A stretch of 64,000 nt of DNA from Caldifarciminota bacterium (lineage in GTDB: Bacteria; Hydrothermota; Tepidihabitantia; Tepidihabitantales; Tepidihabitantaceae). The position numbers and the translations under genes were made by a program. The DNA is taken from positions 1 through 64,000 of the forward strand of contig JAOABP010000004.1 of NCBI GenBank assembly GCA_026418295.1, written 5' to 3'. The notes beneath the pieces are model-generated. The model saw nothing but the letters and a program-made list of their open reading frames with translations. It did not search any database and was not told where the DNA came from. This document shows positions 1 through 64,000 of the stretch, in pieces (within the stretch, counting starts at the first letter, position 1; each line of letters begins with the position of its first letter).

Positions 1-2880
1 GATCTGGACCGTCTGGTCATCAGAGAGGGTCAGCCGGGTGCCCAGCCCTCTGATCTCCACCCAGCTGAACTGCGGGTGCCTGAGGTACATCGTGTCCACA
101 TCATCATATGCCCAGTAGCTGACCGCGGTGCCGCCGGTGTCCGGAATCGGATCGCAGGAGCGGATCTCGCCGACCATGATGGTAAAGGGAATCACCCGGG
201 AGTAACCCCCCTGAGCCGAGACATACAGGGTGCAGGAGACCCTGGTCTCCGGCGGGATCACCAGCGTCTGCACCCGGAACGGGTCCGCCAGGTTGCTCTG
301 GCTGCTGTCGGGCAGGATCAGCCCGAAGCCGGCAAGCGAGTCCTCAACCAGCAGTCTCGGATCCCCGGACCGCAGCAGGGCGTTGACATTACTGGCTCTG
401 CCCAGTCCGGTGTTGCGCAGGGTGAGAAGCAGCTCCGCCCGCTCCTGCGGGTCCAGCCGGCCGTTGCGGTTACCGCCAGCCGCAGTGTCAATCACGCTCA
501 AGCCCGCATACTCCAGGCGCGGTGCGCCCGCCCGCAGGGTGATGAATGAATTCCAGACCGAGTCGTTTGCATCCCGGCAGACCAGCGTGAACCGGATGAC
601 ATGGCCATTGGTGCAGGCCGGGGCAACCGCAAACTGGAAGCCGTCCGGACCGGTGAACGCCGAGTCATGTGCCGGGACAGTGCCGAAATCCTTCACCGAG
701 TCCAGGATCGTGATGAAGGGATCGGCAATCCGGATTCTGCCCGTGACCGAGCCTGCTCCCACCTCACCGTAGTTCTTTACCCAGGTCGGCAGATTGATAA
801 TCTCACCCGGGTTGATGATGCCATCACCATTGCCGCTGGCAGAATCGTTAACAAATGAACGCAGATGCATCACATACGGACTGTTCGGCGCCCTGGCAAT
901 AATGTTTGCTTCATAAGGCACAAAACCCTGACCCGTTACCACCAGGGAAAACTCGCCCGGTGTCACAGCATTAATTGACAGAGTAACATTACCACCCGGG
1001 TCGGTATAGCCATAGACATAAAACTCGCCCGGCTTCCAGGCGCAGACCAGTGCATCTTTGACCGGAGTGCCGTTTTTCATCACTGTGACCGGTAACTCAT
1101 ACTGACCCAATGGCACTGCCGGCGGATAGACTACGTCCGCATTCACCAACGGACCGGTCCAAACCGTTAACGCCGGGTCCCCAAGCCAGAGATACATCCG
1201 GGCATTGTCCGTGCCATTCTGAGATGCATAAAACTTCTGAATATAGGCGTCGGCATTGCAGAGCATCCAGCCTAAATCATAAGCCGGGGTCGTATAGTTG
1301 CGGACGCCGGGGATAACAATGGTGAAAGTATCGCCAAGACAGCGGAAAAGTGTCGAGTCCCAAGCGTGATTAGGAATCGTATAGGATGCTTCAGTTGCGC
1401 CCAGCGATGCCACCGCGCCACCCGGATATTTCCTCATCCAGGCTTCTCCCAGACATGTTCCGACCGAAAGCACATGATTCAGACAGCAGCAGTTGATAAC
1501 AACTGGAGTCCGGTCGCCATTATTCAGCGCATTAATATGGCTGGTTGTCCAGGATTGGGATGATGTATCCCATGAAGACCAGTCGGTTTCCGAGCCGTGT
1601 CCGCGATAATTGATCACCACCCGGCCATCATTGATATCAGCAGTGACCATCGCATTGGTTCCTCCCGCTCCCCCCATAATCGTATCGAAGTTGTAACGGT
1701 AAAGCGGATAAGGAAAGTTGTAAATTCCACGGGTGCAGGCTGAATATTTCTGCGGATACTGCTCACTGTGTGCTGCCAGTCCTGCTTTGGCGGTCCAGTC
1801 ACCGGCAGGCGGACTCTTCTCAAACATCAGTGTCTTCCGGATCTGGTTATCAAGATCACCAACATCTGAAGGGCTGAAACGTCCGACACCAAGCTCAAAG
1901 TAGTCATCACCGCCGGATGACGGCTGGAGGTCGGCGTACCACATATCGGAAAAGCCGACACCGGGATAGGCATAGCCGGGCACTTCGTTATATTCACCGA
2001 CCAGCAGAACCCAGCGGAGGACAGGCGGTGTATTACGGTTGTATTCTGCCCGGATCGAATCCTTGATCTCGGTAGCGGTCCAGGAGGATTTGGCAATCAC
2101 CCGGGTTTCAATCCCCCGTTTCTGATGCCAGTTCACAAGCGAATCCAGCCAGCTGCCGGTGTAATTTGAGTGCGCAATCACCAGATAACGAACACCCGGG
2201 CTGTCAATCCAGTCAACATCAAGGTTGTACCGTCCCGGATTGTCAATCAGGGTACGCAGCATCGGCAGCGCCCACGGCTCAATCTGATGGCGCTGGAAGA
2301 CCCCGTAATGATTTATCCTGATAACAAGTTTGCGGGCGACATAAAGCTCCCGGCGGGCAGGGTTGTAGCGCACCGGATTGATCTCCACCGTAGCAAATGG
2401 CAGTCCGCGCCAGCTGCTCTGCAGTTTCAACCGGGCAACCGCCTCGGGATAAACCAGATCCTGCTGGTAAAAATTGTAATCCACAGTCCAATCCGGTGTA
2501 TCCAGATCGGTCAGCGGTTTCTGTGCCGGATACACCAGAACATTGTTCACCGTCTCAAACTCAGTTACAATTACCTCCAGGTCCGCTATCGCCTGATCTG
2601 GAAGAGCGATGTTGCGGATGATAACCGGCAGCTGAGGTCTGCCCACCTCTCCTGTCTGTGCCGGTTCACCGGGAATCTGCACCACTGTCCAGATCTGCCC
2701 CGATATCAGCTCCCTGCTCATATCCAGTCCGGGAAGCCCGATTTCGATTATCGTCGCCTGATCACCATCAGCTCTTATCGCCACTTCCGCCGGTGCCGGC
2801 TTCTGACTCGTAATCGGCAGCCAGCTGCCGAACCCGGCACTTACTGATAAAAGCAGCGCTATCAACATGTTGTTTATCAC
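1..2880 (-). CDS. Peptidase family C25 (gingipain-like) secreted cysteine protease with C-terminal Ig-like/CARDB-like repeats; C-terminus truncated by window edge
   Basis: Hand translation of the minus strand from GTG at 2880 (or ATG at 2868) is open to base 1; the ORF track omits it because it has no stop in the window. Contains YRGHGSETDW and INCCCLNHVLSVGTCLGEAW, typical of the C25 catalytic His and Cys regions, and repeated GDGIINPGEIINLP.. / GNRNGRLDPQERAELLLTLRNTG modules. SD AGGAGG just upstream. Confidence 0.88.
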   Translation of the reverse strand, partial: MINNMLIALLLSVSAGFGSWLPITSQKPAPAEVAIRADGDQATIIEIGLPGLDMSRELISGQIWTVVQIPGEPAQTGEVGRPQLPVIIRNIALPDQAIADLEVIVTEFETVNNVLVYPAQKPLTDLDTPDWTVDYNFYQQDLVYPEAVARLKLQSSWRGLPFATVEINPVRYNPARRELYVARKLVIRINHYGVFQRHQIEPWALPMLRTLIDNPGRYNLDVDWIDSPGVRYLVIAHSNYTGSWLDSLVNWHQKRGIETRVIAKSSWTATEIKDSIRAEYNRNTPPVLRWVLLVGEYNEVPGYAYPGVGFSDMWYADLQPSSGGDDYFELGVGRFSPSDVGDLDNQIRKTLMFEKSPPAGDWTAKAGLAAHSEQYPQKYSACTRGIYNFPYPLYRYNFDTIMGGAGGTNAMVTADINDGRVVINYRGHGSETDWSSWDTSSQSWTTSHINALNNGDRTPVVINCCCLNHVLSVGTCLGEAWMRKYPGGAVASLGATEASYTIPNHAWDSTLFRCLGDTFTIVIPGVRNYTTPAYDLGWMLCNADAYIQKFYASQNGTDNARMYLWLGDPALTVWTGPLVNADVVYPPAVPLGQYELPVTVMKNGTPVKDALVCAWKPGEFYVYGYTDPGGNVTLSINAVTPGEFSLVVTGQGFVPYEANIIARAPNSPYVMHLRSFVNDSASGNGDGIINPGEIINLPTWVKNYGEVGAGSVTGRIRIADPFITILDSVKDFGTVPAHDSAFTGPDGFQFAVAPACTNGHVIRFTLVCRDANDSVWNSFITLRAGAPRLEYAGLSVIDTAAGGNRNGRLDPQERAELLLTLRNTGLGRASNVNALLRSGDPRLLVEDSLAGFGLILPDSSQSNLADPFRVQTLVIPPETRVSCTLYVSAQGGYSRVIPFTIMVGEIRSCDPIPDTGGTAVSYWAYDDVDTMYLRHPQFSWVEIRGLGTRLTLSDDQTVQI

Positions 2881-2892
2881 TCCGCCTCCTTT

Positions 2893-4383
2893 TTATTTCT
2901 GATACTGCTTCTCGCCGAAAACCTCTCCGGTAAATACATAGAGTTCGGCATTTTTATCCCGGTAGGCATCAGGGGGCAATCCTGCCTTGCGACAGGTCCA
3001 TTCAAGAAACTGTTTTCTATCCCACCCCTGTTCCACCGGCACCTGCGGCAGCAGCAGTCCGGAATAAAAACCCCTTCTGATCACCAGCCCGTGGCTGCCC
3101 ACTATTACCGACTCGGGATCGTAAATCCGCTGTAATGGTGAAAGTACTGTAATTTCTATATCAATATCCTTCAGCTCCTCCGGCCGGACGGGCGGAAACC
3201 GCGGATCCTCAGTTGCTGCACTGATCGCCATATCCCTGGTCGCCAGATAAAGCGGTTTGACCGGTTCCACATAGCCGATACAGCCCCGAAGTTCGCCCTG
3301 CTTGTGCAGGGTAACAAATACTCCGCGCTTCTCCTTTAATCGCTCGCTTACCGGTGTAAATTCCGGAATTCTGCCATACCGGACATATTCCTCAATTGTC
3401 CGGCGGGCAATCTCAAGCAGATTTTTTTTCTCTTCACGGCTCAACGCCGTGTCGGCATTCGATTCCGCTGCTGAACCTCCCGCATCCTGAACAAACGCAA
3501 CCGCACTGTAACCGACACAATAACCACCACGCTCACCGAGCACATCGCTGGAATTGGTCTGATGCAGAAGAACCGCCCGGCTGGCACCAAGCTCCCGGGC
3601 CGCGATCATCAGTGTCACAATCGGAAATCCCCCGCAGGCTAACGGCTTCTGATCCTGATAGGATCGCACCAGTGCCGCATAGAAACTCCGGGGATCCAGC
3701 TTCAGCATCAGCTCAACAGTCAGCGAATCGGTCGCCTTTGCCTCAGAATAGGAATACCCGTGATAGAGGTCAGAGGAGGCAAGCAGCAACACATCTTTAC
3801 CCCTGACTGCCCGGGCAATACCCTTCCCCGCAGCCTCGCACTGTTCATAGGTCGGAAAAAGCAGCATGATCGGCACAATCCTGAAATTTTTCAGCACTCG
3901 CTGGAGAAACGGCAGCTGGACTTCAAGCGAATGCTCCTGAGCATGGACCGCCGGCAGTTCAGCAAAATATTGATCCTGTCTGATAATTGATTTTGCCAGC
4001 CCCTCATCAACCTCCACCATACCCAGGGGCGTCTCCCATTTTCCACTTGCGTAGACAGCGGCACGGTCAAAATCGGCGCGATGGCTCGTGCCCAGCATCA
4101 CCACCGTCACCGAATCCATGCCGGCAAGCAGCTTGAAGGCATGGGCAGCAGTCAGTCCGGAATAGTCTATCCCGGCATGGGGCACCTGAATTCCGATTAT
4201 CCGGCCCGCAGGGGCTGGCGGATTTGCCTGCCCCAGCAGACGGTCAATCTTCCCTGCCAGCTGCTGGGGATCGGCCGGATAAAACTGTCCCGCAACTGCT
4301 GATTTACGCACCATCCTGTCCTCCTTCGGCGCTGCACATAGAACAGCGAGCAGCACCAGCCATATGGTTATCAAACGGTTCAT
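2893..4383 (-). CDS. MEMO (AmmeMemoRadiSam protein B)-AMMECR1 (protein A) fusion protein
   Basis: N-terminal half MVRKSAVAGQFYPADP...VPHAGIDYSG...LGTSH...SSDLYHGY is MEMO-like; C-terminal half RGVFVTLHKQGELRGCIGYVEP...AATEDPRFPPVRPEEL is AMMECR1. Start is ATG 4383, or an internal ATG preceded by SD at about 4314. Confidence 0.9.
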   Translation of the reverse strand: MNRLITIWLVLLAVLCAAPKEDRMVRKSAVAGQFYPADPQQLAGKIDRLLGQANPPAPAGRIIGIQVPHAGIDYSGLTAAHAFKLLAGMDSVTVVMLGTSHRADFDRAAVYASGKWETPLGMVEVDEGLAKSIIRQDQYFAELPAVHAQEHSLEVQLPFLQRVLKNFRIVPIMLLFPTYEQCEAAGKGIARAVRGKDVLLLASSDLYHGYSYSEAKATDSLTVELMLKLDPRSFYAALVRSYQDQKPLACGGFPIVTLMIAARELGASRAVLLHQTNSSDVLGERGGYCVGYSAVAFVQDAGGSAAESNADTALSREEKKNLLEIARRTIEEYVRYGRIPEFTPVSERLKEKRGVFVTLHKQGELRGCIGYVEPVKPLYLATRDMAISAATEDPRFPPVRPEELKDIDIEITVLSPLQRIYDPESVIVGSHGLVIRRGFYSGLLLPQVPVEQGWDRKQFLEWTCRKAGLPPDAYRDKNAELYVFTGEVFGEKQYQK

Positions 4384-4384
4384 T

Positions 4385-5338
4385 CTAATTTTCTGACCAT
4401 TTACCGCACCGGTCACCATAACGGTCTATCACTTCAGCACCACGGAGCGTCTCCACGACCTCGCACCGGTTCGGACAGCCGTCGCACTCAAACACCCGGG
4501 TTGCAAACTCGGTCCGAGCGACCTCAAATCCGGCAAAACGGCTCGCCTGACCGCGGGTTGCTTCAGCTGCAAGGATTGCAGCACCAATTGCCCCCATCAC
4601 GAGGAAATACTCGGGCACAGTAATTTCCTGCCCCAGTGCCCGCTCAAACGCTGCCCTGACCCCGACATTAGCTGCCACACCTCCCTGAAAGAGAATTCTG
4701 GGTCTGATCTCCTTCCCTTTGGCAACCGTATTAAGATAATTGCGCACAATCGCATCACACAGACCGGCAATAATGTCATCGGTCGGCACACCCAGCTGTG
4801 CCTTGTGAATCATGTCCGACTCGGCGAACACAGTGCACCGACCCGCGATACTCACCCGGTTTTTCGCCCGTAAAGCCCGGGCGCCGAACTCTTCAATCGG
4901 GATCTGGAGCCGGGCTGCCTGATGGTCAAGAAAACTGCCGGTGCCGGCAGCACAGACCGTATTCATGGCAAAATCAACCGGAATTCCATCCCGGAGAATG
5001 ATAATCTTGGAATCCTGTCCGCCAATCTCCAGCACCGTCTGGACATCCGGGTAATAAGTCCCTGCTGCCACCGCATGAGCGATGATCTCATTCTTGACTA
5101 TATCCGCCTGAATCATCACCCCGGCAAGCCTCCGTGCCGAACCGGTAGTCCCCGCACCCAGAATCCGCAACCGGGAATCAACTTCACTTCCCAGCTCCTT
5201 CAGAAGTTGGCGGATTGAACCGATCGGATTCCCCTGTGTGCGCAAGTACCGATAGGCAATCACCCGGTAGTCCCGGTCGATTACCACTCCTTTAGTGGAG
5301 ATGGAGCCGACATCAATTCCCAGAAACCCTTCGTGCAT
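4385..5338 (-). CDS. BadF/BadG/BcrA/BcrD-type ATPase (2-hydroxyacyl-CoA dehydratase activase-like)
   Basis: LGIDVGSISTKGVVID phosphate loop, NTVCAAGTGSFLDHQA, AGRCTVFAESDMIHKAQ, FQGGVAANVGV; extra C-terminal CDGCPNRCEV...RCG cysteine motif. Start placed at MHEGF (5338). Confidence 0.9.
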   Translation of the reverse strand: MHEGFLGIDVGSISTKGVVIDRDYRVIAYRYLRTQGNPIGSIRQLLKELGSEVDSRLRILGAGTTGSARRLAGVMIQADIVKNEIIAHAVAAGTYYPDVQTVLEIGGQDSKIIILRDGIPVDFAMNTVCAAGTGSFLDHQAARLQIPIEEFGARALRAKNRVSIAGRCTVFAESDMIHKAQLGVPTDDIIAGLCDAIVRNYLNTVAKGKEIRPRILFQGGVAANVGVRAAFERALGQEITVPEYFLVMGAIGAAILAAEATRGQASRFAGFEVARTEFATRVFECDGCPNRCEVVETLRGAEVIDRYGDRCGKWSEN

Positions 5339-6377
5339 ACTTCCGCCTCCGCAGCAGTTCCACAAACGCCTCCAGTCTTGTTACCAGGCCGGTGGTTGAG
5401 GTATGCTCATCAAACGAAAGATAAAGCAGCGGCACCCCGCTCTGCTCCGATATCCGCTGCAGTGCCTCAAGGGCGATATTCTCCGGCATGCAGGTAAACG
5501 GGAATACCTGCACAATTCCGTCCACGCCCTGCATCACAAACTGACGTGCCTCCCCCACGGTCCGGATCGCCTCACCGCCCGGACACTCGGCAAGATACGG
5601 CCTTGCCAGTCTTCTTGACCGGCGATACCCGGCATCGATATGCAACAGATACCGCAGATGGTTATAAAGACAGCGCTCAAAAACAACCTCGGCTCCGAGT
5701 CGTGCCAGTTCCTTCTCAATCTCCTGATTTGCCCGCTGATCCACGGTGTAAAAAATCTCGCCTACCAGCCCGATCCGGATATCTGCCCTTTTACCATTAA
5801 TGCCGAAAAGGCGCACCATTTCCCTTCTTGCCCGCTTCATCTCAGAAATTGTCCGCGCCCGGTCAATCAGACTCATAACCGGACCCTTTACCTGCTCCGC
5901 CCCGGCAAAATCAACCGCCCGCTTGCGATTGAGCAGGCGCCGGAAATCCCGGGTTAGAGCACTCTTTACCAGCAGCCGGCAGACCGCCCGCATCACGCGC
6001 AACGGTGAAACACCAAACAGCTCCGGTATCAGTTTGAATATGAACCCGGATGCCGAATACTGACTTACCGGCACCAGCCGGAAATCCTGTTTTATCTGCC
6101 GCAACGCCTGTTCCTGAAGAAAATGATAATAGCCGAACCGGCACTTGCGAGCACCGGCAGCCATCAGAAGGGTATCAGCACCCCGCTCCAGCGCCTCGGC
6201 GAAGTTGCCCAGAGTAATTTTGAACGGCATACACACCAGCTCCGGCGCCAGCTTCACACCGATTTCTACCGTCCTTTTGGAAGTCGGCGGTGGCAGCACC
6301 ACCTCGGCTCCGAGTTCCTCAATAAACCCCTTCAGCGCCAGGGTATCAAAGCCGAAGTGAGGAATCCCGACCTTCAT
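5313..6377 (-). CDS. Acyl-CoA dehydratase activase-related protein (DUF2229-like)
   Basis: MKVGIPHFGFDTLALKGFIEELGAEVVLPP, ELVCMPFKITLGNF, FPFTCMPENIALEAL, DEHTSTTGLVTRLEAFVELL. Confidence 0.8.
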   Translation of the reverse strand: MKVGIPHFGFDTLALKGFIEELGAEVVLPPPTSKRTVEIGVKLAPELVCMPFKITLGNFAEALERGADTLLMAAGARKCRFGYYHFLQEQALRQIKQDFRLVPVSQYSASGFIFKLIPELFGVSPLRVMRAVCRLLVKSALTRDFRRLLNRKRAVDFAGAEQVKGPVMSLIDRARTISEMKRARREMVRLFGINGKRADIRIGLVGEIFYTVDQRANQEIEKELARLGAEVVFERCLYNHLRYLLHIDAGYRRSRRLARPYLAECPGGEAIRTVGEARQFVMQGVDGIVQVFPFTCMPENIALEALQRISEQSGVPLLYLSFDEHTSTTGLVTRLEAFVELLRRRKYARRVSGN

Positions 6378-6384
6378 CAGACCT

Positions 6385-7299
6385 TCAGCATCCTGCCGCT
6401 ACCCCGGATCTGCTCAAACACCGCCGGTTCAGCAGCTCAACGAACGCCTCTACCCTGGTCACCAGACCGGCAATGCCGGTATGCTCATCAATGACCAGCA
6501 GGAGAAACGGCACTCCCTGCCTTTGTGCCCGGCTGCGCATGAACTCTGCAACCAGGGAATCAGGACCGCAGCCCATGGATACGACCATGCAGAACCCGTC
6601 AACCCGGCCCAGCAGGTATTCGAACGCATTATACAGCTCCCGCTCATAAACCCAGCGGATATTGTGAGCAAAACCGGACCGGTTCAGCAACACCCTTCCC
6701 GGCAGTGACTCTTTGGTTATGACTTCATAACCATTCTGCCGGAAGGTCCTGATAATTGCCCCGGCGATAAACTCATCGTTCAGATTGTAAAAATGGCCGA
6801 TCAGTGCTACGGTCCGCCTGCCGGCTGCCGGCAGGTTATCCTCATTTCTCCCCCGCTTTCCTCTTTCCGACCGGACCGCCCGACGCCACCCCTGCCATAC
6901 CCGAACCGGATTGGCACAGACTGCCAGCCCGGCAGTCAGATGTGCCCGGGTGAAGTTTCCCTTGATACTGGGAGCGATCAGACGCACCTTTTCCCCCAGA
7001 AGCATCCGGGCAACATCGACGATGCCGATCATCTTCGGACAGGCATAAAGTCCGTCATAAAGCCAGTCCAGACGGGGAAAGAAAATTGCATCAACACGCT
7101 CCTTCAGATAAAGGAGATGTCCGGCAACTATCTTGATTGGCAGACAAACCTCACCTGAAACACACTTCAGCCCCTGTTCCAGAATCACTTCATCGGTTTT
7201 GGGGCTGAGCACCACCTCCACCCCCAGGTTACGCAGATAATTTTCCCACAGCGAGCCGTAACGGTAATAAAGCAGTGCCCGAGGTATGCCGACTTTCAT
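6385..7299 (-). CDS. Acyl-CoA dehydratase activase-related protein (DUF2229-like), paralogue of the adjacent gene
   Basis: MKVGIPRALLYYRYGSLWENYLRNLGVEVVLSPKT, GEVCLPIKIVAGHLLYL, MGCGPDSLVAEF, DEHTGIAGLVTRVEAFVELL. ATG at 7299 preceded by TTGACT-N16-TAAAAT. Confidence 0.8.
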   Translation of the reverse strand: MKVGIPRALLYYRYGSLWENYLRNLGVEVVLSPKTDEVILEQGLKCVSGEVCLPIKIVAGHLLYLKERVDAIFFPRLDWLYDGLYACPKMIGIVDVARMLLGEKVRLIAPSIKGNFTRAHLTAGLAVCANPVRVWQGWRRAVRSERGKRGRNEDNLPAAGRRTVALIGHFYNLNDEFIAGAIIRTFRQNGYEVITKESLPGRVLLNRSGFAHNIRWVYERELYNAFEYLLGRVDGFCMVVSMGCGPDSLVAEFMRSRAQRQGVPFLLLVIDEHTGIAGLVTRVEAFVELLNRRCLSRSGVAAGC

Positions 7300-7305
7300 C
7301 AATTC

Positions 7306-7333
7306 ATTTTAATCCGGTTGACCATCAAGTCAA
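7306..7333 (-). promoter_or_regulatory. Predicted sigma70-type promoter, leaderless layout, for the 7299-2893 operon
   Basis: Minus strand TTGACT (7333-7328), 16-nt spacer, TAAAAT (7311-7306), 6 nt, ATG 7299. Confidence 0.6.
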
Positions 7334-7365
7334 TAACCAGAACTGTCCACCCCGATACCACCACT

Positions 7366-7383
7366 CCCGCCCGCCACCCGCCC
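7366..7383 (-). other. Potential intergenic G-quadruplex motif (GGGCGGGTGGCGGGCGGG on the minus strand)
   Basis: Plus strand CCCGCCCGCCACCCGCCC: four C3 runs with loops of 1, 4 and 1 nt. Confidence 0.6.
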
Positions 7384-7761
7384 ACATAGACAGACCTGTA
7401 CCCATTCACCGTCAGACCAGCCACCAATTCAACCCCCTGTAACCCCGACCGAGACAAATCCAATGTTGCCCCCGGATGCCCCATCTGAACTCCACCGGGG
7501 ACAAACCCGATCGACACCCGTCATCCGAACCCATCATCTGCACCAGAGGCTGCCCCGGGCTAGCCCCCACCACCGAAGCCCTGCAGAATAACTCTCAGAA
7601 AATCAATGAGTTATTAAAAGCACGGAATAGAATCTGTGCACAACTTTACACACATAACCGGTACTTTTTGCCGTTAATTCTCTTCGCAGTAATAAGTTCG
7701 GTCCGAAAGATCTCGACTGGACAATTGACATCACGATTGATAATTTTAAAATAATAGCATT

Positions 7762-8553
7762 GTGAAACAGCTGCAGAAGAGAAAAAAGGGCTTTATAGCC
7801 CGCAATCCATGGCTGTGGACCGGAATCGGAATTGTAGTAATAATAGCCCTGCTGTTCCTTGCCCGGACACTTTCCCAGCCGCCGCCGCAAAAGACAGATA
7901 CCAGCAGGGTTGCGCTGAAAAAGCAGAACCTTGATGCCTATACCCTGATGGCGGGCACGATCCAGTTTGATACTGCCCTGTTTACCCCGCTGGCACCGGA
8001 TTTACGCCGGCAGATGCAGCAACTGCTGAGAATGGTCTCGAATCGGGAACTGGCTGATGTCATTGCCCGGCTGAACCGGATGCGCCGTCATTCCGCCTAT
8101 GAATCCGGGGTAATCCGGTTGTTGACTGGTGTCTGCTATTACGAACTGGGGCAGGCTGAATCTGCGCTCAACGCCTTCCGGTCCGGGGTGAAGCTGCTTG
8201 ATACGCTGTCAACTCCGGATGAATATCACCGGCGGCTTATCGCCCGGCTGGGATTTAACTGCGGCTATCTGTTTCAGTTTTATTCCTATCCGGAAAGTGC
8301 CCGGCACTACTATACCCTGAGCCAGCGTGCGCTCAGTTCACTGGCAGAACCGGACCGTCAGTTTGCTGGCAGCCTTCTGAACAATCTGGGTCTCACCCTG
8401 GAAACCATTGGTGATACTGTCAACGCACAGCGGTCTTATCTTCAGGCACTGAATTACCTGGATACGACCGGCACGACGCCGGAAGCAGCCCGCCTGCAGA
8501 AAAATCTCCGCCGCAATTTCAGAGCATCTCGCGCGGGTCAACATCAATCCTGA
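7762..8553 (+). CDS. Membrane-anchored TPR-repeat protein of unknown function
   Basis: N-terminal TM segment NPWLWTGIGIVVIIALLFLARTL, then TPR-like helices (YYELGQAESALNAFRSGVKLLD; LLNNLGLTLETIGDTVNAQRSYLQALNYL). GTG start. Confidence 0.7.
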   Translation: MKQLQKRKKGFIARNPWLWTGIGIVVIIALLFLARTLSQPPPQKTDTSRVALKKQNLDAYTLMAGTIQFDTALFTPLAPDLRRQMQQLLRMVSNRELADVIARLNRMRRHSAYESGVIRLLTGVCYYELGQAESALNAFRSGVKLLDTLSTPDEYHRRLIARLGFNCGYLFQFYSYPESARHYYTLSQRALSSLAEPDRQFAGSLLNNLGLTLETIGDTVNAQRSYLQALNYLDTTGTTPEAARLQKNLRRNFRASRAGQHQS

Positions 8554-10402
8554 CCCGGATCCGGGGATGTCTCAGTTTTCTCCGGTCAATCACCTTCGCC
8601 GGCATCAGGTTGGCAGGCAGTTTTACAATCAACCGGAACTGCGGATTACCTTGTCGTCGCTGCAGCAACTTCACCGGTCCAAGCAGTTCGATCCCCGGCA
8701 AGACGCTCAGCTCCGAGACCATTTTATTCACCCAGTTCACCACCGTCTTTTCCTCACCTGAAAATTCAACCGCCACCAGCCGTTTATATGGAGGGAAACC
8801 TGCTTCTGCCCGCAGTTTCAACTCCTGATCTAAAAAACTGCTGACTTTCCCCTGCAGGGCAAGCTCCAGCAGCGGATCTTCAGGCCGGGTTGTCTGGATG
8901 ATCAAACGGGAAGGCTTCCGGGACAATAATGACACGAGCAAACTGAAAGCCCGTTCCCGGGAACGGAAGTCCGGAATTGTGAATTCGGTGTCAAAATTGA
9001 GAAAAACAACCAGTCCCGGCACCCGCAACCGGTCCGAGCGTAACACTGTACGGGTGCCGACCAGTACCGGAGCAAATCCGGTCGCTCCGGCATCTGCAGC
9101 TGCAAGCTGGACATCCTGAGCACCGCCGGTGACACTCTGACACTCTATGCCCAGCCGTTTCAATTCTCGAACGACCATATCCACGCCGGGCGCCCGGTAA
9201 TTGAAATTCATTCCCTGACACACAGCACACCGCTCCGGTGCCTCATCTTCCGCACCGCACACCCGGCATCTGACTCTGCCCGCACCAGAGAGAATATAGG
9301 GGCTCTGACATCGGGAACACTTCAGCACCGTGCCGCAATCTGCACACTCAACATAACGGCTTAAACCCCGGCGGTTAATATAACAGAGGGCAATCTGCTG
9401 CTGTTTAAGTGCATTCCGGAGATCGCGGAGCGCACGGGGAGAAACAAGCTCCCGACGGTGCTGACGCATGTCGACCACAAAAACATTTGTCCGGTCAATG
9501 CGGAAATTAACCCGGTCGAGCAAATGATATTTGCCCCGGCGTAAATTCCACCAGGTTTCAACAGACGGCGGCGACGCAAAAACCAGGACCGGACAGGAAG
9601 CAAAACGGGCACGGGCAACTGCCACATCCCGGGCATGATAGCAGGGCACCCGTTCCTCCTTGAAGGACTCGGCATTCTCATCAACCAGTATCACCCCTGA
9701 CAGTCTCCGGACCGGCAACCAGACCGCAGAACGCATACCGACAACCACATGGTTGGTGCGGACAATTGCCTGCCAGGCTGCCTTCTGCTGTTTTTTCCCC
9801 ATCTGATGGTGATATTCAATTACCCGCTCACCCCAGACACGCCGAAGCAGAGGTAGAAATTCCGTCCGGTACGCTTCCGGCATCAGGATAATGACCGAAC
9901 CGTTACTGAACGCGCGCCGGATAAAGTCAAAAAGCAGTTTCTGAAATTCTGACCGCTGAGCAGTGACCCAGACTCCGAAATTGCCGGCATTAAACGCCTG
10001 CTCCAGTTCTGATGGCAGACTGTTAAAACCGTTTTCTGCTGCACCAATCTCAGCAGTGACAGCTTCCGCCTTACCGGAAACGATCTGGGGCAGAACCAGT
10101 TCCAGCACCTCACCCAGATGGCATACATAGTAATCAGCAGCCCAGCGCAGCAGTCGCAGAAGATCCGGTGTGATAAACTGACTTGCGACAACATCGATTA
10201 CGGGCTGGATTTCCTCCGGTGAAATTTCAGTGTCCGCACGAACACGCAGAACCGCACCGGTCACTGTTTTTCTGCGCAGTGGAACCCGCACAATGTCGCC
10301 GGGATGAAGTTCCCCCGGCTCCTCCGGAGCAAAACGATAGGTGAGCTCATCCAGCGGGGTACGGGGAACCACCACATCGGCAAACATCAACCTTTCAGCC
10401 AT
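8519..10402 (-). CDS. priA: PriA-family primosomal protein N' with degenerate helicase motifs
   Basis: N-terminal DNA-binding region (VVVPRTPLDELTYRF...GDIVRVPLRRKTVTGAV), zinc-binding CADCGTVLKCSRCQSPY...CRVCG...CAVCQG, C-terminal FPPYKRLVAVEFSG...RVRIDVDP. Confidence 0.85.
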   Translation of the reverse strand: MAERLMFADVVVPRTPLDELTYRFAPEEPGELHPGDIVRVPLRRKTVTGAVLRVRADTEISPEEIQPVIDVVASQFITPDLLRLLRWAADYYVCHLGEVLELVLPQIVSGKAEAVTAEIGAAENGFNSLPSELEQAFNAGNFGVWVTAQRSEFQKLLFDFIRRAFSNGSVIILMPEAYRTEFLPLLRRVWGERVIEYHHQMGKKQQKAAWQAIVRTNHVVVGMRSAVWLPVRRLSGVILVDENAESFKEERVPCYHARDVAVARARFASCPVLVFASPPSVETWWNLRRGKYHLLDRVNFRIDRTNVFVVDMRQHRRELVSPRALRDLRNALKQQQIALCYINRRGLSRYVECADCGTVLKCSRCQSPYILSGAGRVRCRVCGAEDEAPERCAVCQGMNFNYRAPGVDMVVRELKRLGIECQSVTGGAQDVQLAAADAGATGFAPVLVGTRTVLRSDRLRVPGLVVFLNFDTEFTIPDFRSRERAFSLLVSLLSRKPSRLIIQTTRPEDPLLELALQGKVSSFLDQELKLRAEAGFPPYKRLVAVEFSGEEKTVVNWVNKMVSELSVLPGIELLGPVKLLQRRQGNPQFRLIVKLPANLMPAKVIDRRKLRHPRIRVRIDVDPREML

Positions 10403-10419
10403 GGGTCAGAAGTGGGCGT

Positions 10420-13400
10420 TCAAAAGCGCAGTTTAAACCGGTACCGGAGTGAATAACGACCGTCCATTGAACGCTCCGCCACCAGTTCATTCCGCCGGTT
10501 AAGATAATACTCAATCCGGAATGCCGGTTGAAAGTCATCTGCAAAACTCTGGGTATATGACACATACAGATTACGAGTCACATACTTGCCCACAGTAACC
10601 CGTGCCGCTTCACTGCCCCCGAGTCCGGTTTCCAGTTCCAGATAATCGAGACTGATATAATCCCGGACCCGTTTTGAAACCTGGGTCTGGAAATAACCCA
10701 ACACCCGCTCAGCAAGCAGTCGGGAAAGCAGTTCCTTCTGCTCCATTGCCGAGAGTTCATCCATGGTCACATTAAGACTCAGATAGGTGATAATCTGCGT
10801 CTCATCCCATACCGGCGGTTCAGCAGAAAAGGCAAACACCGGTTCCTGGAGACTGCCGGTAACCCTAAGCCTCAGCCTTTCCGGTCCGTTGGTGTGCCGG
10901 CCCGACACCGGCAATTCAGCGGTAAGGTCAAGCTGCGGATTGAAGCTGCTGACATTATCAAAAAGGAGTCTGCCTTCAGTAAGCTGCAGTGTATGATCCA
11001 GGTAATAAATTCTCCCCTGACGGCTGACCATCTCGCCTGAATAAAGTACATCCTCTCCGATCTTGCGCACGGTCAGATCCACGCCCAGCTCGATGTCCGC
11101 CTGAGGGTTGCGAAGCCAGAGCCCCCGTTCCCCGCGTACCCGGATGTCATAATTGATATCACTGCCACCATTTCCGCCCGCCCCCGGCTGTCCCCCAAAA
11201 CCGATCGTCGCCAGTGCATCATCAATCCTTGCTTCACCACTGATCAAAGCCAGCTCCCCCTCACGCCAGGAGACGGTGATATCGCCACTGCCAATCGCAT
11301 AGACCGCGGGAATCGGAACCGCCGACACGCCGGTAAAATGAGTCTGATACCGCAGCGACTCAACCTGAAGGGCGGGATTCAGCTGAACAAAACCCTCGGC
11401 AGTCAGCACCCCGCGCGTAGTTACGCCGCTCAGCTTTTCGAGTACGATCCGGTCTTTTTGAAAACTCAGCTCGGCTTGAATCCGCTCCGCCCTGGCGGCA
11501 ACCGATGGAACAATCAAAACCCCGTCATTTACCCGGGCTCTTCCTGATAGATTCAGCATTCCCGGTTCCCAGTCTGCCTGAACCAGCGCATAGATTCTCC
11601 CTTCGGGAATTTCTACATAGGGTCGGGTAACCTTCAGAATCCAGTTTCCCGGATCCGCAAGAACTACAGTCAGATCCGCTTGCCGGATGCTGAGTACAGG
11701 CTGCCATTCATAACGAAGCACCCCTTTAATTTCACTTGTATCAATATGATGTACAAACTTAATATAATCAATATCAACATTGTTTCTGAAAATGGCAAGC
11801 CGGCTTTTTAGAAAGTTGAAATCAAGTTCTGCAGCCGGTAATTTCAGCCCATCCACCTTCAGATCAACGGTGAGCGAATCGCTGCCGGCAACACTGATAT
11901 CTGCGCTACCGCTCACATCCAGCTTCAAGCCCGCAAGTGTCGCCAGGTTCTTGAGATTCAGCTGATGTCCGATCAAATAAAGGTGCGAAATTGAACCGGC
12001 GGTCAGCTCCAGTTCAAATTCAGTCTCCCCCCCGGCAATTGATAACCTTACACCATTAACCGCCAGCGTATCTCTGTGTAGAGCAACCTCGCAGGAATCA
12101 ATCAATGAAACGGTATCCCCTCTGATAACCAGATTCATGTCTCTGATAACTGCAGACAATCCACTGCTCTCCAGGCTGACATCCCCCAGCATTCTCAACT
12201 GGGTTGAATCCTCTTCAAACTGAAGATCGAATTCCGGTCCGGTCCAGACGAACTGCGCCCAGTTCCACTCCCGTCCTGCCAGCTTCACCCCTTCGCCACC
12301 GACTGCTAATCGACCGGAAACCTGTTCACCGAGCCTTAAGCCAACGCCTCCCCCACGACCGCTCAGATCTGCCTGAATCAGGCCGGTGGTCACTTCAAAC
12401 CCGTTGGCACCAAAACCGGCAACCCGCACCAGACCGGAAAACCCCCAGCTGTCACCAGCAAGTGTCATTCTCAATCTGCCGTCTGCCCTGCCGCTCAGAC
12501 CAACTTTCAGAAATTTGCCCGCTATCTTGAGATCAAACCCGGACATCTCACATTGAGCAAGCAGCATCCCCTTTTTGGCTCTGCCGACAAAATTGAACCT
12601 GCCTGCCGGTCCGTCAATGAACAGCTCCCTTAACTCTACCGCCTGATGCTCATAATTGATCACTGCCGCCAGCGTTTCAACCCCGAGTTCGGAAGCACTC
12701 CCATTCAATCTGATTACCAGCGAATCACTACCCTTCCCCGCATCCGGCATCTTCAGCATTTGACCAAGTGAATTCAACCTGCCATAGGCATCAAGCCGGG
12801 CACTTAACCCGAACTCCGGTAAAGAATGCATGAAACGGTTTACGGGCACACTCTCCATCACAATTGCCGCCCGGAATAAAAAGTTGCTCAGGTTAAACCT
12901 GCCGTTGACCACTACTGCCCCCAGTTCCGGACTGCCTCCGCTGATTTTCAATTCCAGCAGTGAATCAGCCAGGGTACAGGCACCGGTAAGCCGGGGCAGC
13001 TTCAGCTCATTTTGTTCCAGATCCGCAACCCAGCCATTTAGCTCCACCCGCCGCTCACCACCGGTTTTGTGAACACTTCCCCTTAACTGAGCCTGTCCGG
13101 GAATTTTCAAGATTTCCTGAAGACTGACCCCCAGTTCTGCCCGGTCTATCACAACTGCTCCGGTGGCCAGATTCACATATCCGTCAGCGGTGAACCGGGA
13201 ATGAGCCGTCAAAATCTCCAGATTCCTGACTGTCAGCGAATCGTTAACCAGCGTAATCAGAGCTCCGGTCCGTGCAACTGAAATTTTTTCCTTTGTCAGC
13301 CGGAAATGAACCGAATCCACCTTCATCACCAGGCGTGTGCCGTTAGCATCCAGCCCCAGAACGAACCCGGCTGAATCGATACGCAGCTGCCTGTCATACC

Positions 13401-13824
13401 ACACCCGGCAATTGTGAATCTGGAGACGATGCACAGCAATATTCGGCAAGTGTATTGGCTTGAATTGTGATGTTCCGCCGCCCGTGTCGCCTGCGGCAAT
13501 CCGGATGTCCGGATTAATTATGTCCACTTCCTTGAGAACAATACGGCGCTGAAGCAGTGAACGCAGATCATACCTTACTTTCACCAGCTCAAAGGAATAA
13601 GTATCGGACCGGATCATTACTTTCAAATTTCTGATTCCGGGCGAAGAAAATATATCTCCCTCAATGCCTTCGTAAACCACGAAGCCATTGATTGATCTGC
13701 TCAACCCGGCTACGGTTCGGCGTATGACCAGTCGTGCCAGCTGCTGACGCAGCATAAAACCTGTAATCAGCACCACCACCACCGCGCCGAGAAAATAAAT
13801 GACTATCCTCCTGAGAATCCTCAT
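10420..13824 (-). CDS. tamB: TamB-like translocation/assembly module protein (DUF490)
   Basis: 1134 aa with N-terminal TM segment and beta-helix-like repeats; C-terminus GRIYYLDHTLQLTEGRLLFDNVSSFNPQLDLTAEL...QIITYLSLN...YISLDYLELETG...VTVGKYVTRNLYVSYTQ is typical of TamB. Confidence 0.88.
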   Translation of the reverse strand: MRILRRIVIYFLGAVVVVLITGFMLRQQLARLVIRRTVAGLSRSINGFVVYEGIEGDIFSSPGIRNLKVMIRSDTYSFELVKVRYDLRSLLQRRIVLKEVDIINPDIRIAAGDTGGGTSQFKPIHLPNIAVHRLQIHNCRVWYDRQLRIDSAGFVLGLDANGTRLVMKVDSVHFRLTKEKISVARTGALITLVNDSLTVRNLEILTAHSRFTADGYVNLATGAVVIDRAELGVSLQEILKIPGQAQLRGSVHKTGGERRVELNGWVADLEQNELKLPRLTGACTLADSLLELKISGGSPELGAVVVNGRFNLSNFLFRAAIVMESVPVNRFMHSLPEFGLSARLDAYGRLNSLGQMLKMPDAGKGSDSLVIRLNGSASELGVETLAAVINYEHQAVELRELFIDGPAGRFNFVGRAKKGMLLAQCEMSGFDLKIAGKFLKVGLSGRADGRLRMTLAGDSWGFSGLVRVAGFGANGFEVTTGLIQADLSGRGGGVGLRLGEQVSGRLAVGGEGVKLAGREWNWAQFVWTGPEFDLQFEEDSTQLRMLGDVSLESSGLSAVIRDMNLVIRGDTVSLIDSCEVALHRDTLAVNGVRLSIAGGETEFELELTAGSISHLYLIGHQLNLKNLATLAGLKLDVSGSADISVAGSDSLTVDLKVDGLKLPAAELDFNFLKSRLAIFRNNVDIDYIKFVHHIDTSEIKGVLRYEWQPVLSIRQADLTVVLADPGNWILKVTRPYVEIPEGRIYALVQADWEPGMLNLSGRARVNDGVLIVPSVAARAERIQAELSFQKDRIVLEKLSGVTTRGVLTAEGFVQLNPALQVESLRYQTHFTGVSAVPIPAVYAIGSGDITVSWREGELALISGEARIDDALATIGFGGQPGAGGNGGSDINYDIRVRGERGLWLRNPQADIELGVDLTVRKIGEDVLYSGEMVSRQGRIYYLDHTLQLTEGRLLFDNVSSFNPQLDLTAELPVSGRHTNGPERLRLRVTGSLQEPVFAFSAEPPVWDETQIITYLSLNVTMDELSAMEQKELLSRLLAERVLGYFQTQVSKRVRDYISLDYLELETGLGGSEAARVTVGKYVTRNLYVSYTQSFADDFQPAFRIEYYLNRRNELVAERSMDGRYSLRYRFKLRF

Positions 13825-13830
13825 AGCCGG

Positions 13831-15561
13831 TTAGAATGTATGCAGAATTCCGATGTAAAACCTGCCCCGATCTCCTGCCGGTGCCCGAATCAGCCGTTTG
13901 CCCCAGTCAAACCGGACAGGACCGACTGGCGTTTTAATTCTGATGCCGGCACCGGCACCAAACTCCAGTCCTCTTAACTGCAGGTCATTCTGATCAGCAA
14001 CCTGCCCGCAGTCCAGAAAACCGACGACACCAACCCAGCGAAGGATGTAAGGTGTGCGCAGTTCAAAATTGCCATTGATGACCACCGGGCCATAACGACC
14101 ACCAGCCGCTGTATCCGGTCCCAGCGCCCGTTCCGGGTACCCACGCAGGCTGCTGCTGCCTCCCAGTGAAAACTCCTCATAATAAGGCACACGGAAAAGC
14201 CGGCCGTAGGGCATAACTCTTCCCCCGGCAACTCGCAGTGCAATTACAAACTGGTTCACGCTCTGATACCACCGGCTGTCCAGCCGTATCCGGATGAAAT
14301 CATTATCTCCCCGGAACGGACCGCCTGCCACCTCAAACAGTGGCTGGAGATAAATACCCTGATGCGGTTCCAGAAAATCATTCCGCGTATCGTAAATCAG
14401 ATTCAGTGCCAGCGAATTGGTAACACCCCGGACGGTATCAGCTACAAACCTCAACCGGTTAAATATTCCCAGATGCAGTGGGGGCAGTAAATCCCTTCCC
14501 ATCCCGGTTTCAATTCCATAATCACGGAGTCTTGAGGAATCCAGTTGCTCATAATAGAAAAAGGGATGGGTCTGAAAATCAACCCGCTGAAAAAACAGGT
14601 AGGGAATACGATAGTTCCCGTCAGCATTGATCCGATGACTTCCGGCAAAATCAGGGCTGTAACTGATTCCGGCCGATAGACGCTGGCCACGGTTTAAAAA
14701 ATTGTTGTGTTCCCAGTCAAAGGAAAAGAGCAGCCGGTTGGGCGGGGTCTCAAAACCGAAACCGAAACCCACCCCCTGCTGTTCCTGTTCCACCACATCA
14801 AAACGGATGTTAACACTTTCTACGGGGGGCTCGCTGAGATTGATCATACCCGTCAAAGTATCCCGCCGGTAAATATAGTACAATGCGCGGGTAAAAAGCC
14901 GGGTCGCATAGAGCCGGCGCTTTGCCAACTCCAGCCGCGACCGGGAAAACTTTTCGCCCGGTTTAATCTCCAGCACCTGCAGAATCGTCTGTGTCCTGAC
15001 TCGCTGATTTCCGCGAATATACACAGACCGAACATAGCACAACGGTCCCTCAACTATTTCATATCGCACCGTGATCAGAGTGTCATGGTAGTCCAGACTC
15101 TCATCAACCTGAACGAACGGATAGCCCTGATTAAGATAGAACTCACGCAGTGCCTGTAGGCCGCTGGCGATTTTATCGGCGGTAAAGAATTCGCGCTCGC
15201 TGAATGGGATTACCCTTCTCAATCTTTCAGCGGAAAACCGCTGATTTCCATTAATCACAATTGTACTAATCCGGCTCCTGGGACCTTCATTAATCCTGAA
15301 TGTTATCACTCTTTGGCCGTTAGCGCCGGAAATCATTTTTTCGACGCGCACATTCATGAACCCCTGCGACCGGTAAAACCACTCCAGGCTCCGACTGTCC
15401 TGATCCAGCAGCGCTTCTGATACCGGCATACCCTTCCGGACCTGAACAATTGCCAGCAGCATCCGTGCGCCAAAGGCCCGGTTTCCCTCAAAGCGGATCG
15501 ATCCTGCCTCCATTCCGGTAACCACCCCAAGAATGACCGGCAATGCAACAACCGAAATCAT
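13831..15561 (-). CDS. Omp85/BamA-TamA family outer membrane protein with POTRA repeats
   Basis: POTRA-like IRFEGNRAF.., IVINGNQRFSAERLRRVI.., VYIRGNQRVRTQTILQVLEIKPGEKFS; barrel motif GSSSLRGYPERALGP; C-terminus GPVRFDWGKRL...FYIGILHTF. Confidence 0.9.
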   Translation of the reverse strand: MISVVALPVILGVVTGMEAGSIRFEGNRAFGARMLLAIVQVRKGMPVSEALLDQDSRSLEWFYRSQGFMNVRVEKMISGANGQRVITFRINEGPRSRISTIVINGNQRFSAERLRRVIPFSEREFFTADKIASGLQALREFYLNQGYPFVQVDESLDYHDTLITVRYEIVEGPLCYVRSVYIRGNQRVRTQTILQVLEIKPGEKFSRSRLELAKRRLYATRLFTRALYYIYRRDTLTGMINLSEPPVESVNIRFDVVEQEQQGVGFGFGFETPPNRLLFSFDWEHNNFLNRGQRLSAGISYSPDFAGSHRINADGNYRIPYLFFQRVDFQTHPFFYYEQLDSSRLRDYGIETGMGRDLLPPLHLGIFNRLRFVADTVRGVTNSLALNLIYDTRNDFLEPHQGIYLQPLFEVAGGPFRGDNDFIRIRLDSRWYQSVNQFVIALRVAGGRVMPYGRLFRVPYYEEFSLGGSSSLRGYPERALGPDTAAGGRYGPVVINGNFELRTPYILRWVGVVGFLDCGQVADQNDLQLRGLEFGAGAGIRIKTPVGPVRFDWGKRLIRAPAGDRGRFYIGILHTF

Positions 15562-15568
15562 ATTGAAT

Positions 15569-18322
15569 TTACCGCCGTCTTTTCATCCGCTGAGAAAAAC
15601 GGCGAATCAGCTTTTCCAGTTCCACTGCCCAGAACACCGCGGTACTGACTAAAAGTAACAGAATCAGCTGTCCTGCAGGTAGAGCCCTGGTTGCGAAAAC
15701 CCGCTGGGCAAACGGAATGTAGAGTAATCCCAGTTGTAACAACAGGGTGAGGATAAAAGTTCCCAGCAGTGTGCGGTTACTCATCAACCCGAGACTGAAG
15801 AGTGAATCCCGCTGGGACCGCAGTGCAAAAGACTGAAAGAGCTGACTCATCGTCAGAACCGTAAATATCACTGTCCGCCAGTTTTCACTGCCAGTTCGCC
15901 ACATAACCCAGCCTGTCAGAAGCGAAACCAGCCCGAGCAGGATTCCGGACCAGAGAATATTGATCGCCAGCCCATGGGCAAAGATACTTTCCTGCAGCGG
16001 GCGCGGTGGCCGGCGCATGACATCCCGCTCCGGACCTTCAATTCCCAGTGCCAGCCCGGGAAGACCGTCAGTAACCAGATTGACCCAGAGGATCTGCAAC
16101 GGCGTCAGCGGCAGCGGCATACCAAGAAGCGGTGCCAGAAGCATCACGATAATTTCTCCGGTATTGGAAGCAAAGGTATAGCGGATGAACTTGCGGATGT
16201 TGTCATAAATCGTCCTGCCTTCCTGAACTGCGGCGACAATAGTAGCAAAGTTGTCATCAAGGAGCACCATATCGGCCGCCTCTTTTGCCACATCAGTGCC
16301 CGTAATACCCATTGCCACTCCGATATCCGCCTTTTTCAGGGCCGGGGCATCATTGACCCCATCACCGGTCATCGCCACAACCTGATTGAGACTCTGCAAT
16401 GCCAGGACAATATTTAATTTGTGCTCCGGTGCTACCCGGGCAAAGATACTGGTCCGGGCAACGAGCGGTCTGAGTTCCTCCGGCGATTTTTCTGCCAGAT
16501 CGCTACCAGTCACATAATTGAACTCCTCATCCGTGCTTCCAATGCCGATATCATTGGCGATATACCTGGCGGTCAGCGGATGATCACCAGTTATCATTAC
16601 CGGACGGATACCGGCCTGCCGGCACAGCCTGACTGCATCCCGCACCTCCGGCCGCGCAGGATCAATCATTCCGATCATGCCGATAAAACACAGACCGTTT
16701 TCTATCCCTTCACCACACTTCACATCCTCACCCGGTTTCAGAGGGCGGAAAGCAACCCCCAGTACCCTCATCCCCTTTTCGCTCAGCCGGTTCTGAGCAG
16801 CGGTGATCCGCTGCCGCCACTCCTGGTTTAAAGGCTTGAACTCCAAATCCGATAGAACCGAACTGGAAACATCAAGCAGCAGATCAACCGCTCCTTTGGT
16901 GAAGATTAAATCCGTTTGTTTCGGGTTCAACTGCTGAAGCGTCTCCAAGAGCAACCCTTCGTTGCCGTTAGACTGAATCTCCTGCACCTTCAGCCGGTGA
17001 AGTGTGCTCATTCTCTTTCGTTCTGAAGAAAACGGCACTTCGCCAATTCTGGGCAGAAGCTGTTGAAGAGAACGCTGATGGATGCCCAACTTGATTCCCG
17101 CCAGCAGTAACGCAGTCTCGGTGGGATCCCCCAGCAGCCGGACATCATCCCCCTGGATTTCCAGCACCGCATCATTACACAACACCGCCCCGGCACTGAG
17201 CAGGAGTAACGCCTTTCCCGCTGAGTCGGGCCTGATAACTATTCTACCCTCCTGTTCGATTGGCAGATTAAGCTGGTCACCGGCAACATCCAGAATTGTG
17301 ACCGTCATTTTGTTCTGAGTCAATGTCCCGGTTTTATCCGAACAGATAACTGTAACCGAACCCAGTGTCTCAACTGCATTTAACCGGCGAATCAGAGCAT
17401 TGCGATTAAGCATCCTTCTCGCCCCGAGTGTCAATGCGATCGTCACTACTGCCGGTAACCCTTCCGGAACCGCGGCGACTGCCATGCTTACCGCTACAAG
17501 AAACATCGTCCGCCAGTCACCCCCGCGCAGCACTCCGATCACAAAAATTATCCCGACAATAACCAGCACTGCCACCGCCAGTTCTCTGCTTAGACGTTCC
17601 AGCCGTTTCTGAAGAGGAGTCGGTTCCCGCTTCACCGTCTGCAGAATAGCAGCTATCTTACCCAGTTCTGTATTCATTCCCGTTTCGGTCACAACCATCA
17701 AACCTCTGCCGGCGACTACTGCGGTACCCATATAAACCATATTCCGGCGTTCAGCTATCGGTATCTCACCGTTTGATTCGAATGTACAACCGGAGTCCTT
17801 ATCGACCGGTTCTGATTCACCGGTCAGCGCCGCCTCGGAAACCTTGAGGTTGACCGCTTCAAGCAGCCGCCCATCAGCCGGAATATGCCCTCCTGCGTCC
17901 AGAAATACAATGTCACCGGGAACCAGCTCCTGGGAATAAATTTCTTCTACATGTCCGCCCCGCCGTACCCGCACCTTCGGCACTGCCAGCTGTTTCAGCG
18001 CCTGCATTGTCTTCTCTGCCCGGTACTCTTGAATAAACCCCAGCACAGCATTCAGCAGCACAATTGCCGCAATTGCTGCGGCATCAATAAATTCCTTCAG
18101 GAAAACTGAAACCCCACACGCCCCCACCAGCATCAATATCAGCACCGAAGTAAACTGGGACAGAAATATGGCAACCGGGCTTCTGCCCTCCAGTTCCCGA
18201 ATTTCGTTTTTGCCAAACCGGATGAGCCGCTGGCGTGCCTCTGCCGGATCCAGCCCCCGATTCGGATCTACCTTTAACTCCATTAACACCTGAGGAATCG
18301 ATTTCCAGTGCCAGCTTTTCAT
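15569..18322 (-). CDS. Cation-transporting P-type ATPase, P2A (Ca2+-ATPase-like)
   Basis: [75 protein letters not shown]. Confidence 0.93.
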
Positions 18323-18370
18323 GCTGATAAAATCCGGGTTAATTTCTGAATATCAATTTATGGAGCTGAT

Positions 18371-19297
18371 TTATTTGCCCCCTGATTCTTCGCCGCCATC
18401 CGAGGATTTCTCCTTCAGTACATCAGTAATCATCGCCAGCGCACTCAGCATACCACTTGCCTCATATGGAACAAACATCTTGGTTGCTCTGCCTTCCGCC
18501 ATCTTTGACAGCGTCTCAAGATACTTGATGGTAATCAGATCCCGGGTCGGGTTACCGCGGTGGATTGCACTATACACGCGTTCAATTGCCTGTGCCTCGC
18601 CCTCAGCTACTGTCGTCAGTTTATAACGCTCAGCGTTTGCAACCCGTTCAATTGCTGCTGCCTGACCTTCGGCTTCCAGTATCTTTGCCTGTTTCTCGCC
18701 TTCCGCCTTGAGAATCGCCGCCTGCCGTACACCCTCAGCCTCAAGCACCAGCGCCCGCCGGTCACGCTCCGCCTTCATCTGCCGGTGCATCGCCTCAGTC
18801 ACATCTGCCGGTGGTTCGATCCGCTGAAGTTCAACCCGTGTAACCTTCGCACCCCATTTGTCGGTTGCTTCATCAAGCACATCCCGCAATTTGGCATTTA
18901 TTCGTTCGCGCGAAGTGAGTGACTCATCAAGTGTGAGGTCGCCAATAACATTGCGCAGATTGGTCTGCGCCAGCTTGATCGTTGCCAGTCGGAAATTGGC
19001 AACATTGTAAAGAACTTTTACCGGGTCAGTTACCTCGTAATAGACAATCGCATCTACGGTAACAGTCGCGTTATCCTTGGTAATGACTTCCTGAGGTGGT
19101 ACATCAACTACCTGTTCCCGCATATCCACCTTGATCAGACGCTCCAAAAATGGAATTATAAAATTCAGGCCCGGATGAACCAGGCGCTGATATTTACCCA
19201 GCCGTTCCACCGCTCCCCGCTGATAGGGCCGGACAATTTTCAATCCCAGTAATGCCCAAATGAACAGAAATATTGCTGCCACAACGACAAAACCCAT
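18371..19297 (-). CDS. SPFH/band 7 (stomatin-like, QmcA-type) membrane protein
   Basis: [31 protein letters not shown]...[29 protein letters not shown]. Confidence 0.93.
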
Positions 19298-19300
19298 CGT

Positions 19301-19735
19301 TTACTCCTTGTTTATTGGTTCAACAATCAGCCGGGTTCCATCCACCTTCCGGACCCGGATCCTACTGCCGGCAGCAATCCTTACTTCCGACTCTGCCAGC
19401 CACTCCTCACCGCTGATCTTTACCCTGCCGTAATTCGGCGGCGCAATCTCTTGAACCACTACGCCTGTTGCAGACTGGTAACGGAGCGCGCCCACCGGCT
19501 CCGGTTCCGGGTGCGTAATCTTTCTGCCAATCCACTGGGCAAGAAAAACACCCAGCCCGGAAAACAATAAAAATGCGGCATAATGAACATAGGGATTGTG
19601 AATGAAAAACGCAATTATACCCGTAAGCAGAGCGCCGACCCCAAACCAGATAATTACCAGACCAGGAACAAACATTTCCAGTGCCGCCAAGACGAGAGCG
19701 AGTACGATCCACACTCCCGGTTTTATCACCGGCAT
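19301..19735 (-). CDS. NfeD-like membrane protein with C-terminal OB fold
   Basis: Start placed at MPVIKPGVWIVLALVLAALEMFVPGLVIIWFGVGAL preceded by AAGGAGGATAAT; C-terminus GRVKISGEEWLAESE...GSRIRVRKVDGTRLIVEP. Adjacent to the SPFH partner. Confidence 0.88.
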   Translation of the reverse strand: MPVIKPGVWIVLALVLAALEMFVPGLVIIWFGVGALLTGIIAFFIHNPYVHYAAFLLFSGLGVFLAQWIGRKITHPEPEPVGALRYQSATGVVVQEIAPPNYGRVKISGEEWLAESEVRIAAGSRIRVRKVDGTRLIVEPINKE

Positions 19736-19881
19736 ATTATCCTCCTTGAACAGTTTGCCTCTGGCTAATATTGGTACCTGGATTACAAAAGTCAAGCCGA
19801 AAGCCAGAAGCAGCCCTGCCGTCAGCTGCATCGGAGGAATATTATGGGGTACTGTTACCTGCCGGATAGCGCAAAGCGGAA

Positions 19882-20466
19882 TTACAGCTTACCTGAACTG
19901 AACTCAGCAGTCGACAGCTGCAACCGAACCAGCGGAGTATAAACCGGACCGGAAGGATGAAGTTCGCTCTGATAAATAATCAGCTCAGATACCCGCCATT
20001 CTGAACTGACAAAGGAGACACTGTTAATGAACTGAACGTTAACCGGCACTCGCATCCGCCCAAGGGTAAGATGAGGGCTAAAGGGTCTCCGCTCGGGTAC
20101 AAATCCGATTCTCATCAGTGTCTGAACAACTTCCCTCTGAAGCGCGATTACCCTGTCTGCACCGGTTCCCACCCCCGCCCAGATTACTCGCGCCCGGTTC
20201 ACACTCGGAAAGGCACCTAAACCCGCCAGCTGGCATGAAAATTCAGGGAAACCGGCTATCGATTGTTTTAATCTGGATTCGGCGTTTTGGACGAACTCGG
20301 AAGTTACCTCGCCCAGAAAAGCTAATGTGATATGCATCTGCTCCGGTTTCACCCATTTCACTGAAAATTCTGTTTTAACCTCCAGATCTTTCACCAGCCG
20401 AGCAAGCTCCCCTCTTACAGACACTGAAGTATCGACAGCAACAAAACTCCTGATTTTTTCACTCAT
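19882..20466 (-). CDS. thpR: RNA 2',3'-cyclic phosphodiesterase
   Basis: Two HxTx motifs HITLAFLG and HLTLGRM; start at MSEKIRSFVAVD. Confidence 0.9.
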   Translation of the reverse strand: MSEKIRSFVAVDTSVSVRGELARLVKDLEVKTEFSVKWVKPEQMHITLAFLGEVTSEFVQNAESRLKQSIAGFPEFSCQLAGLGAFPSVNRARVIWAGVGTGADRVIALQREVVQTLMRIGFVPERRPFSPHLTLGRMRVPVNVQFINSVSFVSSEWRVSELIIYQSELHPSGPVYTPLVRLQLSTAEFSSGKL

Positions 20467-20496
20467 TATGATAAAATGCCTTGATAGCTGCAAAAG

Positions 20497-21537
20497 TCAA
20501 ACGAACTGCCTATCGGCATTTGCAGAACCCAAACCACCGCAGCCTCCGATTCCTTTGTCCGGAAATTTATATCTGATCAGTTTGAAAAATTTCCATGTCG
20601 GGCTGGGTAACAGCGTATGGATTATCCAAAGGAAAATTTGTTTCCGGTTACAGGGAAATTTTCTGCGGGCTCTGATCTGATTTCTGGATAAACTAAAACC
20701 CGCCCTTGCCCCGGCGATGACTGATTTGAAATGAAGCAGATTCTTAGATATATGGCGCATGATCCATAGTTTACAGAGCAACCAGTTGTAGGGAAACGTA
20801 AAGTACTTATTAAAAACAAGAACCCCGTTCCGAACATAATAAGTTGTAACAAGAGGAGAAGAAAACTGACGCCGGCGCCGGCGGTGCAGGGTGATAAAAT
20901 CGGGTTTGTAGACGATAGTTGAACCGGCGAGCAAGAACTGAAGTGTAAGGTCCGCTTCCTCAAATCCCCAGAAAAAATCCTCCGGATAACCGCTGATTTG
21001 CCTGAGGGCTGAGCTCCTGAAGATCGTCCCGCTACCATGGATAAAATGCCCCCGGAATCCCTGGTTCGCATCTCCGCCCCATGCAAATACTTCCCAGTCT
21101 TGGGTCTCACAGGACTGGTCATAGAAATTTACCACCCGCGTGCACAGGACATCAATTTCATTTCCTGAAGTTTCAAGAAATTCCACGATATTTTTAATCG
21201 TCGCCGAATCTGCCGGCTGAGAGTCGTCATCATATTGAAAAACATATTTACCCCGGGCATTCTTGAGAAATAGGTTGCGGGCACCGACTCCGATGTTCTT
21301 CTCGGTCCGGTATACTATAAGTTCTCTGCAACCTCCAAATTCCCGCTGGAGCATCTCCTGAGTGTCATCAGAAGAATGATTATCAACAACAATGATCTCC
21401 CTGTTCGGATAACCGTCCCTGAGCAGACAGTCAAGCGTGGTCCTCAATTCCCGGGACCGGTTATAGGTTAATATTCCGATGGAAATTAGTGGAAATTCCG
21501 GCACTGCGAACCCCTGACCCCGGTACATCTGGTGCAC
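20497..21537 (-). CDS. Glycosyltransferase family 2
   Basis: ISIGILTYNRSRELRTTLDCLL...IIVVDNHSSDDTQEML...YVFQYDDDSQPAD. Confidence 0.9.
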   Translation of the reverse strand: MHQMYRGQGFAVPEFPLISIGILTYNRSRELRTTLDCLLRDGYPNREIIVVDNHSSDDTQEMLQREFGGCRELIVYRTEKNIGVGARNLFLKNARGKYVFQYDDDSQPADSATIKNIVEFLETSGNEIDVLCTRVVNFYDQSCETQDWEVFAWGGDANQGFRGHFIHGSGTIFRSSALRQISGYPEDFFWGFEEADLTLQFLLAGSTIVYKPDFITLHRRRRRQFSSPLVTTYYVRNGVLVFNKYFTFPYNWLLCKLWIMRHISKNLLHFKSVIAGARAGFSLSRNQIRARRKFPCNRKQIFLWIIHTLLPSPTWKFFKLIRYKFPDKGIGGCGGLGSANADRQFV

Positions 21538-21615
21538 TGCATTTGCGTAGTATATTAAGGAACGCCCTTGCAGGGCATGATTTTCCCCCGCTGTGGTCTG
21601 AAGTGCAGAGTCACG

Positions 21616-22842
21616 CTACAATCTGATCAGAACGCGCCTTAATTGATCAATGGCAGTCCAGGCAGCACGCTGCTTTATTAATTCCCTTGTCCCCGAAAAC
21701 ATATACTGCTGAATCCGCTGTTTCTTGCCAGCCAGCACGCCAATATACACCAGCCCCACTGGTTTTGCTTTCGTCCCCCCTCCCGGACCTGCAATACCAG
21801 AAACTGCAACTGCGCAATCGGCACCTGTAATCCGGACTGTCCCTTTAAGCATTTCATTGACTGTCTCCCGACTGACCGCACCATGCCTTTCCAGGGTTGT
21901 TTTACTCACCCCTAGGAGATTCTCCTTAATATCATTGGCATAGGCAATTACCCCTCCCAAGAAATAATCAGATGAGCCGGGAACGCTGGTGATCAGATCA
22001 CCTACTAAGCCACCGGTGCAGGATTCAGCAGTTGCAACCGTGAACCGATTTTTGCGCAGCAGGTCTCCGACAATTTCAGCCAAACTCTTCTCGGCAACAG
22101 CATAAACATTATCTCCCAGTAATTCAACTGCCAAACTGACACACCTCTTTACATTAAACTCATCCGGCCCGCTAAAAACCAAATCCAGACCGGAAACCGA
22201 CGGGTAATAACCAATGCGAACGCAGGGAAACTTTTTCAATTTTTTTTCAAGTCGCGGGGCCCACTGGGATTCAATCAACCCGGAAGTCCGAACCAAGGCA
22301 GTATGTATCTTTTGGTACGTAACAATTTTATTATTTTTAAGATAATCTATAATTCCGTTATCCAACAGCACTTTCATTTCCTGAGGGACTCCAGGGAGCA
22401 GAATAATAATACTGCCTTGATGCTCGATCGCCATTCCGGGAACCATGCCGATCGGATTGAGGAAAACCTTGGCTCCCTGCGGTATATAAGCCTGTCTCTC
22501 TGCAAGCCGGGGCATCTTGATTTTCTTCTTTTCAAATATCCGCTGAATTCTGGTTCTGACAGTGCTGTTTACGCTCATTGAACGGTTAATCAACCCGCAT
22601 ACTGCTGCAAGCGTCCGGTCATCATCTGTCGGTCCCAGTCCGCCGGTAATAAATATCAATCTGACCCTGATCAGCGATTCTGCCAGCGCCAGCCGGATAT
22701 CTTTCTCCTCATCGCCAACCCTGACTACCCGTTTAACTGTGATGCCGAGCTCTGCCAAACGTCGGGCAATAAAAGCCGAATTTGTATCTACTACACTTCC
22801 CCTCAGCAGTTCGTCACCAACTACTATCAGTTCACATTCCAT
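21616..22842 (-). CDS. cinA: CinA family (molybdopterin-binding domain plus nicotinamide-nucleotide amidohydrolase domain)
   Basis: IVVGDELLRGSVVDTNSAFIARRLAELGI, FITGGLGPTDDDRT, ATAESCTGGLVGDLITSVPGSSDYFLGGVIAYAN, SGIAGPGGGTKAKPVG. Confidence 0.95.
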   Translation of the reverse strand: MECELIVVGDELLRGSVVDTNSAFIARRLAELGITVKRVVRVGDEEKDIRLALAESLIRVRLIFITGGLGPTDDDRTLAAVCGLINRSMSVNSTVRTRIQRIFEKKKIKMPRLAERQAYIPQGAKVFLNPIGMVPGMAIEHQGSIIILLPGVPQEMKVLLDNGIIDYLKNNKIVTYQKIHTALVRTSGLIESQWAPRLEKKLKKFPCVRIGYYPSVSGLDLVFSGPDEFNVKRCVSLAVELLGDNVYAVAEKSLAEIVGDLLRKNRFTVATAESCTGGLVGDLITSVPGSSDYFLGGVIAYANDIKENLLGVSKTTLERHGAVSRETVNEMLKGTVRITGADCAVAVSGIAGPGGGTKAKPVGLVYIGVLAGKKQRIQQYMFSGTRELIKQRAAWTAIDQLRRVLIRL

Positions 22843-22843
22843 T

Positions 22844-23311
22844 TCACCCTCTTAAAGGCGGCAAAATGAACAGCAGCAGTCTCAAAACTAAATTGGCACA
22901 GATACCTGCCAGGACATCATCCATCATTACTCCCCAGCCACCTTTTAATCGCTGAACTTTATCTATAAATGGAAGCTTTAAAATATCAAAACCGCGCCAG
23001 AGAATGAAACCGGCTGCCAGCCCAAGTATCGATACAGGATTGCCCAAAAAAGTGATGAAGGTTCCTTCAACCTCATCTATCGTTACCCGGGATGGATCCT
23101 TTCCCCAGACCTGTTCAAGATCACCCGCAACCCATACCCCAAGAAAGAAGACAGCTATGATAACCAGAATCGACAAAAGCGGCAACCGCGCCAGCCAGTA
23201 GGCAGGCACGAGTGCAAAAAAGCTTGTTACTGTGGCCGGAGCAAAGGGAAAATAGCCGGTAAAAAACCCTGAGCCGAGCAAAGACTGAATCTGAAATTTG
23301 AAACCCCTCAA
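22844..23311 (-). CDS. pgpA: Phosphatidylglycerophosphatase A
   Basis: GSGFFTGYFPFAPATVTSF...KDPSRVTIDEVEGTFITF...WGVMMDDVLAGICANL. Confidence 0.9.
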   Translation of the reverse strand: MRGFKFQIQSLLGSGFFTGYFPFAPATVTSFFALVPAYWLARLPLLSILVIIAVFFLGVWVAGDLEQVWGKDPSRVTIDEVEGTFITFLGNPVSILGLAAGFILWRGFDILKLPFIDKVQRLKGGWGVMMDDVLAGICANLVLRLLLFILPPLRG

Positions 23312-23332
23312 TTGAAGTTGAGTTTACAAGTT

Positions 23333-24238
23333 CTAACGCCGACGCCGTGTCGGAAACCGCTGCTCAGCTTCCACTACCAGATTGGCAACGATGAAGATCG
23401 AAGAGTAGGTTCCGAAAATAATACCTACGGTCATCACAAAGGCGAAGTCCCGAATCTCTGCCGTAGCAAGAATCAGCAGAGCAATGGTAACAAACAGAGT
23501 GGTCAGACCGGTAATAACCGTACGGTTGAGTGTCTGATTGATTGCAAGATTAGCTACCTCGGCAAAACTTTCCTTGCGGATTTTCCTCGTATCCTCTCGA
23601 ATCCGATCGGAAATCACGATTGAGTCATTAACGGAATAACCGATGACGGTAAGTATCGCCGCAATCAGCGTCGTGGTAATTTCCTTGTCGAAAAGCGAAC
23701 AGAAACCGAGAACAATCAGAGTATCATGAATCAGAGCGAGAACTGCACCGGTTCCAAATCTGAAATCAAACCGGAAACTTACGTAAATAAGAATACCGAT
23801 AATACCGATCAGAATTGCCAAAAGCACTTTGCTCTGCAGTTCCTTGGAAATACGGGGCCCGACTGCCTCGTCACGTACAATCTCAAATGTAATGTTGGGA
23901 AAAGAAACAGCAAACTGCTGGCGCAAACGTGTTGAAAATCCTGATTCGTCACCGGTTTTATCCTTGGGTTTGACCCGAATCAGAAAATCTCCGGTTTCAG
24001 TCTCCTGTATTGAAGCTCCTGTCTCCCCCATCGCTGCCAGAGCGGACCTAACCGCATCAATTCGCACCGGCTGGGAGAAATGAACCTGCACCAGACCGCC
24101 ACCGGTAAAATCAACTCCGTAACGGAATCCCTTGAACACAATTAAAAGGACGCTCGCCAGCACAAGCAGCAGAGAAATTATAAAGAAGATTTTGCGATTA
24201 TTAACGAACTGTATGTTAGTATTACCGATAAGTTTCAT
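23333..24238 (-). CDS. secF: Protein translocase subunit SecF
   Basis: FRYGVDFTGGGLVQVHF, IYVSFRFDFRFGTGAVLALIHD, AAILTVIGYSVNDSIVISDRIRE. Confidence 0.95.
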   Translation of the reverse strand: MKLIGNTNIQFVNNRKIFFIISLLLVLASVLLIVFKGFRYGVDFTGGGLVQVHFSQPVRIDAVRSALAAMGETGASIQETETGDFLIRVKPKDKTGDESGFSTRLRQQFAVSFPNITFEIVRDEAVGPRISKELQSKVLLAILIGIIGILIYVSFRFDFRFGTGAVLALIHDTLIVLGFCSLFDKEITTTLIAAILTVIGYSVNDSIVISDRIREDTRKIRKESFAEVANLAINQTLNRTVITGLTTLFVTIALLILATAEIRDFAFVMTVGIIFGTYSSIFIVANLVVEAEQRFPTRRRR

Positions 24239-24242
24239 ATTT

Positions 24243-25910
24243 TTAAATCCTCAGGGTTTTGACTTCAAAACGGGAAAGAAACAGATCGAAGATAAATCTG
24301 GTAAGGAAAACTGCGGTCATAACGTTGATAATCAGACCAACTGCAAGCGTAATGGCAAACCCCCGGACCGGACCCGATCCAATGAAATACAGCGCAATCG
24401 CAGTTATTATAGTCGTAGCATTGGCATCAATGATCGTCACCAGTGCCCGTTGGTATCCGGTATCAACTGCCGCCATCGGTGTCTTCCCCGATTTTGACTC
24501 TTCGCGGATCCGTTCAAACACAAGCACATTCGCATCCACCGCCATTCCAATCGTCAGCGCAATACCGGCAAGACCGGGAAGAGTCAAGGTCGCTCGAAGT
24601 GCTGCCAGTACCGCCAGCAGCAGAAAGATATTGATAAACAGTGCTAAATCAGCAAGGATTCCCCCCGCTCCATAGTAAACCAGCATAAAAAGAAGCACCG
24701 CAATCGCACCGACCGCACTGGCAATCAGACCCCGCCGGATGGCATCAGCTCCAAGGGAGGCACCAATCGAACGTTCTTCAACAACTACTACCGGTGCCGG
24801 CAGTGCACCGGAGTTCAGAACAATTGACAGATCCTTAGCCTTGTCACCACGACGGTCATTCATGGTTATCTGCCCCCGGCCATTCGGAATGCGCTCCTGA
24901 ATACGGGGAGCAGAACGCACAACCCCGTCCAGTACTATTGCCAGTCTGCGACCAACATTCCGACCCGTTACTTGGGCAAATTTGGCAGCACCCTCCCGAT
25001 CAAGCTCAAAATTGACCACCCAGGTATTCGCCCGTTCAAGATCGGCACCCTGATAGATTGCCGGTTCAGCTCGACGCAACCGTGTACCTACCAGCTCGGG
25101 CTCACTCTTCAAGAGGTACACCCGAACTACCTTCCCATACTCCTCGGCTTCTACCGGACCAAAGCGGAATTCATAACCCTGGGGCCAGAATTCTCTGCCC
25201 TGCAATAATAGACGGGAAAAAGCAGCAGTATCATCAGCAGCGATCATTAAATCCAGTTCATCACCTTCACTCTTTATGTAACTCAACAGCGAACCGGGTG
25301 CCCCTCTTTCTGACGCTGTGTCCGACTCAACCAGACTCACGGTATCTGCCACAGGGCTAATCAAACCCGCTGCCTGAAGCTTTTCATCAATTACTTTTAA
25401 GGCATCGTAGACTTTAGCCTTCTCCTCAACCAGCTGAAATGTCAGGTGCGCCGGCTGTTTGATGATATTTAATGCCCGCTCGCGGTCCACCCCGGGAAGT
25501 TGAACCAGGATTCTGCCTTTATCGGTTTTCTGAATCGTGGGTTCAAAAACACCAAACTGATCGATTCGATTTCTGATGACTTCCAGTGCCAGATCCGGCG
25601 CTCTTCTTGCCTCCTCTTCGCTCAGCTGACTGCGGTCAATATCCAGAACTACATGCATTCCTCCAACCAGGTCCAGCCCCAGATGAATAATCCTTTTTTC
25701 ATAAAGAGCAGCCTTGTGCCGGTTAAATTCGACAATCTCGGTGAGAACTACCAGACTGTCCGCTCTGTTTGCTGCCTGTGCCAGTTTTTCCTTGAGGAGG
25801 CGTTCTTGTCGGGGAAGAAGAATGTATAACTGGAAACTGGGCCAGAGCAGGAAGCCGGCAATGATTATAATCACCAGCCAGACTGCAAGCTTTATTCTTG
25901 CACCTCTCAA
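24243..25910 (-). CDS. secD: Protein translocase subunit SecD
   Basis: LGLDLVGGMHVVLDID, RNRIDQFGVFEPTIQKTDKGRILVQLPG, GMAVDANVLVFERIREE. Confidence 0.95.
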   Translation of the reverse strand: MRGARIKLAVWLVIIIIAGFLLWPSFQLYILLPRQERLLKEKLAQAANRADSLVVLTEIVEFNRHKAALYEKRIIHLGLDLVGGMHVVLDIDRSQLSEEEARRAPDLALEVIRNRIDQFGVFEPTIQKTDKGRILVQLPGVDRERALNIIKQPAHLTFQLVEEKAKVYDALKVIDEKLQAAGLISPVADTVSLVESDTASERGAPGSLLSYIKSEGDELDLMIAADDTAAFSRLLLQGREFWPQGYEFRFGPVEAEEYGKVVRVYLLKSEPELVGTRLRRAEPAIYQGADLERANTWVVNFELDREGAAKFAQVTGRNVGRRLAIVLDGVVRSAPRIQERIPNGRGQITMNDRRGDKAKDLSIVLNSGALPAPVVVVEERSIGASLGADAIRRGLIASAVGAIAVLLFMLVYYGAGGILADLALFINIFLLLAVLAALRATLTLPGLAGIALTIGMAVDANVLVFERIREESKSGKTPMAAVDTGYQRALVTIIDANATTIITAIALYFIGSGPVRGFAITLAVGLIINVMTAVFLTRFIFDLFLSRFEVKTLRI

Positions 25911-26626
25911 GTCCGCACCTCCTGAATAATCCTTTTCATTTCAAACACTGCTTCTTTTAAACCCACAAAAACCGCCCGGGCGATGATAGCAAAACCGATG
26001 GAGAACCCCTGAGCAATATTCTCCTCAAGTATCGGAACAACATTGGAATAATTCAGTCCATGGCCGACATGAACAGTCAGTCCCGAAGTTCGCGCCGCCT
26101 CTGCAGCAATTTTCAGACGCCTGAGCTGCAAATCCCGTCGTCCCAAGTCCTTGCTGTAAAGGTCGGTATTCAATTCCACGACTTGAGCTCCAATCTCTGC
26201 TGCGCTCTTGATTTGATCCGGATCGGGTTCAACGAATATGCACACCCTGACACCCGACCTTTTCAGAGATGCAACTATCCGCTGCAGGGCTCTTTTCTGC
26301 TTTATGACATCAAGTCCCTTTGTTGTAGTAATTTCAGTCACCACCTCCGGCACGAGCGTCACCTGAGCAGGCTTTATCCTTCGAAGAAAGTTAACCGTTG
26401 ATGTTACTGGGGCAGCTTCAACCGTCAATTCGGTTTTGATTGTCTGACGCAGAAGTCTGACATCGCGGAAATTAATATGCCGCTGATCCTGACGCAAATG
26501 AACAGTAATGCCATCCGCCCCTCCCAGCTCAGCGAGCGTTGCCGCCTGAACCGGATCGGGGAAATTTTCGCGCCGCGCTTGGCGTAATGTGGCGATATGA
26601 TCGATATTAACCGACAGTAGACGCAT
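25907..26626 (-). CDS. pdxJ: Pyridoxine 5'-phosphate synthase
   Basis: LSVNIDHIATLRQARRENFPDPVQAATLAELGGADGITVHLRQDQRHI, HVGHGLNYSNV. Confidence 0.95.
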   Translation of the reverse strand: MRLLSVNIDHIATLRQARRENFPDPVQAATLAELGGADGITVHLRQDQRHINFRDVRLLRQTIKTELTVEAAPVTSTVNFLRRIKPAQVTLVPEVVTEITTTKGLDVIKQKRALQRIVASLKRSGVRVCIFVEPDPDQIKSAAEIGAQVVELNTDLYSKDLGRRDLQLRRLKIAAEAARTSGLTVHVGHGLNYSNVVPILEENIAQGFSIGFAIIARAVFVGLKEAVFEMKRIIQEVRT

Positions 26627-26632
26627 TATGCG

Positions 26633-26661
26633 ATTTTAGACAAGAAATTTAATACTGTCAA
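26633..26661 (-). promoter_or_regulatory. Predicted sigma70-type promoter (leaderless layout) for pdxJ-secDF-pgpA-cinA
   Basis: Minus strand TTGACA (26661-26656), 17-nt spacer, TAAAAT (26638-26633), 6 nt, ATG 26626. Confidence 0.65.
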
Positions 26662-26677
26662 ATTAAATCAGCCGGCA

Positions 26678-27841
26678 TTAATCTGCCCTTCTTTCGGTTC
26701 TTAGCCAGTTATATTTAACCCGTTTCCCGAAAAAGTACTGCCAGTAACCGACAATTAGTGCCCAGTTAACCCAGATATAATACTGCGGCAGTAGAAACTT
26801 CCTCAAGTTCCCTTTTACATATGGAACCAGCGGTGTAGTCAGATATGTAAGCAGCTGCAGAATCAGCAAAATCCGGAAAAAGGGTATCGTTATTTTAATC
26901 GCTGATGCAATTAAAATTGACAGCAGAATGAATGGAACGAACCACCGGAGGTATTTATGCGAAAATAACACCCAGGCAACAGCTCCATATTTGGGTAATA
27001 AAATTCTGCTGTACCGGAAGATCTGCTGGACATTACCGCGATTCATTCGCGCCTTGCGAGTGAATTCGATCTCTGGAGGTTCAACTTTGGTCCAGACAAC
27101 GGATTTTGGCTCATACACTGACTTGTATCCCTGAAGGAAAACAAATATCCCCAGCACATAGTCATCGTTGATAATATCATGCGGTAGCGGTCGAACCAAA
27201 GAACGACGGACAAACATTGCGTATCCGGATATACCGACCGTGCAGCCAATCATTCCCTCTAGTTCCTTTAATTTGTTTTCATACCGATCCCAGATACTTT
27301 CTGCAATATTGCCCTCTTTGTTACGGCGGACATAGGCAGTTGCCACCATCCCCACTTTCGGATCCCGAAACCGCGCGACGCCCGCCTTTAACGCCTGGGG
27401 TTCAAGAAGAACATCGGCATCCGTAAAAAGGATAATTTCCCCTGATGCTTTTTCTGCGAGCATGTTAATGACCGCACTTTTTCCAACCCGTTCATTCACG
27501 GTAATCAGTCTGATTCGACTATCGCTTTCAGCAAAGCTTTGTACAATTTCATTTGTTCGATCCGTAACGGCATCGGTACCGACAAGTACCTCCAGTTTAT
27601 CAGCCGGATAATCAAGTTCCTGGCAATTACGCAACTTGGTACCGATCGTCAGCTCTTCATTCCAGGCGGCGATTGCAATCGTTACCCTGGGAAACTCCAG
27701 ATATTGGGGCAAATCAACTTTTTTATCCTTACGGCGAATCTTCACAATCAAAAAAAGAATCAGTGGAAAGATAAACCAGTGATACACAAATAAAATCAAG
27801 GGTGTCCAGAAAAATAAAATGGCTATCAGGTCAAACATCAT
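26678..27841 (-). CDS. Glycosyltransferase family 2 with C-terminal membrane segments
   Basis: VTIAIAAWNEELTIGTKLRNC...EVLVGTDAVTDRTNEIV...ILFTDADVLLEP; C-terminal hydrophobic helices. Confidence 0.9.
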   Translation of the reverse strand: MMFDLIAILFFWTPLILFVYHWFIFPLILFLIVKIRRKDKKVDLPQYLEFPRVTIAIAAWNEELTIGTKLRNCQELDYPADKLEVLVGTDAVTDRTNEIVQSFAESDSRIRLITVNERVGKSAVINMLAEKASGEIILFTDADVLLEPQALKAGVARFRDPKVGMVATAYVRRNKEGNIAESIWDRYENKLKELEGMIGCTVGISGYAMFVRRSLVRPLPHDIINDDYVLGIFVFLQGYKSVYEPKSVVWTKVEPPEIEFTRKARMNRGNVQQIFRYSRILLPKYGAVAWVLFSHKYLRWFVPFILLSILIASAIKITIPFFRILLILQLLTYLTTPLVPYVKGNLRKFLLPQYYIWVNWALIVGYWQYFFGKRVKYNWLRTERRAD

Positions 27842-29004
27842 TCCTCCTTAAAACAGAAATCCGCCAAAACCTTCTGATATAACGCGAGATGTTTTTCCGC
27901 TGTTTTCTCCCAAGTAAACTGATTAACCCAGGTGCGTCCCCGGATTATCATCTCACTGCGCAACTGCTCCGATGTCAGAAGCTGCCGCAACTTAATCTCA
28001 AGAAGGTTGGAGTCACTGGGGGGGAACAGCAGAGCCGCATTACCAGCCGCCTCGGGTATTGAAGAGGCATCAGATGCCACCACCGGACAGCCGCAGGCCA
28101 TCGCCTCCAAAACCGGCATGCCGAAGCCCTCATACCAAGATGGATACACCAAACACTGAGCTAAATTATACAAGCCCACGAGTAAATCATCGGCAACGTA
28201 ACCAAGATAATGAACCTGGTCACCGATACCAAGATTTATGGCGTACTGGCGTATTTTTTCTGCTCCTAATCCCTCTTTTCCTGCCAGAACGACCCCATCA
28301 GTCAAACCTTCTGCCATCAGCGTTCGGGCAGCACGGAAAAGTGCCTCGAGGTTTTTCCGATGTTCAATTACACCGACACTGAGCAAAAAACGCTGGGGCA
28401 GATTGAATCGGGTACGGATACCTGTAAGGAATCCGGAATCACGGCACGGCTGGAACTTGGAATCAACCCCGTGGTAGATAACAGCAATCTTCTCCTCCGG
28501 CACATGCATTAAGGATACAAGATCATTTTTGGTCGCATCAGACACCGCGATCACCATGGCTGAACGCCTCACTGCGTTCCGTACCTGATAAATCATATAA
28601 CGGCGGTAAATCCGGGTATACGCCTGCGGCGCTTTAAGAAATGCCAGATCATGAACAGTAGTTACACAGGGGCAGTTTGCATTTAACGGAACAACAAAGT
28701 TCGGTCCGTGAAACAGCGCGACTTTTCGGTGATTCAAATAGCGGGAAACAAGCAAATTGAGCCATAACGGCGAATACAACTGTGCCAGTCTACCATCTTC
28801 GCGATAAAATCTGCCTATTGCGACATACTCGCAGTTGGATGGAATTTCGCCTGACCGAACCGGCCTGTCTCCCAGCAGAAGATACGTAAACTCTGAGTTT
28901 AAAGCACTGAGATGATAAATCAGTTCCGAAATGTAATTGCCGATACCAGTTTTCGGACGCAAAAGTTTACGCACATCCAGCGCAACTGTCTTTCTGAGTT
29001 TCAT
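27838..29004 (-). CDS. Glycosyltransferase family 4 (GT-B)
   Basis: ALDVRKLLRPKTGIGNYISELIYHL, TTVHDLAFL, YPSWYEGFGMPVLEAMACGCPVVASDASSIPEAAGNAALLFPP. Start set to ATG 29004 (track uses TTG 29016). Confidence 0.92.
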   Translation of the reverse strand: MKLRKTVALDVRKLLRPKTGIGNYISELIYHLSALNSEFTYLLLGDRPVRSGEIPSNCEYVAIGRFYREDGRLAQLYSPLWLNLLVSRYLNHRKVALFHGPNFVVPLNANCPCVTTVHDLAFLKAPQAYTRIYRRYMIYQVRNAVRRSAMVIAVSDATKNDLVSLMHVPEEKIAVIYHGVDSKFQPCRDSGFLTGIRTRFNLPQRFLLSVGVIEHRKNLEALFRAARTLMAEGLTDGVVLAGKEGLGAEKIRQYAINLGIGDQVHYLGYVADDLLVGLYNLAQCLVYPSWYEGFGMPVLEAMACGCPVVASDASSIPEAAGNAALLFPPSDSNLLEIKLRQLLTSEQLRSEMIIRGRTWVNQFTWEKTAEKHLALYQKVLADFCFKEE

Positions 29005-29095
29005 TTTTCTTTTCAATATAGGAGCATTTCACTTCAAGTCAAGGATACGAAAAGGCGAACTTGAATTGGTAAACCCAAATGCTATTTTAAAGACT

Positions 29096-30253
29096 ATGAA
29101 TCTGCTCGTTGATGCCTCATTTCATACGGGTATCAGAGTAGGAATTGCCCGCTATATCGAATGCCTGGTACGGGAATTAAGTTTTCTTTGCAATGTCACG
29201 GTCCTTACATCAGTACCCGATTTGTTTTCTAATGTAAAATGTACTACGATTTCAATTCCAGCATGGACCCGAAGTCACCGTGGCAGGCTGCTGTGGCAAT
29301 TTACCAGGCTGAGAAATTACTGTACAAAAGCTTATGATCTGCTTTTCTGCCCAACTCCGGTTGCACCACCATTCTGTTCAATCCCGGTCATATCAGTCGT
29401 CCATGATCTAACGCCTCTTATTGCCCACCAACTTCACGGCTCGAAATATAAAGCGAGCTTTCTGATCGCCCTCAAAAGTCTTGTATGGGCAGATTATATA
29501 GTTGCTGATTCTCATTATACAAAACAACAGATTATCAAAAGAGGCATGTTTCCAGCTGAAAAAATAAAAGTGATTTATCTGGGACCTGGAATCGTTGAAT
29601 CTTTCGGAAATTGTGACCTGGGGCTCGAATTTGAACCTTACATTCTGTATGTCGGGGGCCATATCCCAAATAAAAATGTTCCCCGACTGATTACAGCCTT
29701 TTCCCAAATTAACCATTCCGCTCACACCAAATTGGTGCTCGTTGGCTGGGGCACACCGGAACAAATCGGCTCAACACTTGCCACCATTGACGGAACAGGC
29801 ATCCGGAACCGCGTCATCCTGATGCCCGAAATATCTGACCAGGAATTATCAAGTCTGTATCACCACTGTTCTCTGTTTGTTTTCCCTTCACTCTGTGAAG
29901 GGTTCGGTCTGCCGGTTCTGGAAGCAATGTACCACGGTGCCCCGATCGCCTGCAGTTACTCCTCCAGTTTACCGGAAATTGCTGCCAATGGCGCTCTCTA
30001 CTTTGATCCGACACGAACAAAAAGCATCTGTAACACGATAGAATTACTCCTCAGCAATCAAACCCTGCGCCATCAATTAAGCAGCGCAGCCCGGAAACGA
30101 GCTCAATTATTCTCCTGGAAGAACGCTGCCCGGGAATTATTACAGTTAGCCGAAAAAGTCGTTCACACCCGGCGTCGAGTTAGAAGCCAGTCGCCGCAGC
30201 GCCATCGCCATTCCAAACCACATCCCGATTACCATGAAGGTACTGCTGAGTGA
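29096..30253 (+). CDS. Glycosyltransferase family 4 (GT-B)
   Basis: MNLLVDASFHTGIRVGIARYIECLVREL, SVVHDLTPLIAHQ, FPSLCEGFGLPVLEAMYHGAPIACSYSSSLPEIAANGALYFDP. Start set to ATG 29096 (track starts at 28937). Confidence 0.9.
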   Translation: MNLLVDASFHTGIRVGIARYIECLVRELSFLCNVTVLTSVPDLFSNVKCTTISIPAWTRSHRGRLLWQFTRLRNYCTKAYDLLFCPTPVAPPFCSIPVISVVHDLTPLIAHQLHGSKYKASFLIALKSLVWADYIVADSHYTKQQIIKRGMFPAEKIKVIYLGPGIVESFGNCDLGLEFEPYILYVGGHIPNKNVPRLITAFSQINHSAHTKLVLVGWGTPEQIGSTLATIDGTGIRNRVILMPEISDQELSSLYHHCSLFVFPSLCEGFGLPVLEAMYHGAPIACSYSSSLPEIAANGALYFDPTRTKSICNTIELLLSNQTLRHQLSSAARKRAQLFSWKNAARELLQLAEKVVHTRRRVRSQSPQRHRHSKPHPDYHEGTAE

Positions 30254-31564
30254 GTCAAAAAAGCTGTGAGCAGCAAAGGCAATCAGTGCCGCGGTCACCC
30301 CGAGCGCGGTATATTGGAACTGATTCTCCACCTTTCCTGCCAGACGGTCGGTTCGTACAATAGTGCCGAACAATAAAACAACAAACAACAAAAATCCAAC
30401 TAATCCCAAGTCGGCCATCATTTCCAGGTAGAGGTTATGGGTGCTGAAGTACACCTTGGGATCGGCAAACCTGGGGTAACCATAAATATACTTGATAAAA
30501 CGAAAGTTCTCCCAACCAACACCAAACAGCCAGTTCTTCCGGGCAACCAGCAAACCGAAATTCCATAATATCAGACGAGCAATAAAAGCCGGGTCATTCA
30601 AATTCGTTCCTTCAAGCCTGCTGATGAACAGACTCCGGAAAAAGCTGAACACAATTACAAATACTCCTCCCGCTCCAGTTATAGCTCCGAGAACAGGTGA
30701 CCGTGTCTTTAATAACAGATAGAGAAGTGCAATTCCCATGCCAAACCAGGCGCCGCGTGAACGGGTAAACACCAGACCGATCAACAGAATGACGACAACA
30801 AAACCGAGGTACAAACGGTGTAAAAAACGCCGTTCACCCAACACGATGCCCAGCAATGCTGACGCCAGGGTGGCGATCAGCATCCCCAGCGCATTCAGAT
30901 CAAGAATCCCGAACGGCACGGAGAGCTTTTTTCCTCCGAAGGTATCAACGAATCCGGCTGAGTATCTCACTAAAAGCGGAAGCAGAACTACACACACTGC
31001 CACACCAGTGGCGATCGCGTTTATCAGCTCTTTCACCTTCAGTACATCCTGAGGTACAACTGCAAAAAAGTACCCCAGAATAAATGCCTCCAAAATCAGT
31101 ACATTGCAGATAATGAAAAAACGTTCGGTCGGGCCCCGGATAATCGCAATAATAAAGGAAATTATTATCCACCCCAGAAGACCAAGCCCAACAAAACGCT
31201 CCGGTGGTAATAGATGCCCCCATCTTCTCTCCGGAGTATTTAACTTTCCCCAAGAAGTGAATCGTAAAAGAATCAGCAAACCGATTATCGATGGGAAAAA
31301 TATAAATTGGTGGTAATCGTTAGGAATCAGCTGACAGACAGCCAAAGGCGCAACTATCGACGCCGCGAGCAGCAGAAACTGCGCCTTATGGAATAGCAAC
31401 ATCAAAAAAACAATCTGAAAGGGTGCCATATAAAAGAGCCAGGCAAACTCTTTGTTTCCGGTGGAAAAGAAATACAGAAACCCGGCCAAACAGAGAGACT
31501 GCACTGCTACCAGAGGCAGCAATGACCTGAAATCGAATTGCTTACGGGATACAGAGAAGTTCAT
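30146..31564 (-). CDS. O-antigen ligase/polymerase (Wzy/WaaL family)
   Basis: Polytopic protein with VVILLIGLVFTRSRGAWFGMGIALLYLLL and GVGWENFRFI...STHNLYLEMMADLGLVGFLLFV. Confidence 0.88.
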   Translation of the reverse strand: MNFSVSRKQFDFRSLLPLVAVQSLCLAGFLYFFSTGNKEFAWLFYMAPFQIVFLMLLFHKAQFLLLAASIVAPLAVCQLIPNDYHQFIFFPSIIGLLILLRFTSWGKLNTPERRWGHLLPPERFVGLGLLGWIIISFIIAIIRGPTERFFIICNVLILEAFILGYFFAVVPQDVLKVKELINAIATGVAVCVVLLPLLVRYSAGFVDTFGGKKLSVPFGILDLNALGMLIATLASALLGIVLGERRFLHRLYLGFVVVILLIGLVFTRSRGAWFGMGIALLYLLLKTRSPVLGAITGAGGVFVIVFSFFRSLFISRLEGTNLNDPAFIARLILWNFGLLVARKNWLFGVGWENFRFIKYIYGYPRFADPKVYFSTHNLYLEMMADLGLVGFLLFVVLLFGTIVRTDRLAGKVENQFQYTALGVTAALIAFAAHSFFDSLSSTFMVIGMWFGMAMALRRLASNSTPGVNDFFG

Positions 31565-33009
31565 CTCAATCGATTGAAAAATGATTTGAAGATTTCTAGA
31601 TCTGCACCCCTAATTTCACGGAATACAAACAGTAGTATGATGTATATGCAAAGTCCCGTAGAAAGTCCCAGCAGTATATGCACTCGTGCGACGACTGCTG
31701 CTGCTGCACCAGCGGGGAACAATGAAATAACCACTCGCAGCAGACTCTTCCCCACTAAACTCAGCCCCGCCCGGTAGCGATCAAGTATTTGCCAGATGAC
31801 AAGGTAAAAAAATCCGCTGGTGAATTCAGCAGCAACAATCGCAATCGCTGTACCCGTTGGGCCCAACCGGCGAATCAGAATTAGATTAAAGAGTACATTG
31901 ATCACCAGCGCAGATGCGGTTTGTACTGTCATCCAGCGTGCGCGCTGCGTCGCCATAAAATAATTGCTGAATACCGATGTGAAACCAGTAACAAAAGCCC
32001 ACCATACCAGAATCCGCAAAACCAACCCTGCTGACTGATAGTTAGTGCCGTAAATAAAAATAATTAACTGCTCTGCCAGAATCATCCCTAAAATAGCAAC
32101 GGGCAAAAGCATCACAATTATCCATCTTAGAGCACGTGTCAATAACTGTTTCAACCTGGCAGTATCAGTTAAAAATGTACTGGAGAAAACGGGATAGAGA
32201 GCACTGGAAAACGAAATCCCGAGGAAGTTCAATCCCGCTACCAGTCGGAATGCCGCGTTATAAACCCCAACTGCTTTATCGCCCGCGAGCTTGGCGAGCA
32301 AAGTCGACCCGTTCCAGTAATAAAAGAGCACAAATATGACACTGACGCCAATCGGCAATCCTTCGCGTAACAGTTCACGCCATTTTTTAAAATTGAAACT
32401 CAGACTTATTGGGATAAATTTGCGCATAAGGATAACTAATCCCGTAACAGTAGCAACCAGCCCTGCGCCGGCATATAACCAGGCGTAATGTGCCGAAACC
32501 GGCGGAAACCTGCTGAGGATCAGTACGCCGGTCAAAAGTATCAACCCCTGAATTACACGAATCAATGCCGTAAATTCCATCCGCTGAAACCCCTGAAAAA
32601 TATTACAAAAATAGGCTACAAACGCAGTCTCAAGCACAAAGAGACTGCAGATATATACGATTGTCCGATTCTCCTGCGGATATCCTAAAATATTGACTGA
32701 CACCCCGATCAGTATCATTACCAGAAATGCTATTACCAGCTTCATCGCCATTGCATTGCTTACCAATTCATCAACCGACCGCTGGTTCCGGGCAATTTCG
32801 CGTGCTGCTACCGCACCCAATCCCAGATCGGTAAGTGCCGAAAACATAGTTGCATACGCAAAGCCGAAGGAAAGTGTCCCGTATCGTTCCACCCCGAGAT
32901 GCCGAGCGGCAAGCACATAGAAAAAGAACATTAAAACTTTATTGGCAATATCTGCAATCGACAAAAAAAGGGTATTTAATGCTATTCGGCTATAACCAGA
33001 CTCCGTCAC
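31561..33009 (-). CDS. Polysaccharide flippase (Wzx/MATE-like)
   Basis: ALNTLFLSIADIANKVLMFFFYVLAARHLGVERYGTLSFGFAYATMFSALTDLGLGAVAAREIARN. Confidence 0.92.
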   Translation of the reverse strand: MTESGYSRIALNTLFLSIADIANKVLMFFFYVLAARHLGVERYGTLSFGFAYATMFSALTDLGLGAVAAREIARNQRSVDELVSNAMAMKLVIAFLVMILIGVSVNILGYPQENRTIVYICSLFVLETAFVAYFCNIFQGFQRMEFTALIRVIQGLILLTGVLILSRFPPVSAHYAWLYAGAGLVATVTGLVILMRKFIPISLSFNFKKWRELLREGLPIGVSVIFVLFYYWNGSTLLAKLAGDKAVGVYNAAFRLVAGLNFLGISFSSALYPVFSSTFLTDTARLKQLLTRALRWIIVMLLPVAILGMILAEQLIIFIYGTNYQSAGLVLRILVWWAFVTGFTSVFSNYFMATQRARWMTVQTASALVINVLFNLILIRRLGPTGTAIAIVAAEFTSGFFYLVIWQILDRYRAGLSLVGKSLLRVVISLFPAGAAAAVVARVHILLGLSTGLCIYIILLFVFREIRGADLEIFKSFFNRLR

Positions 33010-33012
33010 TTT

Positions 33013-34242
33013 TTAGCTATACCGGCGGAGGGGCTTTATGCGCAATAACCCGGCGAGTGCAGACTTGAACTCTTGCCTCAAATTATGCCATTTTTCGTAT
33101 TCTGCAGGTTTGGCATTCTGGAGAAATTGAAAATATTCATTAGCAAAGGCATAGAGCACACTTAAACCAAAACTGAAAAGAAATGCTGCAATTACCAGTA
33201 CCCCTCGTCGCGGAAAACTATGACGCTGTGGAGGAACTGCATAATCAAGAACCGTTAACGTTGGTGCGTCCCGCGCCTCCAGCACCTTGGCATATTCATA
33301 TTGCTGGTAAAGCATGGCATAGGTTTCTTCTTGAATCCGATAATCACGATAGCGACGGGCAAACTCCGCACCGACTGAGGGCAGGTGACTGAAGTCAACA
33401 GCAAATCCGACTCCAAATCCCTGGCGTCCTCCACCTTGCTCAAGTCTCTGCAACTGATCTAAAAATGCATTAACTTCGCGCTGCAGATTGAGAAAATAGG
33501 GATTATCAGGACTGGCGATATCCCGCACGGCATCAAGCTCCGCCTGTTTCAGATATGCCTGTGATTTCAGACGGGCATAAGCATCAATTGCCGCCCGGGT
33601 TTCTTCGTCGACCGCTACAACTTTATGTGTGACCTGGAACGCGGTTAATGATTCCTGAGCCGCTGCAAGGGTCTTCTGAACATCCTGGAGCCTTTTTTCT
33701 AGAAACAGGCGCATGTTTCGACCTCTGCTGATATTGGAGGTTCTAAGAAAATGATCCAGTTCGTTGATATAGCAATTCGCCACTTTGGCTGCCAGCTGCG
33801 GGGTTTTCGCCTCAACCGCAATCCGCACAATACCTTCATCAGTCACACTCACTCTGGTCATTCGCGCCAACTGTTTGCGGGTCTTCTCGGTATTCACGGG
33901 GTTAATTCTGTAGTAATAAGCAACACTGCAAATTTCTGCAACCCGGTCCATCACCGTGCGACTGGTCAGTATTCCGGCCATAATCTCTGAAGCACCGGTG
34001 GCACTTCCGAACGCTCCAAGTCGCAGTCTGGAAAGTCCTCCTCCTACCCCCCCACCCAATATACTGGTCAGTCCAAACAGATCTCCTTCCTCATTCGGAG
34101 GCAAAAGTTGCGCCACCGCCGTATAGCGTCGCGGTAGAATGTAACTAACTGCGAGTACGAGAAGAGTTACTACTAACGTATTTATTATAATCAAACGCCG
34201 CCACTGCAGGAGAACGCTGAGATATGTTGCTATTCTGCTCAC
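33013..34242 (-). CDS. Wzz/chain length determinant family protein
   Basis: N-terminal TM ...YILPRRYTAVAQLLPPNEEG..., central coiled coil, C-terminal TM PQRHSFPRRGVLVIAAFLFSFGLSVLYAF. Confidence 0.88.
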   Translation of the reverse strand: MSRIATYLSVLLQWRRLIIINTLVVTLLVLAVSYILPRRYTAVAQLLPPNEEGDLFGLTSILGGGVGGGLSRLRLGAFGSATGASEIMAGILTSRTVMDRVAEICSVAYYYRINPVNTEKTRKQLARMTRVSVTDEGIVRIAVEAKTPQLAAKVANCYINELDHFLRTSNISRGRNMRLFLEKRLQDVQKTLAAAQESLTAFQVTHKVVAVDEETRAAIDAYARLKSQAYLKQAELDAVRDIASPDNPYFLNLQREVNAFLDQLQRLEQGGGRQGFGVGFAVDFSHLPSVGAEFARRYRDYRIQEETYAMLYQQYEYAKVLEARDAPTLTVLDYAVPPQRHSFPRRGVLVIAAFLFSFGLSVLYAFANEYFQFLQNAKPAEYEKWHNLRQEFKSALAGLLRIKPLRRYS

Positions 34243-34244
34243 CT

Positions 34245-35384
34245 TCAGAGTTTAGAAGAATTGCACCCAGTGTCAATCGATGCCAACCATTTGAGGAGAA
34301 TCTTCCTTATCCGCATTGCCGCCTTGCCGTCTCCAAATACCGCACATCGTCGAACCATATGACGGTAGGTGTTGATGTCGTTAAGCAGACATTCAGTTAC
34401 CTTCACAATCTGCCCGGGTTCTACTCCCGCCAATACCGCTGTGCCGTATTCAAGTGCTTCAACACGTTCGGTCTTTTCTCTTAAAATCACTACTGGTTTT
34501 CCCAGCATCGGTGCCTCTTCCTGAATACCACCCGAATCGGTAAGGATTAAATATGCCTGCTTCATCAGGGCAAGGAAATCCGGATATTCAAGGGGCTCAA
34601 TCAGCCGGATCTGCTTTTCCTTGCCTAACATATTGTTGATTGTCTTGCTGACGTGGGGGTTGGGATGAACGGGAATGACCATCTGGACGTCCGGGTATCT
34701 GCGGACTATTGTCGCCATCGCCTGGCAAATTCCCTTAAGCGGTGTTCCGAAGCTTTCCCGACGATGTAAAGTTACCAGTAGCAACCGGATATTTTTTGTC
34801 CGACAAGCTGAAATCCGCCTCTTGCTCAGAATCTCTTTAACAGCATCAATAACTGTATTCCCGGTTACATAAATTCTGCTTTGATCGACACCTTCCGCAA
34901 TCAGATTTTCCCGTGCCCGAGGTGTCGGAGCGAAGTGAATGTCCGCAATCGCCGAAATGCAACGGCGGTTAATCTCCTCCGGAAATGGAGCATACTTGTC
35001 ATAGGTCCGCAACCCCGCTTCAATATGCCCTAGGGGAATCCGCTGATAGTAGCCGGCGAGTGCGGAAGCGAAAGCGCTGGATGCATCACCCTGGACCAGC
35101 AGCATATCCGGCCTTTCCTGCTTCAATAACGGCTCCAACCCTCTTAGAGTTTTAATCACCACATCCGACAACGATTGCCGTTTTGTCATAATATTCAAAT
35201 CATAATCCGGCACAATCTTGAAAATGTTCAGCACTTGGTCGAGCATCTGCCGGTGCTGCGCTGTAACCACCACAATCGTATGAAACTTATCACGACACCG
35301 CTGCAGTTCCTTTATTACCGGCGCAACCTTGATTGCTTCCGGTCTGGTCCCGAATGAAATCACAACCTTGAACCGCGACATCAA
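34245..35384 (-). CDS. wecB: UDP-N-acetylglucosamine 2-epimerase (non-hydrolysing)
   Basis: SFGTRPEAIKVAPVIKEL, VVTAQHRQMLDQVLNIF, VQGDASSAFASALAGYY, GHIEAGLRTYDKYAPFPEEINRR, LTDSGGIQEEAPMLGKPVVILREKTERVE. Confidence 0.95.
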   Translation of the reverse strand: MMSRFKVVISFGTRPEAIKVAPVIKELQRCRDKFHTIVVVTAQHRQMLDQVLNIFKIVPDYDLNIMTKRQSLSDVVIKTLRGLEPLLKQERPDMLLVQGDASSAFASALAGYYQRIPLGHIEAGLRTYDKYAPFPEEINRRCISAIADIHFAPTPRARENLIAEGVDQSRIYVTGNTVIDAVKEILSKRRISACRTKNIRLLLVTLHRRESFGTPLKGICQAMATIVRRYPDVQMVIPVHPNPHVSKTINNMLGKEKQIRLIEPLEYPDFLALMKQAYLILTDSGGIQEEAPMLGKPVVILREKTERVEALEYGTAVLAGVEPGQIVKVTECLLNDINTYRHMVRRCAVFGDGKAAMRIRKILLKWLASIDTGCNSSKL

Positions 35385-37882
35385 TGTGCCTCCCCCCAGC
35401 TTCTGCCCACGCCAATATCGACCTTCAATGGAACTTTAAGCTGCCAGGCATTCTCCATCTCCGATCGCACCATATCCCTTACCGACGAACACTTTTCCTC
35501 CTCCACCTCCAGCAACAATTCATCGTGAATCTGAAGTATCATTCCTCCACGCACACCCATCTCCTGCAACCGCTGGTCTATTCTGATCATCGCCGATTTC
35601 ATAATATCGGCAGCTGAACCCTGCATCGGGGCATTCAACGCCATACGCAATGCCATCTCTACCTGCTGCCGAATCTCACTGCTGATTCCGGGAATGGGCC
35701 TCATTCTGCCTGAAATCGTGCGCACATACCCGTCACGTTTTGCCTCCTCGATTAGCCGCTCGCGCCACCGGGCGACCCCGGGAAATTTCAAAAAATATTC
35801 CTCCATAAAAACCCTTGCCTGTTCCCGGGGAATATCCATTCGGGCAGCAAGACCCCAGTCACCCATACCGTAGATAAGACCGTAATTTACCATCTTGGCG
35901 ATCCTCCGATGCTCAGGCGTAATCTGTTCAGGCGGTATATTTAGAATGGCTGAAGCGGTAGCCACATGAATGTCTTCGCCATTCTGGAAAGCCGCAATCA
36001 GATGTTCATCCTCGCTGAAATGAGCCAAGACCCTGAGTTCAATCTGAGAGTAATCAGCCGATATCAATACCATACCCTGATCCGCGATAAAGCCGTTCCT
36101 TATCTTTTCCCCCAGTTCACCCCGTATAGGAATATTCTGAAGATTTGGCTCGGAACTCGACAGCCTCCCGGTACTGGTTCCCCACTGATTAAAACGAGTA
36201 TGAAGGCGATGGGAAACCGGGTCGGCCATTGAAGGTAGGGGCGCCAGGTAGGTAGTACATAATTTCTCCAGTTCGCGGTAACGCAATATTTCAGGAACAA
36301 TCGGATGCTCACTTACCAGACTGGCCAATACTTCAGAACTGGTTGAAAAGCCGGTCTTGGTCTTTTTCCCTGTCGGCAGCTTCAGATGTTGGAACAATAT
36401 CTCCCTCAACTGTTTCGGGGAACTGATATTGAACTGTCTCCCGGCAAGCTGCCAGATCTTACTTTCAATCGCACGGAGTTGTCCCCGTAGGTCCTTCTCC
36501 AAACTCCGGAAAAATTCCACGTCGATTTTAACTCCGCGCTCTTCCATCTGCGCTAGAATCGGAACCAACGGCATTTCTAACCTATCATATACCGAACTCA
36601 GACTCCGAGCCAGCAATTCGGGTATTAACGAATGGTAAACTCTGACTGCCCAGCCTGCCTGCTCAGATGGCATTCGGACTTCAACACTCTGGTGTAATAT
36701 CTGCCCGATAATATCAGCCGGGTTGAATCGTTTTCGATTCGGATCGATCAACCATGCCCCGATACAATTATCAAAGAAAGGAGGGACGATTTTTAACCGG
36801 TGCGGACGCAGAATTTTAATCAACTCTTTGAAATCAAATCCTGCCTTGATGATAGAAGCTGACTGAAGAATCTGCTCGATAATCTCCCGGCGCTCAACAG
36901 GAATCAGCACAACCTTCTCCCCGGAAACCGACACCCATAAACCACGCTCCGGCTCCCATGCGATCCCTGCTACTCCTGTTTTCTGCAACTCTCCGACAAA
37001 CTGTTCTGCAGTGCGGTCCAATACCGTATTCACAACTTCAATCTGGGGAGGTACTGCCTCATCGGTCTCCCTGAGCAATGAACTGAACTCCAGTTCCTGA
37101 TAAAGTTGAACAAGTCGATTCTTATCCGGCTTTCCCGGGATTAAACTCTCAAGCTCCACTTCAATCCCGGCTGCGGTGTCAATTTTCGCCAGCCGGCGGG
37201 ATAGTAAGGCAAGATCCAGATAAGGCTGCAACCTTGCTTCCCTTTGTAACGCCACTTCCAGACTTCCATGTTTAAGCAGAATTGACTGAGCCCGTTTGGG
37301 GCCGATCCCGGGCACACCAGGGATATTATCGACTGCATCGCCTGCCAGAGCAAGGTAATCCGGTACCTGCTCCGGGAAGATACCCAACTTATCCTTGACA
37401 TCATCTACACCATAATATTTCTCCCGATAAGGATCATAGACTGAAACCGTCCGGCTCACCAGTTGCAAAAGGTCCTTGTCCGAGCTGACGATCACCACTT
37501 CCAGCCCTTTCTCTGCACCCAGACGGGCAAATGTACCAATGACATCATCAGCCTCGTATCCCGGAATTTCAAAAATTTTCACACCCCATGCCTGCACCAG
37601 TGCTTTGGCATAGGGAACGGAATGAATCAGTTCTGCCGGTACCTTTGGTCGCTGTGCCTTGTATTCACTGTAAAGCTCATCCCGGAATGTCCTCCCGGGA
37701 GCATCAAATACTACCGCGCAGTAATCCGGTTTCAATTCCCTCAGCACCTTCCGTAATGTATTGGCAAAACCAAAAATTCCGGAAGTATTCATCCCCCGGG
37801 AATTGCGCAGCGGATTTCTGATAAAAGCAAAAAAACTGCGGTAAAGCACCGAATGCGCATCCACCAGCACCAGTCTGCTCAT
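35381..37882 (-). CDS. polA: DNA polymerase I (5'-3' exonuclease and polymerase domains; 3'-5' exo domain appears inactive)
   Basis: LVDAHSVLYRSFFA, EIPGYEADDVIGTFA, DYSQIELRVLAHFSEDEHLIAAF, RRIAKMVNYGLIYGMGDWGLA, LQIHDELLLEVEEE. Start set at ATG 37882. Confidence 0.95.
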   Translation of the reverse strand: MSRLVLVDAHSVLYRSFFAFIRNPLRNSRGMNTSGIFGFANTLRKVLRELKPDYCAVVFDAPGRTFRDELYSEYKAQRPKVPAELIHSVPYAKALVQAWGVKIFEIPGYEADDVIGTFARLGAEKGLEVVIVSSDKDLLQLVSRTVSVYDPYREKYYGVDDVKDKLGIFPEQVPDYLALAGDAVDNIPGVPGIGPKRAQSILLKHGSLEVALQREARLQPYLDLALLSRRLAKIDTAAGIEVELESLIPGKPDKNRLVQLYQELEFSSLLRETDEAVPPQIEVVNTVLDRTAEQFVGELQKTGVAGIAWEPERGLWVSVSGEKVVLIPVERREIIEQILQSASIIKAGFDFKELIKILRPHRLKIVPPFFDNCIGAWLIDPNRKRFNPADIIGQILHQSVEVRMPSEQAGWAVRVYHSLIPELLARSLSSVYDRLEMPLVPILAQMEERGVKIDVEFFRSLEKDLRGQLRAIESKIWQLAGRQFNISSPKQLREILFQHLKLPTGKKTKTGFSTSSEVLASLVSEHPIVPEILRYRELEKLCTTYLAPLPSMADPVSHRLHTRFNQWGTSTGRLSSSEPNLQNIPIRGELGEKIRNGFIADQGMVLISADYSQIELRVLAHFSEDEHLIAAFQNGEDIHVATASAILNIPPEQITPEHRRIAKMVNYGLIYGMGDWGLAARMDIPREQARVFMEEYFLKFPGVARWRERLIEEAKRDGYVRTISGRMRPIPGISSEIRQQVEMALRMALNAPMQGSAADIMKSAMIRIDQRLQEMGVRGGMILQIHDELLLEVEEEKCSSVRDMVRSEMENAWQLKVPLKVDIGVGRSWGEAH

Positions 37883-37888
37883 CGGCAA

Positions 37889-37916
37889 ATTCTATCACAT
37901 ACATCACGGTTTGCAA
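37889..37916 (-). promoter_or_regulatory. Predicted sigma70-type promoter (leaderless layout) for polA-wecB-wzz-wzx-wzy
   Basis: Minus strand TTGCAA (37916-37911), 16-nt spacer, TAGAAT (37894-37889), 6 nt, ATG 37882. Confidence 0.55.
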
Positions 37917-38018
37917 GAATTAAAATAAGACGCCAGGACGCAACCCTTGACTGCCAGCAGGATTTCAATGATAATTGTTAATGCAACCGGCTGTAATTCT
38001 TATGCAAGGGTAGGCAAT

Positions 38019-39089
38019 ATGACTTCTGCTATCTCAAAACTTGAGAACCGCTGCGAATCTTTGCGACAGCGATGCGCCGAACTCGAAAAAATGCTCGCAG
38101 ATCCCAACCTGCTCAATGACCGTAGCCAGTTGCAGAAATTAACCCGAGAACACCGGCAACTGTGTGCGATACTAAAGCGCTATGAAAGTTATCAGCGGCT
38201 GACGAAAGAACTGCAAGAAGCCGAAGACCTGTTAAAAGGTGCAACCGAACACGAAATCCGGGACCTTGTGGAAACTGAAATTCAGACCATTCAGACCCGA
38301 CTGCGAGAGATTGTACTCGAACTGGAATGGCTCACTCAACCCCGCCCTCCTGAATGGGATAAGGGCTGTGTGGTGGAAATTCGGGCCGCCGCCGGTGGTG
38401 AAGAGGCTGCTCTCTTTGCAGCTGATCTGTTCCGCATGTATAGCCGTTTCGCCGAACGCCACAATCTGCAGATTGAAGTACTAACATCGCGCCCCAGCGA
38501 TCTCAACGGCTTTCGGGAGGTGATCTTCGCTGTAGAAGGAGAAACACCATTCCGATATTTCCGTTTTGAAAGTGGTGTTCACCGCGTCCAGCGGATTCCG
38601 AAAACCGAAGCATCAGGCCGTATTCACACCTCAACCGTCACAGTGGCTGTTCTGCCTGAACAGGAAGAATCGGAATTGAAAATTAATCCTGACGATATCA
38701 AAATGGAAACATTCCGAGCTGGAGGACACGGTGGCCAGAATGTAAACAAAGTAAGTTCAGCAGTCCGACTAACTCATCTCCCAACCGGTATTACTGTTGT
38801 CTGCCAGGACGAACGTTCTCAGGCCCGCAATCGTGCAAAAGCAATGAAAGTGCTTTTAGCTCGCTTGGGGGAAATTAAGCGCCAGGAAGAAGCCCAAAAA
38901 ACAACCGAAACCCGGCGTAAACAAATTGGCACGGGCGAACGGAGTGAAAAAATCCGGACCTATAACTTTCCCCAGAACCGGGTTACTGACCACCGGATTA
39001 ACTTCTCGCTCTACAATCTTGAAGCCGTACTCGATGGTGAATTGGACCCTCTGCTGGCTGCATTGGAGAAAGCTGAGGCTGAATTATGA
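38019..39089 (+). CDS. prfA: Peptide chain release factor 1
   Basis: [23 protein letters not shown] (PxT codon-recognition region of RF1) and [25 protein letters not shown] (GGQ). Start set at [13 protein letters not shown] (38019). Confidence 0.92.
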
Positions 39090-39934
39090 AAATTGCGCTT
39101 CGTGCCCTGCACCGCCATCTACCTGCTCAACTCGTCCGCCGTGCCTGCCGCTTCATCCCCCGCGATGATGCCGAATATCTAGCCATGAGTTTCTTCTCTC
39201 TTAAGAGAAGTGAAATCTATCTGTCTCAAAAACCCGTCTCGCCGGAAATCACACGCAATTTCTGGACACTGGTAAAAAGAGCTGCCCGAGGTGAACCACT
39301 GCAGTACCTCACCAATTCCGCACCCTTTTTGAATCTCGATCTTTATGTTGATCCTCGAGTATTCATCCCCCGCCCTGAAACTGAAGAACTGGCACTCCGG
39401 GTACAGCAGCTGATCCAGGATCCTGAAGTCATTGTGGATTACGGTACCGGCTCGGGCTGCCTGGCGATCGCCCTTGCCCAAATGTTTCCCGCAGCCCGAA
39501 TATTCGGGATCGATATCTCCGCTCCTGCCCTTGCCGTTGCCCGTCTCAATATCCGGCGCTACCGCCTTGAAAAGAGAATCCACCTGATTCAAGCACCGGC
39601 TTTGGATGTACCACATTTGGAATTCCTTAAGGACAACATTGACCTGCTGATTTCTAACCCGCCTTATGTACCGGAAAATCGTATCCCTGTTCTTGAACCC
39701 CGGGTTCGAAACTATGAACCCATCATCGCCCTCGATGGTGGTCCCGAGGGCACAACGGTAATTAGAATGCTCCTCCAATCCGCCCCTGTATATCTTCGCA
39801 AGAACGGACTCTTGGCCCTGGAAATTGACGAAACTCAAGACAGTTTTGTCACCAAGATGCTTCCGGCAGCCCGTATTGAAACTGATCTTGCCGGTAAAAT
39901 TCGCTATGCCTTCTGGCGTAAAGGAGGATTATGA
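39086..39934 (+). CDS. prmC: Release factor glutamine N5-methyltransferase
   Basis: [42 protein letters not shown]. Confidence 0.95.
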
Positions 39935-40773
39935 AAATCGGCATGGTTGTTAACTGGAACAAACCCTTGGCAGATAACTTCATTCCCGAACTAATTGCCG
40001 ATCTCGGCCGTAAGAAAATCGGCGTTACATTCATTGATCCCCCCCCACCGAAGTTGAAAATTGCCGGTGTTGACCGGAGCCGTAAAATTGATGATGTTGA
40101 CCTGATCTTGGCCCTGGGCGGGGACGGCACACTGCTCCGAGCAGTCAGACTTGCTGGGCGAAAAGGCAAACCGATTATGGGGGTCAATTTGGGCAGCCTT
40201 GGATTTCTCGCTGAATTTTCCCCCAGTGAGGCACGAAGCGGAATTTCCGCTTTCCTTAATGGCAATTGTCTTATCGAGCAGCGGATGCTCATTCAGGTGA
40301 AGTACGATCACCGGTCTTCATTTGCGTTCAATGATTGCGCAATTAACATGGGAAAATCCGGAAGAGTAATTGAAATCGCAGTAGAATACGGTACCACATT
40401 TGTAAACAAATTTGCCGGTGACGGCCTCATTATTGCGACACCGACCGGCTCAACCGCCTATTCGCTGGCTGCTGGAGGACCGGTTGTCTATCCCACTCTT
40501 TCGGCACTCGTGCTGACCCCGATCTGCCCGCATGCCCTTGCTGCCCGCCCGGTCGTTCTGCCGGTAGAACAGCCGGTCCGGCTCCGGCTTACGGGCAAAT
40601 CACTGGATGCAATTCTGAACTTGGACGGTCAGGTGCGATGGCGGATAGCACCAGAAAAACCGGTCATAATCTCCCGGGCAAATTTCACAGTTCCCTTGGT
40701 AGTACACAGGGAAAAGAGTTACTTTGAAATTCTGCGCAGCAAGCTGAACTGGACCGGTTTCCGGCAGATTTGA
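39931..40773 (+). CDS. nadK: NAD kinase
   Basis: LILALGGDGTLLRAVRL, GVNLGSLGFLAEF, GDGLIIATPTGSTAYSLAAGGPVVYP. Confidence 0.96.
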   Translation: MKIGMVVNWNKPLADNFIPELIADLGRKKIGVTFIDPPPPKLKIAGVDRSRKIDDVDLILALGGDGTLLRAVRLAGRKGKPIMGVNLGSLGFLAEFSPSEARSGISAFLNGNCLIEQRMLIQVKYDHRSSFAFNDCAINMGKSGRVIEIAVEYGTTFVNKFAGDGLIIATPTGSTAYSLAAGGPVVYPTLSALVLTPICPHALAARPVVLPVEQPVRLRLTGKSLDAILNLDGQVRWRIAPEKPVIISRANFTVPLVVHREKSYFEILRSKLNWTGFRQI

Positions 40774-41391
40774 ATGAGCACTTCCCCTGATCATCACTCC
40801 GTTAATAATCATGCCAAAATTATCACCATTCCTAATATTTTAAGTATTTCCCGTTTACTGTTTCTGCCACTGATACTTTTCTTTCTACTGCAGCACGAAT
40901 CAATTCTGGCAATTATAACCATGCTTGTATCATGGTCCACCGACGCACTGGACGGTTTTCTGGCACGGCGCCTGAATCAGGTTTCTGACACAGGAAAAGT
41001 CCTAGATCACCTTGTTGACAAAATCTGGATTGCTGCGGTCCTGGTTACACTGGTTTATTTGAGCGATCTGCCGTTCTACCTTGCTGTTTCGGTAATCATC
41101 CGCGATCTGCTTATCCTGACGGGCAGTTTCATACTGATGAAATTCCGCGGAAAACTGGTGTCCTCCGACGCCGTCGGAAAACTGACCGGCCTCGCCTTCG
41201 CTCTCCTGATTCTTTATTACACCTTGAGCATAAATAACCGGTTGGCCGGCGTGTACAGTTTTATCTCCGCCTTGGGAAAATATAAATATTTAGTCAATGT
41301 CACCGTGCTCGTTCTCATTATCATCTCTTTCCTCAATTATCTCGTATTATTCCTCCGGATCATGCTTAAACTGCGTTTCCCCGGAGATTAG
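40774..41391 (+). CDS. pgsA: CDP-alcohol phosphatidyltransferase (PgsA-like)
   Basis: NILSISRLLFLPLILFF, STDALDGFLARRLNQVSDTGKVLDHLVDK (D..DG.AR......G...D...D). Confidence 0.92.
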   Translation: MSTSPDHHSVNNHAKIITIPNILSISRLLFLPLILFFLLQHESILAIITMLVSWSTDALDGFLARRLNQVSDTGKVLDHLVDKIWIAAVLVTLVYLSDLPFYLAVSVIIRDLLILTGSFILMKFRGKLVSSDAVGKLTGLAFALLILYYTLSINNRLAGVYSFISALGKYKYLVNVTVLVLIIISFLNYLVLFLRIMLKLRFPGD

Positions 41392-41409
41392 TTAAATCGA
41401 AAAGAAACT

Positions 41410-42510
41410 TTAAACGGTTCTGCGAGAAAGCCGGCGACAGGCTTCGTCAAAATAACGCAGAACTCTTGTCATTTCCGCTTTAGTAACCGGTGCCATATGG
41501 CCGATCCGCACAATTTTACCCCGCAACTCGGCCTGCCCATTGGAAAGAAGCACTTTCCGGACCTGCTTGCAGTAATCAACAATTTTTGTTCCATCCATCC
41601 CTTCGGGCATCCGGATAACGGTTAATGCATTGGAAGGACGCTGAGGAAACAGTGTATACCCCCTTTTCTCGAGCTCCCTGCGGACAAAAGAAGCCAGCTC
41701 TGCCTTCTCCTGCCAGATTTTCTTAATTCCCCGCCGCGTCATCCGTGTCAGAGCTATATCCAGAGCATAAAAGAGTGAAATTGCCGGGGTCCATGGTGTC
41801 TGTCCCTTCTCGGCAAATTTCTTGTACTGCCTTAAATCGAAGTAATAACGGCTGTTTTTACATTTTTCCACCTGCGCCCACGCCTTCTCGCTCAGGGCGA
41901 TGAAGGCAAGTCCTGGTGGACAAGCGAAACCCTTCTGTGATCCGCCGATTACCACATCCACATGCCAGGCATCCATCTGCAATTCATCAACCCCCAGTCC
42001 GGCGATTGCATCCACAATTAAAATTCGATTCAGGCGGTAGCAGATTTCTCCAAATGCCCTGATGTCGTTAGTGACCCCGGTGGAGGTTTCGGTCATGGTC
42101 GCAAATACACACTTGGTAGCGTCATTACTTTTCAATTTGCGTTCGAGCTCCTCGGGTGGAATCGCCTCCCCATAAGGCCGTGCCAGCTCATCAACATATG
42201 CACCGAAACGGAGATTAATCTCCCGCCAGCGCTCGCCAAATTTACCGGCGTGGGTGACAATCACGCGATCTCCCGGACTGACCAGATTGGCGACTGCTGC
42301 CTCCATTGCTCCGGTCCCGGACGATGTCAGGACATAAACCGGCTGATTGGTCACAAAGATTTGTTGTAACCTCTTGACCACCGCCGACAGCAGCTTTCCG
42401 AAAAGTTCCTCGCGGTGATACACCAGTTCCCGATCCAGTGCCTTCAGGTAGGCCCTGGGAACCGCAACCGGTCCCGGAGTCCAGAGTTTATATTGGGGTT
42501 TAATCACCAT
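41410..42510 (-). CDS. Class V aminotransferase (alanine-glyoxylate / serine-pyruvate aminotransferase family)
   Basis: TPGPVAVPRAYLKAL...YHREEL...TSSGTGAMEAAVANL...DAIAGLGVDELQMDAWHVDVVIGGSQKGFACPPGLAFIALS. Start set at 42510. Confidence 0.93.
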   Translation of the reverse strand: MVIKPQYKLWTPGPVAVPRAYLKALDRELVYHREELFGKLLSAVVKRLQQIFVTNQPVYVLTSSGTGAMEAAVANLVSPGDRVIVTHAGKFGERWREINLRFGAYVDELARPYGEAIPPEELERKLKSNDATKCVFATMTETSTGVTNDIRAFGEICYRLNRILIVDAIAGLGVDELQMDAWHVDVVIGGSQKGFACPPGLAFIALSEKAWAQVEKCKNSRYYFDLRQYKKFAEKGQTPWTPAISLFYALDIALTRMTRRGIKKIWQEKAELASFVRRELEKRGYTLFPQRPSNALTVIRMPEGMDGTKIVDYCKQVRKVLLSNGQAELRGKIVRIGHMAPVTKAEMTRVLRYFDEACRRLSRRTV

Positions 42511-43753
42511 ATAAAGTCTCCTTTGTTTTTTTAACCGCACAGAATTCTCCGCACATCGTGCACGCCCCTTTGGTGCGCGAAGGTTGAATTGAATAAATCC
42601 CTCGCGCCCGATCGGGGTCGATACTGGAGTTAATCATCGCATCCCAGTTAAGTTCCTTCCGGAAACGGGAAATCCGGTGATCCCACTCGATGGCACCGGG
42701 ATGCTTCCGCGCAATGTCCGCTGCATGCGCTGCAATCCGGGCAGCGATTACTCCTTCCCGCACATCTTCGACATCTGGCAACCCAAGATGCTCTGATGGT
42801 GTGACATAACAGAGAAAATCCGCACCGTACCAGGCAGCAAGCGCTCCACCGATTGCCCCGTTAATGTGATCATAACCGCAGGCAACATCGGTAACAAGTG
42901 GTCCCAGCACATAAAATGGTGCCCGGTCGCAAATTACTTTCTCCAGTCGGATATTTGCTTCAATCTGGTCGAGCGGAATATGTCCCGGCCCCTCAACCAT
43001 GACTGATACACCGGCAGCACGCGCCCGTTGGACCAGCTCACCAATAGTTACCAGTTCGCGGATTTGAGCCTCATCGGTAGCGTCTGCCAGCGCTCCGGGA
43101 CGCAGTCCATCTCCCAAAGACAGGGTGGCGGAGTAATCTTTCGCCAGATCCAGCAGTTCATCATAATATTCATACAGCGGATTTTCCCGCCCCTGATAGC
43201 ACATCCACTCAACCATCATCACGCCACCACGGCTGACAATTCCGCATAACCGGGGGCGATCACGGAGTGTCGCGATATTTTTACTCGTCACTCCGCAGTG
43301 CACGGTAATGAAATCAACCCCGTCCTCCAGATGTCTTTCAATCACCCGGAAGATATCCCTTACCCGGGCTTCCCGGAAGCTCCGCCGGCGCTTTCTCATC
43401 TCCAATGCAACCTGATAGATCGGCACTGTTCCCACGGGTACCGTGGAATTCCTCAGCACCTCCTTGCGGATAACATCTACCTCTCCGCCCACCGACAGAT
43501 CCATAACCGTATCTGCACCGGCAGCAATTGCCACTCGCAGTTTTTCCAGCTCCAGTTCCACATCCACCCGGTCCGGCGATGTACCGATATTAGCATTCAC
43601 TTTGACCCGAGTTTTCTCTCCAACTGCCAAAGGTCTGATGCGCCGCCGCCGGTTTTTAAGCAGAATAACCCGCCCGGTTCGAATCAGATTTTTCAGTTCC
43701 CGCGGTGTCAAACCCTCACTCTTTGCAACCTCGTTAATGATCTCTTCCTTCAA
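42500..43753 (-). CDS. thiC: Phosphomethylpyrimidine synthase
   Basis: VKVNANIGTSPDRVDVELELEKLRVAIAAGADTVMDLSVGG, VMVEGPGHIPLDQIEANI, C-terminal CTMCGEFCAVK. TTG start at 43753 with SD GGAGG is most plausible. Confidence 0.95.
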   Translation of the reverse strand: MKEEIINEVAKSEGLTPRELKNLIRTGRVILLKNRRRRIRPLAVGEKTRVKVNANIGTSPDRVDVELELEKLRVAIAAGADTVMDLSVGGEVDVIRKEVLRNSTVPVGTVPIYQVALEMRKRRRSFREARVRDIFRVIERHLEDGVDFITVHCGVTSKNIATLRDRPRLCGIVSRGGVMMVEWMCYQGRENPLYEYYDELLDLAKDYSATLSLGDGLRPGALADATDEAQIRELVTIGELVQRARAAGVSVMVEGPGHIPLDQIEANIRLEKVICDRAPFYVLGPLVTDVACGYDHINGAIGGALAAWYGADFLCYVTPSEHLGLPDVEDVREGVIAARIAAHAADIARKHPGAIEWDHRISRFRKELNWDAMINSSIDPDRARGIYSIQPSRTKGACTMCGEFCAVKKTKETLYGD

Positions 43754-44567
43754 TTTGCAACTCCTCCAATGCCATGGTTTTTTCATTCCCGTTATCATAA
43801 CGGACTCTTAAACGCCGGGTCAAAGCATTAACTTCCACAACCACCCCCTCCCCATCCGATGTCTGAATACGATCACCAATATGAGGACAACTGGCGATCA
43901 AATCCTGATAAACATCCTCCTCATAACTCAAACAGCAGAGCAGCTTCCCGCACAAACCGGATATTTTGTTTGGTTCGACAAACAGATGCTGCTGCCGCGC
44001 CATACGCAGAGTAATCGGTTTCAGCTCCCGCAGAAACTGCTGACAGCAGACTACCCGTCCGCAGACACCCAGTCCACCGATGAGTCTGGTGTGGTCCCGG
44101 ATTCCGATCTGCTTGATCGCCACGCGGGTATTGAGGGCGGATGCGACCGCTTTATGAAGCATGCGGAAATTCAGCTTCTCGTCGGCAACGAAATAAAAAC
44201 AGATCTTCTTCCGATCCAGACGCCAGTGTGCGCCGACAACCTGCATCTTCAGGTTATATTCATCACGCAGCCGTAAAAACAGCTCCAGCGCCTGACGGGT
44301 CTTCGCCTCCAGCTCGGTTTTCACTCTCATATCCTCCTCAGTTGCCCTTCTTATCACAGTTCCCTCTGCCGTATACATACCAGCAGCTCTCTGGGCTACA
44401 ATCCGCCCCAGATCTTCCCCCTCTTCATCAGCCACAATCACCCATTCACCCGGATGGAAACTGCCATCAGGTGTAGCTGCACACCAGTTTCTCTTAAAAA
44501 GATTAAACTGCACCAAAACCATTTTCGGGCTCTGCTTATCCACCTGGCACTTATTCTCTGTTGCCAT
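43734..44567 (-). CDS. PSP1 domain protein (RicT/YaaT-like)
   Basis: VIVADEEGEDLGRIVAQ, VGAHWRLDRKKICFYFVADEKLNFR, GVCGRVVCCQQFL, GLCGKLLCCLSYEEDVY. Start at MATENK (44567) with GGAG upstream. Confidence 0.92.
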   Translation of the reverse strand: MATENKCQVDKQSPKMVLVQFNLFKRNWCAATPDGSFHPGEWVIVADEEGEDLGRIVAQRAAGMYTAEGTVIRRATEEDMRVKTELEAKTRQALELFLRLRDEYNLKMQVVGAHWRLDRKKICFYFVADEKLNFRMLHKAVASALNTRVAIKQIGIRDHTRLIGGLGVCGRVVCCQQFLRELKPITLRMARQQHLFVEPNKISGLCGKLLCCLSYEEDVYQDLIASCPHIGDRIQTSDGEGVVVEVNALTRRLRVRYDNGNEKTMALEELQIEGRDH

Positions 44568-44624
44568 TATTAGTCTCCAGTTACACGGTATCGCCACCTG
44601 TGCCGCTCATCACATATTCTGACA

Positions 44625-45908
44625 CTAATGATACTGATCCTGCTCCTCGGTTGTCAGCAGATGCTCCAGTCCGGTCTTGGGTTCATCCGGACTGTTCGTC
44701 CATGCCAGACGATAATTGCCATCACCGTGGATATCAATAAAAATGAAAGTAAGTCCGAGCTGATAGTAAAACCAGTACTCTCGTGGTTTAACCTCCATTT
44801 CCATCGTTTTGCGTTCAATTGCATCAGGCTCCCCATACTTTACATATATCCTTCCCCGGTCGGTTTTGATCCCCGGTGTTCGGGCAGTAGCAAACCTCCC
44901 CTCTACGGTCTCCATACGCCGGACAAACTCGCTCAGATTATGCCGGGACCAGAACCAGGCGAGGTATGCCTCACGCCCTTCGGGAGATAAACGGTTATAA
45001 TACTCCAGCTCCCGGGGAGTTGCGATATACTGCAGCTCCTGATAATACCTCTGCTCCCGCGGTGTCAGCTGGAGATGATAACCCTCAACTCTCGGCTGAC
45101 TGGCAACCGTTTCTACCAGATCGAACATCACCCTGTTTTGAACCGAAAACGGATGATCTACCACCTTAACCACCAGTTCATACGAACCCGCATTAAGACT
45201 GTCAATGTTAATTTCCAGTGCTGTCGCACTGCGACTGCCCGCCTTGGTGCGTTCGATCGGTGCCGAACGGACTATAGTATCCCCACCCTCCCCACTGACC
45301 ATATAATAGCGCAACTCGTAACTCTTGGTCTGGGGATTAAGACCGTAGGCTTCAAAATAGGCATAAAACTTCTGAGTGCGACCGCTAACAAACCGGCGTC
45401 CCGGATTGGGTATCACTGCCAACGCCTGGGTCAGTGAATCTGTTAAGAGTGCATTCCCCAGCTGAATCGAACTGAGCATCAGCTGATCTCCAAATTGCGG
45501 AACAGTAATGGTATCGGTAACAGTTCCAGAATGTAAGGAATCAGCAACTGATGTCCGGACCTCATAACTACCGGCAGGGACAATGACACTGAACTGATCA
45601 ACAAATACCCGCTGATTAGCAATTGCCTCTTGGAAACTTCTCAATCGAGCCCTTTTGATCAAAGTCCCCGATTCCGAAAACTGACGGTTGATACCGTTAA
45701 TTGAAAACTCAATCCGGAACGGTGCCAGCAGCAGACTATCTCCGGACTGAAAATTCAGCTCCCGGAAACCGATACCGTAATAAAATTCTATGCGGACCGA
45801 ATCGGCAGTGTGACGAAAGACCGCCCAGTCAAAGTCAAAATGCAGTGTATCCCCGAACGCCGCCAAAAACAGTACCATGTTTACCATTGCTATCATCACT
45901 GCCTCCAC
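44625..45908 (-). CDS. GWxTD domain-containing secreted protein
   Basis: Signal peptide-like N-terminus; C-terminal EAYLAWFWSRHN...GIKTDRGRIYVKYGEPDAIE...WFYYQLGLTFIFIDIHGDGNYRLAW. Confidence 0.85.
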   Translation of the reverse strand: MEAVMIAMVNMVLFLAAFGDTLHFDFDWAVFRHTADSVRIEFYYGIGFRELNFQSGDSLLLAPFRIEFSINGINRQFSESGTLIKRARLRSFQEAIANQRVFVDQFSVIVPAGSYEVRTSVADSLHSGTVTDTITVPQFGDQLMLSSIQLGNALLTDSLTQALAVIPNPGRRFVSGRTQKFYAYFEAYGLNPQTKSYELRYYMVSGEGGDTIVRSAPIERTKAGSRSATALEINIDSLNAGSYELVVKVVDHPFSVQNRVMFDLVETVASQPRVEGYHLQLTPREQRYYQELQYIATPRELEYYNRLSPEGREAYLAWFWSRHNLSEFVRRMETVEGRFATARTPGIKTDRGRIYVKYGEPDAIERKTMEMEVKPREYWFYYQLGLTFIFIDIHGDGNYRLAWTNSPDEPKTGLEHLLTTEEQDQYH

Positions 45909-47062
45909 AAGACAAATTCACCAGAACCGAAACGGTCAACAAAAGTAAAAGTGAGATTGCGTTGATAATAGTACCATACTTCCTCAGCGGGACGGTCTAT
46001 TTCAAACGGCCGGGACTCAACCTGATCCGGAGGCCCGTAGAGCACATAAATCCTTCCCCGGTCACTCCGGTACCCCAAATCCCCCCGGCTGAAGTTCTGC
46101 TCACAGTATTCAATCCGGCTAAAATACTCCTGCTCTCGCTCATTGATCGTGGTTGAGGGATTGGGGTCTTTATCCTGCCAGAATTCCTTCCATGCGGACT
46201 GACGATTTACCCGCACCGTCCGCTTCAACCTGCGAATCTCATCACGAGAGGCAATATAGATCAGCTGTTCAACTCTGGCATTCCATAGACTGTCATCGTA
46301 GTAAAATGGCAGTTTAACCTCGAAATCTGTTTCTCCAGCCCCGTTACCGCTCAAAAGCCTGACTTCAGCAGTATATATCCCGCTGCCCCAAAAACCGGAA
46401 TCGATTACCGGCAACCGTAACTCGGCAGTCATCCGGTCCGCATTCCGGGTCACACCTGCCCGCACTCCAGTCAACACCATTTTACCCTTTTTAACCAGCC
46501 AGAGCACACTGTCCTCCCAAGAACCGACGGAATTGCTGGCAGACACAAATTCTGCCCAAATTTCAATCGTATCGTCCAACCCGTAAATCCGGCTTGGGTT
46601 CGGCCGGCCTGATTTAAACAACCGTAAATGTACCCCACGTCCGTCCCCCTCAGGAATGAACCGGCTCATCGACTGTCGCTCACTCAAACGGTCATACACA
46701 CTCACCCGGACTGAGGACGTCCCGCGGGGCAGAGAAAATCGAACCGCTCCACTGATGATCGAATCGGGATCCACCGTTACGGAATAATCTGCTGCCTGCA
46801 CCTCATGTTCCCAGACATCTGCCGCCATCACCCGGCTGGACCGGTCCAACGCTTCCATTGTTATGCGGTAACGGGCAGTAAAACCGCTCTCGTTTCTTAC
46901 AAACGTAAGCCCGGAATAGGGAATTTCATAAAAAAAATCCATTACCCGCAAGCCACCTGTATCCTCATAAACAGCATAATCAGCATTAATCTTGATATTT
47001 CCTTGGAAAATCGGCAGTACAACGCCCGATATCAGTATCCACGGCAGGAATAAAGCAATCAT
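45896..47062 (-). CDS. GWxTD domain-containing secreted protein (paralogue of downstream gene)
   Basis: Signal peptide-like N-terminus; ...WKEFWQDKDPNPSTTINEREQEYFSRIEYCEQNFSRGDLGYRSDRGRIYVLYGPPDQVE...WYYYQRNLTFTFVDRFGSGEFVLW. Confidence 0.87.
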   Translation of the reverse strand: MIALFLPWILISGVVLPIFQGNIKINADYAVYEDTGGLRVMDFFYEIPYSGLTFVRNESGFTARYRITMEALDRSSRVMAADVWEHEVQAADYSVTVDPDSIISGAVRFSLPRGTSSVRVSVYDRLSERQSMSRFIPEGDGRGVHLRLFKSGRPNPSRIYGLDDTIEIWAEFVSASNSVGSWEDSVLWLVKKGKMVLTGVRAGVTRNADRMTAELRLPVIDSGFWGSGIYTAEVRLLSGNGAGETDFEVKLPFYYDDSLWNARVEQLIYIASRDEIRRLKRTVRVNRQSAWKEFWQDKDPNPSTTINEREQEYFSRIEYCEQNFSRGDLGYRSDRGRIYVLYGPPDQVESRPFEIDRPAEEVWYYYQRNLTFTFVDRFGSGEFVLWRQ

Positions 47063-47172
47063 CGTCCAGTCTTAAATTTTATCCCTAAGATCTTTAAAAG
47101 TCAAGGAGTTTATCCTGCTATTCAGCCTCTGTTAACCGTAGCCGGTTTCAATCCCTTCATTTCCCTCTTTAA

Positions 47173-47200
47173 TTGACATTCAGCTGAATCACAATATTAT
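47173..47200 (+). promoter_or_regulatory. Predicted sigma70-type promoter (leaderless layout) for glyS
   Basis: TTGACA (47173-47178), 16-nt spacer, TATTAT (47195-47200), 6 nt, GTG 47207. Confidence 0.6.
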
Positions 47201-47206
47201 AACACT

Positions 47207-49288
47207 GTGGCTATTTTGCTCCTCGAAATTGGAACAGAAGAACTTCCGCCCGGTGTGGTGGAAAACGCTACATTTGAACTCCGGCAGCGGTTGCTCAACC
47301 TCTTGAGTGAAAATAAACTCCCGGTAGGAAACGACCAGCTCTTCTGGACCCCCAGACGTTTAGCGGTGAAAATATACGACCTGGCACTTACAAAACCGGC
47401 TGTTGAAGTTGAAATACAGGGACCCCCGAAAAAAGCCGCCTTTGATACTAACGGGAACCCCACAAAAACCGCCACCGGATTCGCCCGCAGCCACGGCAGA
47501 TCAGTTAAAGACCTCTATGTGAAAATAACCGATCGCGGGGAATATGTATTTCTGAAAAAAATTCTCCCCCCGGTTCCCACCGAGGCAATACTCGGGCGGG
47601 AACTTCCTTCCCTCATCAGCACCTTACCATTTCCTAAAACCATGCGCTGGGATGATACCGGGATTCGCTTTTCCCGGCCGATCCGCTGGATCTTATGTCT
47701 GCTGGACTCCTCTCCCATCCGGTTTACCCTCGGTAACACTATTGCAGACCGCTACACTTTCGGCCATCGCAACTTTACATCCGAACCTCTGCTGGTAACA
47801 ACCCCCCAGGATTATGAACAGCTGCTCCTTGAGCACAAGGTGATCGCCGACCCGAAACGGCGGGCAGCGTTCATTCAAGAACGTCTCCAAGCCCTCGCCC
47901 GTTCGGTAAACGGTCAGATAGTGGAAGACAAAGATCTGCTTGAAGAAACGCTTAACATCACCGAATACCCCGAGCCGCTGCTCGGCACCTTCGATGCTGA
48001 ATTTCTCGAACTCCCCCGCCCGGTACTTATTACCGCTCTGCGCATGCATCAACGCTGTTTCTCGGTAGAAAATACCCAGGGCAACCTGCTTCCCTATTTC
48101 ATCGCGGTACTCAACACCCCGGACTGCAACACCGGGCTTGTCCGCCGCTGGTACGAACAGGCAATTGAATCCCGGCTCAGAGACGCCCGTTTCTTTGTAG
48201 ACGCGGACCTGAAAACCGGGTTGGAACCGCTTGTGGAGCAAGAAAAAAATGTCACCTGGATTGAAGGTCTGGGCAGCTACTACGATAAGACCATTCGGCT
48301 GGTGCAGATCTGCCACCATCTTGCGGAAACCACTGGCATTCCTGCACCGGAAAAGCTGGATCGTGCTGCCTACCTCTGCAAGGCCGACCTGTTAACCAAT
48401 TTGGTCCGGGAAAAGGAGTTTACTGCGCTTCAGGGAATTGTCGGTTCCATCTATGCCCGGCTTTTGGGTGAAGACCCGGTTGTTGCCCAGGCGATCGGCG
48501 AACATTACCTTCCCAAGACCGCTGACGATCCTCTGCCTCGCTCTATCCCCGGTGCACTTCTCAGCATTGCCGACAAAATCGACAACATCTGCGCCACCTA
48601 TCTTACCGGGAACATCCCGACCGGTTCCGAAGACCCATTCGGCGTCCGGCGTCAGGCGACGGGCATACTGCGCATCATTCTCCTTCACCACCTGCCGGTA
48701 GCAATTGACCGCCTGATTGAAACCACTCTGAACTTCTTCGCAGCAATAAAAACTCCACAAGTTGTGCAGCTGATTCTTGCCCTTTTCCAAGAAAGACTTA
48801 ACGCCTTATTAATCGAAAATGGCATCCCGTACGATGTTGCCAATGCGGTTCTCAGCACTGTCTGGCATACTCCAGCAGAAGCGCTGGCACGGGCACACAG
48901 CCTCGTGGAATTCAGCCACTCCCCGGATTTTGAGAAACTGATTACCGGACAGAAAAGAGTCGTTAATATCCTGCGCGGTCAGACAGTTGCCGGACTCCCG
49001 GATCCGGACCTCCTGACCGAACCGGCCGAGAAGGAACTGTTCAATCAGGCAAAGACTATCGAGCCCAAGCTCAACCAGTTAATCGAACAGCAGCACTATC
49101 ACGCCGCCCTAGAGCTGCTGCTGAACCTGCGTCCGGCAATTGACCGGTTGTTCGATGATGTACTCATTATGTGCCCGGATGAAAAACTCCGCACCAACCG
49201 CCTGAAACTCCTCCATTATCTCCGGTCGCTCTTTACCCGAATTGCCGACCTTTCAGAAATTGTGCTTGAGGGCACAAAACCCACCTGA
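47207..49288 (+). CDS. glyS: Glycyl-tRNA synthetase beta subunit
   Basis: LLEIGTEELPPGVVENA, FPKTMRWDDTGIRFSRPIRWILCLL, ITALRMHQRCFSVENTQGNLLPYFIAVLN, RLRDARFFVDADLKTGLEPLVE, FGVRRQATGILRII. Confidence 0.96.
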   Translation: MAILLLEIGTEELPPGVVENATFELRQRLLNLLSENKLPVGNDQLFWTPRRLAVKIYDLALTKPAVEVEIQGPPKKAAFDTNGNPTKTATGFARSHGRSVKDLYVKITDRGEYVFLKKILPPVPTEAILGRELPSLISTLPFPKTMRWDDTGIRFSRPIRWILCLLDSSPIRFTLGNTIADRYTFGHRNFTSEPLLVTTPQDYEQLLLEHKVIADPKRRAAFIQERLQALARSVNGQIVEDKDLLEETLNITEYPEPLLGTFDAEFLELPRPVLITALRMHQRCFSVENTQGNLLPYFIAVLNTPDCNTGLVRRWYEQAIESRLRDARFFVDADLKTGLEPLVEQEKNVTWIEGLGSYYDKTIRLVQICHHLAETTGIPAPEKLDRAAYLCKADLLTNLVREKEFTALQGIVGSIYARLLGEDPVVAQAIGEHYLPKTADDPLPRSIPGALLSIADKIDNICATYLTGNIPTGSEDPFGVRRQATGILRIILLHHLPVAIDRLIETTLNFFAAIKTPQVVQLILALFQERLNALLIENGIPYDVANAVLSTVWHTPAEALARAHSLVEFSHSPDFEKLITGQKRVVNILRGQTVAGLPDPDLLTEPAEKELFNQAKTIEPKLNQLIEQQHYHAALELLLNLRPAIDRLFDDVLIMCPDEKLRTNRLKLLHYLRSLFTRIADLSEIVLEGTKPT

Positions 49289-49291
49289 AAC

Positions 49292-49804
49292 TTGGCAAAC
49301 ACCTTTAAAACTTCCCGCTTGATATTCACATTAACCTTTATTCTCTTTTTTTCGCTCTGCCACTGCGGAACAAAAAAACAGCAGGAGACGCCCGAGGGAA
49401 AAAAGGAAACGGTTCCCGGCCGTGCGACGGTGAAAATCTCCATCAGGAACCAGCAACTCACCGCCGAAATTGCCCGGACACTGGAAGAAAAGACCCTAGG
49501 TCTGATGTTTCGCCATTACCTTGCACCAGATTCAGGAATGCTCTTTATATTTCATCATGATGAGACCCTCCGGTTCTGGATGAAAAACTGTTACATTCCC
49601 CTGTCAATTGCCTTTATTGACTCTGCAGGAATTATCACCGATATAATGGAGATGGCACCCCTGGATACCGTTACCCGCTACACATCCTCAAGGCCAGCCC
49701 GTTATGCTCTTGAGACTGTCGCCGGCTGGTTTGCCTCTCACGGCATCAGACCCGGCGACACTGTCCGCATTACAGACAGCTTCCAGATTCACAGCCAGTG
49801 GTAA
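49292..49804 (+). CDS. Exported/lipoprotein-like DUF192 protein
   Basis: Hydrophobic N-terminus LIFTLTFILFFSLCHCG; AEIARTLEEKTLGLMFRHYLAPDSGMLFIFHHDETLRFWMKNCYIPLSIAFIDSAGIITDIMEM...YALETVAGWFASHGIRPGD. Confidence 0.85.
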   Translation: MANTFKTSRLIFTLTFILFFSLCHCGTKKQQETPEGKKETVPGRATVKISIRNQQLTAEIARTLEEKTLGLMFRHYLAPDSGMLFIFHHDETLRFWMKNCYIPLSIAFIDSAGIITDIMEMAPLDTVTRYTSSRPARYALETVAGWFASHGIRPGDTVRITDSFQIHSQW

Positions 49805-49960
49805 TCAATATGTGCAGAAATTCGCATATATACTCAACTTGCCATATTTATTTAACATATTGTAACAATTATACTTGAATACATAGCTCATAATCTTTCT
49901 CGACCTTTGGGGCATACCCCGGGTTCCCCCGGTGTTTATATAACAGCAGATAATCGCTCC

Positions 49961-49988
49961 TTGACTCTCTCCTGCCTTATGCTAATCT
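49961..49988 (+). promoter_or_regulatory. Predicted sigma70-type promoter (leaderless layout) for the TPR lipoprotein gene
   Basis: TTGACT (49961-49966), 16-nt spacer, TAATCT (49983-49988), 7 nt, ATG 49996. Confidence 0.5.
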
Positions 49989-49995
49989 TTAGCCG

Positions 49996-51321
49996 ATGCC
50001 AAGCGGCCGGAATTTGAACCTGCCCGTTATCCTATTTCTCGGAATCCTGTTAGCCGGTTGTGCCTATTTTAATACCTTCTATAATGCCCAGCAGTATTTC
50101 CGGGAAGGTATGAGGCTGAAATCCGAAGGAAACGCAGGTCAGGCACAGTCCAAATTTGACCGTTCAATTGAAAAATCAGCGCTGGTGATCAACCGTTATC
50201 CCCGTTCCCGTTGGGTTGATGATGCTCTCTATCTGATCGGCCGGGCTTATTTTGAAAAAGGTGAGTATGCGCGGGCTGTAAAATCATTTGAGCAGCTGGA
50301 ACTTGTATTTCCAAGCTCAAGATATGTACCCGAGGCAAAACTCTATCACGCGATCGCCCTAATTCGCAACAATCAGCCAGGTGCAGGCAGAATGCTTCTC
50401 GAAATAGTAAAACAACGCTATCCGAGGCTGAAGGCAACTGCGAGTTACCATGCGGCAGTTTATGAAGTTGAGCAGGGGGATGTCAAGGAAGGCATCGACT
50501 CACTACTGAAGTTCATCAGAAAATTTCCGAAATCTCAGCATTATCTCTCGGCACTCCGTCTGCTGGCAGATGCATGCCAGCAGACGGGTCGTTACGCTGA
50601 GGCGGTTGAATGGTATCAGCGGTATCAGTTACAGGAATCCAACCCCCGGAAACGAACTGAAGCTGCAGTCCGGCTCGCCCAATGCCTGTTTCTGGACAAA
50701 AAATACGCTGATGCGCTCAAAGCAGCCCGGGAGTTCCAAGGGCGATATTCGGATCTGGACGAAGAACTGAATCTGATAATAGGCAAGGCTCTCTCTGCTC
50801 TGGGGCGGGATGAGGAAGCAGTCGCTGTCCTGGTTAACATCTCAAGCAGCAACACCAGGGGTGCAGAGGCAGCATTTCTCTTGGGCAAGTATTACGAACA
50901 GCGTCGGGAATTTGTCCGTGCCCGCGCATATTATGATACTGCCCGGCTGCGCCGGGCTGATTCTGACTGGGGTGTTATGGCTACCAAACGCGCCGCACTT
51001 CTGCAGGCAATTACCTCGGAAACCACCAGCGTCAGCCCCTCGGCAACCGCCCTCTTTCTCTTGGCAGAAATTCACAACCTGAACCTGGCAGAATATGATT
51101 CGGCAATGACGATCTACCAGCGCGTTGCCGATTCCTTTCCTCAGACCGAACTCGCACCCAAAGCCCTGCTGGCGAAGGCTTGGATCCTCCTCAGGGTAAA
51201 ACAGGACTCTGCAAATGCGGTACCGGTACTGAACCGTATCATCACCAGTTATCCGAAAACCGAATATGCTCGGGCAGCCCAGGAATGGCTGGCAAAGATT
51301 ACTTTAAAAATTCAGCAGTGA
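49996..51321 (+). CDS. TPR-repeat outer membrane lipoprotein (BamD/YfiO-like)
   Basis: Lipobox ILLAGC followed by AYFNTFYNAQQYFREGM; repeats YLIGRAYFEKGEYARAVKSFEQLELVFPSSRYVPEA etc. Confidence 0.82.
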   Translation: MPSGRNLNLPVILFLGILLAGCAYFNTFYNAQQYFREGMRLKSEGNAGQAQSKFDRSIEKSALVINRYPRSRWVDDALYLIGRAYFEKGEYARAVKSFEQLELVFPSSRYVPEAKLYHAIALIRNNQPGAGRMLLEIVKQRYPRLKATASYHAAVYEVEQGDVKEGIDSLLKFIRKFPKSQHYLSALRLLADACQQTGRYAEAVEWYQRYQLQESNPRKRTEAAVRLAQCLFLDKKYADALKAAREFQGRYSDLDEELNLIIGKALSALGRDEEAVAVLVNISSSNTRGAEAAFLLGKYYEQRREFVRARAYYDTARLRRADSDWGVMATKRAALLQAITSETTSVSPSATALFLLAEIHNLNLAEYDSAMTIYQRVADSFPQTELAPKALLAKAWILLRVKQDSANAVPVLNRIITSYPKTEYARAAQEWLAKITLKIQQ

Positions 51322-51355
51322 CGACCGTTAAAGCAAAGCAGAGAAATATTTCAAG

Positions 51356-52120
51356 ATGAACCCCGCTACCTCTATATCCGCCAGCATAATCAGAAAGACC
51401 AAACTCACCTCAGAAATATTTTCTTTATGGGTTAAACCGGAAAATACCGAATCCAATCCTGCCCCGGGCCAATTTTATGGAATAAAACCGCCTGATAACG
51501 CGGACCTGCTTCTGCGCCGGCCGATTTCTGTCGCCGACACAAAAAACGACAGACTCCGATTCATAATCCGGGTTACCGGCAAGGGAACCGCTGCTCTTTC
51601 CCGACTCCCGGCCGGTACTAAAATTGACATCTTGGGACCACTGGGCAGACCGGCACCGCTTGTTTACAATAAAAATGTTCTACTCTGCGGTGGCGGGGTA
51701 GGCATCGCACCACTTTTTTATCTTGCCCGAATCCTCGCCCCCAGTAACCGGATCACAACGATCATTGGCGTTCGTCGGGCAGAGGATCTGATACTGGTAA
51801 ATGACTTTCGTACGCTTGGTGCCCGGGTGCTGATCTCCACTGAAGACGGGAAAAAAGGCATAAAAGGGATACTGACCGACTTGGTTCCCCGAATTCTGGA
51901 CAAAATGGCCGAACCGGTAATCTACGCCTGCGGTCCGCGGGAAATGCTTAAAAAAATTGATGAAATTGCTGGCAATCTGCCCGTCTGGGGGTTTCTGGAG
52001 GAACGGATGGGCTGTGGAACCGGTATCTGTTACTGCTGTGGTATCAGAAAGAAGACCGGTGGTTATCTGCGTATCTGCCGGGAGGGCCCCGTAGTGAACC
52101 TGAAAGAGGTTGATCTGTGA
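51356..52120 (+). CDS. pyrK: Dihydroorotate dehydrogenase electron transfer subunit
   Basis: LRRPISVAD, LLCGGGVGIAPLFYLARIL, YACGPREMLKKI, ERMGCGTGICYCCGI [2Fe-2S] cysteines. Confidence 0.93.
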   Translation: MNPATSISASIIRKTKLTSEIFSLWVKPENTESNPAPGQFYGIKPPDNADLLLRRPISVADTKNDRLRFIIRVTGKGTAALSRLPAGTKIDILGPLGRPAPLVYNKNVLLCGGGVGIAPLFYLARILAPSNRITTIIGVRRAEDLILVNDFRTLGARVLISTEDGKKGIKGILTDLVPRILDKMAEPVIYACGPREMLKKIDEIAGNLPVWGFLEERMGCGTGICYCCGIRKKTGGYLRICREGPVVNLKEVDL

Positions 52121-53016
52121 ATCTGGAGGTAATGCTCGCCGGAGTAAAATTCCGCAACCCGGTCATCGCCGCCTCGGGAACATTCGGCTTTGGTCTCGAA
52201 TACCGGCAGATTGCCCAAAAACTTGGCGGTATTGTCACCAAGGCAATAACACTTGAACCTCGGGCCGGTAACCCCATGCCCCGAATCGCCGAGGTCTGTG
52301 GAGGGATTGTCAATTCTGTCGGGCTGGAAAACCCGGGTATTCAGCGCTTCAAGACCGAAATTCTTCCCCGTCTCCGGAATTTGAAATCCCGGCTGATTGT
52401 CAATATTGCAGGCTCTAAAACTGATGAGTTCGTTCAGATTGCAGAGATGCTGGAAGAAGATCAGATTACCGCTTTGGAACTTAACCTTTCCTGTCCTAAT
52501 GTCAGGGAGGGCGGTGTTCTTCTGGGGCAGAATCCCAAGCTGGTCAAAAACCTTACATCTGCAGTGCGCAAACGTACCCGTAAACTGCTGATAGTAAAAC
52601 TTACAGCCAATTTCGTCGATCCGGCTGTGACTGCCCGCGCCGCCGAGGACAGCGGTGCTGATGCGGTTACCGTCATTAATACCCTGTTCGGTCTGGTGCT
52701 GGATGAAAATGGCCAGCCGCTGCTGGGTGGCAGAACTGGGGGCCTCTCCGGTCCGGCAATCAAACCGTTCGCCCTGTTCTGCGTTGATCGGGTTGCAGCA
52801 GCAGTTAAAATTCCAGTAATTGGCTGCGGCGGAATTATGAACGGCCAGGATGCATACGAATTTCTCTGTGCTGGAGCAAAAATGGTGCAGGTTGGCACCG
52901 CAAATTTGATCACCCCCGATCGCAGCTGGAAAATTGTCCGCGAGCTTGCAGTTATCTGCCGCTTGAAAAAATCGGTTCAATTCAAAAAAGTCAGGAAAGC
53001 GAGGTGTAAAAAATGA
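52117..53016 (+). CDS. pyrD: Dihydroorotate dehydrogenase, catalytic subunit (type 1B)
   Basis: FRNPVIAASGTFGFGLEYRQ, GGIVTKAITLEPRAGNPMPRIAEVCGGIVNSVGLENPG, LELNLSCPNVREGG, VIGCGGIMNGQDAYEFLCAGAKMVQVGTA. Confidence 0.96.
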   Translation: MNLEVMLAGVKFRNPVIAASGTFGFGLEYRQIAQKLGGIVTKAITLEPRAGNPMPRIAEVCGGIVNSVGLENPGIQRFKTEILPRLRNLKSRLIVNIAGSKTDEFVQIAEMLEEDQITALELNLSCPNVREGGVLLGQNPKLVKNLTSAVRKRTRKLLIVKLTANFVDPAVTARAAEDSGADAVTVINTLFGLVLDENGQPLLGGRTGGLSGPAIKPFALFCVDRVAAAVKIPVIGCGGIMNGQDAYEFLCAGAKMVQVGTANLITPDRSWKIVRELAVICRLKKSVQFKKVRKARCKK

Positions 53017-53720
53017 CCCGACTGATTCTGGCACTAAATGTTGAGGAAGCTGATGAAGCACGAAAATTACTCGAACTGTTCGGCACCCGTATTGACCTCT
53101 ATAAAATCGGCATTGATCTCTGGGTAAAATGCGGGCCGGAACTCGTCCGCGAATTCATCGCCGCTGGTGCCGGTGTATTTCTGGACTTGAAATTCTCTGA
53201 CATTCCTTCTGTAGTAGAAAAGGCGGTAAGCGCGGCAACTGAACTTGGTGTTCAGATGCTGACTGTGCACGCCATGGGCGGAGCGGAAATGATGCTTGCC
53301 GCTACCCGTGCTGCCCGAATAACTGCCGAACAGATCGGTAGGCAGAAACCGCTGGTGGTTGCGGTCACAGTTCTGACCAGCCTCGACCGCACTGCGCTCA
53401 CTCAAATTACCGGATTTTCCCAGGAGGTGGAAAACCGGGTTCTGGCTCTGGCAGAACTTGCCCAGAGTGTAGGCTGTGATGGAGTCGTAGCTTCTCCGAG
53501 AGAAATCCGCCCGCTGAAAAAAAGGTGTGGTCCGAAATTCGTTGTCGTCACCCCGGGAATTCGGCTGAAAAAAGAACCGGATGATGACCAGCTCCGCTTC
53601 CTTACTCCTCAGGAAGCAGCGCAGGCTGGCGCTGACTACATTGTGGTTGGCAGACCGATTTACCAGGCAGCCGACCCTTTGACAGCCCTGGAACAGATCA
53701 GAGCCCAAATCGGGAGGTAA
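53013..53720 (+). CDS. pyrF: Orotidine 5'-phosphate decarboxylase
   Basis: LILALNVEEADEARKLL, VFLDLKFSDIPSVVEKAV, DGVVASPREI, VTPGIRL, ADYIVVGRPIYQAADP. Confidence 0.95.
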   Translation: MTRLILALNVEEADEARKLLELFGTRIDLYKIGIDLWVKCGPELVREFIAAGAGVFLDLKFSDIPSVVEKAVSAATELGVQMLTVHAMGGAEMMLAATRAARITAEQIGRQKPLVVAVTVLTSLDRTALTQITGFSQEVENRVLALAELAQSVGCDGVVASPREIRPLKKRCGPKFVVVTPGIRLKKEPDDDQLRFLTPQEAAQAGADYIVVGRPIYQAADPLTALEQIRAQIGR

Positions 53721-53722
53721 AA

Positions 53723-54301
53723 ATGAAGGACGACCTGGGTGCAATTCTGCGAAGGTATGGCGTCCTTCGAACCGGCCACTTTCTTTTGACATCCGGACTG
53801 CATTCAGACCGGTATTTTGAAAAATTCCGCATCCTCGAACAACCCAGGCTTTGTGAACTGTTTGCACGGTTAATTGCGGATCATTATCGCCCAGCCGGAG
53901 CCACAATCGTCTGCGGACCGACTACCGGTGGTGCAATCATTGCCTATGAAGTTGCCCGCCAGCTTGATACCCGCTGTATCATCGCTGAAAAATCGGAGAC
54001 CGGCAGAAAAATCGGCCGGGGTTTTGTCATCACTCCCGCTGATCAGATTCTTGTTGTCGATGATGTTTTGACTACTGGAGGCTCAATTAGAGATACAATC
54101 GCCGCGTTACAGGCAACTGGTGCGGGCATTGTCGGCATTGGGGTATTTATCAACCGCAGTCATGGAGTTTCACTGCCTTATCCACTTTTCAGTGCCTACT
54201 CAGAACCACTCAGCACCTACGAACCCCAGCAATGTCCGCTCTGCCATGCCGGTTTACCGCTGGAAATCCCGGGCAGATCGGATAAAATTGAGCAGATTTA
54301 A
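53723..54301 (+). CDS. pyrE: Orotate phosphoribosyltransferase
   Basis: GHFLLTSGLHSDRYFEKFRI, GPTTGGAIIAYEVAR, ILVVDDVLTTGGSIRDTI (PRPP motif). Confidence 0.95.
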   Translation: MKDDLGAILRRYGVLRTGHFLLTSGLHSDRYFEKFRILEQPRLCELFARLIADHYRPAGATIVCGPTTGGAIIAYEVARQLDTRCIIAEKSETGRKIGRGFVITPADQILVVDDVLTTGGSIRDTIAALQATGAGIVGIGVFINRSHGVSLPYPLFSAYSEPLSTYEPQQCPLCHAGLPLEIPGRSDKIEQI

Positions 54302-54302
54302 C

Positions 54303-54331
54303 TTGACAGAGAAACGGATATATTGTAAATT
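54303..54331 (+). promoter_or_regulatory. Predicted sigma70-type promoter for the pal-tol operon (conventional leader and SD)
   Basis: TTGACA (54303-54308), 17-nt spacer, TAAATT (54326-54331); AAAGGAGGA SD before ATG 54402. Confidence 0.55.
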
Positions 54332-54401
54332 TATCCTAAATCAGTCGTCATAATGCAATTATAAGTGTGCAGTTTATTAACCAAGAGTAAAGGAGGAACA
54401 G

Positions 54402-54905
54402 ATGAAAACAGCACTGAAACTCACTACCCTGCTGTTAGGTATCTTCCTCATTCTGGCTGTCGGCGGCTGTCCTAAAAAATGTGTAAAGCCGGTCGCTGAG
54501 GAACCGGTCGTTGTCGAACAGCCGAAAGAGGAATCAGTAGTTGAAACAGCACCAAAAGTTACTCTGAACCTGCAGACGATTTACTTTGACTTTGACAAAT
54601 CAGAAATCCGGCCTGGTGATGCTCAGATTCTCCAGCGGAATGCTGATCAGATCAAACAGGCAGTCAATCAGGGACAGAAATTTACCGTTACGATTGAGGG
54701 GCACTGCTGTCCGATCGGAACTTCAGAATATAACATGGCGCTGGGTCAGCGCCGGGCAGAAGCAGCCAAGGCATATCTGGTGAAACTGGGTGTTGACGGC
54801 TCAATCCTCAACACCATCAGTTACGGTGAAGAACGGCTGGTTACAACAGATGAGGCTCAATATCATCTTAACCGGCGGTGTGAGTTCAAGGTTTCAGAAA
54901 AGTAA
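54402..54905 (+). CDS. pal: Pal-like OmpA-domain lipoprotein
   Basis: Lipobox LAVGGC; YFDFDKSEIRPGDAQILQRNADQI...IEGHCCPIGTSEYNMALGQRRAEAAKAYLVKLGV. Confidence 0.9.
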   Translation: MKTALKLTTLLLGIFLILAVGGCPKKCVKPVAEEPVVVEQPKEESVVETAPKVTLNLQTIYFDFDKSEIRPGDAQILQRNADQIKQAVNQGQKFTVTIEGHCCPIGTSEYNMALGQRRAEAAKAYLVKLGVDGSILNTISYGEERLVTTDEAQYHLNRRCEFKVSEK

Positions 54906-54919
54906 CGCTGATAAAATGC

Positions 54920-55681
54920 TTGATGACAGCCAGTAGGTCTTTTTATCCTGCCGTTATCTCACTGGCGGCATCGGGCCTGCTGGCTGTCATGTGTTTTCCC
55001 GGTTGCGCTCTGCAACGTGAGTATGTCCGCCGTGGTCTGCTGCTGGATTCAATTAATCTCCAGCTCCAACGTATTGAACAACAACAACAACTGCAGTACA
55101 AGGAACTTATCCAGTCCCGGGCTGAGGTACTGACGCTGATTGAACAACTGGAGAACCGGATCGGAGAAGTGGATGCTGAACTGGGAGATATTGAGGACCG
55201 GATTGAAAGAATTGGCCGGCGGTTAGGCGCCTGGCAGGGCACTCTGCTTGCTGATAGTCTCAACTCTCAACCCGCAATCACCAAGGCGGACAGCTCAGTA
55301 GCCCGCCTCGACCCGGACGTGATTTACAACACAGCATATCTTGATTTCACCCGGACTAACTATCAGGTAGCGATTACCGGCTTCCGCCGATTCATCCAAC
55401 TCTTTCCCTCGAGTGATCTTGCCGACAATGCCCAGTACTGGATTGGCGAATGCTTCTACTCCTTAAATCAGTTAGATAGTGCGTTAACAGAATTTAACCG
55501 GGTCCGGGAAAAATATCCTGATGGTAACAAGGTGCCGGCTGCGCTTTATAAGATGGGACTGATCTATCAGCTTCTTGGTAAAGGTGCGCTGGCAAAAGCT
55601 AAATTTGAAGAAATCGTTTCCGGATTTCCTGACAGTCCGGAGGCAAAACTGGCGCAGGAGCGCCTGAAAAACTGGCGCTGA
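54920..55681 (+). CDS. CpoB/YbgF-like Tol-Pal associated TPR protein
   Basis: N-terminal signal/lipobox-like FPGC, coiled coil, C-terminal YNTAYLDFTRTNYQVAITGFRRFIQLFPSSDLADNAQYWIGECFYSLNQLDSALTEFNRVREKYPDGNKVPAALYKMGL. Confidence 0.9.
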   Translation: MMTASRSFYPAVISLAASGLLAVMCFPGCALQREYVRRGLLLDSINLQLQRIEQQQQLQYKELIQSRAEVLTLIEQLENRIGEVDAELGDIEDRIERIGRRLGAWQGTLLADSLNSQPAITKADSSVARLDPDVIYNTAYLDFTRTNYQVAITGFRRFIQLFPSSDLADNAQYWIGECFYSLNQLDSALTEFNRVREKYPDGNKVPAALYKMGLIYQLLGKGALAKAKFEEIVSGFPDSPEAKLAQERLKNWR

Positions 55682-55691
55682 TCACTACCTG

Positions 55692-56408
55692 ATGGCAGGC
55701 CAGAGTTTTTTTGCCCCGTTTCTCAATGCCGGTCTATTTGCCCTGATCATCCTCATCATTCTCTTTCTGATGTCGATCATTTCGTGGGCGATATTCTTCC
55801 GCAAAATCCGTCAATTCCGCCGGGCACGTTCCCAAACTCGTGCCTTACTGGAGAATTTCAACATCCGTCGTGAATTAACCAACCTTTCCGAGCTCTCAAA
55901 ACTCTTCCCGGCATCGCCGCTCGTTCCACTCCTGACTGCAGCCATTGAAGAATGGCAGGTGCTCAAGAATGAATTTTTCAACCACAACCGTGAAGATAAT
56001 CTGAATCTGCTTGTACCAAACATTACCGAAGCAATGGAACGGGCAGCTTCCCGAACCCTTGAACAGCTTGAAAGTTCATTGCCATTTCTGGCAATCACCA
56101 CCATGGTAGCACCTTTTCTCGGTCTGTTGGGCACAGTCCAGGGAGTATTGAGAACATTCCTTTCGCTTCGAGGCGCTCAACTCCCAACTCTGCAATTAAT
56201 CGCACCGGGTATATCGGACGCACTGGTGACAACGGTAATGGGACTTTTGGTAGCAATACCAGCTGCGCTGTTTTACAACTATTTTGTCGGACAGGCAAGA
56301 AATCTGGAGGGCGAAATGGACCGGTTTATATCTGAACTAACGGGGATTTTCCGCCTTGAGGCCTGCCGTGTATCTTCACTTGAAAATCAAGATACCGATG
56401 CAAAATAA
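55692..56408 (+). CDS. tolQ: TolQ/ExbB/MotA family proton channel protein
   Basis: LESSLPFLAITTMVAPFLGLLGTVQGVLRTFLSL, ISDALVTTVMGLLVAIPAALFYNYF. Confidence 0.93.
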   Translation: MAGQSFFAPFLNAGLFALIILIILFLMSIISWAIFFRKIRQFRRARSQTRALLENFNIRRELTNLSELSKLFPASPLVPLLTAAIEEWQVLKNEFFNHNREDNLNLLVPNITEAMERAASRTLEQLESSLPFLAITTMVAPFLGLLGTVQGVLRTFLSLRGAQLPTLQLIAPGISDALVTTVMGLLVAIPAALFYNYFVGQARNLEGEMDRFISELTGIFRLEACRVSSLENQDTDAK

Positions 56409-56817
56409 ACTCACCCGACGACCTCGTCTTAAATTTCTTGCTGAAATGAACATTACTTCTCTGGCTGATGTCAGTTTTACTCTGATGATCATCTTCCTGA
56501 TCGCTGGTGTATCAACTGCGCTCAGCCGACAGCAGGGCATCGACCTCGAACTTCCCCGGACTTCTCACCCTCAACCCCAGTCACAAGCAGGGCTGGTAAT
56601 TTCTGTAAAAGCTGACGGGCAAATTTTCATCAACACCAAATCAGTCTCCCTTGCCAGTTTCGGCAAGGCGCTGGCAGCCACACTTGCCCAGAACGAATAT
56701 CACCAGGTTTATCTTCACGCTGACCGTCGCGTTGACTATGGTACGATAATGGAAATTCTCGGTATCATCCGGGAACAGGGAATCTCGAACATCGGCCTTA
56801 CTGCGCTGCCAAAATAA
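56398..56817 (+). CDS. tolR: TolR/ExbD family protein
   Basis: LAEMNITSLADVSFTLMIIFLIAG (TM Asp), VYLHADRRVDYGTIMEILGIIREQGISNIGLTALP. Start at 56398, overlapping tolQ. Confidence 0.93.
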   Translation: MQNKLTRRPRLKFLAEMNITSLADVSFTLMIIFLIAGVSTALSRQQGIDLELPRTSHPQPQSQAGLVISVKADGQIFINTKSVSLASFGKALAATLAQNEYHQVYLHADRRVDYGTIMEILGIIREQGISNIGLTALPK

Positions 56818-56830
56818 GCCATTCAGCCTG

Positions 56831-57409
56831 ATGAAACGTGAGTTATTAATATCCTTTGCCGGTCATATTGGAATCCTGATCTTCATCGGCATAGCGAGTG
56901 GCTTCCGGCAGCAACGCCGTGATTCACTCCGACCTTCAATAATTACAGTTCAAATCCTGCGCGGTCACGAACCGGCAACCGGAAAATCTGAGCCGGCAAC
57001 GCAACTTCTGCAAACGTCTCCCAAACCGGTGACATCAAAAAAGACGCCGGGAAAACCGAAAAATACCTCTCCCCCGAAAACCGAAGTAATCCGAGGCGCC
57101 GGACTCGGTGCTAGGATTGAAGGAGCATCCGCCCTCGGATACAATTTTTATCTTCAGCAGATGCTGGAACGAATTGCCAGCAACTGGCAGGACCCTTATT
57201 CAGGCAATGCAAGAAATATCAAAACAACCGTGGCCTTTGTCATTGAACGCAGCGGACTTATTTCTGATATAAAAATTGAAAATGGCTCGGGCGATCCATT
57301 ATTTGACGAGTCCTGTCTCCGGGCGGTGATAATCACAAAGAAATTGCCACCGCTTCCTGACGAATTCACTGCCCCCCGGCTCAAGATTCATCTGGAATTT
57401 GAACGATAG
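56831..57409 (+). CDS. TonB/TolA-like energy transducer with C-terminal TonB domain
   Basis: N-terminal TM, Pro-rich linker, C-terminal [59 protein letters not shown]. Confidence 0.88.
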
Positions 57410-57437
57410 AAAATGTATTAATGAAAGGAGTCAAAAT

Positions 57438-57986
57438 ATGATCGGCATAATAATTGCAATCATCGCAGGATTGCTCATTCTTTTAGTAATTGGCAGCTAC
57501 AATCTGCTGGTAAGCAGTCGGAACCGGGTCAAAAACGGCTGGCATCAGATTGATGTCCAGCTGAAACGCCGGATTGATCTCATCCCCAACCTTGTGGAAA
57601 CAGTCAAAGCTTACGCTGCCCACGAGCGCGAGGTTTTTGAAAAAATTGCCGAGGCCCGAAATCAAGCAATCAACGCCCGCGGTCCCGGAGAGGCTGCCCG
57701 CGCAGACAGCCAGCTGACCTCTACACTGAAAACTCTCTTTGCGCTGGTCGAAAATTATCCGGACCTCAAAGCGAATCAGAACTTTATGCGGCTCCAGGAA
57801 GAACTCACTCATACTGAAAACAAAATTGCCTTTGCCCGTCAGTTCTACAATGATGTCGTCCTAGACTACAACAACCGCGTTCAAATGTTCCCTACTAACA
57901 TCATTGCCGCACTCTTCCGTTTTCAGCCTGCGGAATTTTATGAAATTCCTGAAACCGAAAGGGAAGTTCCCAAAGTTAGTTTCTGA
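57438..57986 (+). CDS. lemA: LemA family protein
   Basis: [59 protein letters not shown]...[29 protein letters not shown] before ATG 57438. Confidence 0.95.
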
Positions 57987-57994
57987 AATATCTG

Positions 57995-58918
57995 ATGACC
58001 GGCCACTTCCATCTCTATCAGCTGATTAGCCGAAACAAACTTAAGTCAGCGATATTCATCATTGCATTAAGTGTTCTACTTGGACTTGCTGGTTATACAC
58101 TGGGATATCTGCTGAACTGGGGTATTGAAGCTTACATCCTGATGGGTATCTTTATTATCTTTTACAATCTGCTCCTGTATTACACATCCGACAAACTTGC
58201 GCTGGCAGTAAATCGTGCCCGGCCCGCTTCGGCGGACGAATATTATGAGTTACACAACGTTGTTGAAGAGGTCGCACTGGCGGCCGGTATCCCCAAACCC
58301 CGCGTCTATGTCGTCGACGACGAAGCACCCAATGCCTTTGCCACCGGCCGTAACCCGGAAAATGCGTCAGTCGCAGTCACAACCGGACTGCTGCAACTAA
58401 TGAACCGTGAAGAGCTTCAGGGAGTAATAGCTCATGAAGTCGCCCACATTCGCAACTATGATATTCTGCTGATGACTATTGTTGCCATAATGGGAGGACT
58501 GCTGATTCTTTTCCGCGATATCATATTTCGCTGGGGGGTGTTTGCTGGAACTGGCCGGCGCCGTGACGACTCACGACGGAGTAGCGGTCAACTGGGCCTA
58601 ATCCTCCTGCTTGTCGGCGTGGTACTGGCTCTAATCTCCCCGATACTGATTGCCCTACTACGGGCAGCTGTTTCCCGTGAACGGGAATACCTCGCCGATG
58701 CCACCGGTGCCTATATCGTGCGTAACCCCTACGGCTTGGCTAATGCACTCCGCAAAATCGGCGGTTGGACAGGCAGACTGAAAATTGCATCTGACGCTAC
58801 AGCTCACATGTTTACTGCGAATCCCTTCGGCAAAGACCGCAATGCGAAAAACAATCTCTTCGCCACACACCCGCCCTTGGAAGAAAGAATTAGCAGACTG
58901 GAACAGTTAACTTTTTAA
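57995..58918 (+). CDS. htpX: HtpX-like M48 membrane zinc metalloprotease
   Basis: PNAFATGRNPENASVAVTTGLLQLMNREELQGVIAHEVAHIRNYDILL (HExxH). Confidence 0.95.
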   Translation: MTGHFHLYQLISRNKLKSAIFIIALSVLLGLAGYTLGYLLNWGIEAYILMGIFIIFYNLLLYYTSDKLALAVNRARPASADEYYELHNVVEEVALAAGIPKPRVYVVDDEAPNAFATGRNPENASVAVTTGLLQLMNREELQGVIAHEVAHIRNYDILLMTIVAIMGGLLILFRDIIFRWGVFAGTGRRRDDSRRSSGQLGLILLLVGVVLALISPILIALLRAAVSREREYLADATGAYIVRNPYGLANALRKIGGWTGRLKIASDATAHMFTANPFGKDRNAKNNLFATHPPLEERISRLEQLTF

Positions 58919-58950
58919 CCGCTATCAATAAAGATCCGGCCCTGCAAAAA

Positions 58951-61900
58951 TCAGACCGAACGATTTGTTGAAGCAACCGCAGACTGCTGACTAAACTGGA
59001 GAGTTCCCGACAACCTTAAACGATCCTGCCCCAGCAGCCTTACCAGTTCCTTTATAAGCTTATCTTCAATTCGCACCGAATACTCCTTGAGGCGCAACTT
59101 GCGCTTGGTTCCGTCAGTATTGGTAATAATAAGATAAACCGGGATTCTACCAGGATACTGTTTTAGCGCAACTTTGACTTCTGCGGTTTTTGACTGAGTC
59201 AATTCCTCAATCGGCAACTCAATAAACAGTCCCGAGATCAAATCGCGGGCTTGTGAAAATTCAATAAATCCGGTCGCCCAGAGTTGAACCATTCCCGCTT
59301 TATCACCAGATTTTCCTTCACCTGATGGAGAACCGGCGCGTGGTTTTATCCGCCCCTGGACAATCACCAGCTTATCCTTTACTAACAATTCTCGGTACTT
59401 CTCCAACAGATCGGAAAAAACCATTACCTCCAACGATGAGTTAAAATCCTCAATTGTTAATACCAGATAATCGCGATTGCGCTTATCTTTTCGACTTCTT
59501 CTATCAGTAATGATACCGCCGATCGCTACGAGCTCGTTTTCTCCTCGTACTCCGACCTCCTCAATCGGCAGCAAATTCAACGCCTGATACTCCAGTTGAT
59601 ACTTTCGCAACGGATGGGAGGAAAAATAAAAGCCGAATGCTTCCTTCTCCCATGAGAGAACGTTTACGTCGTCATCTTCCTCAAATGTCAATTCCTTCCC
59701 TGCACAATCTGCACTGTCGACCGCAGTTTCAAATAAATTGAACTGCCTGTCCAAATAAAATAGCTTTTCCGAAGCTGCTTTGCTAATTTCCTTATCAATG
59801 CTATTCAAAAGTTTGGCTCGGCTGGCTTCAAAACAGTTGAAAGCCCCAGCCTTGATTAGTGCTTCAATCGCCTTCCGGTTCACTCTGCCTCGTAATCGAA
59901 TAAGGAAATCCAGCAGGTTTTTAAAATGCCCGCGTTCACTGCGCTCCCGGACAATTGCTTCTGCAGCACCGACCCCCACATTTTTTAAACCGGCCAGCCC
60001 GTAACGAACATTATTGCCTTCCACGGTAAAATTGACATCGCTCGCATTAATATCTGGTGGTAAAATTTTTATACCCATTCGTCTGGCTTCGGTAACAAAA
60101 CTGGCAAGTTTATCAAAATTACCCAACTCACTAGTCAGAGTAGCAGCAATAAACTCTACCGGATAATTGGCTTTAAGATAGGCAGTAAGGTAAGAAAGAT
60201 AGGCATAGCCGGCTGCATGTGACTTGTTAAAACCATACCCGGCAAATTTCTCGAGTAGTTCAAAAATTTTCGCTGCCTTTTCCCGGGGAATTCCGGCATG
60301 TCTCCAGCACCCGTTGATAAATGTCTCCCGTTGTGCTGCCATTTCCTCCGGTTTCTTCTTTCCCATGGCCCTACGGAGTACATCTGCCTGTGCCAGCGTA
60401 TAGCCGGCAAGAACCTGAGCCGCCTGCATCACCTGTTCCTGATAAATCATTATTCCGAAAGTTTCCTTGCACACTGGTTCCAGGAGCGGATGATCATACT
60501 CGATCGGAACAAAACCATTTTTCCGGGCAACATATTTCGGAATCAGATCCATCGGCCCCGGACGGTAAAGAGCGATAAGTGCAATAATATGCTCCAGACG
60601 CTCCGGTCGCGTCTTCTTACAAAGATCCCTCATCCCGGCACTTTCCAGCTGAAAAACGCCAACTGTTGCCCCCTGTTGCAGCAGTTCATAGGTTGCCCGG
60701 TCCTCATAACTTACATTCCGGATCGAAAATTCATTTACTCGCTGTTTTATCAGTTTTTCTGCTTCATCGATAACGGTCAATGTACGTAACCCCAGGACAT
60801 CCATCTTCAATAACCCGATGTCATCGAGCGTATACATATCATACTGGGTACATACATCTGCACCGGGGGCTTTGTATAGGGGAACGAGCTCCAACAGTGG
60901 ACGGGGAGTAATAACAACCGCTGAGGCATGTACCGAGGCATGACGGTTTAATCCTTCAATTTTCTTGGCGATATTCCAAAGTTCCTGATACACCGGTTGG
61001 GAACGGATAATCATTGCCAATTCCGTCACCTCTCGCTCCGCATTTTCCAAATCCATTCCTGGCGGAATTAATTTGGCAATCTGATCCGCCTCAGCAATCG
61101 AGATATCCAATACCCGGGCAACATCCCTGACTGCCTGTCGCGCTTGCATAGTTCCAAAAGTAATGATTTGTGCCACTGAATCGTTACCATACCGGTTACG
61201 AATGTATTCAATCACTTCTCCCCGTCGTGCATCTGCAAAATCAACATCAACATCTGGGAGGGTAATTCTCTCCGGAGATAGAAACCGTTCAAACAGAAGC
61301 CCATAGCGTATCGGATCAATCTCAGTGACCCCCAGACAATACAGCACCAGTGACCCACCGGCTGAACCGCGCCCGGGACCAACTGGAATACCCTGATTGC
61401 GGGCATATTCAATAATATCCCGGACAATAAGAAAGTACCCGGCAAATCCCATCTTCTGAATAACCGACAGCTCGTACTCAAGCCGGTCTGTATGTTCCCG
61501 CGTTACTTTGGAATACCGTTTTTTCAATCCTTCGTGAGCAAGATATCTGAGGTATTCAAACTCATCACGGTAAGGCATGGGCGGTTTGAAAGCAGGCAGA
61601 TGAAATCTGCGACTTTCAATATCCAGGACCAGTTCACAACGCTCAGCAACCATACGGGTATTCTTAACTGCTGAAGGTAATTCCTGAAAGAGTTTTTCCA
61701 TCTCCGCTCCTGACCGGAGATAGTAACCACTGGCATTTAAACGTAGCCGATCCTTGTCTTTTAGGCGCTTCCCGGTCTGAATGCACAACAAAACATCCTG
61801 AGCCCGGGCATCATCGGATTTTAAATAATGACAGTCATTGGTTGCAACAAGAGGAATATCCAGCGCCTTTGCCAATTCAGCAACATGAGGCAGAATTTTT

Positions 61901-62475
61901 TCCTGTTCTGGTAAACCAGTCCGCATTACCTCAAGATAGAAATTTTCTGATCCAAATATCTCCTGATAGGTCGCAGCTGACGCCATTGCTGTCTGCAGAT
62001 CGTCGTGCAGGATATACCAGTTCACCTCACCTTTCAAGCACCCGGACAGTGCAATCAGACCTTCATGATATCTGCTTAAGAGCTCTTTATCAACCCGCGG
62101 TTTGTAATAAAATCCTTCCAGATAACCCAGAGAAACGAGTTTAATTAAATTGTGATATCCTGTTTCATTTTTGCACAGAAGAGTAAGGTGAAAGCTGGCT
62201 TCGGGAATATCACTCCTGATTTCCCGCTCGCGACGATCCCGAGGGGCAACATACACTTCAGCACCGATTATCGGCTTTAAACCGACATTCCGTGCCGCCT
62301 TGTAGAATTTAACCGCCCCAAACATATTGCCATGATCAGTTAAAGCCAGTGCCGTCATCCCCATTTCCTTTGCTCGCAGTACCAGCTCTTCAATCTTAGA
62401 GGCTCCATCAAGAAGGCTGTATTCAGAATGGACGTGGAGATGAATAAAATCGGCGCCTTGTATTTTAGGGGGCAT
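58951..62475 (-). CDS. dnaE: DNA polymerase III alpha subunit
   Basis: FIHLHVHSEYSLLDGASKIEEL (PHP), PVGPGRGSAGGSLVLYCLG, LPDVDVDFADARRGEVIEYIRNRYG, FNKSHAAGYAYLSYLTAYLKANYPVEF. ATG 62475 preferred. Confidence 0.96.
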   Translation of the reverse strand: MPPKIQGADFIHLHVHSEYSLLDGASKIEELVLRAKEMGMTALALTDHGNMFGAVKFYKAARNVGLKPIIGAEVYVAPRDRREREIRSDIPEASFHLTLLCKNETGYHNLIKLVSLGYLEGFYYKPRVDKELLSRYHEGLIALSGCLKGEVNWYILHDDLQTAMASAATYQEIFGSENFYLEVMRTGLPEQEKILPHVAELAKALDIPLVATNDCHYLKSDDARAQDVLLCIQTGKRLKDKDRLRLNASGYYLRSGAEMEKLFQELPSAVKNTRMVAERCELVLDIESRRFHLPAFKPPMPYRDEFEYLRYLAHEGLKKRYSKVTREHTDRLEYELSVIQKMGFAGYFLIVRDIIEYARNQGIPVGPGRGSAGGSLVLYCLGVTEIDPIRYGLLFERFLSPERITLPDVDVDFADARRGEVIEYIRNRYGNDSVAQIITFGTMQARQAVRDVARVLDISIAEADQIAKLIPPGMDLENAEREVTELAMIIRSQPVYQELWNIAKKIEGLNRHASVHASAVVITPRPLLELVPLYKAPGADVCTQYDMYTLDDIGLLKMDVLGLRTLTVIDEAEKLIKQRVNEFSIRNVSYEDRATYELLQQGATVGVFQLESAGMRDLCKKTRPERLEHIIALIALYRPGPMDLIPKYVARKNGFVPIEYDHPLLEPVCKETFGIMIYQEQVMQAAQVLAGYTLAQADVLRRAMGKKKPEEMAAQRETFINGCWRHAGIPREKAAKIFELLEKFAGYGFNKSHAAGYAYLSYLTAYLKANYPVEFIAATLTSELGNFDKLASFVTEARRMGIKILPPDINASDVNFTVEGNNVRYGLAGLKNVGVGAAEAIVRERSERGHFKNLLDFLIRLRGRVNRKAIEALIKAGAFNCFEASRAKLLNSIDKEISKAASEKLFYLDRQFNLFETAVDSADCAGKELTFEEDDDVNVLSWEKEAFGFYFSSHPLRKYQLEYQALNLLPIEEVGVRGENELVAIGGIITDRRSRKDKRNRDYLVLTIEDFNSSLEVMVFSDLLEKYRELLVKDKLVIVQGRIKPRAGSPSGEGKSGDKAGMVQLWATGFIEFSQARDLISGLFIELPIEELTQSKTAEVKVALKQYPGRIPVYLIITNTDGTKRKLRLKEYSVRIEDKLIKELVRLLGQDRLRLSGTLQFSQQSAVASTNRSV

Positions 62476-62483
62476 ATTATATT

Positions 62484-62512
62484 TATATATCCAACTTCTC
62501 TCCAAGTGTCAA
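62484..62512 (-). promoter_or_regulatory. Predicted sigma70-type promoter (leaderless/near-leaderless) for dnaE
   Basis: Minus strand TTGACA (62512-62507), 17-nt spacer, TATATA (62489-62484), 8 nt, ATG 62475. Confidence 0.55.
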
Positions 62513-62670
62513 ACATAACACCCGCACACTGTCCTGAAGACTTATGTAAACAGCGAAAGCTCCCCCTCTGACTTGCTGACCAGCAATCAGCACCTGATCA
62601 GCTATTAATTGTCTACCGGAGGATATATTTGATTTGCCAGATTACCAAGCCTGGTTACGATAAAAATAAC

Positions 62671-62698
62671 TTGACAGAAAGTAAAATTGCGTTATAGT
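62671..62698 (+). promoter_or_regulatory. Predicted sigma70-type promoter for the small GIY-YIG-like gene
   Basis: TTGACA (62671-62676), 16-nt spacer, TATAGT (62693-62698); SD GAGGAGGAA before ATG 62782. Confidence 0.65.
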
Positions 62699-62781
62699 TA
62701 TCATAGATTGCTGGGTTACAACGATTATCAAAGAGATTTCTGTATGGGGAGCAGAAAAATAATATAGAGAGAGGAGGAACT

Positions 62782-63099
62782 ATGCGTGGTCCTTACCTTC
62801 TCCGTCCCCTGCAGGTAGATATCTCTGTACCGGATAAAATCGGGGGCGTATATTGTCTGTCCAAAAATTCCAAAAAAATTGAAATAGTTGCCCGGGCAGA
62901 ACGTAACTTGCGTGACGCAATCAAGGCACACTGGAAAGAATACGAATTTTTCTGGTATGAACCGGCACTGACGCCCCGAGAGGCTTACTTAAATCAGTGC
63001 TACACCTATCACCGGTTTTGTGAAAATGGCAACGGCGGCCACGAACACCCGAAACCTCCGGAGAAAGTTGAAATCAAGTGCCCGGTTTGCGGTGTGTAA
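62782..63099 (+). CDS. Small (105 aa) degenerate GIY-YIG-like domain protein with C-terminal CPxC
   Basis: GGVYCLSKNSKKIEIVARAERNLRDAIKAHWKEYEFFWYEPALTPREAYLNQCYTYHRF...EHPKPPEKVEIKCPVCGV matches the GIY-YIG layout (GVY ... Y-V-G-R ... H ... EAY..EC..YH.F ... HP ... CP.C) with altered key residues. Good promoter and SD. Confidence 0.65.
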   Translation: MRGPYLLRPLQVDISVPDKIGGVYCLSKNSKKIEIVARAERNLRDAIKAHWKEYEFFWYEPALTPREAYLNQCYTYHRFCENGNGGHEHPKPPEKVEIKCPVCGV

Positions 63100-63114
63100 T
63101 TGGGGATTATAAAT

Positions 63115-64000
63115 TTAATCAAGAATCTTGTTCTGAAGGAATACGTTATCTATAATTGGACTGGTGACACCGAAATAAACTTGTAATTTTGCGAAATTTA
63201 CTCTACTGGTACTTACCCCTAAATTCAACCTCAATGGTAAATAATGGGCTAAAACCAGATCGGTTCCGATCTCCAACCCCGCTCCGATATCCCAGTTAAC
63301 AGTATGAGAGGAAAATTTGTTGCTGACAACGCCACCTTCACTGAAAACCGCCGCATTCAGATTGCTCAAAAATAATGGTGCCAAGCCCAATCCCCTCTCT
63401 ACCCACAAGATCGGAAACCGGCCTTCAAGGCCACAAATAATTGCGCCTGCACCAGTCATCTGTGAACATCCGCGTAATCTTAACAAACCGGCTTTATTTC
63501 CGATTTCAAACGCTGAACCCCACGATGTATCACCGGCTGCTACCGCACCAGCAAAATGCATCTTCAGACTCCAGTTTCCAGACCTACTTCCCAGATATTC
63601 ATTCCAGACCAGCACAAATCTTACCAGATTACCGGATGAAAGCAATAAACTTGAACGAAAATCAGCCAAGATTCCTATATTTCTTCCCCTTGCCGGCGCC
63701 ACATTATAACGGAATATCTGAGCATTGCTGAAATTATAAAATCCGTCAAAAATCATGCTCATCTCGTGCTCGCGCTTAAACCTTAAACCCATGCCGAAAT
63801 TTTGCTGGCATTGTTGCCTGACCAGCGGCAAACTGACACCCAATCTTGCTTGTTGCAAACTTGACATTAATTTGCTACTTAATTCGAAAATCGGGCGGTA
63901 CCGATGGAGTTCATACACAAAACCCAGCAGCGGTGATCTTTGATGAATTTGGTAACCGGCAAAGCAGTAATAACGGTGAAACTGCAGTACATCCCAGCCG
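63115..64000 (-). CDS. C-terminal part of an outer membrane beta-barrel protein (Omp85/surface-antigen-like); N-terminus beyond window
   Basis: The minus frame of the listed 63115-63918 ORF stays open to base 64000 (..GWDVLQFHRYYCFAGYQIHQRSPLLGFVYELHRYRP..). Alternating beta-strand pattern and LRLRGCSQMTGAGAIICGLEGRFPI resembling the LRGY barrel motif. Confidence 0.6.
   Translation of the reverse strand, partial: GWDVLQFHRYYCFAGYQIHQRSPLLGFVYELHRYRPIFELSSKLMSSLQQARLGVSLPLVRQQCQQNFGMGLRFKREHEMSMIFDGFYNFSNAQIFRYNVAPARGRNIGILADFRSSLLLSSGNLVRFVLVWNEYLGSRSGNWSLKMHFAGAVAAGDTSWGSAFEIGNKAGLLRLRGCSQMTGAGAIICGLEGRFPILWVERGLGLAPLFLSNLNAAVFSEGGVVSNKFSSHTVNWDIGAGLEIGTDLVLAHYLPLRLNLGVSTSRVNFAKLQVYFGVTSPIIDNVFLQNKILD

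Follow-up and report, generated by a model that had tools for sequence, protein, structure and literature searches.

Conservation of MEMO and AMMECR1 extends from archaea to humans, and to our knowledge no biochemical function has been established for the bacterial MEMO/AMMECR1 system. Our literature search found AmmeMemoRadiSam mentioned only in passing, DUF2229 barely mentioned, and nothing on exported AmrS or exported MEMO. The metal ligands of human MEMO1, at its iron/copper site, are H49, H81, and C244 (PMC11081632). In benzoyl-CoA reductase, the [8Fe-9S] cluster of BzdN has six cysteine ligands and the [4Fe-4S] cluster of BzdO has three (PMC11971306). In Salmonella, in-frame alternative starts generate N-terminal proteoforms, some of which possibly lose a signal or lipoprotein anchor (PMC11005335). 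Here, we compared with these systems an operon found in a window of 64,000 nucleotides, the whole stretch of DNA analyzed, from a genome placed in the candidate division WOR-3.

The operon comprises four packed genes on the minus strand, in the order DUF2229 protein (DUF, 304 aa, positions 6385 to 7299), HGD-D/DUF2229-like protein (HGD, 354 aa, 5313 to 6377), BadF/HgdC-type ATP-dependent activase (ACT, 317 aa, 4385 to 5338), and MEMO–AMMECR1 fusion (2893 to 4383), all of them re-found where an earlier note on this DNA had placed them. DUF and HGD are separated by 7 nt, HGD and ACT overlap by 26 nt, and 1 nt lies between ACT and the fusion. The same note had set the operon behind one promoter, and a consensus scan gave a single promoter-like site, TTGACT-16-TAAAAT (7306 to 7333, minus strand), directly upstream of the DUF gene; its 10/12 matches make it a candidate and are not proof of promoter function. 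An Rfam scan of the locus gave no match. When the neighborhood was surveyed in relatives, as the note had proposed, the four-gene block was found in 15 of the 18 genomes of the source family, f1. The flanking genes differ between these genomes and the block itself stays whole in several contexts, which argues against a chance arrangement. This operon, in which two dehydratase-fold proteins and an activase accompany a MEMO–AMMECR1 fusion, is real and conserved.

The first two proteins are HAD/BCR-fold subunits. DUF matched Pfam PF09989 (E 7e-37), and its Cys 52, 87, 237, and 244 were invariant in an alignment of 16 relatives; HGD matched both PF06050 and PF09989, with Cys 49, 79, and 296 invariant among its relatives. 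The AF2 models of DUF (pLDDT 88) and HGD (pLDDT 86) matched DCCP, HadBC, and BzdN, with Foldseek E values of 1e-6 to 1e-8 for both subunits, and as modeled, both share the 2-hydroxyacyl-CoA dehydratase/benzoyl-CoA reductase fold. HGD C296 aligned to a Cys of DCCP and HadBC, and C49, C79, and C296 would supply three cysteine ligands for a [4Fe-4S] cluster, as many as in BzdO. The two proteins had been described as dehydratase-like of the double-cubane type; this was ruled out because there are too few conserved cysteines, three in HGD and four in DUF, versus the six used for [8Fe-9S] in BzdN (PMC11971306). ACT was assigned as an ASKHA ATPase activase (TIGR00241, 191 bits, cut-off 125), with matches to BcrAD_BadFG (1e-48) and CoA_E_activ (1.7e-56). 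Upon alignment to HgdC (1hux) and HadI (4eht), its C129 and C168 corresponded to the HgdC cluster cysteines of CAAGTG and CTVFAES. Moreover, ACT has a C-terminal extension, CxxCxxxC...C, whose C285, C288, C292, and C311 are invariant in 12 relatives. There is no CoA-pathway gene among the four genes of the operon. Other WOR-3 families, as well as Clostridia, have the trio of DUF, HGD, and ACT on its own; its proteins carry no export signal, unlike one form of MEMO–AMMECR1.

The long form of the fusion has 496 aa and was identified with Pfam and NCBIfam profiles as both AmrB, or MEMO-type (Memo 1e-56; TIGR04336, 242 bits, cut-off 26), and AmrA, or AMMECR1-type (AMMECR1 2e-60; TIGR04335, 192 bits, cut-off 99). 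In the MEMO domain (3505 to 4302, minus strand), the putative metal ligands H69, H101, and the Cys of GGYCVGY correspond in alignment to H49, H81, and C244 of MEMO1; this Cys is kept in families f1, f3, and f5, and not in every relative. The AMMECR1 domain (residues 323-489; 2917 to 3417, minus strand; PF01871) contains an LRGCIG motif that is invariant in the alignment. The fusion occurs phylum-wide, mostly without the trio.

The sequence strongly supports a second start in the fusion gene, at position 4314, which had not been noticed earlier. Ahead of it, a signal leader, MNRLITIWLVLLAVLCAAPKEDR (4315 to 4383, minus strand), is encoded in frame, and the internal ATG, preceded by the Shine–Dalgarno sequence AAGGAGG (4320 to 4326, minus strand), would give a short, putatively cytosolic form of 473 aa (2893 to 4314, minus strand). 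Within f1, whose members are relatives and not independent, the final Cys of the leader, the AGGAG core, and a start codon, with ATG and GTG interchanging, are each kept in 18/18 sequences. The internal Shine–Dalgarno sites had a median dG of -11.1 kcal/mol (n=42), versus -1.8 for other in-frame ATGs (n=319; p = 3e-23), and the outer start is mostly without such a site. Leaders were scored on their hydropathy, the position of the Cys, and the pattern of codon variation; an in-frame signal-like leader was found in 60 of the 65 distinct fusions read versus 0 of the 4 non-fused genes scored, and the background rate of such leaders ahead of Shine–Dalgarno starts was 8/263 (3%). In families f9 and f10, AGGAG or GGGAG lies ahead of a conserved ATG in 11/11 sequences, and the leader shows coding-type variation, greatest at the third codon position and smallest at the second. 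An assignment of the f9/f10 MEMO as exported-only proved wrong, with the conserved internal ATG and its ribosome-binding site lying 10-12 codons before the domain. The outer-start leader appears lipoprotein-like, usually with a terminal Cys, and in f1 this Cys is often preceded by Leu, Phe, or Val, an atypical lipobox. That the leader is an artefact of a wrongly called start was ruled out by its conservation, codon pattern, and the background rate. Both in-frame starts are probably used.

Fifty-four of the 56 genomes in which one signal-bearing MEMO gene was read have it in the dual-start form; the other two (G020 and G134) possess a second, unread copy. Where both copies were read (nine genomes), eight genomes pair a predicted exported-only gene with a predicted cytosolic-only one, and the ninth pairs exported-only with dual-start. 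In family f32, G131 carries a single, dual-start gene, the two-copy G134 shows an exported-only gene, and G133 shows a signal-less copy. The exported-only duplicates have canonical lipoboxes and no internal start, and the cytosolic-only copies have the same Shine–Dalgarno site at their own true start. An AmrS radical SAM enzyme, which the earlier note had suggested seeking elsewhere in the genome, was found at C15:22729-23733 (TIGR04337, 371 bits, cut-off 220; family match confirmed), together with a second paralogue at C12:64307-65278. AmrS is duplicated into AmrS1, with a Sec signal or an SRRxFLK Tat motif that is not paired with a conserved internal start, and AmrS2, without a signal. In 20 genomes of families with cytosolic-only MEMO, the AmrS proteins read were all signal-less. 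G130, with a dual-start MEMO and a single, signal-less AmrS match, is an exception to this pairing, and G141 may be a second one. We give even odds to a two-compartment MEMO–AMMECR1 system, as judged from these sequence patterns. More tentatively, and a little short of even odds, the AmmeMemoRadiSam of WOR-3 as a whole may occupy two compartments: AmrS2 would belong to the cytosolic set and a Sec/Tat-exported AmrS1 to the exported one, and either one dual-start gene or two split genes would supply both sets. Export in phyla beyond WOR-3 was sampled through plasmids only. A related signal-bearing fusion is present in Segatella hominis, a culturable gut bacterium. In G103, AmrS2 adjoins DUF/HGD, and in G132/G133, AmrS1 lies two genes downstream of a 1,400-aa fused activase protein.

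Two single-product readings were weighed against the use of both starts. If only the short cytosolic form were made, the upstream hydrophobic in-frame stretch would be untranslated or a decayed signal, in agreement with an internal Shine–Dalgarno sequence that is strong and an outer one that is weak or absent. This is very improbable, since the leader stays open and hydrophobic in most fusions of this deep phylum, shows the variation expected of coding DNA in f9/f10, keeps its Cys invariant in f1, and is of a kind rare ahead of other Shine–Dalgarno starts; the exported-only duplicates speak against it as well. Production of the long exported form alone, with the AGGAG after the signal acting as a translational pause, would fit the position of this site about 20 codons into the gene and directly after the hydrophobic segment, and a Shine–Dalgarno-like pause that aids membrane targeting is a published idea for membrane proteins. 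However, an ATG or GTG stands at start-codon distance from AGGAG in every f1 gene, the site is missing from exported-only duplicates and present at the true start of cytosolic-only copies, and AmrS1 signals lack a conserved internal start, so we consider this reading improbable.

The tie between the trio and the fusion was weighed in the same manner. Outside f1, MEMO beside the trio recurs once, in a genome of another family (G073), whose trio is distantly related, with an HGD from a different, well-supported clade. G092 and G102 show a looser linkage, and in G104, G106, and G120 it is broken; trio and fusion are apart in three f1 genomes and separate in the sister families f2 and f3. Universal coupling was ruled out, adjacency being confined to f1 and G073. 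The earlier note had proposed that MEMO/AMMECR1 works directly with, or modifies, the activase-dependent reductase, and the survival of the block through rearrangements, the adjacency in two different trio clades, and the AmrS neighborhoods of G103 and G132/G133 all favor such a partnership. The proposal is nevertheless weakened, and unlikely, as trio and fusion are commonly apart in the phylum, the trio occurs alone in Clostridia, and one MEMO form is export-signaled; only the cytosolic form could meet the trio. If genome order had merely happened, in this one family, to bring the modules under shared transcription, with nothing linking them functionally, the separations in f2, f3, and the three f1 genomes would be explained, but such an accident is harder to reconcile with a linkage retained in several flanking contexts and recurring in G073, and we hold it to be possible rather than probable. 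That the coupling is functional, beyond merely regulatory, is likewise somewhat doubtful.

Collectively, we favor, with a probability of about 60%, one operon of two modules, a cytosolic reductase trio and a dual-start MEMO–AMMECR1 in exported and cytosolic forms. The first module would carry out cytosolic, ATP-driven, low-potential electron transfer, similar to dehydratases and class I benzoyl-CoA reductases: two activase monomers, bridged by a [4Fe-4S] cluster, would as a dimer hydrolyze ATP and drive electrons into the DUF/HGD pair, which would carry single [4Fe-4S] clusters. The second module would be a metalloprotein, one gene giving two forms. The outer start, which follows the activase stop by 1 base and is probably coupled to it in translation, would yield an exported, probably lipid-anchored form paired with signal-bearing AmrS1; the internal start, served by a strong ribosome-binding site of its own, would yield a cytosolic form paired with signal-less AmrS2. 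Through the common promoter, the amounts of MEMO–AMMECR1 would be tied to those of the trio; the probable reason is that the two modules contribute to anaerobic low-potential chemistry within one cell.

Activity of MEMO–AMMECR1 both inside and outside the membrane, if real, would greatly narrow the search for its substrates and electron donors. The dual start also offers a clean mutational test of this orphan family. We know of no precedent for a radical-SAM protein working outside the cytoplasm, and for one with export signals it becomes a question how SAM and low-potential electrons would get there; within the cytosol, the activase trio is one candidate for supplying such electrons.

Compared with known systems, the locus resembles AmmeMemoRadiSam (AmrA/AmrB/AmrS; TIGR04335/04336/04337), with MEMO and AMMECR1 far above the cut-offs and AmrS elsewhere in the genome; unlike the usual system, A and B are fused, their gene encodes an export leader, contains an internal start, and shares an operon with an activase trio, and AmrS is split into signal-bearing and signal-less paralogues. 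With the 2-hydroxyacyl-CoA dehydratases (HadBC/HadI; HgdAB/HgdC), the trio shares both subunit folds, the three- or four-Cys pattern, and an HgdC-type activase with both cluster cysteines, but identity is only ~12-16%, the subunits have ~300-350 aa versus ~375-430, the activase has an extra C-terminal Cys motif, and no acyl-CoA genes lie alongside. Class I benzoyl-CoA reductase BzdNO and the double-cubane cluster protein DCCP with its reductase are the nearest solved folds (Foldseek; 7yyl, 6eno, 8s02), and differ in that DUF and HGD conserve too few cysteines for [8Fe-9S]. DUF2229 activase-related proteins (the fused form of ~1,400 aa and split trios) have the same domains, and in Clostridia the genes of the split trio are ordered as they are here, where, by contrast, MEMO–AMMECR1 comes next in the operon. 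Human MEMO1 has the two His ligands in common with the protein described here, and in this family also the Cys ligand; unlike MEMO1, our protein is fused to AMMECR1 and has a predicted export form. The start pair would follow the same principle as the Salmonella alternative-start proteoforms; those were detected by ribosome profiling in one species, whereas the WOR-3 pair, known from sequence, is conserved over much of a phylum and in some members gives way to two separate genes.

The four minus-strand genes that the earlier note had claimed at 2893-7333 were all present. Behind a promoter-like site (7333-7306) at the upstream end of the block lay genes for a DUF2229 protein (7299-6385), an HGD-D-like protein (6377-5313), a BadF-type activase (5338-4385) and a MEMO–AMMECR1 fusion (4383-2893), separated in that order by a 7 nt gap, a 26-nt overlap and a 1 nt gap, and the domain scores were far over the cut-off. 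The genome is 1.8 Mb and 96.7% complete, and the named relatives recovered by the HGD protein search were candidate division WOR-3.

The fusion protein carried a leader of 23 residues ahead of the MEMO domain, MNRLITIWLVLLAVLCAAPKEDR, followed by M(V)RKSAVAGQFYP. Among the distinct fusions read in the phylum, 60/65 had an in-frame hydrophobic leader, versus 0/4 non-fused MEMO genes, and it was absent too from the other complete non-fused genes that were read subsequently. The leader-terminal cysteine was found in 18/18 sequences of f1, the family of this genome, and leaders of families f9/f10 showed a coding-type pattern, with most variation at third codon positions, then first, then second. 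The Shine–Dalgarno site of the internal start had a median duplex energy of -11.1 kcal/mol (n=42) versus -1.8 for the remaining in-frame ATGs in these genes (n=319; p = 3e-23). In f1, AGGAG before this start was invariant (18/18), the amino acids it encodes varied (KE, EE, QE), and the start codon was sometimes ATG and sometimes GTG. In f9/f10 the site was encoded otherwise, inside a Gly-Val/Ala pair that always used GGA, and a conserved ATG followed 9-10 nt later (11/11); other families had it in different codon phases. As background, such a leader occurred in just 8 of 263 genes having a similar Shine–Dalgarno start, two of the eight encoding AmrS1, the signal-bearing paralogue of the radical-SAM partner. 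In WOR-3 ApbE proteins, 'LFLFC'-like lipobox positions (L134:1634-2554, L136:9362-10285) suggest a relaxed lipobox.

Automatic classification gave 54 single-copy dual-start genes. Genes of f18/f19, and of families whose MEMO and AMMECR1 are encoded separately, were cytosolic-only; the table is incomplete, the search pattern having missed second copies in genomes G019, G020, G133, G134 and G137 of the phylum survey. Nine genomes had both copies read, and eight of these had one predicted exported-only and one predicted cytosolic-only copy; the ninth, G144, had a predicted exported-only and a dual-start copy. Two genes are found, judging from predicted N-termini, where one gene does not give both forms. 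Family f32 shows the apparent switch: G131 has a single dual-start gene, and G133 and G134 have two copies each, the copy read being signal-less and exported-only, respectively.

AmrS was likewise split. AmrS1 N-termini had Sec-type leaders or else clear twin-arginine motifs such as SRRNFLKK, and AmrS2 began at its domain without a signal, downstream of the flavin transferase ApbE in several genomes. In 20 genomes from families with cytosolic-only MEMO, all AmrS genes read were signal-less. The exception was G130, with a dual-start fusion and a sole AmrS match without signal; G141 may be a second. AmrS, sought elsewhere in this genome, was indeed present, as AmrS1 on C15. Directly downstream (L122:8714-9781) lay a gene for a DUF362/double-ferredoxin protein, a candidate electron donor or partner, and the pair was conserved in f1, f3 and f5 (L123, L133, L135). 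Operons of AmrS2, ApbE and small membrane or NusG_II-like proteins (L128:8301-11464; also L124, L134, L136) hint at a connection to extracytosolic flavinylation. Two genes upstream of AmrS1, G132 and G133 encoded a 1,400-aa DUF2229-activase fusion; in f32 (L137:4222-10425, L138:5362-11400) this fusion, a potassium-channel regulator-like ORF and AmrS1 were consecutive.

AlphaFold models of the HGD and DUF2229 proteins (pLDDT 86 and 88) both matched catalytic-component subunits of DCCP, 2-hydroxyisocaproyl-CoA dehydratase and class I benzoyl-CoA reductases. HGD had three invariant cysteines (C49, C79, C296), with C296 aligned to a cysteine in DCCP and HadBC, and DUF2229 had four. BzdO holds a [4Fe-4S] cluster on three cysteines, and BzdN an [8Fe-9S] cluster with six cysteine-ligated irons (PMC11971306). 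Single cubanes are therefore expected, and the idea that these dehydratase-like proteins are double-cubane proteins found no support, their cysteine sets being too small compared with BzdN. The activase alignment with HgdC covered both cluster cysteines, and an extra C-terminal motif (C285/C288/C292/C311) was invariant in 12 relatives. Taken together, the modelled folds, cysteine sets and HgdC-like activase make this trio look like an ATP-driven HAD/BCR-superfamily reductase.

The neighbourhood survey supported the linkage within f1 but not generally. The block was found in 15/18 f1 genomes (G000, which is the present genome, G105 and G107-G119), a count including a few where a contig end removes part of the trio; trio and fusion were apart in G104, G106 and G120. 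Flanking genes on both sides varied among groups of f1 genomes while the four genes remained together, which favours retention of the block as a unit. In other families, trio and fusion were both common and mostly separate. Partial cases were G102 (f4), where five genes separated activase from MEMO on one strand, G092, with a DUF2229–HGD–activase trio 3 kb upstream of the fusion, and G073 (f10), with such a trio directly upstream. In the IQ-TREE phylogeny, the G073 HGD fell, with full support, in a different clade from that of f1, which implies two or more origins of the adjacency. In G103, a DUF2229/HGD pair preceded a HAD phosphatase, ApbE and AmrS2. A second HGD/DUF2229 pair without activase adjoined a QueD-like gene in the present genome (C11:136716-138367; L142:8312-10377), and its paralogous set was widespread in the order.

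The likeliest reading is that a cytosolic ATP-driven [4Fe-4S] reductase is expressed from this operon together with a MEMO–AMMECR1 metalloprotein, which would be placed on both sides of the membrane. In MEMO1, two His and one Cys bind iron or copper (PMC11081632); the fusions share the His pair, invariant in the alignment, and in f1 also the Cys. The AmmeMemoRadiSam chemistry may modify a small molecule or a protein by a radical or metal-based route, and only the cytosolic form could contact the trio directly. For the putative functional link between the modules, proposed earlier as MEMO/AMMECR1 working with or modifying the reductase, the supporting observation is the conserved gene linkage.

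Outside the phylum, the gut Bacteroidota member Segatella hominis carried an amrB–amrS pair on plasmid NZ_CP137560.1 (L274:3992-6409); its fused MEMO–AMMECR1 had a hydrophobic, signal-like N-terminus, inspection for an internal Shine–Dalgarno site in this gene found none, and the adjacent AmrS was signal-less. The Ideonella dechloratans MEMO–AMMECR1 had no leader. Every part of the operon falls in known families. As far as the literature searched shows, what is new is the predicted conserved dual start, the apparent two-compartment arrangement of AmmeMemoRadiSam proteins, and an operon that joins these proteins to a split DUF2229-activase trio. The split trio of Clostridia is a stand-alone set with no MEMO–AMMECR1 alongside, whereas in f1 the two are joined. 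For single genes, Salmonella provides known cases of in-frame alternative starts with a possible effect on localisation (PMC11005335), whereas the MEMO–AMMECR1 start pair is conserved.

Follow-up and report, generated by a model that had tools for sequence, protein, structure and literature searches.

Introduction

PriA pseudohelicases are a known kind of protein. The actinobacterial PriAs covered by the NCBIfam PRK14873 models are annotated in databases as lacking helicase motifs. The PriA of Deinococcus radiodurans binds both fork DNA and DnaB although it does not hydrolyze ATP, and in a survey of 100 PriAs from 18 phyla the Deinococcus-Thermus group was the notable exception to the good conservation of PriA motifs (Lopper et al. 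2015, PMC4504706). For Escherichia coli, the same paper states that the K230R exchange alone abolishes the ATPase of PriA and that K230 mutants assemble primosomes (PMC4504706). Moreover, E. coli K230A PriA supports DnaB reloading onto forks in vitro, and PriA-PriB restart in vivo does not require the PriA ATPase (PMC10175261).

Here we analyzed a stretch of 64,000 nucleotides (the window; contig JAOABP010000004.1, positions 1 to 64,000) from a Caldifarciminota bacterium of the phylum Hydrothermota. An initial annotation had noted in it a PriA homologue with degraded ATPase and helicase motifs. We compared this protein with known PriAs and with those of the whole phylum.

Results

The homologue was confirmed as the product of a 627-aa open reading frame at 8519-10402 on the minus strand, which scored 272 bits against the priA model TIGR00595 (cut-off 230) and 318 bits against the general PriA model PRK05580. 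Its scores against the PRK14873 models were far lower (at most 135 bits), and it is not close to these models. Profile search of the 1.80-Mb genome (G000, 97% complete) identified this gene as its only priA. The other matches were partial: one was RecG, and the others are probably of the Mfd and UvrB types, so that the intact second copy considered in the initial annotation was not found in this genome. Its immediate upstream neighbor is tamB (10420-13824, minus strand; PF04357), and a neighborhood scan showed the same arrangement both in relatives with a degraded PriA and in relatives with an intact one, which indicates an orthologous locus. The protein is a genuine, full-length and vertically inherited PriA orthologue. 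On its other side, a TPR protein gene (7762-8553, plus strand) converges on priA, the two 3′ ends overlapping by 35 bases, and is kept beside priA across the family. Further along, at 4385-7302 on the minus strand, a BadF-type CoA-dehydratase activase adjoins two DUF2229/HGD-D-like proteins; the set is complex-like and has no obvious link to priA.

Alignment of 111 PriAs of the phylum with those of E. coli and a Verrucomicrobium located each former motif in the window protein (coordinates all on the minus strand). At motif I/Walker A (9938-9964), TAQRSEFQK replaces GVTGSGKTE, with F in place of K230 and a 2-residue deletion immediately before it that shortens the P-loop. The string previously read as Walker A, GVWVTAQRSEFQ, is present (aa 143-154, nt 9941-9976), but the actual counterpart of GVTGSGKTE is shifted by a few residues relative to it. 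At motif II/Walker B (9656-9694), DEEH has become VDEN and FKE is retained; the string VILVDENAESFK quoted for it is likewise present, but spans aa 237-248 (nt 9659-9694), the interval 9674-9685 given for it being too short. Motif III (9557-9580) reads FASPP for GSATP. Motif V (9023-9058) has changed from GTQMLAKGHHFP to GTRTVLRSDRLR, keeping GT and losing KG..FP. In motif VI, QVAGRAGR is replaced by SLLSR followed by three gaps, with one Arg kept; DFRSRER is retained, and the DFRS...SRKPSR stretch quoted for this motif was found at 8906-8971. The glutamine of motif 0/Q is deleted.

The missing signatures were not displaced within the protein. Scanning its full length revealed no GK[ST], P-loop, DExH/D or Q..GR..R. 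None of the hallmarks of an active superfamily 2 helicase is left: Walker A, the DExH box and the arginine-finger motif are all lacking. Judged from the alignment, the motifs for ATP binding, for ATP hydrolysis and for converting hydrolysis into strand separation are gone, although the protein may still bind ATP without hydrolyzing it.

The remaining architecture is largely, not entirely, preserved. The 3′-DNA-binding domain (aa 9-105, 10088-10378, minus strand; PF17764, 77 bits) and the C-terminal domain (aa 538-623, 8534-8791, minus strand; PF18074, 25.9 bits, just below the cut-off of 26.9) are retained, as are all eight zinc cysteines of the Cys-rich region (aa 353-395, 9218-9346, minus strand). 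PriA_3primeBD and PriA_C were the only Pfam domains detected. DEAD, ResIII and Helicase_C gave no match in the window protein, whereas the same scan found them in E. coli PriA and in G102, an intact PriA of the phylum. The winged-helix domain (PF21213), matched in E. coli PriA, was also missing, contrary to the claim that PriA architecture was kept. It is not universal in PriA: the scan did not match it in G102 either, and since G102 belongs to the same order, the domain was probably lost earlier. An AlphaFold model from a two-sequence input reached a pLDDT of only 50, so we drew from it the identity of the fold and not the geometry of the active site; its nine best PDB matches were all PriA structures. 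The window protein could be aligned with E. coli/Klebsiella PriA (4nl4, 6dgd, 8fak) over the 3′-DNA-binding domain, both helicase lobes, the zinc region and the C-terminal domain, but E. coli PriA has all helicase motifs and a winged helix.

Relatives showed the same losses. The priA model found a match in each of the phylum's 147 genomes, though not always at full length; no full-length match was seen in G065, G070, G079, G084 and G085, which are 92-97% complete. Among 111 readable PriAs, 53 lack GK[TS] (hereafter dead) and 58 have it (intact). K230 is kept in 0/53 dead and 58/58 intact PriAs. Other motor residues have also nearly vanished from the dead group (fraction kept: Q203 0.00, G545 0.02, G583 0.06; Q580 below 10%), whereas an open frame with all eight zinc cysteines is found in 53/53. 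G29, P310 and G490 are equally invariant, and P253, P359, R625, P631 and P632 are kept in more than 90%. Such a pattern is the signature expected if catalysis was lost while a scaffold for DNA binding and docking was kept, and supports the earlier proposal to that effect. The retained residues are generic PriA ones, common to intact PriAs (3′-DNA-binding domain, eight cysteines, DFRS.ER, PP and C-terminal domain).

The gene is under purifying selection. Between G000 and its congener G107, priA differs by 114 synonymous and 64 non-synonymous changes, with a dN/dS of 0.16. Of the three thirds compared, the one with the dead helicase core is under the strongest constraint (dN 0.028, dS 0.25, ratio ∼0.11). 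Neither a broken frame nor a dN/dS near 1, as in a decaying pseudogene, was observed. For the same pair, dN/dS was lower in rpoB (0.04) and tamB (0.07), and dead PriA pairs (0.09-0.31) tended to lie above intact pairs (0.05-0.17), which indicates that constraint on this functional protein is somewhat relaxed.

Loss of the motor is a family-wide trait. All PriAs read from the window's family (f1) are dead, as are those of three families of the same order (f2, f3 and f5) and of f6 in the same class; the remainder come from f12, one genus of f22, and f32-f37. Family f22 is mixed, G034 and G035 being dead and G032 and G033 intact. In a tree of rpoB from 93 genomes, the PriA state must have changed at least five times, once around the intact G102, which is nested within the window's order both by rpoB (SH-aLRT 95) and in the PriA tree. 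In the PriA tree, grouping f1, f2, f3 and f5 as one clade without intact G102 and dead f6 was rejected (p 0.014). If a lost P-loop cannot return, there were six or seven losses in the phylum; if the G102 gene is foreign or mis-binned, there were four. A single loss in the window's class still passes the AU test on the PriA tree alone (p 0.18), so our conclusion is limited to at least four separate losses of the PriA ATPase motifs within the phylum. The window protein is thus not simply the second, independent case that the initial annotation had envisaged.

The window genome encodes DnaB (539 bits), DciA (80 bits) and RecG (740 bits), the last being present across the phylum. DnaC/DnaI was not recognizable in G000, the search returning weak AAA matches only. 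The SSB ends in the canonical tip ...LDDIPF, and the SSB-linked residues W83 and Y87 of PriA are kept; counterparts of E. coli R698 and Q702 are not, and the phylum's intact PriAs do not generally keep them either. From W83, Y87 and the SSB tip, SSB binding by the window protein is plausible.

A search for helicases that might compensate for the dead motor revealed no dedicated candidate tracking PriA loss across the phylum. RecQ was not found in G000 and is sporadic in the phylum, again without tracking the loss. No PcrA/UvrD/Rep-type protein of G000 exceeded 270 bits against the PcrA model and no full-length PcrA/Rep was found; the genome has just two UvrD-type proteins, one of them fused to a nuclease. 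The phylum-wide pattern also speaks against PcrA/Rep: several families with dead PriA keep PcrA, and the intact family f16 seems to be without it.

The best PcrA-model match in G000 is a 944-aa helicase of the UvrD family whose tail is a Cas4-like nuclease (L225:267-3101, minus strand; contig C8, about 116766-119600), below the PcrA, AddA and RecB cut-offs. Without RecQ, full-length PcrA/UvrD/Rep or an active PriA, the fork-remodeling toolkit of this genome seems cut to RecG and UvrD-nuclease types, and the family members G107, G108, G110, G111 and G112 showed a similarly reduced one. Some UvrD/PcrA-like frames in G070, G087, G055 and others contain one to three in-frame stops, which may be assembly errors or pseudogenes.

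Discussion

Like D. radiodurans PriA, the window protein is a PriA orthologue in which motifs I and II are ruined and the DNA-binding and zinc parts are kept. By its sequence it is the more degenerate of the two: in Deinococcus-Thermus the Walker A Lys is replaced by Arg, whereas here the P-loop is shortened beyond recognition, and motifs 0/Q, V and VI have likewise been erased. A further difference is that the losses in this phylum are repeated and stand beside intact relatives.

Since published work shows that primosome assembly can do without the PriA ATPase, and that D. radiodurans PriA is active as a binder, the window protein most likely acts likewise. We consider it probable that this sole PriA of the bacterium is a pseudohelicase serving as an ATP-independent scaffold for fork recognition and DnaB loading. 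Its 3′-DNA-binding domain and helicase-like lobes would recognize abandoned forks or D-loops, the zinc region and C-terminal domain would provide a docking surface, and DnaB would be recruited, probably with DciA, without any unwinding of DNA by PriA itself. DciA is proposed as the DnaB-loading partner because no DnaC/DnaI was found; in Caulobacter, DciA and PriA have been suggested to act together at forks (PMC9825169). We infer both DnaB and DciA as partners. Forks that need prior unwinding would be remodeled by RecG or another enzyme, RecG being the likeliest in this phylum, or left to recombination.

Three other readings were weighed against this scaffold. Strong motif erosion, the missing winged helix and motif 0/Q, and a dN/dS above those of rpoB and tamB are what a relic would show if restart had passed to another protein and priA were heading for loss. 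Yet every dead PriA retains its open frame and eight cysteines, constraint within the own-genus pair is strongest in the helicase core itself, and the dead state has persisted through whole families; such decay is largely refuted and we regard it as very unlikely. Alternatively, the protein might have left restart and use its zinc region and 3′-DNA-binding domain for another nucleic-acid task, such as initiating replication or regulating recombination. Motor loss in G000 does accompany the absence of full-length PcrA and RecQ, which suggests that the fork toolkit as a whole has been altered. However, what has been retained is what intact PriAs also carry, and the locus is syntenic, making this change of function unlikely.

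That ATP might still be bound or hydrolyzed through an unusual site is hardly credible. Motif II keeps its second E and motif V its GT, but the protein lacks any form of P-loop and has lost motif VI, the Q-motif, K230 and the first D of motif II, and the single K230R exchange cited above is enough to silence the E. coli enzyme. The ATP-independent scaffold thus remains our preferred interpretation. A further possibility, which we hold tentatively and with more doubt than belief, is that the phylum gave up the motor six or seven separate times because its DnaB-DciA restart uses PriA only as a fork-reading scaffold, the ATPase being a dispensable accessory and not part of the core.

Three things are new here: how far the erosion has gone (a P-loop erased rather than a K to R exchange, with motifs V and VI also lost), the lineage and, most importantly, the recurrence beside intact relatives within one phylum. 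These findings add another phylum, with multiple independent events, to the Deinococcus-Thermus exception. E. coli can restart without the PriA helicase, which raises the question why nearly all bacteria keep it. The occurrence of dead and intact PriAs in one phylum, at times within one family, offers a natural experiment on which genomic changes accompany loss of the motor, and the residues never lost in the 53 dead PriAs point to the surfaces that are important for the scaffold role.
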